This document shows, piece by piece, positions 1-64,000 of a stretch of 64,000 bases of DNA. The DNA comes from Ditibartonella choladocola (GTDB lineage Bacteria; Pseudomonadota; Alphaproteobacteria; Rhizobiales; Rhizobiaceae), in the NCBI RefSeq assembly GCF_002007565.1, contig NZ_CP015625.1, forward strand, positions 186,001-250,000. Direction: 5' to 3'. The notes beneath the pieces were generated by a model. That model saw only the letters and a program-made list of their open reading frames with translations. It was not told the origin of the DNA and searched no databases. Numbering within the stretch: position 1 is the first letter of the stretch; the number at the start of each line of letters is the position of its first letter. The position numbers were made by a program, and so were the translations under genes.

Positions 1-1917
1 GTTCGATAAAGACAGTTGCAAGAAGATTGCCTTGATCTTCATGGTAACGGATGCCGCTGCCACCCATCAAATGATAACCTTCATTCTTGATATGGCTTCC
101 GGTTTCGACTTTTTGCTTGAAACCGCTGCCTTGCAGGAAAACAACGCCTTCAACAGTCTGACCGAATTTTTTGACATCCATCGGTAGAACATAATCGTCA
201 ATCGAAGCAATCTGGTCAGCACCATAGTTTAGAGCGTTGAGTGCTGCCGCGTTGCTCTGGAAATAGGCGTTTGCTTTAGCGCGGTTAATTGTTACCGCAC
301 CATAGTCATCGGTATAAATATTACCTTTGCCATCATCTTTTCCGATAAGACTCGGACGGGGGGCATTGTTGCCTTTTCCATCGTTCGGATTGTTGCTATC
401 AGGTTTGTTATTTTGGTTATTCGAGTTTTCGTTATTTGAACCGTTGTTGCCGGAACCGCTATCGGTGTGCTTATCGGTATCATTTTCTTTTCCGGAATTA
501 TTATCTTTACCCGAATCACTATTGTTTCCGGATTGGTCACTTAGTCCCGAATTATCCCCCTTACCCGTTTCGTCACCGGTATTTGTAGGAGATGTCGGCC
601 CTTTCAGCGAGGCAATCAGATTTTCTCTCTGTGTGGCAATATCAAAGTTCCAATTTTTTGCACCATTTGAAACTGTCTGTTTTGTCGTTGACGAATTTCC
701 AATAACGTCACCATCAATCAATCTGATCTGGTCACCAGGGTTCAAACGGCGCAAATCGGTGCCGGCAAGTCTGAGCGCAACCGCGGCATTATTGATTGAA
801 ACTTTGCCATCGCCTGTCATCTTCAATAAAGAATCGCCATTTTGAATGTTTTCAGGGAGATAGAAAATTAATTTAGGAGCTGAATCGTCTGGGGTCGGAT
901 CTTTTGAATTTGGATCTTTTGGTTTGAATCTAAAATCAGATCTTTGTTAATCCAAAATTTTGCAGGTTGAATAACAGCGCTGTCGTCTTCATCTTCGGTG
1001 CTTGGGCCCTCTACTTTATTTCCGATTGTCAATGACGAAATATCATATTCGCCATTTCCGGAAATTGTTACTTTGCGCCCCATACCGATTTTCAGATTGC
1101 CTAATTTGACGCCATAATTATTATTGTTTCCCGCTGCTTCGGTGTTAGTCAGATTTATAGTTGCATCGCCCTTTGTTGCGTCAAATTCCCCGGTTCTGAA
1201 TAAGAGTTGTCCATCGTTGCGTTCAAGATTTATCTTCGCTTCTTTGTCCGCACCTACGATAATTTTATCCGTCCTAAAACGAACATTACCGCCATGGCTT
1301 TTTTGTTCACCAGAACCACCGGCACGGCCACTCGTCAGGCTTATAGTATCATTGATAGTAATTTTTCTATCGTCACCGTTCAGTATCACATCGCCGCCGT
1401 CTCCGCCGATGCCTAAAGCACCCGTTGTGTTGTCTTGGGCATGTCCCGGTTCGCCACCGTTACCGGCTTCAAGAATAATACTTTCAACTGTTATATCTTT
1501 TGATAACGTTGCAGTGATTGTTCCGCCTAGTCCGCCTTTGCCGTTATTGTCTTGATCATTTGAACCTTTTGTAGGGGAGGGCATTGTAACTCCGAGCGAT
1601 TCAGTCTCTTCCGGAGTCAGATTGTTTTTTCCAGAAATGCTGTCAGAACCGCCTAATCCACCTTTGCCGCCGGTTGTTCCGTTTCCGGAACCACCGTAAT
1701 TTGGAGTGTCAGGTTTAGTAGAAGTGATAAGAGCACCCGCACCATTGCCACCAAGTCCCGTTAGCGACCCGCCGCCGCCACCACCACCGGAAAGATAAAG
1801 CGATTGTGCCATAACAGGTTGAATAGCTGTCAGGGAAAGAATGCTAATTCCCAAAGTTCCTGCGAGTGCCGTAGCCCCCAAACCATTCGTGTGAACTTTC
1901 AGATTGAAGCACTTCAT
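1..1917 (-). pseudogene. Autotransporter-type surface protein, frameshifted; C-terminal barrel lies beyond the window start
   Basis: The start is the ATG at 1917 (AAGGA 13 bases upstream), giving a signal peptide of about 37 residues ending near VMAQS, a run of seven glycines, then Gly/Asn-rich repeats typical of a passenger beta-helix. This frame stops at 868-870. A second minus-strand frame is open from 946 to 2 and continues the same protein: a Lys-Asp-Pro linker, a sorting-like segment, a long Asn/Asp/Ser-rich linker (about 330-560), then a segment (KKFGQTVEGV ... SGIRYH) like the entry into an autotransporter beta-barrel. Moving back one base at an A4 run (plus-strand T runs 917-920 or 902-905) joins the two frames. 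What is seen: two overlapping open frames. Inference: one gene with a 1-base deletion, a phase-variable run, or a sequencing error. A longer upstream start at 2052 has no ribosome site and would add a non-signal-like leader. Confidence 0.7.
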
Positions 1918-2103
1918 GAGAAATGTCCTTAAATTGAGTAGAATTTTGGGACAATTCTCATTTTCAAGTCTAAATAAATAGTTGCAATGGGCGTCGGTGA
2001 TGCTCGTTAACGGCGAGAAATCTGGAATTATAGTTAACAAACATCTTAACAATCTGTTAAGACGACCACTATATCCTCGTTAGTTAAAACAGAGGTATTT
2101 ATC

Positions 2104-2691
2104 ATGAAGCGCATAGTGTTTCTCGTGGCGCTCGTAACGGTGTTGGGTGGTTGCGCATCAAAAGTTCCCACGCACACAAGTAATGTTTGCGCCGTTTTTG
2201 ACCAAAAGGACGGTTTTTTCAATAATTGGGAAAAATCGGCCAAAAAGGCAGAAAGCCGTTACGGTATACCGATGCCGATTATCATGGCAACGATGAATAC
2301 CGAATCCGGCTACAAACATAATGCCCGTCCGCCGCGCAAAAAACTGTTCGGCTTTATTCCATGGAAGCGTCGGTCTTCAGCCTATGGATATTCACAAGCT
2401 CTTGACGGAACGTGGGAGCATTATATCCGTGCGACCGGCAATCGTGGAGCAAAGCGCACCAATTTTGCCGATGCTGCCGATTTTATCGGCTGGTATCATA
2501 GTCAAAGTGTAAGACTTAACGGCATCAACCCTAACAATGCTTATGCACTCTATCTCAATTATTATATGGGACATAGTGCTTATGCGCGGACCGGTGGTCG
2601 GGCAAGCGGAGCTATTTTGTCGGCGGCGGAGCGAACCGACCAGATGGCACGTCGTTATGACCAGCAATTGCGCCGGTGTGGCCGTCGCTGA
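2104..2691 (+). CDS. Lipoprotein with lytic transglycosylase (SLT)-like domain
   Basis: 195 residues. The N-terminus is a lipoprotein signal with lipobox L-G-G-C17. From about residue 45 the protein resembles the lysozyme-like SLT fold: 'ESRYGIP..IIMATMNTESGY' carries the presumed catalytic Glu67, followed by the 'AYGYSQALDGTW' segment that in SLT proteins (GxxQ) lines the active site. Predicted to cut peptidoglycan glycan strands in the periplasm while anchored to the outer membrane. AGAGG sits 8-9 bases before the ATG. The gene is divergent from the autotransporter (187 bases apart) and ends at a strong terminator, so it is probably transcribed alone. The family call is by motif only; substrate and role in growth or secretion are not shown. 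Confidence 0.75.
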   Translation: MKRIVFLVALVTVLGGCASKVPTHTSNVCAVFDQKDGFFNNWEKSAKKAESRYGIPMPIIMATMNTESGYKHNARPPRKKLFGFIPWKRRSSAYGYSQALDGTWEHYIRATGNRGAKRTNFADAADFIGWYHSQSVRLNGINPNNAYALYLNYYMGHSAYARTGGRASGAILSAAERTDQMARRYDQQLRRCGRR

Positions 2692-2743
2692 AACCACTTC
2701 TTATATAATAAGACCGATCTTGGTAAACGGCTTTAAAAAATAT

Positions 2744-2775
2744 GGCGCATGATGAACCGCAATCATGCGCCTTTT
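2744..2775 (+). terminator. Rho-independent terminator after the SLT lipoprotein
   Basis: Perfect 10-bp stem GGCGCATGAT / ATCATGCGCC with an 8-base loop (2754-2761), followed by TTTT. Confidence 0.85.
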
Positions 2776-2808
2776 GGCATAAAGGAGAGAGAAAAAGACT
2801 TCAGAGAT

Positions 2809-3426
2809 TTATTTATATTTTTTCATTTCCAGTTTATGGCGGGCAATTGCAGCATTGCGATATTTATCAAGTTCGTTAATTAATTTATCGCGATTGGTTT
2901 CAAGCCGGAAATTGAAGCCGGAAATCATCAATTTCTTTTTCGCTGTATCATAATACGAACCGCCGCGACATTTCGTGTTTTCTTCGGGCAAAAATTTATC
3001 GTCGATCAAAAATTCCATGTCGACTGCAATATTCATCGAATTGCTTTTTGAAGAGTTGATCTGGAAATCTGTTATACCGCGCCACGGAACAGGAGTTTTG
3101 AAGACTGTGGTTTCCAAACCCTCCGGTGTCAGCACCATATAGGGTATGCGTCGGCGTATCATTGTCCGGATGAGAATGATAAATAATAAAATTGCCAAAG
3201 CTCCCAGAATGACCATTGTCATCATTTTGCCTATTTGAAAATTCTGGTAGGCGGTGCCGATCAGGGCTATTCCCAGAACAAGAAATGCAAGCGGTATGAA
3301 TACACCGCCTTCCCATACGGGTATTTGACCATTTGCCTCATTGATGATGGCTTTCAGGCTTTTTTCATCGTTGGGAAGTTTGACATCGCTTATAAGATGG
3401 GTTTCTTCGAGTTTTTTATCGGCCAT
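2809..3426 (-). CDS. Two-helix membrane protein of unknown function
   Basis: 205 residues, ATG preceded by GGGAG. A soluble N-terminal 40 residues are followed by two adjacent hydrophobic helices (about 42-62 and 68-86), a basic RRRR stretch and a C-terminal soluble domain of about 115 residues with 'YMVLTPEGLET', 'PWRGITDFQI' and a Lys-rich tail. The arrangement (helical hairpin, then a beta-rich domain starting with a 'Y-x-x-L-T-x-E-G-L' strand) recalls PH-like or STM3941-type membrane proteins, but no family is claimed. It faces the SLT lipoprotein gene tail to tail across the terminator at 2744-2775. Confidence 0.6.
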   Translation of the reverse strand: MADKKLEETHLISDVKLPNDEKSLKAIINEANGQIPVWEGGVFIPLAFLVLGIALIGTAYQNFQIGKMMTMVILGALAILLFIILIRTMIRRRIPYMVLTPEGLETTVFKTPVPWRGITDFQINSSKSNSMNIAVDMEFLIDDKFLPEENTKCRGGSYYDTAKKKLMISGFNFRLETNRDKLINELDKYRNAAIARHKLEMKKYK

Positions 3427-3895
3427 TTTTTTCTCCCGATCTTGAAGCTGAAAATGATGCGATCATTGGTGGACGTTAAATGAAATGTTGGTTTATCATT
3501 TTATACGACGATGAGCATAAGTTTATAAAGCGATCTGTCATTATTTACTATAATTTTATAGGCTGGAGTGATTGATTATCCGGCCGTGTCTTCCGGAATT
3601 CATCATAAACGATAGCAGGACGTATAAATTTCCGATTTAAGCACTATATAGATTTCAGACGTTTCACCTTTTGACATTGTTATCTGTTTTGAAAAAATGT
3701 GATTAGGTCTACCGTGATTTATGAAGATTTATTTTGGTCAGGAAGCGCTGTTAAACAAGTTTCCGACATTCCGGTTTATAGTCTGCCTGCTTATTGTAAG
3801 CGGAGAAAATGCAATGGACAAAATTTTACTTATCTGTCAATTCTGCTTTCCGATCTGTGATTCCTTGAATGACTTATAATGCGTGAGACAATCCT
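3427..3895. other. Gene-free AT-rich spacer
   Basis: About 470 bases between divergently oriented genes. It must hold the promoters of the membrane protein at 2809-3426 and of the DMT exporter. No coding region, RNA or clear repeat was recognised. Confidence 0.5.
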
Positions 3896-4816
3896 ATGAA
3901 TTGGTTCAAAGCGGTGAAAATGTCCGATCACATTGTGCTTGTCGGCATATTATTGATGTTGTTGGGCGACTTCATGTTTGCTGCCAATGATGCCATGGGC
4001 AAGTGGCTGGTGGCGACATTTTCGGTGGGACAAGTTCTTTTATTACGCTCGATTGGCGCATTTCTGATTTTAGGGCCAATGCTTACGACCGTCTCGACGA
4101 ACGATTTGTTCAAACCCAAAAAACCTTTTCTTATTTTTCTGCGTGTAATTTTCGCAACAATGGATACAGGGCTGTTTTACGCAGCCGTGGCTTATTTGCC
4201 GTTGGCAGACGTTGTTACGTTTTATATGGCAGGACCCATTTATGTGGCGGCGGTTTCGCACTTTTTCCTGAACGAGCGCATTGGATGGCGGCGTTGTCTT
4301 GCGATTTTTGTCGGTTTTATCGGGGTTATTATCGCTCTTCGTCCATCGTCAGCCATGCTTTCATGGCCATCAATTTTTGCGCTTCTCGGCAGTTTCGGTT
4401 TTTCGATGGTCATTGTTTTCAGCCGCGTGTTAAAAGATATTTCCGACACGGTGCTTGTTACCTGGCAAACTATAGGCGCTCTTATCGTCGGTCTGGTTCT
4501 GACGATCGCCCACTGGAGGGAACCGACAATGTTGCAATGGGGTGCTATGGCGCTCCTCGGCATTGTTTCCTGCTGTGGCCATCTTTTAATAGCAAGGTCG
4601 TTGAAGCTTGCTCCGGCTTCCGTATTGGCTCCGTTGCAATACACACTTTTGCTTTGGGGCATTATCTTCGGGATTATGTTTTTCAACAATTATCCGGATC
4701 GCTATATTATCATCGGAGCAGCTATTATCATTGTTGCGGGGCTGTTTATTTTCCATCGCAAGCAGGTGGTCGATCATAAAATACCGAAAGAAGATATTGC
4801 CCGAATCAAACAGTGA
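3896..4816 (+). CDS. DMT-superfamily (EamA) membrane transporter
   Basis: 306 residues with about ten hydrophobic helices in the two-fold EamA arrangement. Typical features are 'GDFMFAANDAMGKWLV' in helix 1, 'RSIGAFL' in helix 2, 'LPLADVVTFYMAGPIYVAAVSHFFLNERIGWRR' motif halves around 100-130, and a second repeat ending 'SLKLAPASVLAPLQYTLLLWGIIFG'. Members move small metabolites across the inner membrane, often outward; the substrate cannot be told. The start is uncertain: the ATG at 3896 has no clear ribosome site and an ATG at 3920 (MSDHIVLVG) would still keep helix 1. Confidence 0.8.
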   Translation: MNWFKAVKMSDHIVLVGILLMLLGDFMFAANDAMGKWLVATFSVGQVLLLRSIGAFLILGPMLTTVSTNDLFKPKKPFLIFLRVIFATMDTGLFYAAVAYLPLADVVTFYMAGPIYVAAVSHFFLNERIGWRRCLAIFVGFIGVIIALRPSSAMLSWPSIFALLGSFGFSMVIVFSRVLKDISDTVLVTWQTIGALIVGLVLTIAHWREPTMLQWGAMALLGIVSCCGHLLIARSLKLAPASVLAPLQYTLLLWGIIFGIMFFNNYPDRYIIIGAAIIIVAGLFIFHRKQVVDHKIPKEDIARIKQ

Positions 4817-4998
4817 ACCACATTTATGGTTTGGCAATGAAACGGGAAGTTTTTCCAACATTGCCAAGAATTAATGAAAGATCGTAGAGTTGCTCGATTT
4901 TTACCGTAATTTTGCCTTTTTGTGTGGCCAGATTATTGGTTAAGCAATATGTTTAATAACGGTAATTCTATTACTTGTTCTATAAAAGGGAGTGTAAA

Positions 4999-5583
4999 AT
5001 GAAAAAATTACTGCTTGCTTCAGTAGTTGCTTCGTCATTGCTTGCACCTGCTGTCGTTTCTTCTGCTTTGGCAGAACCGACACCACCACCTCCGCATGGC
5101 CAACATAATCCTAAACCGCCCCATCATCCGAAGGGGCCAGATGATAAAGGGCCAAAAGGACCTGAAAAAGGGCCGGGGCATTTTAAAGGACCACATGCAG
5201 GCATGCATATGGCAGAAAAGCTTTCCGCTATGGAAACGGCTGTCGGCATTCGTTCAAACCAGTTGGATGCTTGGCGCAAATACACATCAAGTCTGGTTGA
5301 TCTTGTAGATGTCACTCCCCCGCCGCCACCCGCACCCGATGCAAAACCGGATCCCGATGCTGTAAAACCGATTTTTGGCGAACCGATTGCAGACAGAACA
5401 CTTGATCGCGCTGAAAAAGCCAAGAAATTCAAAGCTGCCGCAGGTGAATTGCGTAAAGTTCTGGATGCTGACCAATTACAGAAACTGGAACGTTATGCTT
5501 TGCCTCATCCGGGTCCGAAAGAAGGTCCGGAAGGTCCGAAGGGGCCGGATGCACCGGAACCTCCGGCAGAGCCGCATCCTTGA
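4999..5583 (+). CDS. Secreted Pro/Lys/Gly-rich protein with LTXXQ/Spy-like middle
   Basis: 194 residues from the ATG at 4999 (AGGGAG 9 bases upstream). There is a signal peptide ending SSALA-EP, a PPPP/PHHP region, then a (K/E)GP-rich segment, a helical middle part 'MAEKLSAMETAVGIRSNQLDAWRKY' and 'LRKVLDADQLQKLERY', and a second Pro/Gly-rich tail. The helical segments resemble the LTxxQ periplasmic stress proteins (Spy/CpxP type), where 'L.a.Q...w'-like repeats form the fold. Predicted periplasmic; function unknown. Monocistronic, with a terminator about 45 bases downstream. Confidence 0.6.
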   Translation: MKKLLLASVVASSLLAPAVVSSALAEPTPPPPHGQHNPKPPHHPKGPDDKGPKGPEKGPGHFKGPHAGMHMAEKLSAMETAVGIRSNQLDAWRKYTSSLVDLVDVTPPPPPAPDAKPDPDAVKPIFGEPIADRTLDRAEKAKKFKAAAGELRKVLDADQLQKLERYALPHPGPKEGPEGPKGPDAPEPPAEPHP

Positions 5584-5628
5584 TAAATGGGCTAAACAGA
5601 TTTTAGTCACAAAGATTGAAGAGTTCAG

Positions 5629-5661
5629 AAACCCCGCTCGCAAGGTCGGGGTTTTCTTTTT
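5629..5661 (+). terminator. Rho-independent terminator
   Basis: Stem AAACCCCG / CGGGGTTTT with a loop of about ten bases, followed by a T-rich run (5652-5661). Confidence 0.8.
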
Positions 5662-5834
5662 GCTCGTGCTCTCTCATCCTTGATTTTCCAGAAAAACGTT
5701 TATTTAAGTTCACACCTTTGTAATAATTTATTAAAACATTTCAGTTTCGGCGCGTGATGCCCTATATTTCAGTCGAAACTACGTTTTGTAATTTTCGTTG
5801 TTGAACGGATTTAGCGTTTTAGGAAGGAACGTAA

Positions 5835-6428
5835 ATGATGAAACATCAGAAAACACTCTTGGCATCCTTGGCATTTGCAGCTACAGCGCTTTTATCTTTG
5901 CAAACACAAGCCGGTGCAACAGGTCTCGTTTCGGGCACACTCACTTGCGATAGCAAAGGCGGAATCGGGCAGTTTGTAAGCTCTTCAAAAGAGCTTAATT
6001 GCGAATTTATCCCGATTAGTGGCCATTCGATCAACGATCATTATGTCGGTCGTATTGAAAATTACGGTCTTGATCTTGGCGTAACAGGCCGCACGAAAAT
6101 GACCTGGTGGGTTCTTGCAACTTCTCCCAATGCCCATTCCAATGGTTCGTTAGCAGGAAATTATGGTGGCGTCGGCTCAAGCATCAGTCTGGCAGCAGGT
6201 GCCGGCAGCCAGCTTCTCGGCTTTGGTCCAGCCAACGGACTTACGCTCCAGCCATTAAGTGTTGATGCACATGAAGGTTTGAACCTTGCTCTTGGCGTAT
6301 CGAAATTGTCGCTGGCTCCTGCCTATACAGCGCAGCATGCAGTTTATCACCACAAGAAAGCAGTTGCCCATCATAAGAAGGCCAATGTTCATCACAAAAA
6401 GGCAAATGCTCATCACAAAAACCGCTGA
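5835..6428 (+). CDS. DUF992 secreted protein with a His/Lys repeat tail
   Basis: 197 residues preceded by GGAAGGAA. A signal peptide (cleavage near TQA-GA) precedes the DUF992 body, recognisable from 'GTLTCDSKGGIGQF', 'ELNCEFIP', 'HYVGRIENYGLDLGVTG' and the Gly-rich 'GNYGGVGSSISLAAGAGSQLLGF'. Two cysteines (in LTC and LNC) are probably disulfide bonded. DUF992 is widespread and uncharacterised in Rhizobiales. Unusual here is the last ~30 residues: four repeats of H-H-K-K/N separated by A-x (VYHHKKA, VAHHKKA, NVHHKKA, NAHHKNR), a possible metal- or anion-binding tail. Followed by a strong terminator. Confidence 0.8.
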   Translation: MMKHQKTLLASLAFAATALLSLQTQAGATGLVSGTLTCDSKGGIGQFVSSSKELNCEFIPISGHSINDHYVGRIENYGLDLGVTGRTKMTWWVLATSPNAHSNGSLAGNYGGVGSSISLAAGAGSQLLGFGPANGLTLQPLSVDAHEGLNLALGVSKLSLAPAYTAQHAVYHHKKAVAHHKKANVHHKKANAHHKNR

Positions 6429-6556
6429 TAGAGGTGAAAGCCTTGCGAATTGCGAAGCGATAACAATATAGGTGCAACGCAGGAAAGGCTATTTCACGCT
6501 TTAGAATGTGAATTTTCTTTCATTTTTTAAAGATTTTTCAGCTTTTGATTTCGATT

Positions 6557-6588
6557 CGGCCGGTGAACTTCACCGGCCGTCTTTTTTA
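6557..6588 (+). terminator. Rho-independent terminator after the DUF992 gene
   Basis: Perfect 10-bp stem CGGCCGGTGA / TCACCGGCCG with a 3-base loop, followed by TCTTTTTT. Confidence 0.9.
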
Positions 6589-6653
6589 TGATCCATCCTC
6601 GCACAAGTTTTGCCGTTTAAAAGAGCATTATAAATGCTGCGAGGTAGATAAAG

Positions 6654-7022
6654 ATGGTCAAACTTGATCTTTATGAAAATGATAATTTTGGAAACCCGAT
6701 TATTTATGACGATACGGATTCTTCCGCTATTCATCGTGAAAAGAAAGAAAACGCCGCTTGTTTAACGGCACTCGCTTTTTGCGTACCACTTTTCATGATT
6801 GCGGGACTCTACGGTTTGTCCGATTTGATTGTTTTTATCAAAACCGGAGTTTTCCATCTGACAACAATGGCCGAGATGTTCATGCTTACACAAGGACCGG
6901 TCAATGAAACCGGATGGGTGAGTGAAATACTGGGTAGATTGCCAGTCGCAATCATATTTTTTCTTTTAGGTGTTTTTGTACCGTTTGCAATTCTTGAACT
7001 TTTTTTCAAATTGGAAAAATAG
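6654..7022 (+). CDS. Small two-helix membrane protein, unknown
   Basis: 122 residues, ATG preceded by GAGG. An acidic soluble N-terminus of about 30 residues (many Asp/Asn) is followed by a hydrophobic helix at about 36-60, a loop of about 30 residues and a second helix at about 95-118, ending with a short basic tail. No family recognised. It converges with the COG3904-type gene (8 bases between stop codons). Confidence 0.5.
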   Translation: MVKLDLYENDNFGNPIIYDDTDSSAIHREKKENAACLTALAFCVPLFMIAGLYGLSDLIVFIKTGVFHLTTMAEMFMLTQGPVNETGWVSEILGRLPVAIIFFLLGVFVPFAILELFFKLEK

Positions 7023-7030
7023 GAATTTTG

Positions 7031-8401
7031 TCAATGTGATGCTGAAGGACAGTTGGCCATAACAAAACGGGCAGATTGTTTAAGCCCCGGCATATCGGAA
7101 AACTCGATATTGAAAATGCCGTTCAAAGCATCCGGTGCATTATCTCCTCTCAGAAATGGTGCGTCGACATGCCAATCTTGCAACGGATTTTTAGGAAGTT
7201 CGACCGTGTAAACCACGCGTCCATCGGATAAATTGGCTTGTAGATTGCTGATATTTACCGGCATTCCCCAGACATTCAATGTCGAGACAGTCTGCTGATA
7301 TGTCTCGTAATTTTGAGCGCTGTAGCGCGTTGGGGCACTTATTTCCAAAAACGTCGTTTTATGACTGTCGCAATAAAGCCGTGCCGAAGTTTTTTTGTCA
7401 TTGCTGGATGCAATCGCAACGAGCGCGTTATTTGTCGGGACGAGTTGCCATTGTCCGATAATGTCCGGTGAAAAATCAATATTATAGTTTTGTATTTCAT
7501 CGCTTGAAAAAGCATGGGGATTGGCATTGTCCCAATTCAAAAATGCGATCAACGGGTTAAATCCCATTTCCTGGGAATAATCTGCAATATAGGCAATGTC
7601 GGCCAGTTGTTGTTGGCGCACACTGACTTCCTGACCCGAAGATGTACCAGCACCGTCAAGTGGCGGGCGATAGGTGCGCAATTCCAATTTTCCATTGCCT
7701 ACATTTCGTGCCCGCCCGCCGAGAAAGGCCCAAACGCAAGCTTCACGGCAAATTCCTTCAACGCGTTCCGAGGTTGTTTTATTTTCGCTGTTTTCTTTAG
7801 CGGCATTGTTGTTATTGTTCTCGTTGTTTCCCGCATTGGCGGTACCATCCCCACTGTGGTTTTCGGCGGCTTTATCCTCAACCGGTTTTACAATCGTTTC
7901 GCCGATTGTTGTATCGAAATGATGTTTTCTGATCTCTCTTCCCAAAGCGATTGCCGCCAGAATATCCCCGCCGTCGGAATGAAAAGAAACCAACACATCA
8001 TCAGGGTATGAAAGAGGATCGCCAAGACTGTTATCGTCAAGAAAACGGTTAAAAAGTGCAGGCGTATCGGGAACGATGTTCCCTTCGGCACTGATCCAGC
8101 GACATGTCGGACATTGACCATCAGCAATTTTGTGAAGTGTAAAAGCCATGGGCTTTCCCGGCGGCTCGGTCATTGTATTTTGTGTCGCAGATTGATTTTC
8201 AGTTGCCTGATTATTCTCGTCCTTCTGATTATTTTCGCTCTTTTGGTCGTTCCCGTTCTTTTGGTTATTCTCGCTGTTTATTGCTTCGGTTGTGCTTTCG
8301 GCGTGCGAGTTTGTCGGCTGGTCATTGTCGGGAACTGCCTGCCCATTGGCGAGCGAGCAAAAGGGAAGACAAAAAATGAACGCAGCCACAATAGGTTTCA
8401 T
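7031..8401 (-). CDS. COG3904-type periplasmic protein (ClpP/crotonase-like fold) with Asn-rich inserts
   Basis: 456 residues from the ATG at 8401, which gives a clean signal peptide (MKPIVAAFIFCLPFCSLANG); the upstream in-frame ATG at 8491 would bury it. Two blocks match the COG3904 family: 'VSFHSDGGDILAAIALGREIR' (about 138-158) and 'CREACVWAFLGGRAR' (218-232), corresponding to the GG turn and the nucleophile helix of ClpP-like folds. The usual catalytic Ser and His positions are not obvious (Cys/Ala and 'TYRPP' instead), so activity is doubtful. Two low-complexity Asn/Glu/Lys stretches occur at about 25-80 and, inside the core, at about 175-212. Function unknown in the family. Confidence 0.6.
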   Translation of the reverse strand: MKPIVAAFIFCLPFCSLANGQAVPDNDQPTNSHAESTTEAINSENNQKNGNDQKSENNQKDENNQATENQSATQNTMTEPPGKPMAFTLHKIADGQCPTCRWISAEGNIVPDTPALFNRFLDDNSLGDPLSYPDDVLVSFHSDGGDILAAIALGREIRKHHFDTTIGETIVKPVEDKAAENHSGDGTANAGNNENNNNNAAKENSENKTTSERVEGICREACVWAFLGGRARNVGNGKLELRTYRPPLDGAGTSSGQEVSVRQQQLADIAYIADYSQEMGFNPLIAFLNWDNANPHAFSSDEIQNYNIDFSPDIIGQWQLVPTNNALVAIASSNDKKTSARLYCDSHKTTFLEISAPTRYSAQNYETYQQTVSTLNVWGMPVNISNLQANLSDGRVVYTVELPKNPLQDWHVDAPFLRGDNAPDALNGIFNIEFSDMPGLKQSARFVMANCPSASH

Positions 8402-8726
8402 AAACACCACTCCGCCCGGCAATTTTAATAATCTTGATGAATAACTTGATAATTTGTACCACCGGCAGCGGTGTTCTGCAATGTGCAGCAAGGATGAGAC
8501 GCAAGCTTCATCGCCGAATAACCGGAATTATCACCAATTATGAAGTTAAACAGCCATTCATTCCCATTTCTGTGTCTTAACCGGTCAATTTGACCAATCA
8601 GTCAATTTCCCCAACCATTTGAATCAAGTCAGGCTGACGGTGGCATTTATCTGACAAGATTTGAAAATAAGGATCTGATGACGAGACGGGATTTTCTTTG
8701 TTGCCGGTTTAAACCGGTGCAAGTTT
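8402..8726. other. Gene-free spacer between two minus-strand genes
   Basis: Upstream region of the COG3904-type gene. Contains an imperfect 'TTGACCAATCAGTCAATTT' segment near 8587-8605; no gene or RNA recognised. Confidence 0.4.
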
Positions 8727-10085
8727 CTAACGATTTCCCGACGTGGTTACAATCTGTTTGCAGAGGCTCAAAACGTAAAATCCGAAGGCCGAACACGGCG
8801 CGAGAAGGAGCATGGACCAGTCGATAAAGTTAAAAATAATGCCGAAATTGACGCCAAGATAACTAATCGGCAAAAACAGGCTGCAAAGAGCACAAATGAA
8901 AGCTGCAAAAAATACCGAAGTGAAGTTGATTTGTTGCGAGATGAACGCGATCGCACCGACACAGCCGGAAAACACCAAACCTGCATTGATGTAGGCAAGC
9001 GGAAGGCTTGCGGTAAAAAACGAAATCGGTGGAAGTGAAAAGAGCAATGCGCGCCATAAAATTGTTCCCGATTGCCATACCGGCGGGGCACAGACAAAAA
9101 AGATGAAGAATACGAATATAGCAAAAAAGCTTCGGCTACCGTGATGGAAACGCGGTGAAGGTCGAACGATTGTCTGATAGCGTTTTCCATTAAATGGTAC
9201 GCCCAGCAAATATAAAAGTCCGCCGCCAATGATCGTGAGACTGATGGCCGTTATAAGATAAACTGCCAAAACATAAAATCCGGTTTCCTGCCAATCGGAT
9301 TTTGTCACGAAAATACTGTCGGTAATCCAGAAAATCAAAGAAATGGCGATTGTTACAATAAAAAGCCAACGCCATGTGAGCGAGCCTTGAAGGCGTAATC
9401 TGCGCACGCCGCAAAAGACAGTAAGGCTTACGAGCATGAGTCCGGCCGTATTGATTTCGCCCGAAACCGACCCGCGTGCTCCAAGATAGCTCAAACTGTC
9501 ACCCGCCATAATCCATAATGTAATGATGATATAAAGTACGGGGCCATAGATGGCATAAACAATTGCAAGTTTCACCGCATCGACAAGGCGCGGACGTTCC
9601 ATTTCCTTATAGCGACGGCTAAGGCCACTCGAATTCAGGATGAGCCAGAATACTAGACCGGCGAAAAACCAGGCTATCACCCAATAGAAAAACGATTCAT
9701 TGGAAATGCCGACATTGGCGAGAAGTTCGGGGAAAAATGTCTTCATGGCGCGAATGGAACCGTCGAAAACAAGCGCCATGATTATCGAAGTGATTAAAGA
9801 AAAACGCAGAGAAATACTTCCCCAGCTTGCGCTTCTCAAAGCAAGGATGACAGCAATCATACAAGCGGTCATAAAACTTGGAAGATAAATTTGGTAAGGC
9901 CTGAAAAAAGCTACAGTTAATGAAAAACCGAATGTTTTAAACCAGCCACCAAAAAGCAGGAAAAAAAACGACCATGCTGTAGGTAAAATGATAATGGCCG
10001 CAACGCCCACAAGCAAAGACTGGAGAATGCGGGCTTGCAAAAAACCGACGGAATGGAAGTTTATGTCGGCTTTCTTACCAATCAA
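8727..10085 (-). CDS. Polytopic membrane protein of unknown function
   Basis: 452 residues, probably translated from a TTG at 10085 preceded by AAAAGGA at good spacing; no early ATG exists in this frame. About eleven to twelve hydrophobic helices separated by short loops, with one longer loop around residues 280-310 ('NGKRYQTIVRPSPRFHHGSRS'). There are no transporter signature motifs that I recognise. Two smaller multi-pass proteins on the same strand lie just upstream (10308-10793 and 10828-11310), suggesting a small membrane cluster, though a 220-base gap separates this gene from them. Confidence 0.55.
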   Translation of the reverse strand: MIGKKADINFHSVGFLQARILQSLLVGVAAIIILPTAWSFFFLLFGGWFKTFGFSLTVAFFRPYQIYLPSFMTACMIAVILALRSASWGSISLRFSLITSIIMALVFDGSIRAMKTFFPELLANVGISNESFFYWVIAWFFAGLVFWLILNSSGLSRRYKEMERPRLVDAVKLAIVYAIYGPVLYIIITLWIMAGDSLSYLGARGSVSGEINTAGLMLVSLTVFCGVRRLRLQGSLTWRWLFIVTIAISLIFWITDSIFVTKSDWQETGFYVLAVYLITAISLTIIGGGLLYLLGVPFNGKRYQTIVRPSPRFHHGSRSFFAIFVFFIFFVCAPPVWQSGTILWRALLFSLPPISFFTASLPLAYINAGLVFSGCVGAIAFISQQINFTSVFFAAFICALCSLFLPISYLGVNFGIIFNFIDWSMLLLAPCSAFGFYVLSLCKQIVTTSGNR

Positions 10086-10307
10086 GATAAATATCCTTTT
10101 TTCTTCTTCCCGTTATCAGAGATAGCACAAGTTTTTCTACCCATTCGAGTTTTCTTTTTGGCAAGGTAACAGGAAAACGGCTTTTACGCGGTTTCCGGAG
10201 CCTCCGGTGTTCCAAATATTAGGGTGTCACTTTTGTCCCTGTCGATATGTGGGGCTATTATAAATCAATAACGGGTTTCTTATAAAGTATGGGCCGGTTG
10301 GCTCAAA

Positions 10308-10793
10308 TCAATCAACAACAGGTTTATCAAGTCTGAAACCGGTTGCAAGAATCCAGCAAACCCAGCCGACAAAGATCCATTGGATAAAGCCATAAGAAAG
10401 GTTGCGAAGAATATTTTCACTCGTCATATGCTGCATATAGGGGCGGGACATAATAATGTAGAATATTTCAACGCAAAGACTGACCAGAATTGTACGCCAG
10501 ATAGCAGACGAAAGAGAAAGACCTAATCCCCGTGAAGGCGGGAGAGAACAAAATACACCACTTAAAAACACCGACGGCATATAATAGGAATATCCGGCCA
10601 AAAGTTTCGGGCAGGCATCATCACTAAAAACATCGAAAATTTCGACAAGCAAATTTGAACCGCCTACCCAAGGATGAAGAAGATAAGTTCCTACTATTGT
10701 TTGAACGGCCGGTCCCAGCACCAGAAAAATTGTAATAATGCCAAACCCACGCATAGGGTAGCTATAAAGAGTTGATTTATTACGATCTGTCAT
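10308..10793 (-). CDS. Four-helix membrane protein, unknown
   Basis: 161 residues from the ATG at 10793 (a GTG at 10802 is also in frame; no strong ribosome site for either). Hydrophobic helices at about 14-35, 70-85, 90-112 and 130-155. No recognisable family. It lies only about 34 bases downstream of the next gene on the same strand, so the two are probably cotranscribed. Confidence 0.5.
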   Translation of the reverse strand: MTDRNKSTLYSYPMRGFGIITIFLVLGPAVQTIVGTYLLHPWVGGSNLLVEIFDVFSDDACPKLLAGYSYYMPSVFLSGVFCSLPPSRGLGLSLSSAIWRTILVSLCVEIFYIIMSRPYMQHMTSENILRNLSYGFIQWIFVGWVCWILATGFRLDKPVVD

Positions 10794-10827
10794 AACGTTC
10801 ACAAGTCATTGCTTTGATAAATGACTT

Positions 10828-11310
10828 TTAAGGTCTCGTTCCGGTGTGTGCAAGCCAATAAATACAATAGACAAGATAAGCAAAAAAGATCGGCAAAATT
10901 ATATAGAGGAATGGTGTGAGCAACACATAGACAAGAATAGAGCCGAGCGGCAACGTAACACGTGCAAGATTAAGATAAAATGCAATCGAAATAGCACCCA
11001 CCAGATAAATTGCCACGGAATAGGACAGAACAAAAACGAGCGGCAGCTTTTTCAACTGGTAAAGATAGACTGCCGGAAAAATTGAAAAAACAGCGGCAAA
11101 CAATAGATTTTCAGCAAAGAACAGAGCGAACGCCACAACACCGTTGAAATTTTCCATCATCGCAAGGATGAAACGATCATTGAAAAACCGTGAATATAGA
11201 AAATAATTTGTCAAATAGCGACAAACGAATAATCCTATACCCCCGACGAGCGAAAAAATAAGAAAAGCTTTAATTGCCTGACTGCGCAAGACCGATCCCC
11301 CTGCTCGCAT
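10828..11310 (-). CDS. Four-helix membrane protein, unknown
   Basis: 160 residues. Helices at about 12-30, 48-72, 82-104 and 115-150; the last contains 'YVLLTPFLYIILPIFFAYLVYCIYW'-like hydrophobic sequence. Likely first gene of the membrane cluster. A short overlapping ORF of 17 codons beginning at 11323 has the better ribosome site (AGGTACTTT-ATG) and could couple translation of this gene, but this is speculative. Confidence 0.5.
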   Translation of the reverse strand: MRAGGSVLRSQAIKAFLIFSLVGGIGLFVCRYLTNYFLYSRFFNDRFILAMMENFNGVVAFALFFAENLLFAAVFSIFPAVYLYQLKKLPLVFVLSYSVAIYLVGAISIAFYLNLARVTLPLGSILVYVLLTPFLYIILPIFFAYLVYCIYWLAHTGTRP

Positions 11311-12042
11311 ATGTGATGCTCATAAAGTACCTTTCTTATGAACATAAACGAGTAATATATTAAAAGTTGTTAACAACGATTATGCTTTCGTAATTTTTTA
11401 CAATAAATCTATCAGTTAACGTCAAAACTCTTAATTTTTTTAAATTTAAACTATTTAATTAGATATTTAAAGTTAAAAAGAAATAGATAACATAAATTTA
11501 AATATTTATTGGCAAACCGGTTATAAATATAATTCTTGAAACCTAAATTTTAAATTTTGAACGATAGCGAAAAATTTATAGTTATTGAATTTACGAGAGA
11601 TAAAATGTGCCAAAAATATTCATTATTAAGTTTGAAAATAGAAGGCATAAATTTTTAAAAAATATAAACATATTATTAATAATTTAAAATCGGCAGGTGA
11701 GACTGATAATGCAGTTACCGGCATTTTTATGCGCGCATTTAAAAACAAGCGGGTCTTTTAAATAATATATAATTGAAAACGTGTATCAAATATCGGATAT
11801 ATCGGTTTACTTGAGGTGGCAGCTTATCTTTTTAAAATTTCCTCACGAAAAGGAACACGAAAAGGAAAATGAAAACGGCTGCTCACCGACCCCGAAGAGA
11901 AGGCGATTTTAACTCGTCAACGCTGTTGAATAACACCCGCGCCCGTTCGGGGAATGGCAAATACCCCTTTTATCCGGTGGCTCCGGAAAAGGGATTAGCT
12001 CCGCATAGGACAAGTATCATATCCTCATGCGAAGCATTATGA
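11311..12042. other. Very AT-rich gene-free region with hairpins near its right end
   Basis: About 730 bases. 11340-11800 is strongly AT-rich with many A/T runs and no ORF. On the right there are two imperfect inverted repeats: 11965-11993 (CCCTTTT..CCGG / CCGGAAAAGGG) and about 11998-12034 (GCTCCGCATAGGA / TCCTCATGCGAAGC with mismatches). They lie downstream of the Hsp20-DUF1150 operon and may end its transcript, though neither is followed by a clear T run. Confidence 0.45.
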
Positions 12043-12291
12043 TTATTGTAATGTAACGGTTTTCAATTCCTGATCGTTAGCGCCTTCAAGGGCTTTGGCG
12101 CGAACATCGGAAAGAATAATGGGTTCACCGCCGGCACCGAACAGTCCCCAAAGAGAAATTCCCGGTGTCATTGGCGGCATATTCGGAAACTTTTTGCTTA
12201 ATTCATCGGTCCGGATTTTGCGCAGATAAGCGATCTCGCCTTCTCCGAGTAAGGCAAATTCTTGCATAGACAAAGATTTTTCGTTTTTCAT
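12043..12291 (-). CDS. DUF1150 family protein
   Basis: 82 residues from the ATG at 12291, which has AGGAG 7 bases upstream; the in-frame ATG at 12309 overlaps the hsp20 stop and has no such site. The sequence 'EFALLGEGEIAYLRKI', 'PPMTPGISLWGLFGAGGEPIILSD' matches DUF1150, a short alphaproteobacterial family usually found next to a small heat-shock protein. It follows hsp20 by 17 bases and is almost certainly cotranscribed with it. Biochemical function unknown; a role accompanying the chaperone is inferred from context. Confidence 0.85.
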   Translation of the reverse strand: MKNEKSLSMQEFALLGEGEIAYLRKIRTDELSKKFPNMPPMTPGISLWGLFGAGGEPIILSDVRAKALEGANDQELKTVTLQ

Positions 12292-12308
12292 TTTGTTCTC
12301 CTGTCGCA

Positions 12309-12737
12309 TTACTCGTCTTCAATGGCACTGATCGTAATGCGTTTGACGCGCTTCTCGGGGGCTGGTCGTTCAAGATCTATTGAAAGTAGACCATTTTTAA
12401 GCTCTGCGGCTCCCACCTTTATACCATCCGCCAGCACAAACGCCCGCTGGAATTGACGTGAAGCAATACCCCTATGCAGATATTCAAAATCCTCATCGTC
12501 GGTTTGCCGCCCGCGGATAATCAATTGATTATCTTCTACTGTTACATCAAGGTCTTCCGGCGTAAAACCGGCAACTGCCAATGTAATTCGCAGCCGTTCG
12601 TTTGGTTCCTCACCGGACAAACGCACAATGTTATAAGGAGGATAACCCTCGCCCGACTTGCTTAAACGGTCGAGCGTTTTTTCCATTGTTTCAAAGCCTA
12701 ACAGCAACGGGTTGGAAAATGGTGTCATGCGTGTCAT
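12309..12737 (-). CDS. Small heat-shock protein, Hsp20/IbpA family
   Basis: 142 residues from the ATG at 12737 (AGAGGG upstream). The alpha-crystallin domain spans about 35-125: 'PPYNIVRLSGEEPNERLRITLAVAGFTPEDLDVTVEDNQLIIRGR' and 'YLHRGIASRQFQRAFVLADGIKVGAAELKNGLLSIDLERPAPE', followed by a C-terminal 'ITISAIEDE' with the I-x-I/V anchor-like motif. An ATP-independent holdase that binds unfolding proteins in the cytoplasm. First gene of the operon with DUF1150. Related rhizobial genes are heat induced, some through ROSE RNA thermometers; no convincing thermometer is seen here. Confidence 0.9.
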   Translation of the reverse strand: MTRMTPFSNPLLLGFETMEKTLDRLSKSGEGYPPYNIVRLSGEEPNERLRITLAVAGFTPEDLDVTVEDNQLIIRGRQTDDEDFEYLHRGIASRQFQRAFVLADGIKVGAAELKNGLLSIDLERPAPEKRVKRITISAIEDE

Positions 12738-12850
12738 AAGGTAGCCCTCTTTGAAGCGACTATTAAACAGAAAACCCGTTTTGGCATTTTCTGTCATTAG
12801 CTATTATATGGAAAGTCGAACAACGAACTTCAAGATAGGGGCTTTAAAAG

Positions 12851-13594
12851 GTGATGACGGGCGCAAGGGCTAGAAACCGGAAAGCAGAAACAGTAAAGGG
12901 AAGCGCCTATACGGACGAAGAAATCGAAGAAATTTTTCGCCGGTTTTCGGTTCAGCGACCAAATCCCAGAAGCGATCTTATCTATGAAAGTCCGTTCACT
13001 TTGCTTGTGGCAGTGGTTTTGTCTGCACAAGCAACAGACGCAAGTGTAAACAAGGCAACAAAGCCGCTTTTTGCTGTTGCCGATACAGCAGAAAAGATGG
13101 AGGCTCTCGGAGAAGACGGCATCGCCCGCTATATCCGCACGATCGGTCTATGGCGGGCAAAAGCCAAAAATGTCTATGCGCTTTCAAAAATATTGAACGA
13201 AAAATATGCCGGTAAAGTGCCTGATACCAGAGAAGCTCTAATGGCACTTCCAGGTGTCGGACGCAAAACGGCAAATGTTGTGCTTAATGTTGCTTTCAAC
13301 CAGCCGACAATGGCCGTCGACACCCATATTTTCCGGTTTTGTAACCGGACAGAACTGGCGCCGGGAAAAACGCCCGAAGAGGTAGAAAAGAAACTTGTCA
13401 AAATAATACCCGAAAAATATATGGCTCACGCCCATCATTGGCTGATTTTACATGGTCGTTACATCTGTAAAGCCCGTAAACCGGATTGTGTGCATTGTAT
13501 TATTGCCGATATTTGCAAGGCAGCCATTAAGACAAGTTCTATTCCGGCACCGCTTGTTGAAGTGAAAGGCAATGGTGCTCCGGTTCCCCTTTAA
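12851..13594 (+). CDS. nth: Endonuclease III (base-excision repair glycosylase/AP lyase)
   Basis: 247 residues with a basic N-terminal extension of about 35. The helix-hairpin-helix 'LPGVGRKTA' contains the catalytic lysine (K139), followed by the catalytic aspartate in 'VDTHIFR' (D157). The C-terminal 4Fe-4S loop C206-x6-C213-x2-C216-x5-C222 is intact. Removes oxidised pyrimidines from DNA and nicks the abasic site. Divergent from hsp20. A terminator at 13751-13786 lies about 157 bases downstream. Confidence 0.95.
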   Translation: MMTGARARNRKAETVKGSAYTDEEIEEIFRRFSVQRPNPRSDLIYESPFTLLVAVVLSAQATDASVNKATKPLFAVADTAEKMEALGEDGIARYIRTIGLWRAKAKNVYALSKILNEKYAGKVPDTREALMALPGVGRKTANVVLNVAFNQPTMAVDTHIFRFCNRTELAPGKTPEEVEKKLVKIIPEKYMAHAHHWLILHGRYICKARKPDCVHCIIADICKAAIKTSSIPAPLVEVKGNGAPVPL

Positions 13595-13750
13595 CGGAAA
13601 AAAGGTTAATCCTGTTTGCGGCAATCCGGATAGCCAATGAAATGAAAGACAAAAATTATACTTTGTCGGAATAGCAGGATCGGCATTGTTGGAAAGTCTA
13701 GTGAAATGACAGACAGCCCTGATCGGCTATGGGGGTAACTTTTATAAAAA

Positions 13751-13786
13751 TGTGCGCCCGATTTTCGGCGCACAATTGTTTTTTTG
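13751..13786 (+). terminator. Rho-independent terminator between nth and ada
   Basis: Perfect 8-bp stem TGTGCGCC / GGCGCACA, loop of 8 bases, followed by ATTGTTTTTTT. It ends 13 bases before the ada start, so ada's promoter, if separate, must overlap or precede it. Confidence 0.75.
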
Positions 13787-13798
13787 GGGCTTATATAA

Positions 13799-14857
13799 AT
13801 GGCCATGACACTTCTAACCAATAATACAGACCAGCTTTATGAAGCTCTGATAAACCGCGATCGCTCCTATGACGGGCATGTCTTTGTCTGCGTGACAACG
13901 ACAGGTATTTTTTGTCGGCTGTCGTGTCCGGCGCGAAAGCCCAAGCGGGAAAATGTCTTTTTCTGTGACAGTGTGGCTGCATGTCTCGAAGAAGGCTATC
14001 GGCCTTGCCAGAAATGCCACCCGCTGGAAGCAGGCGGCCACGTTGATCCGCTTTTTCGTCATTTGATGGCAAGACTTGATGAAAATCCCGATCACATATG
14101 GTCGGAAGACGATATTGTACGACTGGGATTTGACCCTTCCACTGTGCGGCGCATTTTCAAGCGACGTATAGGCATGACATTTCTGGAATTGGCACGCTTG
14201 AAAAGAGCAAGCCGTGGTGCAGAGCTGCTTTCCCACGGTCAACCGGTGATTGAAGCACAACTTTCCGCCGGTTACGATTCCGGCAGCGGTTTTCGCGAGG
14301 CAATTCTCAAGCTCATTGGTCATCCACCAAAAGCCATACAAAACCGCACTCTTTTAAAAGCGGCATGGATTGAAACGCCGATCGGTGAAATGCTTGCCGT
14401 CAGTGATCAACATGTCTTGCATCTCTTGGAGTTTTTCGACCGCAAGGGGCTGTTGACAGAGCTCAAGAAATTGCAGGCAGTCACCCGCTCGTCTATCAGT
14501 TTTGAAAGAACCAGTGTCATCGACAAAGTAGAAGCCGAATTGGGCGATTATTATCAGGGAAAAAGCTGCCATTTTGAAACACCGCTTGCCAAAGTTGCAG
14601 GTGGTTTTGCCCCCCTTGTCTGGGAGGCTTTGCGTCAAATACCGGCAGGAGAAACACGCTCTTACAGTGAATTGGCGCGCGCATTGGATAGACCGACAGC
14701 AGTGCGGGCGGTGGCACGGGCTAACGGGCAAAACCAGATTGCCATTATTATCCCCTGTCATCGGGTGATCGGGGCGGATGGTACGCTTACCGGTTATGCT
14801 GGCGGTTTATGGCGCAAAGACTGGCTTTTACGCCATGAAAAAAAGTATTTTGCATAA
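13799..14857 (+). CDS. ada: Ada-type O6-methylguanine-DNA methyltransferase / transcriptional activator
   Basis: 352 residues with the full three-part architecture. N-terminal Ada zinc domain with four Cys ligands C39, C43, C70, C73 (FCRLSCPAR ... CQKC); the phosphotriester-accepting Cys is expected to be C39. AraC-type helix-turn-helix at about 95-185. C-terminal MGMT domain with the '[11 protein letters not shown]' helix and the acceptor motif I-P-C320-H-R-V. Repairs methylated DNA by irreversible transfer and, once methylated, activates alkylation-response genes. The start has no strong ribosome site and directly follows the nth terminator. Confidence 0.93.
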
Positions 14858-14944
14858 AAGTCTGCTTGCTATTTTTGAGGCCGTGTTTTAAGAGAACCCA
14901 GTTCAAGCCGTCCGGCAGGGCATGCCGTGACGACTTTTATGCTT

Positions 14945-14968
14945 GTTCGCACTTTGGTCAGTGCGAAC
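14945..14968 (+). promoter_or_regulatory. Leader hairpin upstream of rpmI
   Basis: Perfect 8-bp inverted repeat GTTCGCAC / GTGCGAAC with an 8-base loop, ending 26 bases before the rpmI ATG. Its placement in the rpmI-rplT leader suggests a role in expression (L20 controls this operon through leader structure in other bacteria), but it could also be an attenuator after ada. No T run follows. Confidence 0.45.
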
Positions 14969-14994
14969 ATCAATCACAACAATGGAGAAGCAAA

Positions 14995-15198
14995 ATGCCC
15001 AAAATGAAGACCAAATCGGCTGCCAAAAAGCGGTTCAAAATTACCGCTACAGGCAAAATCAAGGCGGCTGCCGCAGGCAAGCAGCATGGCATGATCAAAC
15101 GTTCCAACCAGTTTTTGCGTGATGCACGTGGCACCATGGTTCTTGGTGCACCCGACGCCAAGAAAATCATCAAAAACTATTTGCCGAACGGCCTTTGA
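14995..15198 (+). CDS. rpmI: 50S ribosomal protein L35
   Basis: 67 residues beginning [17 protein letters not shown], the standard L35 start, with GGAGAAG upstream; the longer in-frame ORF from 14866 is leader. Highly basic. Part of the large ribosomal subunit. Followed after 26 bases by rplT in the conserved order. Confidence 0.97.
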
Positions 15199-15224
15199 AA
15201 GTTAGCTCTTAAGGAGATTATGAC

Positions 15225-15626
15225 ATGGCACGCGTAAAACGCGGCGTAACTGCACACGCCAAACACAAAAAAGTTATCAAACTTGCTGAAGGTTTTTACG
15301 GACGTCGTAAAAATACAATCCGTACAGCCAAAGCTGCTGTCGACCGTTCACGGCAATATGCCTATCGCGATCGCAAAAATCGCAAGCGCAGTTTCCGCGC
15401 ATTGTGGATCCAGCGTATCAATGCCGCTGTCCGTCTTGAGGGCTTGACCTATGGCCGTTTCATTGACGGTCTTGCCAAGGCAGGAATCGAGATCGACCGC
15501 AAGGTTCTTTCAGATATTGCTATTCATGAGCCTGCAACATTCTCCAAGCTTGTTGCTTCGGCAAAAAAGGCATTGGAATATTTGAAGAAAACCACACCGA
15601 ATGCTTTTGAAGGCGCCGTCAAGTAA
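15225..15626 (+). CDS. rplT: 50S ribosomal protein L20
   Basis: 133 residues, [21 protein letters not shown] at the N-terminus and the globular RNA-binding domain from about 60 ('[44 protein letters not shown]'). Binds 23S rRNA early in assembly and in many bacteria represses its own operon. Ribosome site AAGGAG. A terminator follows within 40 bases. Confidence 0.97.
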
Positions 15627-15665
15627 GCCGGTCGCGTTCCTTTAAAAAACAGAACATTCTTTCGG

Positions 15666-15699
15666 AACCCGCACTGGTTAAAACCGGTTGCGGGTTTTT
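15666..15699 (+). terminator. Rho-independent terminator after rplT
   Basis: AACCCGC / GCGGGTT stem with an inner ACTGGTT / AACCGGT helix, followed by TTTTTG. Confidence 0.85.
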
Positions 15700-15713
15700 G
15701 TTTTCGAGGCGTT

Positions 15714-16535
15714 ATGAGCGAGATAAATCCTTTGATATCCAAGCCATTGAGCGATTCTGACAAGAAGCTTTTTCAATCTTGTGAGGGTAAGCGCATTGCC
15801 AGCGTCATGCGTGAGGGCAAAAAGGTCTGGGTCAAACGGCAGGGAATCGAAAAGCGCCCGTGGGGCAAGCGGCTTCATAGCGGTTTATCGTTTTTATTAC
15901 CGGCAGCTTTTATGAAATCTTCGCCTTTGCGTGATCCGCTTGCCATGAACGGGCAGGAAATACGCAAAATTGAAAAGTTCAGGAAGGCAGGTATCGCTGT
16001 TCCCGAAATTCTTGCTGTCGACGGACCTGCTTTGATGATTTCCGATGTCGGACAAACGGTGCAAAAACGCCTTGATTTTTTGAAAAAGAACGATGTTGAC
16101 GCACACGAAAAATTATTGGTTCAATGCGGTGAAGCTTTGGGCAGAGTACATCACGCCGGACTTGTCCACGGCAGGCCGCATCCGCGTGATATGTTTATGG
16201 CAGGAAACGAGTTGGGGTTTTTCGATTTCGAGGAAGAGCCGGAAGCAGTGATGCCAATTGCCGCAGCTCAGGCGCGTGACGCGTGGTTGTTATTTTTTCA
16301 AGTGTCGGCACAATCACTTGAAAAAAACAAAACCGATAATGCGGCTTTTGACGCGTGGAAAAAACAGGTTTCTCCTGAAACCTTGAAACAACTTGAAAAA
16401 ATTGTCCGGTTTTTTTCTATTTTTATTACTCCGTTAAAGTTGGCCAGGTTTATTTATCTTGGTGGCGATGGCAAACGTATGTTAAGCGCTATGGAGTTTC
16501 TTTCTTCCAATTTGAAAAACAGACATCCACTTTAA
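15714..16535 (+). CDS. Kinase-fold protein (lipopolysaccharide-kinase/RIO-like), putative
   Basis: 273 residues. Features of an eukaryotic-like kinase core are visible: a possible ATP lysine in 'VWVKRQG' (K41), 'GEALGRVHHAGLVHGRPHPRD' (catalytic-loop position, H152 to D159) and 'LGFFDFEEEPE' in place of DFG (D171). The canonical HxDxxxxN catalytic loop is replaced by H-G-R-P-H-P-R-D, so whether it phosphorylates anything is open. A C-terminal helical region follows. It lies between rplT and pheS and ends 15 bases before pheS. Alternatives are an InaA/RfaP-type sugar kinase or a pseudokinase. Confidence 0.6.
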   Translation: MSEINPLISKPLSDSDKKLFQSCEGKRIASVMREGKKVWVKRQGIEKRPWGKRLHSGLSFLLPAAFMKSSPLRDPLAMNGQEIRKIEKFRKAGIAVPEILAVDGPALMISDVGQTVQKRLDFLKKNDVDAHEKLLVQCGEALGRVHHAGLVHGRPHPRDMFMAGNELGFFDFEEEPEAVMPIAAAQARDAWLLFFQVSAQSLEKNKTDNAAFDAWKKQVSPETLKQLEKIVRFFSIFITPLKLARFIYLGGDGKRMLSAMEFLSSNLKNRHPL

Positions 16536-16550
16536 AGAACAGGCAAAGAC

Positions 16551-17636
16551 ATGAACGATATTGATAGTCTGGAAAAAGAAATCTGTGCGGCAATCGACGC
16601 TGCACAAGACGAGCAGGCACTGGAAGCAGTGCGTGTCGGTGCCCTCGGTAAAAAGGGTAATGTTTCGGAAAAACTTAAAAGCCTTGGTGGTATGAGCGCA
16701 GAAGAGCGCCAGAAAGCCGGACCGGTGATAAATGGTTTGAAAAATCGGGTTTTAGAGCTTCTGGGTGAAAAACGCACGGCACTGAAGCGTGCAGCAACGG
16801 AGGCGCGGCTTAAAAACGAAACAGTCGATGTTACATTGCCGGTTCGCCTTTCCCCCGAAGCGCGTGGTCGTATCCATCCTATTTCGCAGGTGATTGACGA
16901 GATCACCGCAATTTACGCCGATATGGGCTTTTCTATTGCCGAAGGGCCGGACATCGAGACCGATTATTATAACTTTACCGCACTCAACTTTCCGGAAGGC
17001 CATCCCGCCCGCGAAATGCATGATACTTTCTTTTTCAATCCCGACGGGAAAGGCGAAAAGCGGCTTTTGCGCACGCATACATCGCCTGTTCAGGTTCGTA
17101 CGATGGAAAAGCAAAAACCGCCAATCCGCATTATCATTCCGGGGAAAACCTATCGTATGGATTCGGACGCCACCCATTCGCCGATGTTCCATCAGGTAGA
17201 AGGGCTGGTTGTCGATAAAAAGTCGACCATTGCCAATATTATGTGGGTGCATGAAGAATTTTGTAAGGCGTTTTTTGAAGTGCCTTCGTTGAAGATGCGT
17301 TTTCGCCCTTCGTTCTTTCCATTCACCGAACCTTCTATGGAAGTCGATATTCAATGTGACCGCTCCGGTACAGAAGTAAAATTCGGCGAGGGCAATGACT
17401 GGCTCGAAATATTGGGCTGCGGCATGGTGCACCCGAATGTGTTGAAAAATGTCGGTTTCGATCCTGATGAATATCAGGGCTTTGCCTGGGGAATGGGAAT
17501 CGACCGTATCGCCATGTTGAAATATGGCATGCCGGATTTGCGGGCATTTTTTGATGCCGATATACGTTGGATCCAACATTACGGTTTCCGTCCGCTTGAT
17601 GTGCCGACGCTTTTTGGCGGTCTCAGCAATTCATAA
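16551..17636 (+). CDS. pheS: Phenylalanyl-tRNA synthetase alpha subunit
   Basis: 361 residues. The N-terminal coiled-coil domain (about 1-95) is followed by the class II core: motif 1 around '[19 protein letters not shown]', motif 2 '[25 protein letters not shown]', and the glycine-rich motif 3 '[22 protein letters not shown]'. Charges tRNA-Phe as an alpha2beta2 complex with PheT, encoded 42 bases downstream. Confidence 0.97.
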
Positions 17637-17678
17637 ACTCACACCCGCGTCTTGCGTTTTGAAAAGAGGTTTTGAACA

Positions 17679-20093
17679 ATGAAATTTACTTTGTCCTGGT
17701 TGAAAGATCATCTGGAGACAGACGCATCGCTCGGCGAGATTTGTGACCGGCTTACCGATATAGGCCTTGAGGTTGATAGCGTCGATGACCGCAAAAGCTT
17801 TGATGTTTTTGTAATTGCCAAAGTTTTGACAGCCAAAAAACATCCCGATTCAGATCATTTACAGATTTTGACTGTCGACACGGGTCAGGATAAGCCACTT
17901 CAGGTGGTTTGTGGTGCACCGAATGCAAAGGCCGGATTGATCGGGGTTTTTGCCCCTCCGGGAGCTTATATTCCGGGGCTTGATGTCACATTGTCGGTTG
18001 GAAAAATTCGCGGTGTTGAAAGTTTCGGCATGATGTGTTCGGAACGCGAGCTTGAACTTTCAAATGAACATAACGGTATTATCGAACTCGGCTCCGATGC
18101 ACCGGTCGGCAAAGCATTTGCGGCCTATTATGGTCTCAACGATCCGCTTATTGATGTCGGCCTCACACCCAACCGGCCGGATTGTACGGGTGTTTATGGC
18201 ATTGCCCGCGATCTTGCAGCAAGTGGCATTGGCAAATTGAAGCCGCTTGAAGTTCCTTCTATTTCCGGCGAAGGAGAGCCATCGGTAACCGTGTCGCTCG
18301 ATTTTGGTGATACAGCACCTTTGTGTCCCGGCTTTTCGTGGCGGGAAATTCGTGATGTTAACAATGTGCAGTCGCCCAAATGGATGCAACGCCGTCTCAC
18401 TGCTATCGGGTTGCGTCCAATCAATGCGCTTGTCGATATGACCAATTACATCACGGTCGATCTCGGCCGTCCGCTTCATGTTTTCGATGCCGATAAGGTT
18501 AAAGGAAAACTCACTGTCCGTCGTGGGCAAAAGGGAGATAAACTCCTTGCCCTTAACGGCAAAGAATATGATTTGGGGCCGGATAATTGCGTCATTGCCG
18601 ATAATAATGGCGTCGAATCCATTGGTGGCATAATGGGCGGCGAAGCAACAGGATGCGATGAAAACACGAAAAATGTTATCATTGAATCGGCTTTGTGGGA
18701 TCCGCGCAATGTTGCTGCAACGGGGCGCTCTCTCGGCATAGTTTCGGATGCACGTTATCGTTTTGAACGCGGTGTCGATCCGGAATTTATGGAACCGGGA
18801 CTTGCCTTTGCCACCGAAATGGCCATGAAACTTTGTGGTGGCAAGCCTTCAAAAGCCCATACAATCGGGGCAAAGAGCATTGAACAAAAAATTATCCGCT
18901 TCCCGTTTGCCGAAATCAAGAGATTGACCGGTCTGGAATTAAGCCATGAAGCGGCAACAACCATATTGCAGCACCTCGGCTTTGTTGTGGAAGGCAAAGG
19001 TGATATTGTCACGGTAACAGTACCAACATGGCGACCCGATATTGATGGCAAGGCCGATCTCGTCGAAGAGGTTATGCGTATCCATGGGCTAAACAATATC
19101 AAGCCGGAACCTTTGGAAAGGCCGTCTTCTGTAAGCGGGCAAATTCTCACCACAATACAGATCAGGCAGCGTTCCGCACGTCGTGCTCTGGCTTGTCGGG
19201 GCTTGATGGAAGCAATCACATGGTCTTTCATTTCGGAAAAACAGGCCAAGGCATTTGGCGGCGGCAAGCCGGAGTTGAAGCTATTGAACCCGATTGCTGC
19301 CGATATGTCGGATATGCGTCCTTCACTGCTTCCGGGTTTGATTGCGGCTGCCCAGCGCAATGCCGATCGTGGTTTTCCCGATCTCGGCCTATTTGAAATT
19401 TCGGCAACCTTTGAAGGCAATACGCCCGAAACACAAAGACGCGTCGCCGGTGGTATCCGCCGTGGTACTTACAAGCTTGATGGTTCAGGCCGTTTTTGGG
19501 CCGGTTCTGCCAAACCGGTCGATGTCTTTGATGCCAAGGCCGATGCACTTTGTGTGCTTGATGCTTGCGGGCTTGATGCTTCAAAGGTGCAGATAGAGAA
19601 AGGCGCGCCGGAATGGTATCATCCGGGACGTTCGGGCGTTATCAAATTGGGGCCGAAGATCATTCTTGGAACCTTTGGCGAATTTCATCCCGATACCCTT
19701 GAGGAGCTCGATGTAACAGGACCATTGTGCGGTTTTGAAGTCTATATTGACCGTATTCCCGAACCACGCAAGAAGGCAACCAAAACACGCCCGCCTTTGG
19801 TACTGTCGCCATATCAGATGATACGGCGCGATTTCGCTTTTGTTATGGATAAATCGGTGAACGCTGCCACGGTTATTCGCGCGGCAAGCGGAGCCGATAA
19901 AAAGCTTATCCAATCTGTCGAAGTGTTCGATGTCTTCGAGGGTGCAAGCCTTGGTGAAGACAAAAAGTCGATTGCGATCGAAGTGGCAATCCAGCCCCAT
20001 GAACGTACGTTGACAGATCAGGATATTGAAGCTCTGGCAAACAAGATTATCGAGAATGTCGCAAAATCGACCGGAGCAACATTGCGCCAGTAG
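17679..20093 (+). CDS. pheT: Phenylalanyl-tRNA synthetase beta subunit
   Basis: 804 residues, full length. Order of domains: B1, the OB-fold tRNA-binding domain (about 40-150, '[27 protein letters not shown]'), B3/B4 editing domain ('[30 protein letters not shown]'), B5, a catalytic-like core, and a C-terminal anticodon-binding FDX domain ('[19 protein letters not shown]'). AAAGAGG ribosome site. Ends the pheST operon at a good terminator. Confidence 0.97.
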
Positions 20094-20139
20094 TTTTCCT
20101 GATCTCAAGGGTCGGGAGAAGAATTTTGTAAAACGATTG

Positions 20140-20170
20140 AGGGGCAAAGTGGATTTGCCCCTTTATTTTA
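20140..20170 (+). terminator. Rho-independent terminator after pheT
   Basis: 9-bp perfect stem AGGGGCAAA / TTTGCCCCT, 5-base loop, then TTATTTTATTT. Confidence 0.9.
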
Positions 20171-20869
20171 TTTCCGTTCTTTTTTTCCGCAAAGCAGATC
20201 TGGCAGGACGAGACCGCTATTTTAATCTTGAATGGCCTTTCAGCTATAAAAAGTTGTCGCCAATTTTATTTCACCAAACTATTGGCGGATATTTTGTTTT
20301 TTCTAAATGATTCCGGATATTTGATGGAAAACACGAAAAAATGTAACTGCAACAACGCTCCGGTTGGTGCGGATTGATTGAAGAGTTGCGATTTTTCGAC
20401 TTGGTTGACTTTCATGGCGGCACGCAAAAAAACGAAAAATCACGTGATTGATAATGATCTTTGCCGCCTCAGGAAATCGGGTGAAACTCGCCGGAAAAAA
20501 TGTTTATGTTTGAAAAATAAGGGCGCATGCGCGAATTTTTTAAAAAGCAGATCGGGCATGAAATCCAGTGAGACTCCGGCTTTATTTTGATACATGTGTT
20601 TTGGAGAATAAGCGGGATAAAGCGTTAGCTGGCGAAAAATGATGGTATTTTTATGCCTTTTTTAAAACCCTGCTTGTTTATCCGTTCTTTGCGACACGCG
20701 AAAGCCGTTCGATGTTCCCGTTCTTATGTTTTTGATTTCAGAAAAGCCTTGGCAAAAATCAATATCCGATAAATAGCGTATCTCCGGTATTATATTTTGT
20801 TTTTTATTTTCAATCAGAAACCGGTTTCGCGGAAACTCCCGACAGAGGGTGTTTTTTTTCGCTTTGCAG
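20171..20869. other. Gene-free region between pheT and glpD
   Basis: About 700 bases with no ORF I trust; the longest (70 codons at 20378-20590) has no ribosome site and no recognisable sequence. The region carries several ACCGGTTT-like words but no clear repeat. Confidence 0.45.
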
Positions 20870-20897
20870 TTGACATTTGATTTCTTCCATATTCTAT
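20870..20897 (+). promoter_or_regulatory. Candidate housekeeping promoter for glpD
   Basis: TTGACA at 20870-20875 and TTCTAT at 20892-20897 with a 16-base spacer, about 42 bases before the glpD ATG. The -35 is a perfect consensus match; the -10 is moderate. Confidence 0.5.
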
Positions 20898-20938
20898 CCT
20901 TTAAGGAACGAAAACCATCCTTGTCGAAAGTCGATTAA

Positions 20939-22441
20939 ATGAAAAACGAAAAACACTATGATCTTTTTGTTATAGGTGGTGGCGTCAACGGTTGTGGTGT
21001 CGCCCGCGATGCTGTTGGCCGTGGCTATTCCGTCGGTCTGGCAGAAATGAATGACCTTGCGTCGGGCACATCCAGTGCTTCTACCAAGCTTATTCACGGT
21101 GGCTTGCGATACCTTGAACAATATGCCTTCCGTCTTGTCAGAGAAGCATTGATGGAACGCGAGGTGATCTGGCATATGGCACCTCATCTTGTTCGTCCTT
21201 TGCGCTTTATATTGCCTTATAATAAAGGGTTGCGTCCTGCATGGATGCTGCGTTTGGGCTTATTCATTTACGACCATCTGGGAAGTCGTCATCAGGAGCT
21301 TTGGCGCACCAAGGTGCTTGATCTGACCAAAGACTATAGCGAATCCCTGAAACCGGGTTTTGTCAAAGGGTTCGAGTATTCCGATGCCCGCGTTGACGAT
21401 GCACGTCTGGTTGTTGCCAATGCCCGTCATGCGGCAAGACTTGGTGCGGATATTATGGTGCGCACCGAAGTTGTCTCGCTTAAAGCCGATGGCAAGAAAT
21501 GGAAAATCGGCCTTAAAAACAAATTGAATGGTGAAGAGTGGACAGTCTCTGCCGACTATCTTGCAAATATGGCGGGGCCATGGATCAATCACGTCTTGCA
21601 GGATGCTTTGGGCTTTAAAGGTCACCCGCCGGTTCGTCTCGTTAAAGGGTCGCACATTGTTGTTCCAAAACTTTATCAACATGACCGCGCTTTTATTTTC
21701 CAGAACAAGGATGGCCGCATTGTTTTTGCTATTCCCTATCAGGAAGATTTCACGCTGATCGGAACAACCGATTGCGATTATAAAGGCGATCCGGCGAAGG
21801 TTCATATCAGCGATGAAGAGATTGATTATATCTGTTCGGCTGCAAGCGAATATTTCACCAAGCCGGTTGTGCGCGACTCCATCGTCTGGGCATATTCGGG
21901 TGTTCGCCCGCTTTATGACGATGGTGCATCAAAAGCACAGGAAGCAACGCGTGACTATGTTTTGAAAGAAATGCGGGAAAATGATGGTCCGATCATGCTG
22001 AATGCATTTGGCGGCAAAATCACCACTTTCCGTAAATTGTCGGAAGACGCTCTCGTCTTTATCGAAAAAGCCTTGGGTAAGCGCAAACCTGCATGGACTG
22101 CCGAAGTCAGCCTGCCGGGTGGCGATTTCCCGCATGATTCGCTTTCCGTTATGGAAGCGAGAGTTGCCAGCATTCTTCCCGATCTCGATGCAAAAACCCA
22201 TCGTCGTCTGGCAAGAAATTATGGCACCGAAGCCCTCGAAATTTTTGACAATGGCAAAAAGGACAAAGGGCAACATTTTGGCCATGGCCTTTACGAGGCC
22301 GAGGTTCAATGGATGATGCGTGAAGAATGGGCAAAGGATGTTGACGATGTCTTGTGGCGTCGCTCGAAACTTGGCCTTTATTTTGATGACAAAGAAAAAG
22401 AAGCTTTAAGACAATACCTTGAAAAACATAAAACCATCTAA
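20939..22441 (+). CDS. glpD: Aerobic glycerol-3-phosphate dehydrogenase
   Basis: 500 residues. N-terminal FAD-binding motif 'YDLFVIGGGVNGCGVARDAVGRGYSVGLAE', then 'DLASGTSSASTKLIHGGLRYLE' and the substrate region 'MAPHLVRPLRFILPY', 'GTTDCDYKGDP' and 'YSGVRPLYDDGA', all as in GlpD. Oxidises glycerol-3-phosphate to dihydroxyacetone phosphate at the inner membrane, passing electrons to quinone. First gene of glpD-glpF-glpK; the ribosome site is weak. Confidence 0.96.
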   Translation: MKNEKHYDLFVIGGGVNGCGVARDAVGRGYSVGLAEMNDLASGTSSASTKLIHGGLRYLEQYAFRLVREALMEREVIWHMAPHLVRPLRFILPYNKGLRPAWMLRLGLFIYDHLGSRHQELWRTKVLDLTKDYSESLKPGFVKGFEYSDARVDDARLVVANARHAARLGADIMVRTEVVSLKADGKKWKIGLKNKLNGEEWTVSADYLANMAGPWINHVLQDALGFKGHPPVRLVKGSHIVVPKLYQHDRAFIFQNKDGRIVFAIPYQEDFTLIGTTDCDYKGDPAKVHISDEEIDYICSAASEYFTKPVVRDSIVWAYSGVRPLYDDGASKAQEATRDYVLKEMRENDGPIMLNAFGGKITTFRKLSEDALVFIEKALGKRKPAWTAEVSLPGGDFPHDSLSVMEARVASILPDLDAKTHRRLARNYGTEALEIFDNGKKDKGQHFGHGLYEAEVQWMMREEWAKDVDDVLWRRSKLGLYFDDKEKEALRQYLEKHKTI

Positions 22442-22497
22442 AAGGTTCGCCGTCTATTGAAGTAAAGCTCGTCAGACTGCAAACCAGGGGAGAAAAC

Positions 22498-23259
22498 ATG
22501 TCTGATATGAATACTTTACGTGATGAATGCATTGCGGAATTTACCGGCACATTTTTATTTCTGGCTATCGGAATGGGATGTGTGGCAGGATTAAAACTGG
22601 CCGGTGCCGCTTACGGACAATGGGAAATCAGCATTATTTGGGGGTTGGCTGTTGCACTTGCAGCCTATCTGACCGGAGGTGTTTCGGGGGCTCACCTCAA
22701 TCCTTCGGTCACTTTTGCATTGGCTTTCTTTGCAAAATTTCCAAAACAAAAAATATTGCCTTATGTCATTTCGCAATTTCTGGGGGCATTTGTTGCTGCT
22801 GCCGTTGTCTATGGACTTTACTATAATCTCTTTACAGCAAAAACACTTGATACAGCCGGTGTTTTTACCACTTTTCCAAATCCTCACATCAGTCTCTTTC
22901 AAGCCTTTATGACCGAACTTTTTATCACTGCTGTCCTGGTCGCGGTGATTTTGGGATTAAGTGACGATGGCAACGGTTTACCTCGCGGTGCGCTGGTTGC
23001 GTTTCTTGTCGGGGTTCTGGTTGCCGTCATTGGAGGCGCTTTCGGCCCCCTGACGGGGTTTGCAATGAACGCTGCTCGTGATTTCGGCCCAAGACTCTTT
23101 GCTTATTTCGCCGGTTGGGACACGAGCGTCATGACGGGAAATAAAGATATACCCTATTTTCTCGTTCCGCTTATTGCACCGGTTATCGGGGGATGTTTAG
23201 GGGCTGCTTTCTATACAAAGTTGATCGGCGAACCTCTTGCCCGCAGACAATCAAGATAA
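22498..23259 (+). CDS. glpF: Glycerol facilitator / aquaglyceroporin (MIP family) with altered NPA boxes
   Basis: 253 residues, GGGGAG ribosome site, six full helices plus two half-helices. It keeps GlpF landmarks ('ECIAEFTGTFLFLAIGMG', 'GAHLNP', 'FAMN.ARDFGPR'), including the Arg of the selectivity filter. Both pore boxes differ from the usual NPA: the first is N-P-S (HLNPSVT) and the second N-A-A (MNAARD). The glp context supports glycerol as substrate. The 3' end runs into a 12-bp tandem repeat that begins within the last codons. Confidence 0.92.
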   Translation: MSDMNTLRDECIAEFTGTFLFLAIGMGCVAGLKLAGAAYGQWEISIIWGLAVALAAYLTGGVSGAHLNPSVTFALAFFAKFPKQKILPYVISQFLGAFVAAAVVYGLYYNLFTAKTLDTAGVFTTFPNPHISLFQAFMTELFITAVLVAVILGLSDDGNGLPRGALVAFLVGVLVAVIGGAFGPLTGFAMNAARDFGPRLFAYFAGWDTSVMTGNKDIPYFLVPLIAPVIGGCLGAAFYTKLIGEPLARRQSR

Positions 23260-23323
23260 TTGCCAAGATAATTGGCAAGATAATTGGCAAGATAACGGGC
23301 AGGACAATTGGCAAGATAATTGG
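23252..23323 (+). repeat. Six-copy 12-bp tandem repeat at the glpF-glpK junction
   Basis: Units start at 23252, 23264, 23276, 23288, 23300 and 23312. Consensus CAAGATAATTGG; copies 1, 4 and 5 are diverged (CAAGATAATTGC, CAAGATAACGGG, CAGGACAATTGG). The array starts inside the last codons of glpF (stop 23257-23259) and ends 14 bases before the glpK ribosome site. Confidence 0.95.
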
Positions 23324-23352
23324 CCATTTTTCCATAGAACAGGGAGGCTTTC

Positions 23353-24861
23353 ATGGCCGAAAAAAAATATATCGTCGCATTGGATCAGGGCACAACAAGT
23401 TCGCGCACATTGGTTCTTGACCATGATGCCAACATCGTCAGTGTCGCCCAACGGGAATTTACCCAGATTTACCCTCGCCCCGGCTGGGTCGAACATGACG
23501 CACGCGAGATATGGGCAACGCAAAGTTCGACTTTGACAGAAGCTCTTGCAAAATCGGGTATCAGTTCGGACGAGATTGCAGCAATCGGAATCACCAATCA
23601 GCGTGAAACAACGGTGGTTTGGGAAAAAGCCACCGGCAAACCGGTTTATAATGCCATTGTCTGGCAGTGTCGGCGTACCACCGATATTTGTGCGAGACTT
23701 AAAAAAGAAGGGCTTGAGGATTATATCAAGGAAAATACCGGTCTTGTCATCGACCCTTATTTTTCAGGAACAAAAATCGCCTGGATATTGGAAAATGTAG
23801 AAGGCGCACGAGAAAAGGCCGATAAAGGCGAACTGCTTTTTGGCACGATTGATACCTGGCTTATATGGAATATGACGCAAGGGCGCGTTCACGTTACCGA
23901 ATATACCAATGCCTCGCGTACCATGCTCTTCAATATCCATAAACTGGACTGGGACGAAACAATGTTGAAAGCATTGAATATTCCCCGCTCCATGCTGCCG
24001 GAAGTCAAAGCATCTTCCGAAATCTACGGACAAACCAATATTGGCGGGCGTGGGGGTACACGCATTCCCATTGCCGGAGCTGCCGGTGACCAGCAGGCGG
24101 CATTGTTCGGTCATATCTGTGTAGAAGAGGGGCAGGCCAAAAACACCTACGGAACCGGTTGTTTTATGTTGATGAACACCGGCAAAAAAGCTGTCAAATC
24201 AACCCATGGTCTGGTCACAACATTAAGCTGCGATGCTCAAGGAAAACCGGCTTATGCTTTGGAAGGATCTATTTTTGTGGCGGGTGCTGCCATCCAGTGG
24301 CTTCGTGATGAATTGAAGTTTTTTACTGATTCAGAAGATTCAGAATATTTTGCAGAAAAAGTAGGTACGGCCAACGGAGTTTATGTCGTACCGGCATTTA
24401 CCGGCCTCGGCGCGCCTTATTGGGACCCGTTTGCCCGTGGCGCGATTTTGGGACTGACACGGGGCGTGAACCGTAATCATATTACCCGTGCAACGCTCGA
24501 ATCAATTGCTTATCAAACCAAAGATGTTCTCACTGCTATGTTGGCAGATGCACAGACAGACCTGAAAACATTGCGTGTTGATGGCGGTGCTGTCGCCAAC
24601 AACTTTCTTATGCAGTTCCAATCCGACATTTTGCAAAAGCCGGTCGAACGCCCGCATATATTGGAAGTGACAGCGTTCGGCTCGGCTTATCTTGCCGGTC
24701 TTGCGGTCGGCTATTGGTCGAGTCTTGATGAATTGCGCAAAGTTGCAACTGTTGAACGGGTGTTCAAACCTTCCAAAGATGTGGCAAAACAAGAAAAACG
24801 TTATGCCGGCTGGCGAAAGGCTGTCGAGCGGGCATGTTCATGGGATTCGGTTTTTGAATGA
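23353..24861 (+). CDS. glpK: Glycerol kinase
   Basis: 502 residues, strong GGGAGG ribosome site. FGGY family: '[16 protein letters not shown]' phosphate-binding start, '[10 protein letters not shown]', '[14 protein letters not shown]', '[13 protein letters not shown]', '[13 protein letters not shown]', '[14 protein letters not shown]' and '[21 protein letters not shown]'. Phosphorylates glycerol entering through GlpF to give the substrate of GlpD. Last gene of the glp operon, ending at the terminator near 24928. Confidence 0.97.
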
Positions 24862-24927
24862 AAGCCGCAAGCAACAAACAAGGCTAGTCTAAAAAGCTTT
24901 TTAAAGAACCCGAACACATAAAAATGG

Positions 24928-24962
24928 AAGGCACATAGAGAGTTTATGTGCCTTTCAATTAT
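24928..24962 (+). terminator. Rho-independent terminator after glpK
   Basis: 10-bp perfect stem AAGGCACATA / TATGTGCCTT with a 7-base loop, followed by TCAATTAT; weak T run. Confidence 0.65.
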
Positions 24963-25580
24963 CCATTTGGAAAAGATACTGTAAAACCGGATTGATCGGC
25001 TGTTGTCGCTTTACACGTTTACGACAAAGAAAGATGAAAACTTGTAATTTCGATCAAGTAACAAATCGCTAAGCGTTTCGCGTTGCCAATTGCTGAAAAT
25101 AGGCCTTTCAGGAGCCCGTTACTTTTATAACCTGTTTGAAGTAGCGATTTGAAAACAGTGTATTGCAGTTAGAAAGCCATGTCCTATTTCGCACCGGAGA
25201 TAAAATTTCAGATAATTCCGGCAGAAATATTTTTACAAATTCTCTACAAGTTTTGAGCGCTTGGGACAGTGATAGGTTTACTTCAACCTTACCTTACATT
25301 CGGAGCAGCCTTGGTTTTTCTCTGATAGCGGCTTCACTTTGATAGCGATATAAAATTTCAAACTTGAATCGGCTTCAGATTTTCCGAAAGTTGTCGCTCT
25401 TAAGAATTATTGTTCTGGCAATTCGTATTGTCCGGAGTGGGTTAAGATGTTACGGCTCACCAATTAATTATAGAAAATTCGTTTTAATTACACTTGTCGG
25501 ATAACGAGTAGAATTAATTGCCAGAAATATTTTATACATAATGGAAAAATTATAAACACATTAAATAAAATTATAAAAAG
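24963..25580. other. Gene-free AT-rich spacer between convergent genes
   Basis: About 620 bases between the glpK terminator and the terminator of the minus-strand lipoprotein gene. No ORF with coding character, no RNA recognised. Confidence 0.45.
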
Positions 25581-25609
25581 AAAGGCACGTAACATAATTA
25601 CGTGCCTTC
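25581..25609 (-). terminator. Rho-independent terminator of the glycine-zipper lipoprotein gene
   Basis: On the minus strand AAGGCACGTAA..TTACGTGCCTT with a short loop, followed by TCTTTTTAT. The stem is similar in sequence to that of the glpK terminator 650 bases away. Confidence 0.8.
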
Positions 25610-25630
25610 CAAAGTTATACAAAGTCTAAA

Positions 25631-25912
25631 TTATCTGCAGCGTGCTTCAAATACCTTGCCGTTACGATCACGATAATGGCAGTAACGAACGTGATTCTTG
25701 GTGCGTGAATAGCCGATCAAGCCACCGGCAACAGCACCAATAGCAGCACCAGCGGCAACAGCCTTGCCACCTTTACCGAATGCAGCACCACCCAAAGCAC
25801 CGAGTGCAGCACCACCAGCGCCCCATTTCGCAACTGTCTTTTCGTTCTGAGTACAAGCTACAGTTGAAAAAGCAAACATCAAAACGATGAATAAAGAACA
25901 CAATTTTTTCAT
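25631..25912 (-). CDS. Glycine-zipper outer-membrane lipoprotein (17-kDa antigen/YMGG type)
   Basis: 93 residues. Lipoprotein signal with the lipobox ending at Cys20 (STVAC), then a glycine-zipper of repeated GxxxG ('GAGGAALGALGGAAFGKGG...AAGAAIGAVAGGLIGY'), then a short tail with two cysteines (RYCHYRDRNGKVFEARC). Members of this group are small outer-membrane lipoproteins of uncertain function. Monocistronic. The repeat-rich DNA at 26122-26345 lies upstream of it. Confidence 0.8.
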   Translation of the reverse strand: MKKLCSLFIVLMFAFSTVACTQNEKTVAKWGAGGAALGALGGAAFGKGGKAVAAGAAIGAVAGGLIGYSRTKNHVRYCHYRDRNGKVFEARCR

Positions 25913-26121
25913 GGTTTAACTCCAAAACCCTCAATGTGTGTCTATATAGCACAGTCTAAATCGCGCCGCTCTAAAAATAGTTAATAGTCTATTAAAAATC
26001 GTTGTTTTCATTGCAGATATGCAACAGATGCGACTATTGGAGAGCGACGAGGAGAGAAATACAAAAAAATTGGCGAACAAATTTTGCAACTATAATAATA
26101 AAAACAACCTTAAGTTTAAAA

Positions 26122-26163
26122 ATATTTCCTTTGTGAGGAAAAAGATATTTCCTTTGTGAGGAA
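26122..26163 (+). repeat. Two 19-bp direct repeats, 23 bases apart, each with an internal dyad
   Basis: ATATTTCCTTTGTGAGGAA occurs at 26122-26140 and 26145-26163. Each copy contains TTCCT-n5-AGGAA. The layout is operator-like and lies about 210 bases upstream of the glycine-zipper lipoprotein gene. Confidence 0.9.
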
Positions 26164-26239
26164 TTTTTAAGGATGGTGTCAGGCTTTATAGCTTAAAGAT
26201 TCAATGAATGGCGTCAAAATATTCATTAAGAAGAGCAGT

Positions 26240-26345
26240 TTGTTGAAACAACAGAACGCGTATTATTGAAACGACAGAACCGGTATTATTGAAATAACGG
26301 AACAAGTGTTATTGGAACGACCGAAATCCCGTCATTGAAACGAAA
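26240..26345 (+). repeat. Imperfect 23-bp tandem repeat, four copies plus a partial fifth
   Basis: Units start at 26240, 26263, 26286, 26309 and 26332, exactly 23 bases apart. The conserved core is TTATTGAAACGACAGAAC followed by five variable bases. There are no spacers of unique sequence, so it is not a CRISPR array. Located in the 557-base gap between the lipoprotein and the NDUFA9-like gene; the rest of that gap (25913-26469) shows no gene. Confidence 0.9.
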
Positions 26346-26469
26346 TAATTCAGGATGACAGATTGCAAGCAATCTTTAGAGCTTGCGCGAATAGAGAATG
26401 CAAAATAAAGGGCGCTATTTTGACCTGCGCCCGTTTTATTTGCGAATTTCAAACAGAAAAATTCTGTTT

Positions 26470-27489
26470 TCAGATTTTTACATCTTTTTTGTAATTCTTT
26501 GTATTTTTGGCAAATTGCCCATGGGGGCGGAAGCGCCACAAATAGGAAGGTAATACTGCCTCCATTGCTCTTGGTGAAATGCCGACACCTTCCAATGTCC
26601 TCCCTTCAAGCTTTGCTTCTTCCGAAACAATGCAGTCTTTTTTGAGCATTTTGATCTGCTCGGATGTTGTCACAGTCGGGATCATCGGTATTTTTCCAAG
26701 GAGTCCGAAAATTCCGCCGATAAGGCTTCCAATTCCGAAGGGTACAGAAACCAGCGCTTTTTTACGCATGATAACTTTAAGCATTTCCTCGATAGCGTGA
26801 CGATAGGTGAGTACTTCTTTGCCGCCCAGTTCATAAATCTTGCCCGTCGGAACATGTCCTTCGATAGAAGCAACAACAAAATCGGCAATATCGCCGACAT
26901 AAACCGGTTGAAGCTTTGTCTCGCCGCCGCCAAACATCGGCAACATCCATGTGAAGCGTGACATATCGGCGAGTTTGTTAAAGAAAGAATCTTCCTGACC
27001 GAAAATAACCGAAGGGCGCATAATAATGGCACTTTTATGAGCTTTCTGAACAGCCTGTTCGCCAAGCGCTTTGGTTTTCGGATAGGAAAGGTTGGAATTG
27101 ATATCGGCATTCAAAGCCGACATGTGAATGAGAGGAATACCGGCACTCGCTGCAAGTTCGGCAACATTTTTTGCACCTTCAACCTGCACATTTTTGTAAT
27201 TGTTTTTGCCTTGCGCATAAAGAAGGCCGGGTAGAAACACGGCTGCATCGGCATCAATCAGCGCACGCGCAACAGATTCACGATTGCGTACATTGGTCTT
27301 GAGCATCTGGGTTTGACCGACTTCACCCATTTGCAGCATATAATAAGCCACTTCAGGCCGACGCACGGCAATGCGAACGCGATAGCCACGTTTTGTCAAT
27401 GTCTCGACCACATGGCGACCAACGAAACCTGAACCACCAAAAACGGTAATAAGCTTGGGATGTTGGTAAAGTTCGGTACTGAGCGTCAT
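26470..27489 (-). CDS. Complex I NDUFA9-like NAD(P)-binding protein
   Basis: 339 residues from the ATG at 27489 (GAGGAG 8 bases upstream; a GTG at 27498 sits on that site). Atypical short-chain dehydrogenase with the Rossmann motif 'ITVFGGSGFVGRHVVETLTKRGYRVR', then 'NVRNRESVARALIDADAAVFL', 'LIHMSALNADINSNLSYPKTKALGE' and 'IIMRPSVIFG'. Alphaproteobacterial homologues are related to the NDUFA9 subunit of complex I and may help assembly or quinone chemistry; the active-site YxxxK is 'YPKTK'. Encoded 115 bases downstream of folC, possibly its own unit. Confidence 0.85.
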   Translation of the reverse strand: MTLSTELYQHPKLITVFGGSGFVGRHVVETLTKRGYRVRIAVRRPEVAYYMLQMGEVGQTQMLKTNVRNRESVARALIDADAAVFLPGLLYAQGKNNYKNVQVEGAKNVAELAASAGIPLIHMSALNADINSNLSYPKTKALGEQAVQKAHKSAIIMRPSVIFGQEDSFFNKLADMSRFTWMLPMFGGGETKLQPVYVGDIADFVVASIEGHVPTGKIYELGGKEVLTYRHAIEEMLKVIMRKKALVSVPFGIGSLIGGIFGLLGKIPMIPTVTTSEQIKMLKKDCIVSEEAKLEGRTLEGVGISPRAMEAVLPSYLWRFRPHGQFAKNTKNYKKDVKI

Positions 27490-27604
27490 AGGGTGCACTC
27501 CTCAAAAATCGTCAATCTCTGCCTTTGTATGGTTTAACTTGTTTTGTCCTGAACGCAAGTCTTTAGAACTATTCTCTTTAAATGTTGAACGGATTCACGG
27601 AATT

Positions 27605-28924
27605 TTATTGAGGCGGTGTGCCATTTTTCTTCAAAAAATCACCGGCCATATAAAGTGAACCTGCAACAAGAACAGTTCTTTGAGGTGTTGTGCCTGCAAT
27701 TTTTTGGAAAGCGTCTTCAATAGATGAGGTGGTTTGTGCTTTCAAACCGGCTGAAAGCACAACTTTAGCCAATTCTTCAGGCGCTACACCGCTATCGCTC
27801 GACAAAACCGGCACAGTATAAACTTGGTCGACAAGCCCGTTTAGTTCTTTGAAATAGTGGAAAGAATCTTTCGTATTAATCATACCGGCGACCATTGTCA
27901 CCGGTCCCGCTCCTTTTTCTTTCCAGTGCCTGATTTCTTGTGCAATGACTTTCGCACCTGCCGGATTATGCCCGCCATCGAGAAAAACTGTCATCGTTTC
28001 CGGTAAAGAATCAATCAGTTTGCCGTGCCTGATACGCTGCATTCGCGCGGGCCAGACAATATTTTGCATGGCTTTGGCAATATTTTGATCGGTCAATTTG
28101 AAACCGGCATGGAGAACAGCTTCAATGGCGCTCGCTGCATTGCTGATTTGGTGGTCACCGCGAAGCGAGGGAAGCGGAAGCTCTATCAAACCGTTTTCAT
28201 TTTGGAAAACCATATGCCCATGGTCATTATAGGCTTGGAAATCTTGACCATAAACAACAAACGGTGCGTGGCGTTCTTGCGCGATGGTTGTCAAAACGTC
28301 GATAGCACCATCGCTTTCCTGCTTGCCAATGACAAGCGGAACCTCTTCTTTGATAATGCCGCCTTTTTCAAAAGCGATTTTTTCAACCGTATTACCGAGT
28401 AAAGCAACATGATCGAGCGATATGGGCATAATGAGAGAAACGGCGGGCTTTTTAATGACGTTGGTTGCGTCAAAACGCCCGCCCAGCCCCACTTCAAGAA
28501 TGACAGCATCAGCCGGATGTTCGGAAAAAAGCAGAAAGGCAACAGCCGTCAATAACTCGAAAACCGTAATCGGTTCATCATGATTGGCTTTTGTTACCCG
28601 TTCTATTGCATCGGCAAGAGTGTCATTATCGACAAATTTGCCACCACCTTTTCGACCTATCCGGTAGCGCTCGTTCCAATGAACAAGATGGGGAGATGTA
28701 TGGACATGAACACTATATCCGGCACTTTCAAGAAGCGCACGGCAAGTTGCTGCTGCCGACCCTTTTCCATTGGTGCCCGCAATATGGATTATCGGAGGCA
28801 ATTTCAAATGCGGATTGCCGAGATTTTCCAAGAGCCGCGAGATGCGTTCGAGCGAAAGGTCAAACCCTTTCGGATAGCGCTTGAGAAGGCTATTGATAAG
28901 CGTGTCTACCCGATTTTCGGTCAT
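27605..28924 (-). CDS. folC: Folylpolyglutamate synthase / dihydrofolate synthase
   Basis: 439 residues. Mur-ligase family: P-loop 'IIHIAGTNGKGSAAATCRALLE', 'SVHVHTSPHLVHWNERYRI', 'VILEVGLGGRFDATNVI', 'ISLDHVALLGNTVEKIAFEKGGIIK', 'DGGHNPAGAKVI'. Adds glutamate to dihydropteroate and folates. Starts 11 bases after accD, the conserved rhizobial order, and is the last gene of the trp-acc-fol cluster. Confidence 0.95.
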   Translation of the reverse strand: MTENRVDTLINSLLKRYPKGFDLSLERISRLLENLGNPHLKLPPIIHIAGTNGKGSAAATCRALLESAGYSVHVHTSPHLVHWNERYRIGRKGGGKFVDNDTLADAIERVTKANHDEPITVFELLTAVAFLLFSEHPADAVILEVGLGGRFDATNVIKKPAVSLIMPISLDHVALLGNTVEKIAFEKGGIIKEEVPLVIGKQESDGAIDVLTTIAQERHAPFVVYGQDFQAYNDHGHMVFQNENGLIELPLPSLRGDHQISNAASAIEAVLHAGFKLTDQNIAKAMQNIVWPARMQRIRHGKLIDSLPETMTVFLDGGHNPAGAKVIAQEIRHWKEKGAGPVTMVAGMINTKDSFHYFKELNGLVDQVYTVPVLSSDSGVAPEELAKVVLSAGLKAQTTSSIEDAFQKIAGTTPQRTVLVAGSLYMAGDFLKKNGTPPQ

Positions 28925-28935
28925 TTTATTTCATT

Positions 28936-29832
28936 TCAAGCGGCTTTATTACCGTGATGTTTGCCCGCATGATGTTCAGGAGCCGGCAATTTCATCATCA
29001 AGCGTAAAAGCTTTGCAATGGTCGACTTCAGTTCAAGTCGTGAGACCACCATATCAACCATACCATGTTTGAGGAGATATTCGGCACTCTGAAAACCTTC
29101 CGGCAACTTTTCGCGAATGGTTTGTTCAATCACGCGAGGACCGGCAAAACCGATCATGGCACCGGGTTCGGCTATATGAACATCGCCCAGCATGGCATAA
29201 GAAGCAGTAACACCACCTGTCGTCGGATTGGTTAAAACAACAATATAAGGAAGCTTTGCATCCTTCATCATTTCAACCGCAACAGTGGTGCGTGGCATTT
29301 GCATGAGTGAAAGTGTGCCTTCCTGCATACGGGCGCCGCCAGAGGCCACAAACAGCACCAAAGGCCGTTTTTCCTGAATGGCTGTTTCAAATGCCTTGAT
29401 AATGGCTTCACCTGCCGCCATACCGAGAGAACCACCCATAAAGGCAAAATCCTGCACAGTGGCTATAATAGGGAGGCCTTCAATGGTGCCACGTGCATTC
29501 AGAATATCGTCGTCAACACCGAGTTTCGAGCGATAATCTTTCAAACGGTCAATATAGCGCTTTTCATCGCGGAATTTCAGCGGGTCGATGACAACCTTCG
29601 GATTTTCTAAAAGTTCATAGGCGCCATCGTCGAAAAAGCTTTCCAGACGGGCTTTTGCAGGCATACGCATATGATAGCCCGAATTCGGAACGACATATTG
29701 GTTTTTTTCGAGATCTTTATGAAATACCATTTCACCGCTGGCAGGGTCTTTGACCCATAAATTTTCTGGCATCTCACGACGACCAAACATCGAGTTGATC
29801 TTCGGACGAACATAATTGGTAATCCAGTTCAT
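28936..29832 (-). CDS. accD: Acetyl-CoA carboxylase carboxyltransferase beta subunit
   Basis: 298 residues. The carboxyltransferase core is intact ('[32 protein letters not shown]', '[21 protein letters not shown]', '[38 protein letters not shown]'). With AccA it transfers carboxyl from biotin to acetyl-CoA, giving malonyl-CoA. The N-terminal zinc ribbon of the E. coli protein is lost here: both Cys pairs are replaced (KDPASGE and VPNSGYH) and the whole protein has no cysteine. A His/Lys-rich tail ([11 protein letters not shown]) ends it. Follows trpA by 38 bases. Confidence 0.95.
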
Positions 29833-29870
29833 CTATGTCACCTTATCCTGTTTGTTGGCAAAGCTTCAAT

Positions 29871-30701
29871 TCAGCCTTTTCTGGCTTCCGATACACCTGC
29901 ACTCAATTGCTTTACAAGGTCGCTTGCCGCTTTTGCCGCATCACCCTTCGGGTGGCCATTTTCATCAAGAGTAGAAGCAATGGCATTGACAATTGCACTT
30001 CCGACCACAACACCATCAGCAGCGCGACCGATTTTTGCTGCCTGTTCTCCGGTTTTGATACCGAAACCGACAGCAATCGGCAAAGACGTGTGTTTCTTAA
30101 TATTTTCCACCGCTTTCGCTACAATATCGGTGTCGGGCAAGGCTTGACCGGTAATGCCCGTCATCGAGACATAATAGACAAAGCCGGAGGTATTTTCCAG
30201 TACTTTCGGCAGCCGTTTATCATCGGTTGTCGGCGTTGCCAGACGAATGAAATTGATGCCCGCTTTGACGGCAGGTAAGCAAAGTTCATTATCCATTTCC
30301 GGTGGCAAATCAACAACAATCAAACCGTCAAGATCGGCTTTTTTGGCGTCGACCAGAAATTGATCCACCCCATGCACATAGATCGGGTTATAATATCCCA
30401 TCAGCACAATCGGCGTGGTCTGGTCGGTTTTGCGGAATTCACTAACGAGTTTTAAAGTTTTATTGAGTGTCTGTCCGGCTTTCAAAGCGCGGATACCCGC
30501 GGCTTGAATCGTCGGGCCATCCGCCATCGGGTCGGAAAAGGGCATTCCAAGCTCGATAATATCGCTACCGGCTCTCGGAAGTGCTTTCATAATTTCAAGT
30601 GACGTGTCAAAATCCGGATCACCCGCCATCATATAGGTTACAAGAGCCGGACGATTGTTATTCTTGGCTTTTTGAAATGTTTCTTTGATACGTGTTGTCA
30701 T
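29871..30701 (-). CDS. trpA: Tryptophan synthase alpha chain
   Basis: 276 residues. TIM barrel with '[49 protein letters not shown]' (catalytic Glu in IELG, Asp in PFSDP) and '[12 protein letters not shown]'. Cleaves indole-3-glycerol phosphate to indole, channelled to TrpB. 16 bases after trpB. Confidence 0.96.
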
Positions 30702-30717
30702 AGCCGTTCTCTCAAAC

Positions 30718-31938
30718 TCACATATTCATGCCAAGAAGTGTTCCGACTGTGTGAACATCCTTGTCACCACGACCGGAAAGATTGACAATGATAATCTGTT
30801 CTTTATCCATCTTCGGCGCTTCCTTGATGGCTTGCGCAACCGCATGCGAGGATTCAAGCGCCGGTATGATGCCTTCAAGGCGCGTCAAAAGCTGGAAGGC
30901 TTCCAGTGCTTCTGTATCAAGAATCGGCACATATTCAACGCGGCCTTTGTCTTTGAGCCATGAATGTTCCGGCCCCACACCCGGATAATCAAGGCCTGCC
31001 GAAATCGAATGGCCTTCCAGAATCTGGCCATCGTCATTCTGGATAAGATAGGTACGATTGCCGTGCAAAACCCCCGGACTTCCGGCAGTCATCGAAGCAC
31101 AATGCTCGTTGCCTTTAAGGCCACGACCACCTGCTTCAACACCGATAATTCTGACAGTTTTATCGTCAAGGAAGGGATAAAACAGGCCGATCGAATTTGA
31201 ACCGCCGCCAACGGCAGCAATCAGCAGATCGGGAAGGCGGCCTTCGCGTTCGAGGATTTGTTCTCTTGCTTCTTTGCCGATGACAGATTGGAAATCCCGA
31301 ACCATTTCCGGATAGGGGTGCGGGCCTGCAGCAGTGCCGATAAGATAATAGGTGTCGCGGACATTGCTCACCCAATCGCGCAAAGCTTCATTCATGGCGT
31401 CTTTCAATGTGCCGTTTCCGGCTTTGATCGGATTGACCTTGGCACCTAGAAGTTCCATGCGGAAAACATTGGGTTTTTGCCGCTCGACATCGGTGGCGCC
31501 CATATAGACAACACAAGGCAGGCCGAAACGCGCGCATACGGTGGCTGCTGCAACGCCGTGTTGTCCGGCGCCGGTTTCGGCAATGATACGGGTTTTGCCC
31601 ATGCGACGCGCAAGCAGAATTTGTCCCAGACAATTGTTGATTTTGTGGCTGCCGGTGTGGTTCAGATCTTCCCGTTTCAAATAGATTTTTGCACCGCCAA
31701 GATGCTTGCTCAAACGCTCGGCATAATAGAGTTTTGACGGACGGCCCGCATAATTGGTGGAAAGATTTTTCAGTTCGATGTTGAAAGCCGGGTCATCCTT
31801 GGCCTCGTTATATGCTTTCTCCAATTCCAGAATAAGCGGCATCAATGTTTCGGCAACAAAACGCCCGCCATAAATACCGAACATCCCCGCTTCATCGGGG
31901 CCTGTCTTGAAGGAATTGATTTCAGCCGACTTTTCCAC
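30718..31938 (-). CDS. trpB: Tryptophan synthase beta chain
   Basis: 406 residues, probably from a GTG at 31938 with GGAGACTGAC just before. PLP enzyme: '[42 protein letters not shown]' contains the Schiff-base lysine (HKINN), and '[16 protein letters not shown]' the phosphate-binding loop. Condenses indole with serine to tryptophan. Middle gene of trpF-trpB-trpA. Confidence 0.96.
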
Positions 31939-31948
31939 GTCAGTCTCC

Positions 31949-32599
31949 TTAATTTTTTACGGCTTTTTTGACAGAATCAAAAAAACCTTCAATCAATTTT
32001 GTGTCCTTAACACCGGGGGCACTTTCAACGCCACTTGAAACATCAAGAATGTCGGGAGAAGCAGTCCTTATCGCTTCTTCCACATTTTGCGCATTCAACC
32101 CACCGGAAAGCACGGTTTGACTATCTTCGTCAAGCGACTTTAACAGCGACCAGTCAAAAGACACACCATTACCTCCCGGCAATTGTGAGCCTTTTGGAGC
32201 TTTGGCGTCAAATAAAAACATATCGGCTATACCACGATAGGCAGAAACCTGATCGAAATCCGATTGCTCACGGATAGAAAAAGCTTTGATAACGGGTAAT
32301 CCATAAGTCGTTGCAAGCTGTTTCACGCGTTCGGGTGTTTCGTGGCCATGAAGCTGGAGAATATCCGGTTTGACATGAGAAACAATGTTTGAAATCAGGT
32401 CATCATCGGCATCGACAGTAACGGCAACAAGCTTGACCGGCTTTTTGACAAGCGGGCGCAATAGCTCTGCCTCTTCAATTGAAAGATGGCGCGGGCTTTT
32501 GGCAAAAAAGATAAAGCCGATATAATGCGCACCGTTGTCGATGGCAGCTTTAATTGCTTCAGGTGTTTTCAACCCGCATATTTTTACAAGAGGCTTCAT
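31949..32599 (-). CDS. trpF: Phosphoribosylanthranilate isomerase
   Basis: 216 residues. TIM barrel with the catalytic Cys in '[34 protein letters not shown]', '[15 protein letters not shown]', '[23 protein letters not shown]' and '[14 protein letters not shown]...[14 protein letters not shown]'. Third step of tryptophan synthesis from anthranilate. First gene of the cluster; trpB follows after 10 bases. Confidence 0.95.
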
Positions 32600-32658
32600 G
32601 ATCTCTTGTTGTCACAAAAGTCGGATAAAGTCGAGAACATGTTGAAATTGTCCCTGAT

Positions 32659-33372
32659 CTATTGTGACAAGGACTTCTTTTTTATCGACAGGCTTTTATG
32701 AAGATAGGTCATCAGTGCCGCAGCAAACAGCGGCGTCAACAAGTTCAGCACCGGCACAGAAACAAAAAGTGCAATGATAAGGCCGCCACAAAATACGTAA
32801 AGCGCATTCTGTTTATAGAATTGGTGGGCGTCAAGTTCTGTGCGATGGCGGCAGGCGGCAAATTCAAAATATTCGCGCCCGAACAGATAGCCGTTGATTG
32901 CATAAAAAGCGACAAGATTGACGCCGGGGAAGAAATAGAGAATCAAGGCAATGATATTGCCGACAATGCTCAAAGCCAGAAATTTCAGCGATATGACAAG
33001 CGAACGGCCGAGCGGCATTGCGCGTCCCGCCGGATCGTCGGGATAATCTGTTTTTTCGATGATTTCGGCTGCATCATCCATAAAATAACCGCCGATCAGC
33101 GATGTGATTGGCGCAATTAACAGTGCCATAAGCAGAGCAAGCCCCACCGAAAAGACAATGACGGCAACAAATCCGAGCCAGCCAGCCCAATCGGGAAAAT
33201 CGGGCATATATTGTTGCAGCCACGGCCAAACATAATAAAGGAATAATTCGCGCAAGCTGAACCATAAAATTGCCAATAAAAGCAATGTGACGCCCAATGC
33301 TTTCCATAGCATTGAACGGAAGGGCGGGGTAAATAGGCGCGAAAAAGCGCGATAGGCTGCATCAAAAATCAT
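32659..33372 (-). CDS. EI24/CysZ-like membrane protein
   Basis: 237 residues from the ATG at 33372; the in-frame upstream part to 33492 looks like leader sequence overlapping the next gene. Four to six hydrophobic helices. 'APITSLIGGYFMDDAAEIIEK' and 'FFPGVNLVAFYAINGYLFGREYFEFAACRHR' match the EI24/CysZ domain of putative sulfate permeases. CysZ imports sulfate in enterobacteria; in this group the substrate is not established. Head to head with the PfkB kinase gene. Confidence 0.75.
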   Translation of the reverse strand: MIFDAAYRAFSRLFTPPFRSMLWKALGVTLLLLAILWFSLRELFLYYVWPWLQQYMPDFPDWAGWLGFVAVIVFSVGLALLMALLIAPITSLIGGYFMDDAAEIIEKTDYPDDPAGRAMPLGRSLVISLKFLALSIVGNIIALILYFFPGVNLVAFYAINGYLFGREYFEFAACRHRTELDAHQFYKQNALYVFCGGLIIALFVSVPVLNLLTPLFAAALMTYLHKSLSIKKKSLSQ

Positions 33373-33483
33373 GGGGATATAAATAGAAAGCGGTCGAAAA
33401 GAAACAAGAGGGACTTTAGCTTTCCTGCCTTTTGTGCTCTGAACTGGTAATGAGCGGAGGATAATAAAAATACGGAGAATGAG

Positions 33484-34488
33484 ATGGCACAATATGATGT
33501 TTTGACGATTGGTAATGCAATTGTCGACGTAATTGCCCGGACGGACGAAGATTTTCTGGTCAATAACGGTATCATCAAAGGGGCGATGAATTTGATTGAT
33601 GCAAAACGTGCCGAACTTCTCTATTCACGTATGGGGCAAGCTATCGAAACATCGGGCGGCAGTGCGAGCAATACGGCCGCGGCACTTGCAAATCTCGGTG
33701 GAAAGGCCGCTTTTATGGGGAAAGTTGCCGCCGATCATTTGGGGCAGGTCTTTGCCCATGATCTGCGTGGCCAAGGTGTTGTCTATGATACGCGGCCTCT
33801 GGAAGGCCGTGCGTCGACCGCACGTTGCATGATTTTCAACACACCCGACGGCGAACGCTCTATGAACACCTATCTTGGCGCTTGTGTCGAATTCGGACCT
33901 GAAGATGTCGAAGCAACGAAAGTTGCCAATTCCAAAGTGATTTATTTTGAAGGTTATCTGTGGGACCCGCCACGAGCAAAACAGGCTATGCGGCTGGCTG
34001 CAAAAATAGCCCATGAAAACGGAAGACAGATGGCGATCACACTTTCTGATTCTTTCTGTGTAGACCGTTATCGGGATGAATTTCTCGAACTTATCCGCAC
34101 AGGCACGGTCGATATTGTCTTTTCAAACGAATCGGAACTGCTTTCACTTTATGAAACATCGTCATTCGATATGGCAATTACCGCTATTCGTAACGACGTT
34201 CGCGGCTTTGCCTGCGTCACACGCAATGCCAAAGGCTCTATCATTACATCACGGCAAGAAACATTTACGGCCGGTATCTATCCGGTTGAACGGGTTGTCG
34301 ACCAGACAGGCGCCGGCGACGTTTACGCTGCCGGTTTTCTCTATGGTTATACCAATGATATGTCGTTTATGGATAGCGCACGGCTTGGCGCACTTTGTGC
34401 CAGTGCCATTATCCAGCAAACCGGCCCGCGTGCACAATTTTCACTCAGAGATTTTGCAACACAGGCCGGACTGATTCAGGCCGGATAA
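33484..34488 (+). CDS. PfkB-family carbohydrate/adenosine kinase
   Basis: 334 residues, GGAG ribosome site. Ribokinase fold: N-terminal 'DVLTIGNAIVDVIARTDEDFL' and 'ETSGGSASNTAAALANLGGKAAFMGKVAADHLG' (PfkB signature 1), C-terminal 'VVDQTGAGDVYAAGFLYGY' (signature 2 with catalytic Asp in GAGD). The overall pattern, including 'NTYLGACVEFGPEDV', is that of the rhizobial proteins annotated as adenosine kinase. Phosphorylates a nucleoside or sugar using ATP; adenosine is the best guess. Confidence 0.85.
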   Translation: MAQYDVLTIGNAIVDVIARTDEDFLVNNGIIKGAMNLIDAKRAELLYSRMGQAIETSGGSASNTAAALANLGGKAAFMGKVAADHLGQVFAHDLRGQGVVYDTRPLEGRASTARCMIFNTPDGERSMNTYLGACVEFGPEDVEATKVANSKVIYFEGYLWDPPRAKQAMRLAAKIAHENGRQMAITLSDSFCVDRYRDEFLELIRTGTVDIVFSNESELLSLYETSSFDMAITAIRNDVRGFACVTRNAKGSIITSRQETFTAGIYPVERVVDQTGAGDVYAAGFLYGYTNDMSFMDSARLGALCASAIIQQTGPRAQFSLRDFATQAGLIQAG

Positions 34489-34801
34489 CGAGTATCCGGA
34501 TAACAACTATATCGACTTTTATTGACCGGCACGCCGTCAGGTGATCGGAAGCGGGCTGAAGGCGCAATCGATTCGAGCTTTCGCCCGCCTCGAATTGTTT
34601 TCGGCAATTGTTCATTCCGGCAATTGTTTATTCCGGAAACTAATTGTGTTCGATCAGCCTTACTTATTGATGACCGCAAAGGATAGTTTCAAATCTATAA
34701 ACCGCCAAAACGGATTGGCAACAAAGGTTCCGGTTCAGCCTGAAACATCCGCTTCAGGCTGGAACACATGTTGCCTTGGTGCTATCGGCTTTTGTGAACG
34801 T
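34489..34801. other. Spacer between convergent genes with a 16-bp tandem duplication
   Basis: About 310 bases. CAATTGTTCATTCCGG at 34605-34620 is repeated with one change at 34621-34636, and a degenerate copy precedes it (GAATTGTTTTCGG). No gene recognised. Confidence 0.6.
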
Positions 34802-36106
34802 CTATTCCTTAAGCCGGTTGGTAATTGCATTGAACATGAGTGATGTTTCAAGAGGTTCTGCCAAAGGAGATGGTGTGGCTTTATCCCACGATGACCACTG
34901 GACAAACACCATATTCTCTTGTTGGTTGACAACCAGCATCTGCCCGAAAATTCCCATACCCCACATTGTTTCGGAATTGCTCAGGCCAAGTTTGGGTGAA
35001 ACATTATTGGCAGAATCCGGCACAGCATTGTTCCACCATGCATAGCCGTAACTTCCATCCGGATGCCTCTCATTGACCGAATTTTTGGCTTTGCTCCATG
35101 TGCGGGCGTCAACAACCCAATGATCGGGCAGGATGGTTTTGCCATCAGGAACAAAACCGTTATAAAGAACAAACTGGCCGAATTTTCCCCAATCTTCCAA
35201 CGTCGCATTAAAACCATGGGCGCCGCTATCGTGTTTACCTTTTACATAGCTTTGCCATACGCCATCGCTAACCATGCCGTACGGTTTCCAGATCTTCTCC
35301 TCCAAATATTTCGAGATAGGCATTTTTACAGCCTTTTCCAACGTATCTCCGAGAAGCCATGCACCACCTGATGAATATGCCCAAACTTTTCCCGGTGTTG
35401 TCTTTATTCCACGTTTTTTGTTGATGACGAGATCATGAACACAAGAATAGGATTCTTCCAATGCTTCGCATTGGGTGAGTTTGGAAAAGTCGGAATTATC
35501 ATCTTCATAATTTTCATCCCATTCGACACCCGATGTATGTTGCAACAGTTCCCTCAAGGTCACATTTGCCCACACCGTGCCTTTGACATCGGGGTTGTAG
35601 CGGATAATTTTATCATCGAGAGATTTGATTTTTCCTTCTTTGATCGCTACGCCAACAAGAGTGGAAACAACAGATTTTCCAACCGAACGAGAAGTCCACA
35701 GGGTTTGGGGCGTATTGCCGTGAGAGTAAAACTCCAGCACTACAACACCATTTTTTATCGCCATCAGCGCAACGACCTTGTTGCGCTCTACATATTCCTG
35801 CAAATTGTAAGAATGACCGTCAACCGTATAGCTGACGCTCGACATATCGTGTATCTGGCGCGTGAGAGGACGCGGCGTCCCATGTTTGAAAACATCAGCC
35901 GGATAAGAGCGGTAGCTATTACGAAAGCCGATAATCCGATCCCTCGAATTCCATTTTAACATGTCTTTGACATCGGGTAATGTTTCATCAATCGGTGTAG
36001 GACATTGTGTCAACTCCGGCACGCCGCACGGGGAGTTGGCATAAGTGTTTGGAATTGCACTAAATCCCGCCAATATAATGCTCAAGCCAAATAATTTTAT
36101 ATTCAT
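34802..36106 (-). CDS. Secreted serine hydrolase, beta-lactamase class C / NylB-like
   Basis: 434 residues from the ATG at 36106 (AAGGA upstream). Signal peptide ending near NTYA-NS, four Cys in the mature N-terminal part. Catalytic S-x-x-K is 'SRSVGKSVVSTLVG' (S141, K144), the tyrosine motif is 'WAYSSGG' (Y244), and 'GMGIFGQ' stands where the KTG-type box is expected. The overall pattern is like 6-aminohexanoate-dimer hydrolases and esterase-like class C relatives rather than true antibiotic-resistance enzymes. Natural substrate unknown; periplasmic. Confidence 0.8.
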   Translation of the reverse strand: MNIKLFGLSIILAGFSAIPNTYANSPCGVPELTQCPTPIDETLPDVKDMLKWNSRDRIIGFRNSYRSYPADVFKHGTPRPLTRQIHDMSSVSYTVDGHSYNLQEYVERNKVVALMAIKNGVVVLEFYSHGNTPQTLWTSRSVGKSVVSTLVGVAIKEGKIKSLDDKIIRYNPDVKGTVWANVTLRELLQHTSGVEWDENYEDDNSDFSKLTQCEALEESYSCVHDLVINKKRGIKTTPGKVWAYSSGGAWLLGDTLEKAVKMPISKYLEEKIWKPYGMVSDGVWQSYVKGKHDSGAHGFNATLEDWGKFGQFVLYNGFVPDGKTILPDHWVVDARTWSKAKNSVNERHPDGSYGYAWWNNAVPDSANNVSPKLGLSNSETMWGMGIFGQMLVVNQQENMVFVQWSSWDKATPSPLAEPLETSLMFNAITNRLKE

Positions 36107-36258
36107 CGATTTCAATGTCCTTAATTTAATGATCTATGAAATATTCAAGTTTTAAATACCCTAATACTCTTAAGGACTTAATGATATAATAATTTGGAAT
36201 AAAGCGTTATGTGAATTTCAAATATAAATTTATCGGCGTTGAAAGATTAAAGGGCGGT

Positions 36259-37638
36259 TTATTTGCCAAAAAAGGTTGCGATTTTTTTAGCAATATGTTG
36301 TGCAACTTCATCCTTGCTCATTTTCGGCCATGTTTCGACATTTTCCCGGCTCACACATGAAATCCGGTTATAGTCGCCACCCATAATACTTGTACCATCT
36401 TTGGCAATGGCAACATCATTAGCCAAAATGAAATCGGCGCCCTTTTTATCAAGTTTCTTGCGGGCATTTTCGATAAGGTCGTTGGTCTCGGCGGCAAAGC
36501 CGATAACGAGTTTCGGCCGGTTCGGGGCATGGCCGATAGTGGCAAGAATATCGGGATTTTCGACCATTTTCAATGTCGGGGCAGATTGGCCTGATTGTTT
36601 CTTGATTTTTTGCGTGGCACTTTCGGCGCTGCGCCAATCGGCAACAGCCGCAACAAATATAGCAGCATCGGCAGGCAAGGCATGTTTGACCGCATCGAGC
36701 ATTTCTATTGCCGTTTCAACATGGTTTGTTTCAACACCATCCGGATCCGGAATGCTGACGGGGCCTGAAACGAGCGTAACACGGGCGCCAAGATGGTGAA
36801 GTGCGGCGGCAATTGCATGTCCCTGTTTGCCTGAAGAGCGGTTGGCAAGATAGCGCACAGGATCTATCGGCTCATGGGTCGGCCCCGACGTAACAATGAT
36901 ATGTTTTCCGGAGAGGGGTTTTTCTCCACAATCAAGCATGGATTCGACAGCCGCAACAATCGCGAGCGGTTCACTCATACGACCGCGTCCTGCCTCACCG
37001 CGTTCAGCCATTTCGCCGATTTCCGGCCCGATCGTTCTGACACCATCCGTCATGAGAGTGCTGATATTGCGTTGTGTTGCCGGATGTTTCCACATTGCCG
37101 GATTCATCGCCGGCGCAATAAGAATCGGTGAATTGGCCGCAAGAAGAATAGCTCCCGCAAGATCATCGGCAATGCCATTTGCCATTTTTGCAATCCGGTC
37201 GGCCGTTGCGGGGGCTACAACAATCAGATCGGCTGATCGGGCGAGCCTGATATGTCCAATATCATGTTCATCCTGGCGTTGAAAAAGATCGGTAAAAACA
37301 TGGCCGCCTGAAAGGCTGCCCGCAGCAAGCGGCGTTACAAATTCTGTCGCAGCTTTGGTCATCACCACAGTAACATTTGCTCCCCGCTCTTGTAATCGGC
37401 GAATGAGATCAAGCGCTTTATAAGCCGCAACTCCGCCAGTTATAATCAAAACTATCGACTTTGATTTCAATGATTGCATTTCTTTGGCGCTCGCCGCAGA
37501 TGGAAAGATTTCGGCACTATGACCGGAGATCAATAAAAGCCGTGCTTCTTCTTCCATAGAACGTTTATTTTTTGCAGCGTTGAGACGAAGTTTTTCCTTC
37601 GCTTCATCCGGTAAATTGCGGATTGTAATACTGGCCAT
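36259..37638 (-). CDS. coaBC: CoaBC with an N-terminal FitA-like ribbon-helix-helix domain
   Basis: 459 residues from the ATG at 37638 (GGGAGG, 6 bases). Residues 1-38 (MASITIRNLPDEAKEKLRLN...RSMEEEARLLL) are a FitA/Arc-type antitoxin DNA-binding motif. A linker leads to the CoaC flavoprotein domain (about 60-235): 'IVLIITGGVAAYKALDLIRRL', catalytic-type H129, 'VAPATADRIAKMANG', 'APAMNPAMW'. CoaB follows (about 242-455): 'IIVTSGPTHEPIDPVRYLANRSSGKQG', 'VAAVADWR', 'LKMVENPDIL', 'VIGFAAET'. Makes 4'-phosphopantetheine from phosphopantothenate and cysteine in CoA synthesis. The flap Cys of E. coli CoaC is replaced by Arg213 in 'AERGEAGRGRM'. The reading frame is unbroken across the junction. Confidence 0.93.
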   Translation of the reverse strand: MASITIRNLPDEAKEKLRLNAAKNKRSMEEEARLLLISGHSAEIFPSAASAKEMQSLKSKSIVLIITGGVAAYKALDLIRRLQERGANVTVVMTKAATEFVTPLAAGSLSGGHVFTDLFQRQDEHDIGHIRLARSADLIVVAPATADRIAKMANGIADDLAGAILLAANSPILIAPAMNPAMWKHPATQRNISTLMTDGVRTIGPEIGEMAERGEAGRGRMSEPLAIVAAVESMLDCGEKPLSGKHIIVTSGPTHEPIDPVRYLANRSSGKQGHAIAAALHHLGARVTLVSGPVSIPDPDGVETNHVETAIEMLDAVKHALPADAAIFVAAVADWRSAESATQKIKKQSGQSAPTLKMVENPDILATIGHAPNRPKLVIGFAAETNDLIENARKKLDKKGADFILANDVAIAKDGTSIMGGDYNRISCVSRENVETWPKMSKDEVAQHIAKKIATFFGK

Positions 37639-37910
37639 GGAAAACCTCCCGAACAATCAAAATAAGCAATCAATGCAATCAAAATATAATCCGGTTTATC
37701 TTTTTCAAACCATCACGGCAAGCCGGTCAAACAAATTTATCACTTTTCTCTGTCTGTCACGGGCGAAAAGTTTTCAATAGGCGAACGAAAGTTCATTCAC
37801 TATAAATTATAAATATTTTTTTAAATTTTTGAATGCGGTCTAATTCTTGATATAAAAATTCACCTCTTATAATAGTATCATAGAAGAAATCGGCTATGTG
37901 GAGAAAATAT

Positions 37911-39164
37911 ATGCGTTTTTTCTTTCCATGTTTGCTTTCATTTTTATTGTTATTGGATATTTTTGGCGGAGCAACATGGGCTGAAGAGCCGTCTTCGAGC
38001 GGGAGCGGTTTTGCTGTTACCGATGATGGCTGGATTTTGACCAATGCACACGTTGTTAGAGGATGCCAACGCGTCGAAATCGGCAATACGGGGGAAGCAG
38101 TTGACCTTCGCATGGATTCCCATGACGATCTTGCGCTGATAAAAGCATCGGCTGGTGTGCAAACACGGCCATTGGCATTAAGGCATGATGTTATTCGGTT
38201 GGGTGAAGATATTATTGCGCTCGGATTTCCGCTAAACGGGATTTTATCGGATTCGATCAAAATGACGACCGGCAATGTCAACGCCCTTTCGGGCCTTGAA
38301 AATGATGCGCGTTACTTACAAATCTCGACGCCGGTTCAACCGGGAAATTCTGGTGGTCCGGTGATCGACAGATATGGTCATGTGATTGGCATTACTACAT
38401 TGCAATTATCAAAGAGCTTTGAAGATAAGACCGGAATTATGCCACAAAATGTCAACTTCGCAATCAGAGCAGGCGTTGCGGCACTGTTTATGGAAGCACA
38501 AGGTTTTAAAGTCTCTTATGCCGATGATGATAAGGGTGCACCTGTTCCTTCCACTGCCGATATTACCGAAAAAACAACGCCTTCGGTTTATAAAATTTTG
38601 TGTTATGCCGCGACGCCGACCATCGAGGCCAATCAGACATTAAAGCAGCCATTGCCTCCCTCCAATCCGCCTACCGGCGTTCAGGGCAATGTTAACCTAC
38701 CACCCGTTAATCAGCCTACCGTAACGTTCATTAATCAAAATAATTACGATGCCATCGGGTTTGATTACCGTTCTGTAAAACATGTGAGTTTCGATAATTG
38801 CTTGCAAATGTGCGAAAATGACGGGCGTTGTCAGGCACTTACCTACCACAAACGTCTCCATGCCTGTATGCTGAAATATGATGTTGTTGCCCTTATTCGC
38901 AATAAAGACGCCGCTGCATCCTTTATCTCAAGCAAAAGGAATAGCGTTAAAATAACCGATTTTATGGCGATGAGTAATGTCGATATTACCGGTGGCGATT
39001 ACTCTTATATAGAACAAACCGATTATTTTACCTGCTTCATAGGATGTGTTTCCGACCAGCGGTGTATTGCTTTTTCGTTCATCCCCAGAAGAAAGCAATG
39101 CTGGCTCAAAGATCGTATGGGAACGCCAAGGGCAAAAAAAGGCGTTGAACTCGGCGTAAAATGA
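37911..39164 (+). CDS. Secreted trypsin-like (S1C) serine protease with two PAN/Apple domains
   Basis: 417 residues from the ATG at 37911 (GGAG 7 bases upstream; the ATG at 37896 has none). Signal peptide ending near TWAEE. Protease domain about 28-210 with triad H47 ('LTNAHVV'), D73 ('HDDLALIK') and S147 ('QPGNSGGPVID'), as in HtrA/DegP-like enzymes, but no PDZ domain. After a Pro-rich linker, two Cys-rich PAN/Apple-like modules follow ('SFDNCLQMCENDGRCQALTYHKRLHACMLK' split as C-x3-C-x5-C...C, and 'YFTCFIGCVSDQRCIAFSFIPRRKQCWLK'). PAN modules bind proteins or glycans, so a targeted periplasmic or surface protease is plausible. Confidence 0.82.
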   Translation: MRFFFPCLLSFLLLLDIFGGATWAEEPSSSGSGFAVTDDGWILTNAHVVRGCQRVEIGNTGEAVDLRMDSHDDLALIKASAGVQTRPLALRHDVIRLGEDIIALGFPLNGILSDSIKMTTGNVNALSGLENDARYLQISTPVQPGNSGGPVIDRYGHVIGITTLQLSKSFEDKTGIMPQNVNFAIRAGVAALFMEAQGFKVSYADDDKGAPVPSTADITEKTTPSVYKILCYAATPTIEANQTLKQPLPPSNPPTGVQGNVNLPPVNQPTVTFINQNNYDAIGFDYRSVKHVSFDNCLQMCENDGRCQALTYHKRLHACMLKYDVVALIRNKDAAASFISSKRNSVKITDFMAMSNVDITGGDYSYIEQTDYFTCFIGCVSDQRCIAFSFIPRRKQCWLKDRMGTPRAKKGVELGVK

Positions 39165-39451
39165 CAATTTCGGGTTAAGTGTGGACTCTGTTTTATTGAT
39201 CTCGTGAAAGAGCACAATGCCGCCGCAAAAAGAGAGGCAGCTTTGAACTTTTATAGCGTCTGCTTTGTCTCACTTTAACTGCGATCAACGATATTCAGGA
39301 TCAAGCGGGAGCTTGTCATGTCGAATTGCGGAAATTTTGGCTCTGTGACATTAAACGCCATCCATTATTTTGGATCAAGCGGGAAGCCGCCAGCCGCAAT
39401 ACGGTTTAAAGCCACATAACAAACTTGTCGGGTTGACCAGATTTGTTATCA

Positions 39452-41032
39452 TCAAATGACGAGCTTATAAGTGATAATCACCATACAAACAGCGATCAAA
39501 ACCATAGCATAGCGACCAAAACGGTTTTGTTTTGCCTGCATCAGGGCAAATCTCTTCAGTGTATCATCATCAAGATGAAGTCCATCCTGCGCCATTTTAT
39601 CAGCACCTTTCTGGATGCGTTCAACGCTTCTGACAAGTTCTGGCGTTCTACGGGCAAAAGTAAGGAGCGATTGCGCCCCCTCGGTCAAGTCTTTCGCCAT
39701 GCCGATAGGCCCCAAATTTTTTGTAATCCATTCTTTTACAACCGGTTCGGCGGCTTTCCACATGTTGAAATGCGGATTAAGCGAACGGGAAACACCTTCT
39801 ACAACCACCATGGTTTTTTGTAACAGCAAGAGTTCCGGCCGTGTTTGCATGTCGAAAAGTTCGGTCACTTCAAAAAGCAGGGTCAACAATTTGGCCATCG
39901 AAATTGTTTCAGCCGATTGACCGTGGATCGGTTCGCCTATGGCGCGATTGGCCTGTGCAAAGCTTTCCATATTTTGATGGGGAGGCACATAACCGGCTTC
40001 AAAGTGCACATTGGCGACACGCCGGTAATCGCGGGTAATAAAGCCATATAAAATTTCGGCAAGAAAACGTTTTTCCTGTTTGCCGAGCCTTCCGGTAATG
40101 CCCAAATCGACAGCGACAATACAACCGTCTTTATCGACAAAGAGATTTCCCGGATGCATATCCGCGTGGAAAAAACCGTCTCGCAATGTGTGTTTCAGGA
40201 AGGATTGCATGAGCGTGACAGCAAGTGCATCGAGATCGAAACCGGCGGCTTTAAGCCCGTCAATATCCGACATTTTGATGCCGTCAATCCATTCCATGGT
40301 CAGAACATCACGTCCTGTGCGCTCCCAATCGACTGCGGGAACACGAAAACCTTTATCATTTCTGGTATTTTCGGCAATTTCAGAGAGTGCCGCCGCCTCA
40401 AGGCGTAAATCCATTTCAATTTTAGTGGTTTGTGCAAGCGTGTCGACAACGCTGACCGGTTTTAACCGTCGTGTCGCCGGAACATAGCGTTCCTGCATTT
40501 CCGCAGCCAGATAAAATCCCTCAAGATCTTTTGCGAATCGTCGTCTCACGCCGGGGCGGATAACCTTGACTGCGACTTTACGCAGACTCCCGTCAGGATT
40601 GCGCACGGTTGCGGGGTGAACTTGCGCCATCGAGGCGGCCGCAATTGCCGGACCGAATTCGACAAAAAGATCATCTATCTTGCGGCCGAGTGAACCTTCG
40701 ATTTGTGCCACAGCCTGTTCATGCGGAAAGGTATCGACGTGATCCTGAAGGCTCGACAGGTCTTTTGCAACTTCCGATCCGACAATATCAGGGCGTGTTG
40801 CAAGAAATTGGCCAAGCTTGATATAGGATGGGCCAAGCTTGTTCATTGCCCGCGACATATTTTCGGAGCGGTTGGTTTTTTTACTTCTTTTTCTGGCAAA
40901 CCAGCCGGCGAAACGATGGAAAAATGCAAGTGTAGCAGGTAATCCATCGCTTGGAAGTGCGCTTAACACACCTTCACGTGCCAGAATGAATCCGACACGC
41001 ATAAGACGGAAGGATGCGGTAAGTTTCGACAT
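39452..41032 (-). CDS. ubiB: Ubiquinone biosynthesis kinase-like protein UbiB
   Basis: 526 residues. ABC1/UbiB family: the KxGQ motif in 'LGPSYIKLGQFLATRPDIVG', the Ala-rich loop 'AAASMAQVHPATVR', 'FFHADMHPGNLFVD' and 'VAVDLGITGRL', and two C-terminal hydrophobic helices ending the protein. An atypical ATPase needed for ubiquinone synthesis at the inner membrane. Its ATG directly follows the ubiE stop codon, so the two are translationally coupled. In the 287 bases downstream, GGATCAAGCGGGA occurs twice (39298 and 39372). Confidence 0.94.
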   Translation of the reverse strand: MSKLTASFRLMRVGFILAREGVLSALPSDGLPATLAFFHRFAGWFARKRSKKTNRSENMSRAMNKLGPSYIKLGQFLATRPDIVGSEVAKDLSSLQDHVDTFPHEQAVAQIEGSLGRKIDDLFVEFGPAIAAASMAQVHPATVRNPDGSLRKVAVKVIRPGVRRRFAKDLEGFYLAAEMQERYVPATRRLKPVSVVDTLAQTTKIEMDLRLEAAALSEIAENTRNDKGFRVPAVDWERTGRDVLTMEWIDGIKMSDIDGLKAAGFDLDALAVTLMQSFLKHTLRDGFFHADMHPGNLFVDKDGCIVAVDLGITGRLGKQEKRFLAEILYGFITRDYRRVANVHFEAGYVPPHQNMESFAQANRAIGEPIHGQSAETISMAKLLTLLFEVTELFDMQTRPELLLLQKTMVVVEGVSRSLNPHFNMWKAAEPVVKEWITKNLGPIGMAKDLTEGAQSLLTFARRTPELVRSVERIQKGADKMAQDGLHLDDDTLKRFALMQAKQNRFGRYAMVLIAVCMVIITYKLVI

Positions 41033-41815
41033 TCAGATCTTCCAGCCAGAGTGCATTGCGGCAATGCCACCGGTCAGATTGCGGTAGCTGACATGTGAAA
41101 AACCGGCTGCCCGTATCATTGCAGCAAAATCTTCCTGCTTGGGAAATTTGCGGATAGATTCGATAAGATAACGATAAGATTCTTTGTCACCGGCAATCAT
41201 TTGTCCAACGCGCGGTATGCCCTGGAACGACCAGATGTCGTAAAGCTTGTCAAGAATCGGCATTTGTACTTCCGAAAATTCCAGACACATAAACCGACCG
41301 CCCGGCTTCAAAACGCGGTAAGCTTCCGACAGTGCTTTGGCAATGTGGGGAACATTACGGATACCGAATGCAATTGTATAAGCATCGAATGTATTATCTT
41401 CAAAGGGGAGTTTTTCGGCGTTCGCCTCGACAAAATCAAGATAAGGAAGGAGCCCGTTTTTCTTTGCTCTTTCGCGCCCCACTTCCAGCATGGAACTGTT
41501 GATGTCAAGAACCGTTGCATGGGCATGGCGACCGGAAGCTTCGACAATACGAAACGCAATGTCGCCTGTACCACCGGCCACATCGAGAACTTTATACCCG
41601 TCGAGATGCGAAGGGTGAAGCCATGCAACAAATGCATCTTTCCACAAACGGTGCATACCTACCGACATGACATCATTCATAATGTCATATTTTTTGGCCA
41701 CAGAATGGAAAACTCCGTTGACCATCGACTGTTTTTCCGATTCGTCGACTTTCTTGAAACCGAATGTTTCTTCCATCCCGCCTTTTGCGCCGACGCGCTC
41801 TGTCTCAGCAGTCAT
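41033..41815 (-). CDS. ubiE: Demethylmenaquinone/2-methoxy-6-polyprenyl-benzoquinol methyltransferase
   Basis: 260 residues. SAM-binding '[19 protein letters not shown]', the UbiE signatures '[21 protein letters not shown]' and '[38 protein letters not shown]'. C-methylation step of ubiquinone synthesis. Upstream gene of the ubiE-ubiB pair. Confidence 0.96.
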
Positions 41816-41977
41816 ATTTGTGACCTTTCAAATTTATTCCGACTTTTTTCTAACCTAACTTGTCCGTTTAGGGAATGGGTTCTGACGAAAAAGTAGAGCC
41901 GGGGGCGCTTCACCCTTTTCATTCCACATGAATGGTTTTATACGACATATAGAATGCTGTAATGAGGAGAAAAGTCT

Positions 41978-42604
41978 ATGGGTTTAACAATTGTTTCCCA
42001 CCCTCTTGTCCAACACAAATTGACAATGATGCGCCGCAAAGAAACATCGACTGCTGAGTTTCGCCAACTTGTGCGGGAAACAGCATTTTTGCTCGGCTAT
42101 GAAGTCACGCGCGATCTGGAGCTTGAAACCGTTCACATCGAGACGCCGATGGAAGAGATGGAAGCCCCGATGCTTAAGGGCAAGAAACTCGTTCTTGCCT
42201 CGATTTTGAGGGCAGGCGAGGGGTTGCTTTTCGGTATGCTTGATCTTTTGCCTTCTGCGCGCGTTTGTCATATCGGCCTTTACCGCGATCATAATACACT
42301 TGAAGCTGTCGAATATTATTTCAAAGCTCCCGAAGATATTTCCGAGCGTCTGGTTATTGTGGTCGATCCGATGCTTGCAACAGGAAATTCTGCTGTCAAA
42401 GCCATAGACCAATTGAAAAAACACGGTGCCAAACAGATAAGGTTTGTGTGCATATTAAGTGTTGAACAGGGCATCAAACAGTTGCAAAAGGCCCATCCCG
42501 ATGTTGATATTTTTACGGCCTCGGTTGATCGTGCGCTTGATCCGGCATCCTACATTCTTCCCGGCTTGGGCGATGCAGGCGACCGTATGTTTGGCACAAA
42601 ATAA
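41978..42604 (+). CDS. upp: Uracil phosphoribosyltransferase
   Basis: 208 residues, GAGGAG ribosome site. '[30 protein letters not shown]'-type N-terminus, '[16 protein letters not shown]', the PRPP loop '[19 protein letters not shown]', and the uracil-binding C-terminus '[17 protein letters not shown]'. Salvages uracil to UMP. Monocistronic. Confidence 0.96.
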
Positions 42605-43261
42605 TAACGCATAAAATTATAATAATTCAGACGGATGAGTTAAAAAAACGGCGTGTCCGGAACATGGATAGAGCGGAATAATTGCTTGTTTTATGTTCTC
42701 CAACCGGTGGCATGATCGGCTAATTTTTCGCCTTTCCGATTTTTTCTGCTTTGAAATTTTTTGAGGCAAATTTATGGGGGGTGCAAAGCTAGGTGACCGG
42801 CTTTTACCCATAAAACCCGATTGGGCATTCGTCATTGGCCGTTTTGTTATCGACCATTTTGTAATTGGAAGTTTTGTGGGGCTTGAAACAAAGGCTGACA
42901 AATAAAAATTGACCGGCCAACGTCCATTTTTCGGGCTTGTTTTTTAAGGATTTATGAAGTGTGGATGAAAGGGAGGGAAAGCGATTGGCCGTTTCCGTTT
43001 CCCTTGGTTTTAAACGCGGTTAAGGTCATGCGGTGTTTTGAACAGACAAATTTGCGCTAAAACCGGTAGATGTTTGCAATGTTCATTGATTAAAAATTGC
43101 ATTTTGACGGATTGGCCGTCCGAAAAACCGGACCTTTGCAACGGAAGCGGATGTCGCTCTTGTATCGAATATAATAAAAACCATATGCATTAAACGGGTA
43201 ACAGAAACTTTGACGGTTCTCGTGGCTTGGCAGATCAACAATACAAATGGAGGATTACGAG
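42605..43261. other. Gene-free spacer upstream of the PepSY gene
   Basis: About 650 bases. A TATAAT hexamer at 43170-43175 could be a -10 element for the PepSY gene, but no matching -35 is seen. The 94-codon minus-strand ORF at 42617-42901 has no coding character. Confidence 0.4.
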
Positions 43262-43534
43262 ATGATATTGAAGACTGTGCGCATGATTGCACTGGCAGCA
43301 GCTACCGCGACGATTGCCCTTTCCGGTTTTGCAAGCTCTGCTTTTGCAGAACAAAATGCACGCATCAGTTGGTCGGCGTTGACCACAAAACTGGAGCAAA
43401 GCGGCTATAAAATTCACGAACTTGATGAAAAGCATGAAGGCTGGAAAGCGGAAGTTATCGACAAAAACAATCAACGCCTCAAGCTTTATATAGATCGTCA
43501 GGGCAATATAACGCGCCAAAAAATCGACCATTGA
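43262..43534 (+). CDS. Small secreted PepSY-domain protein
   Basis: 90 residues from the ATG at 43262; GGAGG lies 8 bases upstream and overlaps the alternative ATG at 43247. A signal peptide ending SAFA-EQ is followed by one PepSY-like domain: 'ISWSALTTKLEQSGYKIHELDEKHEGWKAEVIDKNNQRLKLYIDRQGNITRQKID'. Such proteins act in the periplasm, sometimes as protease inhibitors or as sensors beside two-component systems. The gene is convergent with the Irr-like gene: the stops are adjacent (43534/43535). Confidence 0.75.
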   Translation: MILKTVRMIALAAATATIALSGFASSAFAEQNARISWSALTTKLEQSGYKIHELDEKHEGWKAEVIDKNNQRLKLYIDRQGNITRQKIDH

Positions 43535-44053
43535 TTATCGTGCGTGAATAGTGTCGGATTTTGTAACCGGTATTACGGACGTGTTCCGGATACCGGTTTT
43601 TTTGACGAGATGGATGGCAATATCAATATGGCTTACTTCATAACCTTCGGGTGGAAGAGGGAGCTTTTGCACATCCGGATTGTGACCATAAAGCGCAATG
43701 ACTTCACCGCTTTCATAGTGAAAAAAACTGCTGTTACGGCAATTTGCCATAAAGAAAGATTTTTGCCCTGAAGACGCAACGGGCCTTACCAGTCCGGCTT
43801 TGGTAAAGTGATGCAGGGTGTTGTAGATTGTTGCCAGTGAAATATCATTACCGGCACAAACAATATCTTGATGAAGCTTGTTGGCATCTATCAGGTTTGT
43901 TTTTCTATCGAGAATATATTTCGCGACAATCAATCTTTGGCGCGTTACACGAAGTCCGCAATTTTCCAATATGTCATAAACGATGTCACGCACCGGACTT
44001 TTATTTTTCGTCTTCTCGACGATCGGTCGGATGTGTCGTGTGTAATCCAACAT
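43535..44053 (-). CDS. Fur-family regulator, Irr-like, lacking the His-rich haem/metal motif
   Basis: 172 residues. Winged-helix 'GLRVTRQRLIVAKYIL' and recognition region 'NDISLATIYNTLHHFTKAGLVRPVAS', then the dimer domain 'GQKSFFMANCRNSSFFHYESGEVIALYG' and 'KLPLPPEGYEVSHIDIAIHLVKK'. The order and the 'PEGYE..HID..I.LVKK' ending are those of Irr. Irr proteins normally have a consecutive His motif (HHH) after 'T/S'; here the aligned residues are SSFFH (108-112), so only one His remains. It faces the sitABCD operon across two Mur-type palindromes and probably controls it and/or itself. Alternatives are Mur or another Fur paralogue. Confidence 0.8.
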   Translation of the reverse strand: MLDYTRHIRPIVEKTKNKSPVRDIVYDILENCGLRVTRQRLIVAKYILDRKTNLIDANKLHQDIVCAGNDISLATIYNTLHHFTKAGLVRPVASSGQKSFFMANCRNSSFFHYESGEVIALYGHNPDVQKLPLPPEGYEVSHIDIAIHLVKKTGIRNTSVIPVTKSDTIHAR

Positions 44054-44109
44054 AAACGCTCCTTATCGCCAAATGTCGGCTTGAAAATGAACAAATCCAT
44101 TTCTCGTTT

Positions 44110-44126
44110 TTGCAAATAGTTTGCAG
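44110..44126. promoter_or_regulatory. Mur/Fur-type palindrome, proximal to the Irr-like gene
   Basis: TTGCAAATAGTTTGCAG: seven-base half sites around a TAG centre with one mismatch at the end. A further TTGCAA follows at 44127-44132. It resembles manganese-responsive Mur boxes of alphaproteobacteria (TGCAAAT-n-ATTTGCA type). Confidence 0.65.
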
Positions 44127-44163
44127 TTGCAATTATTAAGAAGGTCTGTTACGCAATAAAGAA

Positions 44164-44182
44164 ATTGCAAATGATTTGCAAT
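44164..44182. promoter_or_regulatory. Mur-type palindrome upstream of sitA
   Basis: ATTGCAAATGATTTGCAAT, a perfect 8-bp inverted repeat around TGA, ending 30 bases before the sitA ATG. It matches the known Mur-box type found before sitABCD/mntH genes in Rhizobiales, so Mn-dependent repression of the importer is likely. Confidence 0.8.
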
Positions 44183-44212
44183 AAGAAAAAACAAGTGAGA
44201 GGATTTTTGGAA

Positions 44213-45133
44213 ATGAAGCCTGCTTTTTTGCAACAGGTCGGTCTCAAAACATTCATAGCCGCAATCGCAGTTCTGGCTTTGAGTTTCTTTTCGATTGTGG
44301 ATGGTCATGCCGCTCAAAAATTCAAGGCGGTAACGACATTTACGGTTATTGCCGATATGGCACAAAATGTTGCCGGTGACGCAGCCGAGGTTCAGTCAAT
44401 AACCAAGCCGGGGGCAGAAATTCATGAATATCAGCCGACACCGCAAGATTTGATGCGGGCACAAGGAGCCAATCTCATTTTGTGGAACGGATTGAATCTG
44501 GAATTATGGTTCGAGAAATTTTTCGATAATATTCACGATGTTCCGGGTGTTGTTGTTTCAACCGGCGTCGAACCTATGAGCATCAATGAAGGGCCGTATA
44601 ACGGTAAACCGAACCCCCATGCATGGATGTCGCCCACATCTGCTTTGATCTATGTCGACAATATCCGCGATGCATTTGTCAAATATGATCCGCAGAATGC
44701 GGAAACCTACAAGCAAAATGCAGAAATATACAAAGCCAAGATCAGGGCAACGATTGATCCGATCAAGGAAGAACTTTCAGGCTTGCCGGAAGAGCGGCGC
44801 TGGTTGGTGACAAGTGAAGGAGCCTTCAGCTATCTTGCCCGTGATTTCAATTTGAAAGAGCTTTATCTGTGGCCGATCAATGCCGATCAGCAAGGCACGC
44901 CCCAACAAGTCAAACATGTTATTGATGCCGTGAACAAATATAACATTCCGGTTGTTTTCTCGGAAAGCACAATTTCGGATGCACCGGCAAAACAGGTCGC
45001 CCGTGAAACCGGTGCCAAATATGGTGGCGTGCTTTACGTTGACTCGCTTTCCGAAGCTGACGGCGTTGTTCCCACTTACATTGATCTTCTGAAAGTCACA
45101 AGCTCCACCATTGCCAAAGGACTAGCCAAATGA
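44213..45133 (+). CDS. sitA: Mn/Fe ABC transporter, periplasmic metal-binding protein
   Basis: 306 residues from the ATG at 44213 (AGAGG upstream); the longer ORF start at 44165 lies inside the palindrome. Signal peptide ending HAA-QK. Cluster A-I metal-binding protein with four expected ligands: H71 ('EIHEYQPTP'), H136 ('NPHAWMSP'), E202 ('TSEGAFSYL') and D277 ('YVDSLS'). The Glu/Asp combination is that of Mn/Fe (SitA, MntC, YfeA) rather than zinc proteins, which have a third His. Overlaps sitB by 4 bases (ATGA). Confidence 0.93.
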   Translation: MKPAFLQQVGLKTFIAAIAVLALSFFSIVDGHAAQKFKAVTTFTVIADMAQNVAGDAAEVQSITKPGAEIHEYQPTPQDLMRAQGANLILWNGLNLELWFEKFFDNIHDVPGVVVSTGVEPMSINEGPYNGKPNPHAWMSPTSALIYVDNIRDAFVKYDPQNAETYKQNAEIYKAKIRATIDPIKEELSGLPEERRWLVTSEGAFSYLARDFNLKELYLWPINADQQGTPQQVKHVIDAVNKYNIPVVFSESTISDAPAKQVARETGAKYGGVLYVDSLSEADGVVPTYIDLLKVTSSTIAKGLAK

Positions 45134-45951
45134 ACACAGTGGGGATTTCGGCGTCGCACATTACAGTGACCTACCGTAACGGCCATACAGCCCTTCGCGA
45201 TTCGAGCTTTGAGACGCCGACCGGTTCTATTACGGCATTGGTCGGTATCAACGGTTCCGGCAAGTCGACGCTTTTCAAAGCCATTATGGGATTTGTGCGT
45301 TTGTCTCGCGGCAGCATTACTATTTTCAATATGCCGGTGCGCAATGCATTAAAGAAAAATCTTGTCGCTTATGTGCCGCAATCGGAAGATGTCGATTGGA
45401 ATTTTCCGGTTCTTGTCGAAGATGTTGTCATGATGGGCCGTTATGGCCACATGAACTTTTTGCGTCAGCCCAAAGATGTCGATTATGCCGCCGTGACAGA
45501 TGCATTACAGCGGGTAAATATGCTTTCCTTTCGCAAGCGCCAGATCGGTGAATTGTCCGGTGGGCAAAAAAAGCGCGTTTTTCTTGCGCGCGCTATAGCG
45601 CAGGAAGCAAAGGTCATTTTGCTTGATGAACCGTTTACCGGAGTAGATGTCAAAACCGAAGACCAGATTATCGCATTGCTTAAAGAAATGCGCAAAAGCG
45701 GTGCGGTTATGCTGGTTTCCACACATAATCTTGGTTCTGTACCCGAATTTTGCGACCGCACCGTTTTGATAAAAGGGACGGTTCTGGGTTATGGGCCGAC
45801 ATCCGAAATTTTCACCGAAGAAAACCTCACCGAGACCTTTGGCGGTGCGTTGCGTCACCATATGGTTAAACCTTCGGATATGACCAATGGCGCAGACGTT
45901 GTCAGCGATGATGAAAGCCCGCTTATTCTTTATCCCCGACAGAAAAAGTGA
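45130..45951 (+). CDS. sitB: Mn/Fe ABC transporter ATP-binding protein
   Basis: 273 residues. Walker A 'ALVGINGSGKSTLFKAI', Q-loop 'VAYVPQSEDVDWNFPVLVEDVVMMGRYG', signature 'IGELSGGQKKRVFLARAIAQ', Walker B 'VILLDEPFTGVD' and H-loop 'VSTHNLG'. Powers import of manganese or ferrous iron. Overlaps sitA and sitC by 4 bases each. Confidence 0.95.
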   Translation: MNTVGISASHITVTYRNGHTALRDSSFETPTGSITALVGINGSGKSTLFKAIMGFVRLSRGSITIFNMPVRNALKKNLVAYVPQSEDVDWNFPVLVEDVVMMGRYGHMNFLRQPKDVDYAAVTDALQRVNMLSFRKRQIGELSGGQKKRVFLARAIAQEAKVILLDEPFTGVDVKTEDQIIALLKEMRKSGAVMLVSTHNLGSVPEFCDRTVLIKGTVLGYGPTSEIFTEENLTETFGGALRHHMVKPSDMTNGADVVSDDESPLILYPRQKK

Positions 45952-46808
45952 CTGTGATGATAGACTGGCTTGTCGAACCGTTTTCTTATGATTTCATGAT
46001 AAATGCAATGTGGGTTTCCGCATTGGTTGGTTGTGTTTGCGCATTCCTGTCGGCATTTTTGATGCTCAAAGGCTGGTCGCTGATCGGCGATGCGCTTTCC
46101 CATTCGATTGTGCCCGGTGTTGCGGGAGCCTATATGTTGGGGCTGCCTTTTTCGCTAGGCGCTTTTTTTTCGGGAGGCCTCGCCGCCTCTGCCATGTTGT
46201 TTTTCAACGAGCGGACGAAATTGAAAGAAGACACCATCATAGGCCTTATTTTTTCGTCCTTTTTTGCGCTCGGATTGTTTATGAAATCATTGAGGCCGAT
46301 GGCTGTCAGCATCGACACGATTGTACTTGGTAATATTCTGGCGGTGAGCCCCGCAGATATTTTCCAGCTTGCTCTGATCGGCGTTGTCTCGCTCGTTATA
46401 CTTTTCATTAAATGGAAAGATATGATGGTGACTTTCTTTGACGAAAATCATGCCCGTTCAATCGGAATAAACACCAAGGGATTGAAAATTCTGTTTTTTG
46501 CGTTGCTTGCGGCTTCAACAGTGGCGGCCATGCAGACAGTGGGTGCTTTTCTGGTTATCAGTCTTGTCGTCACACCGGGTGCAACCGCTTATCTGATAAC
46601 CGATCGTTTCCAGCGTTTGATTGTTCTTTCGGTCCTGATCGGCATTCTCACAAGTGTAGTCGGCGTTTATTTAAGTTATCTGATCCACGCCCAGACCGGC
46701 GGCGTGATTGTATTGTTGCAGGCACTATTATTTGCTTTGAGTTTTATCTTTGCGCCCAAACACGGTTTCATTGCGGCACGGCTGCGTGCACGGAAAGTAC
46801 AATCATGA
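45948..46808 (+). CDS. sitC: Mn/Fe ABC transporter permease
   Basis: 286 residues, from a GTG overlapping the sitB stop (an ATG at 45957 is an alternative). ABC-3 family permease with about eight helices; typical 'MLKGWSLIGDALSHSIVPGVAGAYMLGLPFSLGAFFSGGLAA' and 'TVGAFLVISLVVTPGATAYLITDRF'. Pairs with SitD. Overlaps sitD by 4 bases. Confidence 0.93.
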   Translation: MTVMIDWLVEPFSYDFMINAMWVSALVGCVCAFLSAFLMLKGWSLIGDALSHSIVPGVAGAYMLGLPFSLGAFFSGGLAASAMLFFNERTKLKEDTIIGLIFSSFFALGLFMKSLRPMAVSIDTIVLGNILAVSPADIFQLALIGVVSLVILFIKWKDMMVTFFDENHARSIGINTKGLKILFFALLAASTVAAMQTVGAFLVISLVVTPGATAYLITDRFQRLIVLSVLIGILTSVVGVYLSYLIHAQTGGVIVLLQALLFALSFIFAPKHGFIAARLRARKVQS

Positions 46809-47713
46809 TAGATACGCTTTTGTTTCCCTTCCAATTTCCTTTCATGATCCGGGGAATGCTGATTACAATGATTGTTGGCGTGCCGATGGCAATGCTATCC
46901 TGTTTTTTGATTTTGAAAGGTTGGTCGCTTTTGGGGGATGCAATCTCGCACGCCGTTTTTCCGGGTGTCGTCGCCGGTTATATGATGACGCCGGCAGCAC
47001 TATTTGTTTTGGGGCTTATCCCCTTTATCGGTGCCGAGGCAATCAACCGGTCCGATGTGACCATGGCAATGATGGCCTTCGGTGCATTTCTGGCTGGCAT
47101 GGTATGTGCGGTTCTCACCGGTTTTTTGGGGGCAAATAGCCGCATCAAGCAAGACACGGTCATGGGGGTTGTGTTTTCTTCAATGTTCGGTTTGGGACTT
47201 GTTCTGGCAACCAGTATAGAAAGCGAACTTCATCTCAATCACATTCTGTTTGGCCATTTATTGGGCGTAAACCGGATTGATATTTTTGAAACTCTCTTCA
47301 TCTCGGTTTTGGTGGCCGTTACCCTTGGTGCAAAATGGCGCGATTTTCTGCTTTTTACGTTTGATCCCATTCAGGCAAAAGCTGTAGGGCTCAATGAACG
47401 GTTTTTGCATTATGCTTTATTGACAATGATTTCGCTGACAATCGTTGCGGCATTGAAAGCCGTCGGGATAATATTGGCTATTTCATTGCTCATTGCGCCT
47501 GGTGCCATTGCCTATCTTGTAACAAAACGTTTCTCATTAATGATTGTTATCGCGATCGCCATTGCGGTTATAAGCAGCTTTCTCGGCGTTTATTCAAGCG
47601 CGTTTATCGGTTCTGATGCGGCATCGACAATTGTATTGATAATGACCGTTCTTTTTATCGTTGCGTTCGGCTTTATATCAATTGCAGCACATATCCGTTC
47701 ATCAGCAACTTGA
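46805..47713 (+). CDS. sitD: Mn/Fe ABC transporter permease, second subunit
   Basis: 302 residues. Same ABC-3 fold as SitC ('LILKGWSLLGDAISHAVFPGVVAGYM', 'LGANSRIKQDTVMGVVFSSMFGLGLVLAT', 'AVGIILAISLLIAPGAIAYLVTKRF'). Two different permeases in one operon is the SitABCD/YfeABCD arrangement. Last gene of the operon; no clear terminator. Confidence 0.93.
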   Translation: MIDTLLFPFQFPFMIRGMLITMIVGVPMAMLSCFLILKGWSLLGDAISHAVFPGVVAGYMMTPAALFVLGLIPFIGAEAINRSDVTMAMMAFGAFLAGMVCAVLTGFLGANSRIKQDTVMGVVFSSMFGLGLVLATSIESELHLNHILFGHLLGVNRIDIFETLFISVLVAVTLGAKWRDFLLFTFDPIQAKAVGLNERFLHYALLTMISLTIVAALKAVGIILAISLLIAPGAIAYLVTKRFSLMIVIAIAIAVISSFLGVYSSAFIGSDAASTIVLIMTVLFIVAFGFISIAAHIRSSAT

Positions 47714-47773
47714 GTGTTGACCCCGTTTAATGATAGAAGCTGAGGCGTAATTTGTCACCGAGGCCTAAGCTCT

Positions 47774-48550
47774 ATGAAATGCTATGTGATTAATCTTGAT
47801 CGCTCTGAAGAGAGGTTAACCCATATAAGAAGCGTATTTACCAAAGAAGGCCTCGATTTTATCCGCGTCAAAGCTGTTGATGGCCGTTCTTTGTCTGATG
47901 AGCAATTCGAGGAGCTGACACGCGTTCGCAATTGGCCTAAAAAACTGGCAAGAGCGGAAGTCGGCTGTTTTCTCAGTCATCTTGAATGCTGGCGGTTGAT
48001 TGCCGAAGGAGATGATCTCTATGGAGCCGTGTTCGAGGATGACATAAAACTTTCGCCCCATGCCCATTTGTTTTTGAAAAACTATGATTGGGTGCCTGAA
48101 GGGTGTGACATTGTTAAACTAGATACCGCACGAATCGTTTGTGTTTTAAAAAAATTCGACACCGAACTTGCCGACCATTACAAATTGGGACGACTTGTTA
48201 GCAAACATTATTGTTCCGGTGGTTACATCATGTCGAAAGCTTGCGCCAGACGGCTATATGACGAAATCAAACTTGTCACGGCACCGATTGATGAAATCAT
48301 GTATAATCCGGAATGCGGCGTTTGCCGTTCCCTCAATATCGAGCAGATGTTTCCGGCTATCGCTATCCAGATCGGGCTTTCCAGCACGATTCTTGCAGAT
48401 CGAAAGAAGGTCAAATCTGTTAAACGAGTGAAGCGCCCGATCTCGCAAAGAATACGGCGTGAGTTAAATCGTTTAAAAAAACGGTACGTGAAACCCTGGT
48501 TTTTGAAAACATTTCGCGGCTTTTATTGGGGCATTGTCCCGTTTCGTTAA
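47774..48550 (+). CDS. Glycosyltransferase family 25 (LPS/LOS biosynthesis type)
   Basis: 258 residues. GT25 landmarks: 'CYVINLDRSEERLTHIRSVF', 'ARAEVGCFLSHLECWRLI', the acidic sugar-nucleotide/metal motif 'YGAVFEDDIKLSP', and 'SGGYIMSKACARRLYDEI'. A very basic C-terminal stretch (about 215-240) may hold it to the inner face of the membrane. Likely adds a sugar (often galactose) to lipooligosaccharide; acceptor unknown. Lies 60 bases after sitD without obvious functional link. Confidence 0.85.
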   Translation: MKCYVINLDRSEERLTHIRSVFTKEGLDFIRVKAVDGRSLSDEQFEELTRVRNWPKKLARAEVGCFLSHLECWRLIAEGDDLYGAVFEDDIKLSPHAHLFLKNYDWVPEGCDIVKLDTARIVCVLKKFDTELADHYKLGRLVSKHYCSGGYIMSKACARRLYDEIKLVTAPIDEIMYNPECGVCRSLNIEQMFPAIAIQIGLSSTILADRKKVKSVKRVKRPISQRIRRELNRLKKRYVKPWFLKTFRGFYWGIVPFR

Positions 48551-48635
48551 TCGTAACTTTTTGAAAACAAAGGTTTTTTAAATGCATATCAGCTATGCAT
48601 AATTGTGGGTTGTTGTTTGGGGTCTCATGCAATAT

Positions 48636-48758
48636 CTTTCCTCTTGCTGGATTACTCCTCCTCCCAAATCCAGCAAGTTGAATGCAGCACCTCCTCCTCC
48701 CATAGCTGCATTCGGAATCAAAGGCTGCGCATCTCCTCCCGCGCGGCCTTTTTCTTTT
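48636..48758 (+). ncRNA. Small RNA candidate: three hairpins, each with a CUCCUCC anti-Shine-Dalgarno loop
   Basis: Three consecutive perfect or near-perfect stems. HP1 48643-48677: 11-bp stem CTTGCTGGATT / AATCCAGCAAG, loop ACTCCTCCTCCCA. HP2 48680-48713: 9-bp stem GAATGCAGC / GCTGCATTC, loop ACCTCCTCCTCCCATA. HP3 48721-48750: 10-bp stem AAGGCTGCGC / GCGCGGCCTT (one G-U), loop ATCTCCTCCC, followed by TTTCTTTTC, a Rho-independent terminator. This is the layout of alphaproteobacterial CCUCCUCCC-loop sRNAs (alpha-r14/NfeR1 of rhizobia, CcsR 'cuckoo' RNAs of Rhodobacter), trans-acting RNAs thought to pair with ribosome binding sites. The 3' end is firm; the 5' end is uncertain (possible -10 elements CAATAT at 48630-48635 or further upstream). 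Confidence 0.85.
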
Positions 48759-49457
48759 CTTGAAAAATATCTGGCAATCTCCAATTCTTGCCACCTGATT
48801 ACAACACCCGCTATTTCATATTCATCAACCGCCTGATCGTTCACCATTTTGCCGGATGAAAATTCACCATTTGGCTTAATGATAACCAAGAGCCAAAATG
48901 GCAATCTGGAACCTTCGCAACAATTTCCATCAATATCCTGATAAGGATGTTAAGGTCTAAAGGCGTTTTCTCCTAATAAAAACAAGTTTTGTTGAATCAC
49001 AAATACGAGATCAGCAATAAAAAAATCCTTATGCCGAAAACAACAATTTAAATCCGGAATTGAATATGGGGAATTGTCGACTTTGAAGTTCTCAACCGGT
49101 GATTTATTTTTTCATTACTTTTTAAAGTAACTTATAGCCCGTAAACGTGCCTATAGTTCGGTGAACAGCCAATTCATACGGGATTTCTTTTCAGGTTTCT
49201 GTGATTAGTCGAGTTATTATAGAACTTCAAAAAGCCTGTTCCGTTAAAGGTGTTTTTTGGGAAAAACCGGCTGCGATTTCTATGCGGGTATTTTCCGGCT
49301 GGAATTTTGATGTAAAAAATTTTTTAATCGAAATCACGGAAACTGTATAAGGTTAACATTCTGTTAATTATCACGTATTTAATTGGGTTACACGAAGCTG
49401 ATTCGTTTTAACTGCCTTGATTGAAACAATCTCGATTGAAACAATGAAGAGGGGAAT
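48759..49457. other. Gene-free region between the sRNA and the L,D-transpeptidase
   Basis: About 700 bases, AT-rich. On the minus strand 48760-48950 can be read as a protein-like stretch without a start (stop upstream), possibly a gene remnant, but it runs into the sRNA complement and is not called as a gene. TTGATTGAAACAATC / TCGATTGAAACAATG, a short direct repeat, lies at about 49417-49446 just before the next ribosome site. Confidence 0.4.
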
Positions 49458-50078
49458 ATGCGCGTAAAAACTATTCTGGTTGCTGCCAGCCTTTTGGCTA
49501 GTGCAACACTTGCCGGTTGTACAACCACGGGAGGCTCGTCATCGACGCTTGCGGCCTATTCTCAGGTCAATGATGGCGGATTTATTATTCCCGCAATCAA
49601 GGCAAACGAGATCAAACCGGAATTTCGCCGGCAGATTGTAGCCTATCCGACAGATGAAAAGCCGGGAACAATTATTATTGATACTGCCAACAAGCACCTT
49701 TATTACATCATGCCGGATGGCAAGGCCATGCGTTATGGCATTGGCGTGGGGCGTGACGGATTCCGTTGGACGGGGAATGCAACAATTGGACGTAAGGCGG
49801 AATGGCCAGCCTGGGTTCCGCCACAGCGTATGTTGGTACGCCAGCCGGAATTGAAAGAATTTGCCGGTGGAATGAAACCGGGCTTGCAAAACCCGCTTGG
49901 TGCGCGTGCGCTCTATCTTTATAAAGATGGCAAGGACAGCATGTTCAGACTGCATGGCACGCCTGAATGGTGGACGATTGGTACCAATGTGTCATCCGGA
50001 TGCATCCGCCTTATCAATCAGGATATTATAGATCTTTATAATCGTGCGGAAGTCGGCGCAAAGGTTATCGTAAAATAA
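49458..50078 (+). CDS. L,D-transpeptidase (YkuD) lipoprotein
   Basis: 206 residues, GAGGGG ribosome site. Lipobox L-A-G-C21. YkuD domain about 65-206: 'GTIIIDTANKHLYYIMPDGKAMRYGIGVGRDGFRWTG', 'EWPAWVPPQRML', 'PLGARALYLY', and the catalytic block H166-G ... 'TNVSSGCIRLINQDIIDLY' with nucleophile C182. Makes 3-3 peptidoglycan cross-links or attaches proteins to peptidoglycan; Rhizobiales have many paralogues. Its last codons are duplicated directly after the stop (21-bp tandem repeat 50063-50104). Confidence 0.9.
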   Translation: MRVKTILVAASLLASATLAGCTTTGGSSSTLAAYSQVNDGGFIIPAIKANEIKPEFRRQIVAYPTDEKPGTIIIDTANKHLYYIMPDGKAMRYGIGVGRDGFRWTGNATIGRKAEWPAWVPPQRMLVRQPELKEFAGGMKPGLQNPLGARALYLYKDGKDSMFRLHGTPEWWTIGTNVSSGCIRLINQDIIDLYNRAEVGAKVIVK

Positions 50079-50104
50079 TCGGGGGTTATCGTAAAATAAT
50101 CGGG
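50063..50104 (+). repeat. 21-bp tandem duplication across the transpeptidase stop codon
   Basis: GGTTATCGTAAAATAATCGG plus G at 50063-50083 is repeated exactly at 50084-50104, including the stop codon TAA. Confidence 0.95.
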
Positions 50105-50146
50105 GTTACGCTCGTTAAATAGGGAACAAAGTTTTCCCCTTTATTG

Positions 50147-50175
50147 AAGCGCGGATTTTCTCCGCGCTTTTTATT
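50147..50175 (+). terminator. Rho-independent terminator after the L,D-transpeptidase
   Basis: 9-bp stem AAGCGCGGA / TCCGCGCTT with a 5-base loop, followed by TTTATTTTT. Confidence 0.9.
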
Positions 50176-50328
50176 TTTCAATATTGTTTTCCGGCTGCAT
50201 TATTTTTGGCTTGTTCAAGAAAGGGAAGTTCCCGACTTTTATCACTTGTCAGGTTTTTTCAAGTCGATGCAACAGAAAAGACAGATAAAATCCGCTCAAT
50301 TCTTTCGCTAAATGCCGGTCTCAACGGC

Positions 50329-50375
50329 ATATTCGGGTCATTCAGTTATTCCGGTCATTCATATATTCCGCTCAA
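50329..50375 (+). repeat. Imperfect 17-bp tandem repeat, about three copies
   Basis: ATATTCGGGTCATTCAG (50329), TTATTCCGGTCATTCAT (50346) and a partial ATATTCCGCTCAA (50363). It lies in the 340-base gene-free stretch 50079-50418 before the convergent DUF454 gene; nothing else was seen there besides the terminator. Confidence 0.75.
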
Positions 50376-50418
50376 GCAATGGTCGAATTATTTTCAATCG
50401 TCAGGGGCGGCACGCTCT

Positions 50419-50802
50419 TTAACGGGACGGCCGCGTCAGGATATAAATCGAAATCACAATCAAAATGCAAATTGTTGCGAGCGCCAGCCATAGAACCGGC
50501 TGTGCTATCAACATAAACGAGCAAAATCCTATAGCCATCCCTCCGACGGCCAGAAATTTGATAAAAGGCGATATGACCCCGCGTTCTTCCCATTGCTTGA
50601 TAGGAGGGCCGAAAATTTTATGATGATGAAGCCAATTGTGAAAACGCGGAGATGACCTTGCGAAACACCAGGATGCGACAAGCAAAAACGGCACCGTCGG
50701 CATAATGGGCAAAACAGCTCCGATAATGCCCAGAACGACCATAAGACAGCCTATAACCAGATAAACTATACGCAATGGTGCAGGAGTATTGAACTCTTTC
50801 AT
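50419..50802 (-). CDS. DUF454 (YbaN-like) inner-membrane protein
   Basis: 127 residues. 'LVIGCLMVVLGIIGAVLPIMPTVPFLLVASWCFARSSPRFHNWLHHHKIFGPPIKQWEERGVI' is the DUF454 signature; three hydrophobic helices. Widespread, function unknown. Divergent from the RlpA-like gene. Confidence 0.88.
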   Translation of the reverse strand: MKEFNTPAPLRIVYLVIGCLMVVLGIIGAVLPIMPTVPFLLVASWCFARSSPRFHNWLHHHKIFGPPIKQWEERGVISPFIKFLAVGGMAIGFCSFMLIAQPVLWLALATICILIVISIYILTRPSR

Positions 50803-50978
50803 CGTCTGATATCTACACTTTTTAAAAACTCATAGTTGTACAATAATTTGTCCAAAAATAGGGCAAATAATTGATAATAATGGCAAAAATGCCTTTTCAC
50901 AGCCATGTGAACAACACAACCATCGGTTAAGAAACCTCATTCGCTTAATCCCCCGAAACTCTAACCGGTTAGCAGGAT

Positions 50979-51371
50979 ATGTGTTTTTTGACCGATAAAA
51001 AAAGACTTCTATCGTTCCTGACAGCAATTTTTGTTGTCTGTTTTTCCAGTTTTGGTAACGCGGCGCTCAGTCATGGTCATATCAATCATGGTGGGCAATG
51101 CGGTGGTGCATCCTGGTATGCATTGCATTCCAAAACAGCTTCAGGCGAAAAGATGAATCCCTTCGCTATGACAGCCGCGCATAAGACATTACCGCTTGGA
51201 AGCAAAATCAGAGTGACCAACAAGTTCAATGGAAAATCGATTATTGTGCGTATCAATGATCGCGGCCCATTTATTGCCGGTCGGATTCTGGATTTGTCCA
51301 AAGGGGCAGCCAATCAACTCGGTTTTGTCCAAAACGGGTTAACCAATGTTTGTTATGAACGGTTAAGCTGA
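50979..51371 (+). CDS. RlpA-like double-psi beta-barrel protein (secreted)
   Basis: 130 residues. Signal peptide (helix about 9-28, ending GNAA), then the RlpA core: 'GGASWYALHSKTASGEKMNPFAMTAAHKTLPLGSKIRVTNKFNGKSIIVRINDRGPFIAGRILDLSKGAANQLGF'. Asp/His of the catalytic pair in RlpA lytic transglycosylases are represented by 'AAHKTLP' and 'NDRGPF'. It lacks a SPOR domain, so it is a short periplasmic RlpA relative, possibly acting on naked glycan. Only a close-set AGGA precedes the ATG. Confidence 0.85.
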   Translation: MCFLTDKKRLLSFLTAIFVVCFSSFGNAALSHGHINHGGQCGGASWYALHSKTASGEKMNPFAMTAAHKTLPLGSKIRVTNKFNGKSIIVRINDRGPFIAGRILDLSKGAANQLGFVQNGLTNVCYERLS

Positions 51372-51383
51372 AAGCAATAGAGA

Positions 51384-51415
51384 AAAAGGGGAAGCACTGT
51401 CTTCCCCCTTTTATT
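51384..51415. terminator. Bidirectional terminator between rlpA-like and hdeD-like genes
   Basis: 11-bp stem AAAAGGGGAAG / CTTCCCC..TTTT with loop CACTGT, T-rich on both strands; lies between convergent genes. Confidence 0.85.
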
Positions 51416-51423
51416 TTGGCATA

Positions 51424-51996
51424 TTATTTGCCAAAATTTTTGAGTGACCGCAAGCCGATTGCAAAACCGATCCAGCCCCAGCCCTGAAAGATAAGGTCGA
51501 TCGACAGAAACAGGCCGAGAACCCAAAGTGTGTTGGCAGGCCAACCGGTTGTGATAACGAGACCGGCAATAGCGGTAATAATACCGGCTGCAATAATCCA
51601 CCCATGGCCTTTGAGTTCGCGGCTCTGGAAGCCGATAACAACACGGATAACACCGGCTACAACAAGCAGGAAGCCGAGCAGGAATGTAAACACGGCAGCC
51701 GCCAGAATTGGCTGGATAAGGCAGACAATGCCACCGAACGTATAAAGAATACCTGCGAGCAGCCAGTAGAAAAAACGTCCCCAGCTTTTAACGCCGAATG
51801 CATGAATGAGCTGCACAATACCACCCACCAGCATCATAAGTCCGATATAGATAGCGACGGCTTCTGTTGCGAATGGCAAAGTAAATGCTGCAACAATGCC
51901 GACAAGCAGCAGGATAATTCCAAGAACCAAAAACCACCCCCACTTCGCCGATAGCTCGCTTGCACCATCCAGGGGATTCCAATTATTTGAACTCAC
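51424..51996 (-). CDS. HdeD family (DUF308) membrane protein
   Basis: 190 residues with six hydrophobic helices in three hairpins containing repeated 'LG(I/L)...GI/V' motifs ('WFLVLGIILLLVGIVAAFTLPFATEAVAIYIGLMMLVGGI', 'WLLAGILYTFGGIVCLIQP', 'LGLFLSIDLIFQGWGWIGFAIGL'). HdeD is linked to acid resistance in E. coli; role in this group not shown. Confidence 0.88.
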   Translation of the reverse strand: MSSNNWNPLDGASELSAKWGWFLVLGIILLLVGIVAAFTLPFATEAVAIYIGLMMLVGGIVQLIHAFGVKSWGRFFYWLLAGILYTFGGIVCLIQPILAAAVFTFLLGFLLVVAGVIRVVIGFQSRELKGHGWIIAAGIITAIAGLVITTGWPANTLWVLGLFLSIDLIFQGWGWIGFAIGLRSLKNFGK

Positions 51997-52186
51997 GACG
52001 GTTTTTCCTTTTCAAAATGACTGTTTCAGAAGAATGCGTTTTATGGCATTGCTATTTGACATGGGCAATACCATTTTCGCGTTACCGTTATCATAGAATA
52101 TAAAAAGAAATAACATAGAAAAAAAGAAGGTTCATCATTATCGCGGTTATCGACCTTTATGAAGACCAATGAAAGTAAAGTAACCA

Positions 52187-53647
52187 ATGCATGTGTTTAT
52201 TGAAAATTATTGGCCGCATATCCTAGCCTTATTGTCGTTTTTTCTGGGGCTTGGTGCTGCAATCCATGCCACTATGACAAAGCAGGAGGTTCGCACCGCT
52301 ATCGGGTGGGTTGGTGTCATTATGCTTTCGCCCGTTTTGGGTGCTGTCATCTATGGTATTTTCGGTATCAACCGCATTCATAACAATGTTGTTTATAAAC
52401 GGCACCGGCACGCCGGCAGCAAAGGTCATGCGCGTGCCGATAAGTATGATTGTTCGGATAGTTATATTCTGAACCGGTTCGGGCGTCTTGCTGCGCCCAT
52501 GAAAAAACTTGGCGATCATGTAAGCCTTGGCCGGATGACGCGCGGCAATCATTTAACAGTTCTTGATAATGGCGATGAAGCTTATAGTGCTATGTTAAGC
52601 GCAATCGGTGCGGCCAAGCGTTGTTTGATTCTCGAATGTTACATTTTTGACCGCGACGGTATGGGGGAGCTTTTTGTTGAAGCTTTGTCTGCTGCTGTTC
52701 GCCGCGGTGTCGAGGTGCGTGTTCTTATTGATGCGGTCGGTGCGCGCTATTCAATCCCTTCGATTGTCCGTGATTTACGGCGTGAAAAAGTCCCCGTCGC
52801 GGTTTTTAACGGCAATATTATTATCGGTTTACGTCTGCCTTATGCCAATTTGCGCACGCACAGAAAAATTCTCGTTGTCGACGGGAGTGTTGCTTTTACT
52901 GGCGGGATGAATATCCGTGCCGGTTTTTCACAGACATTCAGCGGTGAAAAAACCGCCGACGATACCCATTTTCGCGTGGAAGGGCCGGCTGTTGCCGATA
53001 TTTTTTCGGTCGCAGCCAATGATTGGGCTTTTGCCAAAGGGGAAAATCTCGACACCAAAATCTGGGCTATTCCGGCAATCAAGGAAAAATCCGACGAAGG
53101 TGTCTGCGTCCGCGTCGTGCCAACCGGTCCCGACCGTTTGATCGAAACAAACCAACGCATGTTGATCGGTGCATTCTCGCTTGCCGAAAAGCATATTCGT
53201 ATCATGACACCCTATCTTTTACCCGACAGGGAATTGATTAGCGCGCTGGTAACAGCCGCCCGTCGCGGTGTCGACGTTGATATTGTCGTGCCGGGAAATA
53301 ACAATTTGAAACTTGTCGACCGGGCCATGCGTGCCCAATTCGATCAGCTTTTGCGTGACGGGTGCCGTATATGGCGTGCAAAAGGGCCTTTCAATCATTC
53401 AAAACTCATGGAGATCGACGATCGCTGGAGCTATGTCGGTTCATCCAATCTTGACTCGCGTTCATTAAGACTGAATTTCGAGATCGATATGGAAATATTC
53501 GACGAAACACTTGCCCGCTATCTTTCGGAAAAAATACAGCATGAGCAGGAAGATGCGCGTGAAGTCAGAATGGAAGATCTTGTAAATCGGCCATTTCTTT
53601 CGCGTTTGATTGACAGGGTTATCTGGCTAGGTTCGCCCTATCTTTGA
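52187..53647 (+). CDS. cls: Cardiolipin synthase (phospholipase D family)
   Basis: 486 residues. Two N-terminal membrane helices (about 8-28 and 36-56), then two HKD motifs: 'LRTHRKILVVDGSVAFTGGMNIR' and 'FNHSKLMEIDDRWSYVGSSNLDSRSLRLNFE'. Condenses two phosphatidylglycerols (or related donors) to cardiolipin in the inner membrane. Alternative members of the family have other head-group specificity, but the length and double-helix start fit Cls. Confidence 0.92.
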   Translation: MHVFIENYWPHILALLSFFLGLGAAIHATMTKQEVRTAIGWVGVIMLSPVLGAVIYGIFGINRIHNNVVYKRHRHAGSKGHARADKYDCSDSYILNRFGRLAAPMKKLGDHVSLGRMTRGNHLTVLDNGDEAYSAMLSAIGAAKRCLILECYIFDRDGMGELFVEALSAAVRRGVEVRVLIDAVGARYSIPSIVRDLRREKVPVAVFNGNIIIGLRLPYANLRTHRKILVVDGSVAFTGGMNIRAGFSQTFSGEKTADDTHFRVEGPAVADIFSVAANDWAFAKGENLDTKIWAIPAIKEKSDEGVCVRVVPTGPDRLIETNQRMLIGAFSLAEKHIRIMTPYLLPDRELISALVTAARRGVDVDIVVPGNNNLKLVDRAMRAQFDQLLRDGCRIWRAKGPFNHSKLMEIDDRWSYVGSSNLDSRSLRLNFEIDMEIFDETLARYLSEKIQHEQEDAREVRMEDLVNRPFLSRLIDRVIWLGSPYL

Positions 53648-53858
53648 TATTTTTCCAAGCTGTCGATTGCGCTGTCGCGACATGGGGCTATTGCCGTTAT
53701 AAAAGTTCTTTATCTACCGGAAAATCGGCCTCTATTGACGAAAACCGAGTGCCTGAAACTGATAGGCTCGATGTGTTTCGAGCCTCTCGAAACAGGGGAG
53801 CGCCGTTTAAACAATCGTTTTCCGGCTTCAACCTGTTTTTCCGGCTTTATAAACGGAA

Positions 53859-54746
53859 TTATTCCGTAAATTTTTCTGTTTCACGTTTCGCCCGTTCCTT
53901 GAGCAGTTTGGTTGCTCCCTCAAGGTCGATTTCCGCTTTGATAGGCAAATGGTCGGAAGCAAGCCGTGCAAGCGGCGAGTTATGGATTTCTATATTGGAA
54001 ACGAGTTCATGCGGATAGGCAAAAACACGGTCAAGCGCCAAAACAGGAAAGCGCGAAGGAAAACTCGGCAATGTTCCCAAGCGCAAATCAAAAAACGGAG
54101 CAAGGCTTTTGAGAGACGATGTTCTGCCCAATCGCCATTCGTTCAAATCGCCGATCATGATTGTCGGCATGATGTCACGTTTTTTCAGAATAGACAAAAT
54201 AAGCTTTGCCTGTTGAATCCTTGAATGGTGCAAGAGACCGAAATGGGCGGCAACAATGCGGATAAGCCCGACCGGCATATCGAGTTCGACGATGAGCGCA
54301 CCACGCGGTTCAACACCGGGCAGTTTCAGTTGGACAATATCTTTGACTTTCCCATTGCGCATGAAAAGAGCATTGCCATGCCAGCCTAATCCGCGTGGGG
54401 ACATTGTATTGATTGGTACACGCTCCAAACCGGTTTCCGATTTCAGAAGTTCCGGATCAAGCAAACCTATTCTTTCGCCGAAACGCTTGTCAGCTTCCTG
54501 AAAAGCCATAATATCGGGATTGAGTTCGGCAACGACATGCACAATCCTCTCCGGATCGAACACATTGTCGACACCGACACATTTATGAATATTGTATGAG
54601 CCGACGACCATATCGTAAGTGTCACGATCGGCATCTTTCGGACGGTGTCCATGACGATTGCGGACAGCCTGCAATAATCTTGTCTGGAGGGCTTTTTGAC
54701 TTAATTGGCTTGGCCAATGGAACTTTTTATTTTTAAGGATGTCCAT
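53859..54746 (-). CDS. Endonuclease/exonuclease/phosphatase (EEP) family hydrolase
   Basis: 295 residues. EEP landmarks: Asn in 'VVGSYNIHKCVGVD', metal-binding Glu in 'DIMAFQEADKRFG', 'VAAHFGLLHHSRIQQA', 'MIGDLNEWRLGR' and 'ASDHLPIKAEIDL'. The family includes DNA repair nucleases and phosphodiesterases acting on lipids; the pattern is of the general 'endonuclease/exonuclease/phosphatase' group. No signal peptide. Tail to tail with cls; the partner on the other side is DUF2794. Confidence 0.88.
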   Translation of the reverse strand: MDILKNKKFHWPSQLSQKALQTRLLQAVRNRHGHRPKDADRDTYDMVVGSYNIHKCVGVDNVFDPERIVHVVAELNPDIMAFQEADKRFGERIGLLDPELLKSETGLERVPINTMSPRGLGWHGNALFMRNGKVKDIVQLKLPGVEPRGALIVELDMPVGLIRIVAAHFGLLHHSRIQQAKLILSILKKRDIMPTIMIGDLNEWRLGRTSSLKSLAPFFDLRLGTLPSFPSRFPVLALDRVFAYPHELVSNIEIHNSPLARLASDHLPIKAEIDLEGATKLLKERAKRETEKFTE

Positions 54747-54960
54747 GATTTTTTCTGAAAGCAGATTTGCCCCGCTCGAAAGCTTTGATTATTATATGAA
54801 GTGACAGCTATAAAACTACAAGCTTTGTCGCTTGAAATTGAAGACTATTACCACCTATTTTTTCACCAAAATATGATAAAAGATTTAATTGCCGCGAGAC
54901 AGGTTGCATAACCATTTAAAATGGGACACCAACGCCTGCAAAAAATGGAAGATAAACACC

Positions 54961-55329
54961 ATGGTTGATATGAGCGACGATCAAGCAATTATAATCGAAG
55001 CTTTTTCACAAAACAGTTTCAAAAAACATTCCGGCCCTGTTGCCTTTAACCGTATCGAATTGAATGCGATATTACGTGTCTATGGACAAATGGTGGCTGC
55101 CGGCGAATGGCGCGATTACGCGATTGACCATCTGGATGACAAAGCGGTGTTTTCCATTTTTCGCCGAACCGCTGAAATACCGCTTTATCGTGTCGAGAAA
55201 AACCCGAAATTGGCAAACCGTCAAGGTGCTTACAGTGTCATTGCAGCAAGCGGATTGATCCTGAAACGCGGCAAGGAACTCCGCAATGTTCTGAAAGTTT
55301 TTGACAAGAAGCTCTTCAAAATTGTCTGA
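54961..55329 (+). CDS. DUF2794 family protein
   Basis: 122 residues from the ATG at 54961 (GGAAG 9 bases upstream). 'VAFNRIELNAILRVYGQMVAAGEWRDYAIDHLDDKAVFSIFRRTAEIPLYRVEKNPKLANRQGAYSVIAASGLILKRG..LRNVLKVFDKKL' is the DUF2794 core, a short cytoplasmic alphaproteobacterial family of unknown function. Convergent with the BI-1 gene over a shared terminator. Confidence 0.9.
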   Translation: MVDMSDDQAIIIEAFSQNSFKKHSGPVAFNRIELNAILRVYGQMVAAGEWRDYAIDHLDDKAVFSIFRRTAEIPLYRVEKNPKLANRQGAYSVIAASGLILKRGKELRNVLKVFDKKLFKIV

Positions 55330-55453
55330 GCTTGTCATTGAAGGTGTTGTTGCGGAAAGCAGCACTGATGTTTGCCAATTTTTAAACAGGCGAACAAGAA
55401 CTTTTTTGAAGAGACGAATAAGAATTCAAGAAAAAGAAAAATCGTTAAAAAGA

Positions 55454-55482
55454 AAACCCCGCCTTTAAAAAAGACGGGGTTT
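55454..55482. terminator. Terminator between DUF2794 and BI-1 genes
   Basis: AAACCCCGCCTTT / AAAGACGGGGTTT with one mismatch and a short A loop; usable on both strands. Confidence 0.8.
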
Positions 55483-55506
55483 AAAGAACGGTTTTGTTTG
55501 AATTCT

Positions 55507-56277
55507 TTATGAATTGCGATTCTGTCCGAGGAATTGCAACAGGAAGACAAACATATTGATGAAATCGAGATAGAGTGTCAAAGCACCCATCACAACCTTG
55601 CGGCCACGTGTTTCGGCTTCATCACCTTCATAATACATAACTTTGATTGTCTGGGTGTCATAAGCGGTAAGACCGGCAAAAATGAGAACACCGATAATCG
55701 AGATGGCAAATTGCAGTGCATTCGACCCCAGAAAAAGATTGACAACCATGGCCAACAGAAGGCCGATCAACCCCATAAACAGGAACGACCCCATACCTGT
55801 CAGATCACGCTTTGTCGTATAACCGTAAAGCGACAGGGAACCGAAAGCGGCCGCTGAAATGAAGAATGTTTGTGTAATGCTTGCAGGTGTGTAGCGCAGA
55901 ATAATGGATGAAAGCGACAATCCTACGAGTGCTGCATAAACAAAAAACAGCATACGTGCCGAGCTTGTGCTCAACGACCCGATTTTGAAGCTCAAAAAGA
56001 ACACTGCAATGAGCGGAGCAAACATCACAACATAAGCAAACGGTGAAGTATAGAAAGTAACACCGAATGATGTCAGATAAACGCCGTTTGGCAACATGTA
56101 AGGTGTCGGGTCACTCGATGTTGCAAGTGAAGCGATAACAAATGCTGCAATACCCGTAATAACAAGCCCGATTGCCATTGCATTGTAAACGCCAAGCATA
56201 TAACTGCGCAGTCCCATGTCGATGGAAGCATCGGCCTGAGTTGCAGTTGTCGGACGAAAGTTTCTAAAATCAGCCAT
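55507..56277 (-). CDS. Bax inhibitor-1/YccA family membrane protein
   Basis: 256 residues with seven hydrophobic helices. 'MGLRSYMLGVYNAMAIGLVITGIAAFV', 'APLIAVFFLSFKIGSLSTSSARMLFFVYAALVGLSLSSIILRYTPASITQTFFISAAAFGSLSLYGYTTKRDLTGMGSFLFMGLIGLLLAMVVN' split over the membrane, and the C-terminal acidic motif 'LTAYDTQTIKVMYYEGDE'. BI-1 relatives act as proton-sensitive calcium leak channels or interact with FtsH; the role here is not known. Confidence 0.92.
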   Translation of the reverse strand: MADFRNFRPTTATQADASIDMGLRSYMLGVYNAMAIGLVITGIAAFVIASLATSSDPTPYMLPNGVYLTSFGVTFYTSPFAYVVMFAPLIAVFFLSFKIGSLSTSSARMLFFVYAALVGLSLSSIILRYTPASITQTFFISAAAFGSLSLYGYTTKRDLTGMGSFLFMGLIGLLLAMVVNLFLGSNALQFAISIIGVLIFAGLTAYDTQTIKVMYYEGDEAETRGRKVVMGALTLYLDFINMFVFLLQFLGQNRNS

Positions 56278-56444
56278 ATAAATAATCCTTTAGCTTGTGT
56301 TCCGGACGGTGTCGGGCAAAATGGTTCAAAAAAAGTGATTCCCCCATTCTAATCCCAGGCGCCGCTGGCGGAACCCCAGCATGCCTAACTGATATTATGG
56401 GCATTAATTTGAAAAAATACAAGTCTCGCATCATCCGGAATAGA

Positions 56445-58994
56445 TTACAATTCTTTTAGAAAACGTGACGGTTTTTCACTCAATATATGCCAGGTTCCGA
56501 TAAGGCCGAAGCCGATGGTCAGAATAAGTGCCGTGCAAATGACGGCAATACCGGAAGTGAATGAAAAATGGATGTTGATTATTTCCATTTTGTATCGGCC
56601 AATCAAGGAGCCGGCAACCGTTCCGGCAACAAACGCAAATATTGCTGTTGCCAAGCCGACAATTGCATATTCTGCAAAATAGGCTTTAAAGAGCATTTTG
56701 CGGGTTGCTCCCAAAGTTTTCAAGATAACGGCATCATGAATGCGCGACTGGTTGGTCGAAGAAAGTATGCCGATCAGGACAAGGATTGCAGCCATAATGG
56801 CTATTGTCGAGGATGCACGAATAGCTATGCCGATTTCATCAACTATTTTTCTTGCGTCATCAAGTACCTGATGAACCGGAACCACCGTAATTGAAGGGAA
56901 ACGGCTGGCGATTTCACGCATTAATCCGGCTTCGTTAACCGGATGATTGCCCCCTTCTTTGAAAGTTGCGAGAAAAACATGTGGCGCGCCTTTCAAGGCT
57001 TCCGGCGAAAAAATCATGACAAAATTCATGGCGAACGAGTCCCAGTCGACACGACGAAGACTGGTGATGCGGGCGGTTATTTCCCGCCCCGATATATTGA
57101 CAGTTATCGTATCGCCAAGTTTCAGAAAAAGCCCTTTTGCTTCCCGATCGGAAACCGATACTTCTATGGCTTTGTTACTGTCATTTTTCCACCATTGGCC
57201 TTCGGAAAGAACGGTGTTTTCGGGCATGGTTTCAGAATAGGTTATATTGCGGTCACCGCGTAAGACCCATTCACTCTCTTCTTTTACTTTTCTGTTCTTT
57301 ACCGGTTCACCGTTTATTTTTGTAATACGGGCGCGCAATGTCGGCATCATCCTGAAGGTTCCGGAAGGATCGTATTGTTTCAGAAAATTTGAAAAATCCT
57401 CGGCATCGCTTTTCAGAATATCCATGAAAAAGAAATCGGGCGCTTTTTCAGGGACAGAGCCGGAAAGTTCGGCTCTTAAATTATTATCGATTGTCGAAAG
57501 CGTAACAAGCAATGTCAGACCAAGACCAAGTGCCAGAACAACCGAAGGTGTAATGGAGCGCGGGCGATAAATATTGCCGATAGCAACGCGCAAGATCGTT
57601 GAGCGCATATGGGCACATTTGCGTGCAGCAAAAGTAATGGCCGAAGCAACGCCTCTCAATACGAGGAAGACGACGATGACAGCGATGATGAAGATAAAGG
57701 CCAATCGTTTGTCAGATGCGGTTAAAATTGCGAGAGTAGCTGTTACAAGCAATAATATTGCGGTCAACAACCATCCGGATTTGTCGGATTTTTTAAGCTC
57801 TTCCCCGCCAAAAGGATGAAGAAGCGTTGTTACGGACGTAAAGCGCGAACGCGATAGAGGCAGAATGGCAAAAGCTGCTGTCGTCAACAATGCAAAGATA
57901 ATTGCAAGTACCAGACTGATCGGTGAAAAATGCGCTTCTCCGAAAAAAGGTAGATATTGGCGGATGATAAGGCTTGCCGCAAAGGGAATGATCGTCGCAA
58001 AAACAAGACCTATTATAATTCCGATCAGCGCGATGAGCATAATTTGTGAAAAATAAATTTCGATAATCAAGCGCGAACGTGCACCAAGGGCTTTGAATAT
58101 GGCAATAACCTTGCGTTTTTTGTCCATATAGGCGTTGACAGAATTTGCAATTCCTACGCCGCCGACAATGAGTGCTGTCAGTCCTATGAGAGTAAGAAAA
58201 CTGGTAAAACGTTCAATGTTTTTTTGCAAAACCGGAGCGGCATCAACGCGACTGCGGATAGACCAACCATTATCCGAGAACTGTTTTTCATGATTGTGTT
58301 GGAGGTCGTGCAGGAAACTGTCGGAGCTATTGTCGAGCGCAATTTTATAGACAAAATTGCGCAAGCTTCCCGGAACCAGCAATCCCGTTTCACGTAACGC
58401 ATCAATCGACATGAAAAGCCGTGGGCCAAGCTGGAAACCTTCCGACAAAAGATCGGGTTCTTCGTCGAGAACAGCGCGAATTGTAAAATCACGATCGCCA
58501 ATTTTAATTTTGTCGCCGATATGAAGTTGAAGCCGCTCCATGAGAAGTTTCTGGGCAACAACACCAAATCCCTTATCGTCTTTTTTGAACAGATCTTCGT
58601 TTCCCGCCGGTGGCAGGGTCTTTAAGGTACCATAAAGCGGATAGAAGCTGTCGACAGCCTTTATTTCGACCAATGTGCTGTCACTTGTATCGGCGCGCCG
58701 CGCCATGGAACGCATAAGAATGCTTTCGGATACTTTGCCATTGGCTTTGAAAAATGCCAATTCCTGTTCGTTTGCTTCGCGCTGGGTCAGGCCGAAACGT
58801 ATATCACCGGCAAGGATAAGCTGCCCCTGATCGTTAATTTCGCGGGAAATATTTCGCGAAACACCGTCGACACCACCAATGGCTGCAACACCCAATATAA
58901 TAAGACACAGGAAAATATAAAACCCGTTCAAGCCACTGCGCATTTCTCGCAAACAAAACCGCCAAGCGAGGCGAAGTTCCTGAAACAGGCTCAT
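56445..58994 (-). CDS. ABC transporter permease, FtsX-like (YbbP type)
   Basis: 849 residues. N-terminal helix, a large periplasmic region, then FtsX-like permease blocks (about 255-400 and 720-845), e.g. 'ERFTSFLTLIGLTALIVGGVGIANSVNAYMDKKRKVIAIFKALGARSRLIIEIYFSQIM' and a second copy 'AILVLIGILSSTNQSRIHDAVILKTLGATRKMLFKAYFAEYAIVG'. About ten helices in total. Works with the ATPase encoded 4 bases overlapping upstream. The pair next to a divergent TesA-type gene matches the ybbA-ybbP-tesA arrangement of E. coli; likely moves lipophilic molecules or applies force to the envelope. Confidence 0.9.
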   Translation of the reverse strand: MSLFQELRLAWRFCLREMRSGLNGFYIFLCLIILGVAAIGGVDGVSRNISREINDQGQLILAGDIRFGLTQREANEQELAFFKANGKVSESILMRSMARRADTSDSTLVEIKAVDSFYPLYGTLKTLPPAGNEDLFKKDDKGFGVVAQKLLMERLQLHIGDKIKIGDRDFTIRAVLDEEPDLLSEGFQLGPRLFMSIDALRETGLLVPGSLRNFVYKIALDNSSDSFLHDLQHNHEKQFSDNGWSIRSRVDAAPVLQKNIERFTSFLTLIGLTALIVGGVGIANSVNAYMDKKRKVIAIFKALGARSRLIIEIYFSQIMLIALIGIIIGLVFATIIPFAASLIIRQYLPFFGEAHFSPISLVLAIIFALLTTAAFAILPLSRSRFTSVTTLLHPFGGEELKKSDKSGWLLTAILLLVTATLAILTASDKRLAFIFIIAVIVVFLVLRGVASAITFAARKCAHMRSTILRVAIGNIYRPRSITPSVVLALGLGLTLLVTLSTIDNNLRAELSGSVPEKAPDFFFMDILKSDAEDFSNFLKQYDPSGTFRMMPTLRARITKINGEPVKNRKVKEESEWVLRGDRNITYSETMPENTVLSEGQWWKNDSNKAIEVSVSDREAKGLFLKLGDTITVNISGREITARITSLRRVDWDSFAMNFVMIFSPEALKGAPHVFLATFKEGGNHPVNEAGLMREIASRFPSITVVPVHQVLDDARKIVDEIGIAIRASSTIAIMAAILVLIGILSSTNQSRIHDAVILKTLGATRKMLFKAYFAEYAIVGLATAIFAFVAGTVAGSLIGRYKMEIINIHFSFTSGIAVICTALILTIGFGLIGTWHILSEKPSRFLKEL

Positions 58995-59680
58995 ACTGCC
59001 GCTCCACTGTCTTTTTCAATCAAACCGTTGCGTACATAAATCTGACGCCCGCATCGCGCGGCAAGGCTTCTGTCATGGGTAACAAGAACGGTTGTCAATC
59101 CATGCTCTGCGGCACGTTTGAAAATGAGATCTGCTATGGTTTTACCGGTATCGGTGTCGAGATTGCCGGTGGGTTCGTCGGCAATCAATATGCGGGGATT
59201 GGGCGAGAGTGCACGTGCAATGGCGACGCGCTGCTGCTCGCCACCCGATAATGTCGCGGGGTAATGATCGAGACGTTCGCCAAGTCCCACATGTTCAAGT
59301 TCCTGTTTTGCAATATCGAAAGCATCGGCATTTCCCGAAAGTTCAAGCGGAACAGCGGCGTTTTCCCAAGCTGTCATATTTGGAATAAGCTGGAATGATT
59401 GAAAAACAATGCCGATATTCTGCCCGCGAAAAAGTGCTGCTTCATCTTCATTCATCTTATCAATACGCGTATCGGCAATGAATATTTCGCCACTGTCAAT
59501 TTTCTCTAGCCCTGCAAGCACCATAAGCAATGTTGATTTGCCGGAACCGGATGGGCCAACAATACCGACAGTTTCACCGCGATGTATCTCCAGTGACAGA
59601 TTCTTTAAAACGTGAACGCGAGAACTACCTTCACCAAGAGTAAGATCAATATTTTTGAGTTCAACCAAAGCTCTTGCCAC
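58991..59680 (-). CDS. ABC transporter ATP-binding protein (YbbA/LolD type)
   Basis: 229 residues. Walker A 'VGIVGPSGSGKSTLLMVLAGLEKIDSG', Q-loop 'GIVFQSFQLIPNMTAWENAAVPLELSG', signature 'ATLSGGEQQRVAIARALSPNP', Walker B 'ILIADEPTGNLD', H-loop 'LVTHDRSLAARCGR'. MacB/LolD subfamily. Overlaps the permease start by 4 bases. Confidence 0.93.
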   Translation of the reverse strand: MARALVELKNIDLTLGEGSSRVHVLKNLSLEIHRGETVGIVGPSGSGKSTLLMVLAGLEKIDSGEIFIADTRIDKMNEDEAALFRGQNIGIVFQSFQLIPNMTAWENAAVPLELSGNADAFDIAKQELEHVGLGERLDHYPATLSGGEQQRVAIARALSPNPRILIADEPTGNLDTDTGKTIADLIFKRAAEHGLTTVLVTHDRSLAARCGRQIYVRNGLIEKDSGAAV

Positions 59681-59750
59681 AAATAACTCCTGTTCTTATG
59701 TCACAAACTGATCTAGGATTATAACGATACTTCACGCCGAGGGGTAAAAA

Positions 59751-60470
59751 ATGTTGCGGCCTTTTATTTGTGCATTCATCGGGCTTTTTCTAGGCAGCAT
59801 TGCGGTTTTTCCTGCATCCGCCCAACAAGCCGGTCAAATTGACGAACCGGCGCGCGAAGACAGTGAAACACCGGTTCTCGATGATGACTTGGCCCCGCCA
59901 CGCCCTTTCCAGATTGTCGGTTTCGGCGATAGCCTGATGGCAGGTTACAGGCTCCCCGTCGACAAGTCGTTTACTGCTGTCCTTGAAGCTGCATTGCAGG
60001 CGAAAAATTACAACATATCGGTAATCAATGCCGGCGTTTCAGGTGATACAACAACCGGTGGCAGGGAGCGCATCGACTGGTCGGTGCCGGATCAGACCGG
60101 CCTCGTCATTCTAGAACTCGGTGCCAATGATATGTTGCGCGGCATCGACCCCAAGGTAACCGAGGATAATCTCGATTTTATGTTGTCGCGGCTGAAAGAT
60201 CGCAAAATCCCCGTCATACTGGTCGGCATGAAAAGTGCCCCTAATTATGGCAAGGACAAAGCCGGACAATTTGAAGCCATTTACCCGCGCCTTGCCGACA
60301 AATATCATACCGCTTTTTATCCTTTCTTTTTGGAAGGCGTAGCAGGGCATCAGGATTTGCAGCTTGATGACGGGAAACATCCAAACGATAAAGGCGTTAC
60401 TGTTATTGTTGAAAAAATGTTGCCGATGATTGAAAAAACGTTGAACGGATTAGGAGTAAACCACCAATAA
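59751..60470 (+). CDS. Periplasmic GDSL esterase, TesA/arylesterase type
   Basis: 239 residues. Signal peptide ending SAQQ, acidic linker, then SGNH-hydrolase blocks: I 'IVGFGDSLMAGYRLP' (nucleophile Ser), II 'NAGVSGDTTTGGRERIDW', III 'LELGANDMLRG', V 'DGKHPNDKGVTVI' (Asp and His). Homologues are acyl-CoA thioesterase I / protease I / arylesterase. Divergent from the ABC pair, 70 bases apart, as in E. coli. Confidence 0.9.
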   Translation: MLRPFICAFIGLFLGSIAVFPASAQQAGQIDEPAREDSETPVLDDDLAPPRPFQIVGFGDSLMAGYRLPVDKSFTAVLEAALQAKNYNISVINAGVSGDTTTGGRERIDWSVPDQTGLVILELGANDMLRGIDPKVTEDNLDFMLSRLKDRKIPVILVGMKSAPNYGKDKAGQFEAIYPRLADKYHTAFYPFFLEGVAGHQDLQLDDGKHPNDKGVTVIVEKMLPMIEKTLNGLGVNHQ

Positions 60471-60603
60471 GCGGGTGGCAGTCAATTTTTGCCGATCACG
60501 TTTATTGCGACCATCCGTTCTGGAACCTTGTCGATAAAAAGTTACTAAATAAAACCAATTCCCGTTATACGGGATTTGAAAGGAAAAATCCGAATATCCT
60601 GTT

Positions 60604-61107
60604 ATGCCGATTATCAATCTCCATAAAGAACATCCTCTTGATGACGGGCGACAATCCGAAAAAGCTTTAATGGTGCGTCATGGCGTACAAAGGCTTTTTT
60701 TGCGGCTTGGCATTCCGGTTTTAAGCGAGTTGCCACTTGCCGACGGAAGGCGCGCCGATCTCGTTGGAATAGGGCGCAAGGGTGAAGTGATTATTGTCGA
60801 GATCAAATCATCAATCGGAGATTTGAAGGCAGATCATAAATGGCAGGATTATCGCGCCCATTGTGACAGACTTTATTTCGCAAGCCACGCCGAAGTCCCA
60901 ATGGAACTGTTTCCGGAAAGTTGCGGGTTTATTCTGGCCGACGGGTTTGACGGCTATATCATGCGCGACGCCCCCGAACACCGTATGTCGGCAGCAACAC
61001 GTAAATCGGTCATGTTGCGTTTTTCAAGGGTTGCAGCAAGAAGACTGACGAAAGCCGAGCTTGATGGATTTGATCTTGCTGTTGATAGCGATGAAAAATC
61101 CGATTGA
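60604..61107 (+). CDS. mmcB: MmcB family DNA repair protein
   Basis: 167 residues. PD-(D/E)XK-like core: 'VLSELPLADGRRADLVGIGRKGEVIIVEIKSSIGDLKADHKWQDYRAHCDRLYFA' with the expected D...E-x-K catalytic residues, followed by 'CGFILADGFDGYIMR'. In Caulobacter MmcB acts with ImuABC in mutagenic DNA repair. No imuABC is in this window. No recognisable LexA box was seen upstream. Confidence 0.9.
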   Translation: MPIINLHKEHPLDDGRQSEKALMVRHGVQRLFLRLGIPVLSELPLADGRRADLVGIGRKGEVIIVEIKSSIGDLKADHKWQDYRAHCDRLYFASHAEVPMELFPESCGFILADGFDGYIMRDAPEHRMSAATRKSVMLRFSRVAARRLTKAELDGFDLAVDSDEKSD

Positions 61108-61290
61108 TTGCGCATTTGACAATAAACCGGAAAGGGCAAGCTTTTCGCGTTTCACTTTTGGCTGCCAATGAGCAATTTCGAGCGAGCGCTACTTCAGAAT
61201 ATGTTATTATTTAACGGCTTGCTATGTCCGGATTGTTGCTCTTGTCACTTTCGTTCGCGTCGCTTTTATTCCGGCCGGAAGAATATCATT

Positions 61291-61851
61291 TCACCTTGGC
61301 GCGCGTTTTGCCAGAATGCGTTGCAAGGTGCGCCGGTGCATGTTCAATCTGCGGGCAGTTTCTGAAACGTTACGATCACACATTTCATAAACGCGCTGGA
61401 TGTGTTCCCAGCGTACACGATCAGCCGACATGGGGTTTTCCGGAACCGGAGCTTTTTCGCCAGCGTGGCGGGTAAGAGCACCGAATATATCGTCGGCATC
61501 GGCAGGTTTCGAGAGATAATCGATTGCACCGAGCTTTACAGCATTAACCGCCGAAGCAATATTGCCATAACCGGTCAATACAATCATATGGGTATCGGAA
61601 CGGCATTTACGAATTTCCTCGATGACATCAAGTCCGTTGCCATCCCCCAATTTGAGGTCTACCACCGCATAAGCGGGTGGATTATGACGCACATTGGCGA
61701 TTCCGTCCTGCACTGATTCGGCCATGGTCACACTGAAGCCACGTGCTTCCATGGCACGTGCGAGACGGTGGAGAAACGGCTTGTCATCGTCAACCAGAAG
61801 CAATGAAGTATCGGCTCCAATCGCGTCCTGATTATGTGCAGTATCAGTCAT
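61291..61851 (-). CDS. regA: Redox response regulator RegA/ActR/PrrA
   Basis: 186 residues from the ATG at 61851 (AAAGGA upstream; the ATG at 61878 has none). Receiver domain with 'LLLVDDDKPFLHRLARAMEARGF', phospho-acceptor D65 ('AVVDLKLGDGNGLDVI'), 'VLTGYGN', 'SKPAD'; then a proline-rich hinge and a Fis-type helix-turn-helix 'WEHIQRVYEMCDRNVSETARRLNMHRRTLQRILAKRAPR', the near-invariant DNA-binding helix of RegA. Global regulator of respiration, nitrogen and carbon metabolism. Second gene after regB. Confidence 0.95.
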   Translation of the reverse strand: MTDTAHNQDAIGADTSLLLVDDDKPFLHRLARAMEARGFSVTMAESVQDGIANVRHNPPAYAVVDLKLGDGNGLDVIEEIRKCRSDTHMIVLTGYGNIASAVNAVKLGAIDYLSKPADADDIFGALTRHAGEKAPVPENPMSADRVRWEHIQRVYEMCDRNVSETARRLNMHRRTLQRILAKRAPR

Positions 61852-61923
61852 GCATTGTCCTTTATCCGGTAGGTCCAAATGTATCGTTTGGCTGTCAACA
61901 TTAGCCTTGACTGCGACAAAATG

Positions 61924-63228
61924 TCAAATCGTCTTGGTCTTGGTCAGGCTCTTTCGACTCCATGCCAGATAAACTTCTGCACCATATTCTTTTTTCGGAC
62001 TATTCCTGAAACGCAAAAGCGCACCGGATCTTTCGAGAAGTGTTTTGGCAATAAACAATCCAAGTCCCAATCCCCCGCCCTGACTGTCGGCATGGCGGCT
62101 TGTCGTATAAGGCTCGCCGATGCGATCAAGAATTGACGGGTCATAACCATGTCCATCATCAATAATAGTCAAGGCAACATATTTTTCATTCCATTTATAC
62201 TGGATAATGATTTTGCTGCGCGCAAAATCGACTGCATTTTCCAAAAGATTGCCGAGGCCATACAAAATACCGGGATTGCGCGGAAAAACCGGTTCGTCAC
62301 CGACCGTTTCGCCCTTTTCGATAATAATGTCGATACCGAATTCACGTAACGGTTCGGAAACTTCCTGAAGAAGCTCCAGAAGGCTCAAATGTGAAAGATG
62401 GTCTTCACCCTGGCTTGAAAGTGTCGTCAAACGTTTCAATATGTTTCTGCAACGTTCTGTCTGGCTTAAAAGAAGGCTTAAATCGTCGCCGATTGCAGGA
62501 TCATCCTTCAATCCGTTGTACATTTCTTTGACAACAAGCTGGATTGTTGCAAGCGGTGTTCCAAGTTCATGCGCCGCGGCGGCAGCCAGACCATCGAGTT
62601 CGGACAGGTGTTTTTCATGCTGCATGATGAGTTCGGTGGCACTGAGCGCATCGGCCAGACTTCTGGTTTCTTCCGCCACTCTGTAACCATAGGCTGTCGT
62701 GAAGATGAGGAACGAAACAATTGCCGTCCATATACCGTCGACAAGAAGCCGTGGTGTCTCGATTGTCCGCCCCGGATACCAGGGCAAAGGTTCCGAATAG
62801 GTTGAAAGAATGCTGGCAAAAATGATAACCAGAAGATTGAGAAAAATGATATGTTTGCGCGGAAGAGACGTTGCAGATATTACGGCGGGTGCAATTAACA
62901 AAACCGAAAACGGATTTTGCAAACCGCCTGTCAAATAAAGCAAAGCCGCATATTGCAGAATATCGACGCCCAGTATTGTAGTTGCAACATTGGATGACAA
63001 GCGGTCATTGATGGAATAAAAAAAGGTCAGAAAAATATTGAGCCAGATGGATGCGGCAATCAATATTGTGCATGGAATGATGGGAAACTTAAATCCGAGA
63101 TAAACAGAAACAAAAGCAATTGTAATTGTCTGGCTGAAAATCGCAAGCCAACGGATACGCACAAGTGTCGTCGAACGCAAACGGCGCGAATAGGTGGAGG
63201 TGCGTTGAAAAAATTCCTTTTCCATCAT
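61924..63228 (-). CDS. regB: Redox-sensing histidine kinase RegB/ActS/PrrB
   Basis: 434 residues. Six membrane helices (about 28-185) with the quinone-sensing motif GGLQNPF (101-107), the H-box 'LAAAAAHELGTPLATIQ' with H220, the redox cysteine C260 in 'QTERCRNIL', and the ATPase boxes 'LGNLLENAVDFAR', 'DDGHGYDP' and 'GGGLGLGLFIAKTLL'. All signature residues of RegB are present. Senses the ubiquinone pool redox state and phosphorylates RegA, encoded 72 bases downstream. Confidence 0.95.
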   Translation of the reverse strand: MMEKEFFQRTSTYSRRLRSTTLVRIRWLAIFSQTITIAFVSVYLGFKFPIIPCTILIAASIWLNIFLTFFYSINDRLSSNVATTILGVDILQYAALLYLTGGLQNPFSVLLIAPAVISATSLPRKHIIFLNLLVIIFASILSTYSEPLPWYPGRTIETPRLLVDGIWTAIVSFLIFTTAYGYRVAEETRSLADALSATELIMQHEKHLSELDGLAAAAAHELGTPLATIQLVVKEMYNGLKDDPAIGDDLSLLLSQTERCRNILKRLTTLSSQGEDHLSHLSLLELLQEVSEPLREFGIDIIIEKGETVGDEPVFPRNPGILYGLGNLLENAVDFARSKIIIQYKWNEKYVALTIIDDGHGYDPSILDRIGEPYTTSRHADSQGGGLGLGLFIAKTLLERSGALLRFRNSPKKEYGAEVYLAWSRKSLTKTKTI

Positions 63229-63320
63229 TTTACCTTTGCGACGTTACCCGCATTTTATTCAAGGGAAGTTCGACGGGCTAATCCCGTATGATGTGTTTAA
63301 AGCCGATTATTGTCCGGATT

Positions 63321-64000
63321 TCAACCGGTTCGAGGTTTTGCCCGTCGCGTCGGGAGTGCGGAAAGCGGATCTTCCGGCCACGGGTGTTTGGGATAACGGC
63401 CGCGCATGTCGGCTCTTACATCGTTCCATGAACCACGCCAGAAGCCCGGCAAATCCCGCGTGATCTGTATTGGCCGGTGCGAGGGGGAAAGGAGTTCCAG
63501 AACAAGTGGTATATGCCCGTCGGCAATGGAAGGATGTTGACTTAGCCCGAATAATTCCTGAACACGAACAGAGATGAGAGGTGCTTCCCCTTCATAATTG
63601 ATCGCAATATCAGAGCCGGTCGGTACTGTAAAATGCGTTGGCGCTTTTTTATCTATTTCATTTTGCAGTTGATAAGGAACAAGCGAAACAAGACCGTTAT
63701 AAATGCTATTGTCTCTTATTCTATCAAGCTGCGGTTCGCCTGTCAGGAAGGGTAAAAGCCAGTCATCGAGCTTCTCTAAAAGTTCTTTATCCGACATTTC
63801 GGGCCACGGTTCTCCAAGCCCCTGATGCAACCACTGAAGCCGTTGTCTTAAAGCAATGGTCTCTTTTGTCCACGGGAGAATGTTCAGCCCATAACGGCGG
63901 ATAGCCATAATAACAGCCTGATCGGCTTTTTCACCTTTTGGCAGCGGAAGTGTTTTTTCACCAAGAACAACCGCCCCGATTTTTTGAATTTCTCGCGCAC
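63321..64000 (-). CDS. hrpB: ATP-dependent helicase HrpB, C-terminal part (runs off the window)
   Basis: The frame is open to the window end (the ATG at 63908 is internal). The visible part is the HrpB C-terminal domain: 'RRYGLNILPWTKETIALRQRLQWLHQ', 'LDDWLLPFLTG', 'LVPYQLQNEIDKKAPTHFTVPTGSDIAINYEGEAPLISVRVQELFGLSQHPSIADGHIPLVLELLSPSHRPIQITRDLPGFWRGSWNDVRADMRGRYPKHPWPEDP' in segments. HrpB is a DEAH-type helicase with RNA-related roles. The helicase motifs lie outside the window. Followed on the same strand by regB after 92 bases. Confidence 0.92.
   Translation of the reverse strand, partial: AREIQKIGAVVLGEKTLPLPKGEKADQAVIMAIRRYGLNILPWTKETIALRQRLQWLHQGLGEPWPEMSDKELLEKLDDWLLPFLTGEPQLDRIRDNSIYNGLVSLVPYQLQNEIDKKAPTHFTVPTGSDIAINYEGEAPLISVRVQELFGLSQHPSIADGHIPLVLELLSPSHRPIQITRDLPGFWRGSWNDVRADMRGRYPKHPWPEDPLSALPTRRAKPRTG

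Follow-up and report, generated by a model that had tools for sequence, protein, structure and literature searches.

The window (the whole 64-kb stretch of DNA analysed, from the 2,907,212-bp genome of a Bartonella close to B. apis) contains a small RNA with three hairpins on its plus strand. The genes around it encode an ABC-3 family metal-transport permease, a GT25 glycosyltransferase, an L,D-transpeptidase and a DUF454 protein (Table 1). The GT25 gene is on the same strand as the RNA, with 86 nt between its stop codon and the RNA. The location between the GT25 and L,D-transpeptidase genes given in the first-pass annotation is correct for this genome, but is not the general setting of the RNA. 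In a comparison of 24 Bartonella ar14 loci, the GT25 gene lay between the permease gene and the RNA in nine (those of the group to which this genome belongs, plus B. tamiae), and the L,D-transpeptidase gene was found in eight of these nine (8/24 loci); at locus L006, it was not present in the 1.26 kb downstream from the RNA. In the remaining 15 loci, the RNA was followed by the DUF454 gene and no GT25 gene was seen within 1.5 kb. The common neighbour is the permease gene, which was upstream from the RNA in 24 of 24 loci.

Table 1. Features of the RNA locus and of two related loci in the same genome (positions refer to the window unless a locus or contig is named).
Feature	Position	Strand	Evidence or remark
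ABC-3 family metal-transport permease	46805..47713	+	PF00950, 227.4 bits; conserved upstream neighbour
GT25 glycosyltransferase	47774..48550	+	PF01755, 108.8 bits
Promoter box TGCATATCAGCTATGCA, interrupted palindrome	48583..48599	+	Sequence; putative VtlR/LsrB site
Extended conserved promoter stretch GCATADYAGNNATGCNNWWTTRTNNNTTGT	48584..48613	+	61/61 Bartonella genomes drawn
CAATAT, possible -10 element	48630..48635	+	By eye, weak; absent from sigma-70 scan report
alpha-r14 (NfeR1-family) small RNA	48637..48754	+	Rfam RF02344 (ar14), 87.2 bits, E 2.2e-14
Hairpin 1	48643..48677	+	11 bp; loop ACUCCUCCUCCCA
Hairpin 2	48680..48713	+	9 bp, more with U-G pairs; loop ACCUCCUCCUCCCAUA
Hairpin 3 (terminator stem)	48720..48751	+	11 bp; loop AUCUCCUCCC
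T-rich terminator tail TTTTTCTTTTC	48749..48759	+	Sequence
L,D-transpeptidase (YkuD)	49458..50078	+	PF03734, 82.1 bits
DUF454 gene	50419..50802	-	PF04304, 131.2 bits
ar15/AbcR, beside the LysR gene	G000:C1:1881640-1881758	-	ar15 model match
DUF1127 ORF of the second locus	L002 1608-1832	-	LsrB-type box at 1836-1852, just upstream

Structure, family and conservation of the RNA

Sequence and fold confirmed the presence of three back-to-back hairpins with CUCCUCC in their loops, followed by a T run; the first two stems have the lengths initially assigned to them, whereas the third is of 11 rather than 10 bp. As in other alpha-r14 RNAs, three hairpins thus present unpaired anti-Shine-Dalgarno (aSD) sequence, the full CCUCCUCCC motif being found in loops 1 and 2 only, with loop 3 one C short (CUCCUCCC). 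The minimum free energy of the segment 48636-48765 was -48.4 kcal/mol, versus a mean of -23.96 (sd 3) for 200 shuffled sequences, none of which folded as well (z -8.15). The sequence CCTCCTCCC occurred twice in the 64-kb window, both times inside this RNA, for an expected value of 0.14, and two copies were obtained in none of 100 shuffles of the window.

The Rfam comparison suggested in the first-pass annotation gave a match to RF02344 covering positions 1-123 of the 123 positions of the model, above the cutoff of 58.8 bits. The element is a well-supported, ordinary member of this known family. The layout had been likened to both the alpha-r14/NfeR1 and the CcsR groups; the first of these assignments holds, but membership of the second was rejected, as the CcsR1 model (RF02791) gave 28.0 bits against a cutoff of 65.3 and the gene upstream is GT25 instead of DUF1127. 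The ar15 model (RF02345) had no match at its gathering score in the window, which places the RNA outside the AbcR family. A transcript of about 118 nt is predicted for this species. Pattern scans of 48550-48800 for sigma-70 promoters and terminators reported neither; the terminator scan accepts loops of 3-8 nt, and the loop of hairpin 3 is 10 nt long. A leader RNA of the ybhL type (RF00520, 57.6 bits for a cutoff of 50) is present elsewhere in the window, at 56295-56387 on the minus strand.

The ar14 model matched 26 of 37 genomes of the genus at E ≤ 0.1, with nine of these matches exceeding the cutoff. The promoter stretch had a broader reach: a pattern built from 24 ar14-matching loci, to which 37 of the 61 genomes drawn contributed no input, was found at this locus in all 61 (56 exact, five with one mismatch; no match for the reversed pattern), and a hairpin-and-terminator RNA follows it in each. 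These 61 orthologues (57 distinct) were aligned with plain MAFFT, and the structure of the RNA in the window was imposed on the alignment. This alignment excludes the additional tandem copy of both G009 and G075, the row from the second contig of G067, two-mismatch matches away from this locus in G015, G026 and G034, and three Brucella rows that had been aligned at an earlier stage.

In this alignment, 87.9% of the cells were paired, versus 25.7-44.7% when the structure was slid along the rows, a contrast inflated by the structure having been taken from one of the rows aligned. Two-sided changes were observed in 68 cells, versus 19.2 (sd 4.8) in shuffles, none of 500 being as high, and concerned 10 pairs, versus 6.8 in shuffles (reached in 4 of 500), although both figures are inflated by the shared ancestry of the rows. 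The number of further pair types was ordinary and was matched by 80 of the 500 shuffles. Helix 1 had two-sided changes in seven of its 11 pairs, with 73.8% of cells paired; its outer three pairs and its innermost pair are not general among the 61 sequences, and single-sequence folds of several orthologues (e.g. L045, L121 and L124) favoured other pairings for this hairpin. Higher proportions of paired cells were obtained for helix 2 with two U-G pairs added (96.5%, one pair with two-sided changes) and helix 3 (93.9%, two pairs). The alignment of homologous regions proposed at the outset therefore revealed stems that diverge in sequence yet keep pairing, as expected for an alpha-r14 RNA. The accompanying claim of selection on structure and loop motif together is supported by these compensatory changes, but does not extend to loop 3, which is not kept in 48 of the 61 genomes.

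Promoter box and candidate regulator

The complement of the box located 38-54 nt before the Rfam start of the RNA contains GCAT-N3-TG-N3-T, the published VtlR/LsrB consensus, which has been described in Brucella, Agrobacterium and Sinorhizobium (PMC7486931 and PMC8844928, accessible parts). An LsrB-type box upstream, as in other alpha-r14 RNAs, is thus present by sequence match. This consensus was found within the box in 57 of the 61 genomes, the exceptions being G075, G009, G022 and G061; the strict consensus alone had 12 occurrences in the 64-kb window, including this site. The exact box was found at 54 places in the genome collection: 48 in records labelled Bartonella, three in Brucella, one in an uncultured Rhizobium and two in Bacteroides. 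The three Brucella boxes directly precede ar14 RNAs (87.0, 84.0 and 87.0 bits) and the Rhizobium box directly precedes an ar15 (AbcR) RNA (100.3 bits), whereas neither ar14 nor ar15 was found at the two Bacteroides places.

As a 17-mer class, the box has exactly two sites in its own genome, one before this RNA and the other just upstream from a DUF1127 ORF accompanied by an ar14-like array, but this is a weak test, the pattern having been widened to fit both sites after the DUF1127 site was seen. With up to two mismatches allowed, there were 10 strand-hits (palindromic sites being counted twice), versus five for the reversed control; the ar15 promoter of this genome carries the 17-mer with two mismatches.

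The second of these loci (L002, G000:C1:2799001-2802110) resembles a CIN1/CcaF1-CcsR-type locus. At about L002 1146-1610, on the minus strand, the DUF1127 ORF is followed by a three-hairpin ar14-like RNA scoring 55.1 bits, below the cutoff, the last hairpin of which is the first of six imperfect tandem units with a spacing of 64-80 nt; four of these six units carry CCCCCTCCC. Second ar14 matches, at 46.7-56.3 bits, were found in eight members of the set of 37 genomes, including this one. Two other regions of this genome gave weaker ar14 scores (15.6 and 14.2 bits) and were set aside, the second falling inside the DUF1127 array.

A gene encoding a LysR-type protein lies between trxB (TIGR01292, above cutoff) and ar15, the published gene order for vtlR/lsrB. 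Each of the 61 genomes contained a single match to the protein at E ≤ 1e-60, with 75-100% identity (99% for those of G065 and G082). Its orthology to VtlR/LsrB rests on gene order, because it reached no model cutoff in NCBIfam and its best PDB match was a LysR protein of unstated name. From the sequence of the box, this RNA is probably under the control of LsrB.

Among the closest known systems is NfeR1 of S. meliloti, an LsrB-activated RNA that uses redundant aSD loops to silence mRNAs, its gene having a box at -72 to -57 and the core promoter CTTAGAC-N17-CTATAT (PMC10746234, accessible part). NfeR1 and this RNA have in common a full-length covariance match, three hairpins with aSD loops and an LsrB-type box upstream. 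They differ in that the box is nearer to the start here and that the NfeR1-type core was not recognisable, either by eye or with a generic sigma-70 scan. They also differ in that ntrB is not a predicted target of this RNA and that 48 of the 61 Bartonella genomes have no third seed. The AbcR1/2 RNAs (alpha-r15) likewise have aSD seeds and reported VtlR/LsrB control in relatives, with conflicting reports for AbcR in S. meliloti (PMC7486931 and PMC8844928, as far as accessible), but belong to another family, with another fold and a separate locus.

Loop divergence within Bartonella and BbsR14

The first two loops are mostly conserved in the genus. CCTCC was present in all three hairpin segments in 13 of the 61 genomes, and 15 genomes had it in the first two segments but not the third; in 31 others, segment 1 had CCTCC and segment 2 had CTCC with a C run. 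One genome had CCTCC in segment 2 only; in another, CCTCC was confined to segment 1 and segment 2 had just a C run. In total, 48 genomes had no CCTCC in segment 3. The 13 three-seed genomes are those with a LysR protein at least 86% identical to that of this genome, the others having 75-79% identity, and ar15 exceeded its cutoff in exactly the same 13 genomes; in the other 48, it was below the cutoff (10 weak matches) or undetected (38 with none at E ≤ 0.01). The 48 genomes represent one clade-level split rather than 48 independent events. Across the split, seed 1 changes from CUCCUCCUCCCA to, mostly, UUUUCCUCCUAA, and seed 2 is a run of C in 32 of the 61 genomes. By eye, the ar15 stretch of G022 and of G075 looks degenerate or absent.

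That 48 of the 61 genomes lack the third seed appears to be a new observation; with a seed number varying between lineages of one genus, this multi-seed sRNA offers a way of testing what redundant seeds are used for. We tentatively suggest, with more doubt than confidence, that the LsrB-controlled anti-SD circuit was rebuilt at the split separating the group of this genome, which includes the bee-gut species B. apis together with B. apihabitans and B. tamiae, from the remaining Bartonella species, which are mammal-infecting. Such a rebuilding would imply that host-restricted species moved away from the repression of catabolic genes led by GGGAGGA, towards a target set that is smaller or has other members. 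In two 1.4-Mb Bartonella genomes, a duplicate of the RNA lies in tandem with it, at a distance of about 265 bp (L040 of G075 and L041 of G009), with TTTTTTCATCCC where seed 2 would stand.

In the 1,445,021-bp genome G075, which we take to be that of B. bacilliformis KC583, both remaining loops of the orthologous RNA read TTCCTCCTAA, and two such motifs spaced 20-45 nt apart occur once in the genome, at this RNA, near 1360.5-1360.7 kb. We infer that the orthologue is very probably BbsR14. Wachter et al. reported BbsR14, found by RNA-seq, as two stem-loops with TTCCTCCTAA, at a higher level at pH 8 than at pH 6 (PMC7717549, main text). BbsR14 thus resembles the RNA of the window in having stem-loops with the aSD motif, but has two seeds and a tandem second copy beside it, rather than three seeds.

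The identification of BbsR14 appears to be new: the main text of PMC7717549 mentions none of alpha-r14, NfeR, CcsR, Rfam and cuckoo RNAs, our literature search retrieved BbsR14 from no other paper, and searches combining Bartonella with LsrB, VtlR, NfeR1, ar14/r14 or sRNA yielded no paper linking BbsR14 to the family. The same literature search found no expression data for the species of the window. The presence of the family in Bartonellaceae is not new, since a 2011 survey included SmelA075 and SmelA099, models with three and four CCUCCUCCC hairpins, respectively, among seven models with members in Bartonellaceae (PMC3927594, accessible part). The identification would link an orphan sRNA from a human pathogen with a family whose mechanism is established, and would name its probable activator.

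Predicted targets and mode of action

For five of the 57 ORFs in the window, the sequence preceding the chosen start matched the loops over at least 6 nt, versus none of 57 for a control stretch, although starts were chosen partly by loop-match score, which favours the first figure; for the other 52, the match was of 5 nt or less. The five include glpK (23353) and coaBC (37638, minus strand), both with GGGAGG. These two genes had been proposed as examples of many GGAGG-led targets in the window: both stand as candidates, but the claim narrows to five ORFs of 57, and the PepSY gene proposed with them was not located among the 19 of 57 ORFs scanned against Pfam.

Genome-wide, GGGAGGA-N3-10-ATG was found at 35 places (six for the reversed control) and GGAGGAG-N3-10-ATG at 21 (eight for the reversed control). 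Loci were obtained for 30 of the 35 and all 21 of these places, the two lists sharing places, and for 30 of 39 AAAGGAG places used as a control; the removal of duplicates and ORFs of less than 90 aa left 34 strong-site and 13 control ORFs. Transport or small-molecule catabolism accounted for 25 of the 34 strong-site ORFs, versus 2 of the 13 controls (Fisher p 0.0004), with the reservation that this Pfam-based sorting was post hoc and not blinded, the proteins having been seen beforehand. The control set was also poor, with 39 AAAGGAG places for 23 in the reversed control and 7-nt loop matches in 2 of its 13 ORFs. Two loci resembling internal starts (L215 and L246) were not counted as transport or catabolic. 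The 25 ORFs include those for MFS, lactate, KdgT and CstA permeases, a branched-chain amino-acid permease, a periplasmic binding protein, aldehyde dehydrogenases, a protocatechuate dioxygenase and an acetyl-CoA synthetase. This result is in line with the abundance of transporter genes among the targets of NfeR1 and AbcR reported in the accessible parts of PMC10746234, PMC7486931 and PMC8844928, but the enrichment may reflect only how catabolic genes are translated.

The other nine strong-site ORFs include rpoN, lnt and a response regulator. Through the GGGAGGA site of rpoN (L208), the sigma-54 network could come within reach of an aSD RNA. The gene for ntrB, a validated target of NfeR1 in S. 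meliloti, was located between dusB and ntrC (210.7 bits for a cutoff of 240, dusB and ntrC exceeding theirs), and was rejected as a target here, its start region reading GAAAAGGGCAGCUUGACAAUG, with no GGAGG-like site.

We consider this RNA, with a probability of about 85%, to be the Bartonella orthologue of the trans-acting sRNA alpha-r14/NfeR1, activated by LsrB and blocking strong ribosome-binding sites. The LysR-type activator encoded between trxB and ar15/AbcR would bind the box at 48583-48599 and switch on a transcript ending at the third hairpin. Each of its three loops would expose an aSD seed, redundant with the others, and the pairing of a loop with an unusually strong ribosome-binding site of the GGGAGGA or GGAGGAG type would block translation. 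The data show the family, structure and conservation of the RNA, its box and the regulator gene, whereas expression in this species, control by LsrB, repression and the target set are predictions. As the best-matching sites mostly precede genes for transport and the catabolism of carbon compounds, the RNA would be expected to restrain nutrient uptake and catabolism under conditions of LsrB activity.

Other readings of the locus were weighed against the same data. The seeds consist of anti-SD sequence only, and the authors of BbsR14 speculated about "indiscriminate repression" (PMC7717549, main text), so the RNA might repress translation generally, with no defined regulon. We find this improbable, as binding should be selective if 52 of 57 ORFs in the window match the loops over 5 nt or less, and NfeR1 is reported to act on named mRNAs (PMC10746234, accessible part). 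It is very unlikely that the hairpins are simply the 3' UTR or terminator of a GT25/metal-transporter operon, their C-rich loops having no regulatory use. The GT25 gene is indeed on the same strand, at a short distance, and the third hairpin is a terminator stem, but the box separates the upstream gene from the RNA in all 61 genomes, the 15 loci lacking GT25 still have the RNA, the stems undergo compensated changes whereas the first two loops are mostly conserved, and BbsR14 is an expressed RNA (PMC7717549, main text).

The position of the box also argues against the alternative to alpha-r14, a CcsR-type RNA associated with DUF1127/CcaF1 and released by the processing of a longer transcript. 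CcsR1-4 and the CIN1 loci share the CCUCCUCCC-type loop logic with this RNA, and the CcsR1 model does give it a score, but one falling short of the cutoff. CcsR1-4 are co-transcribed with a DUF1127 gene and then processed (PMC10253847, accessible part), whereas no DUF1127 protein match was obtained within 1.5 kb of this RNA (locus L001), the DUF1127 layout belonging to the second locus of the genome. We regard this assignment as highly improbable and retain that of an LsrB-activated alpha-r14 RNA.

One of the candidate targets in the window, CoaBC (36262-37638, minus strand), has an additional N-terminal stretch of about 56 aa, the CoaBC model starting at residue 57, and residues 2-36 of this stretch match a FitA-like ribbon-helix-helix domain (PF22513).
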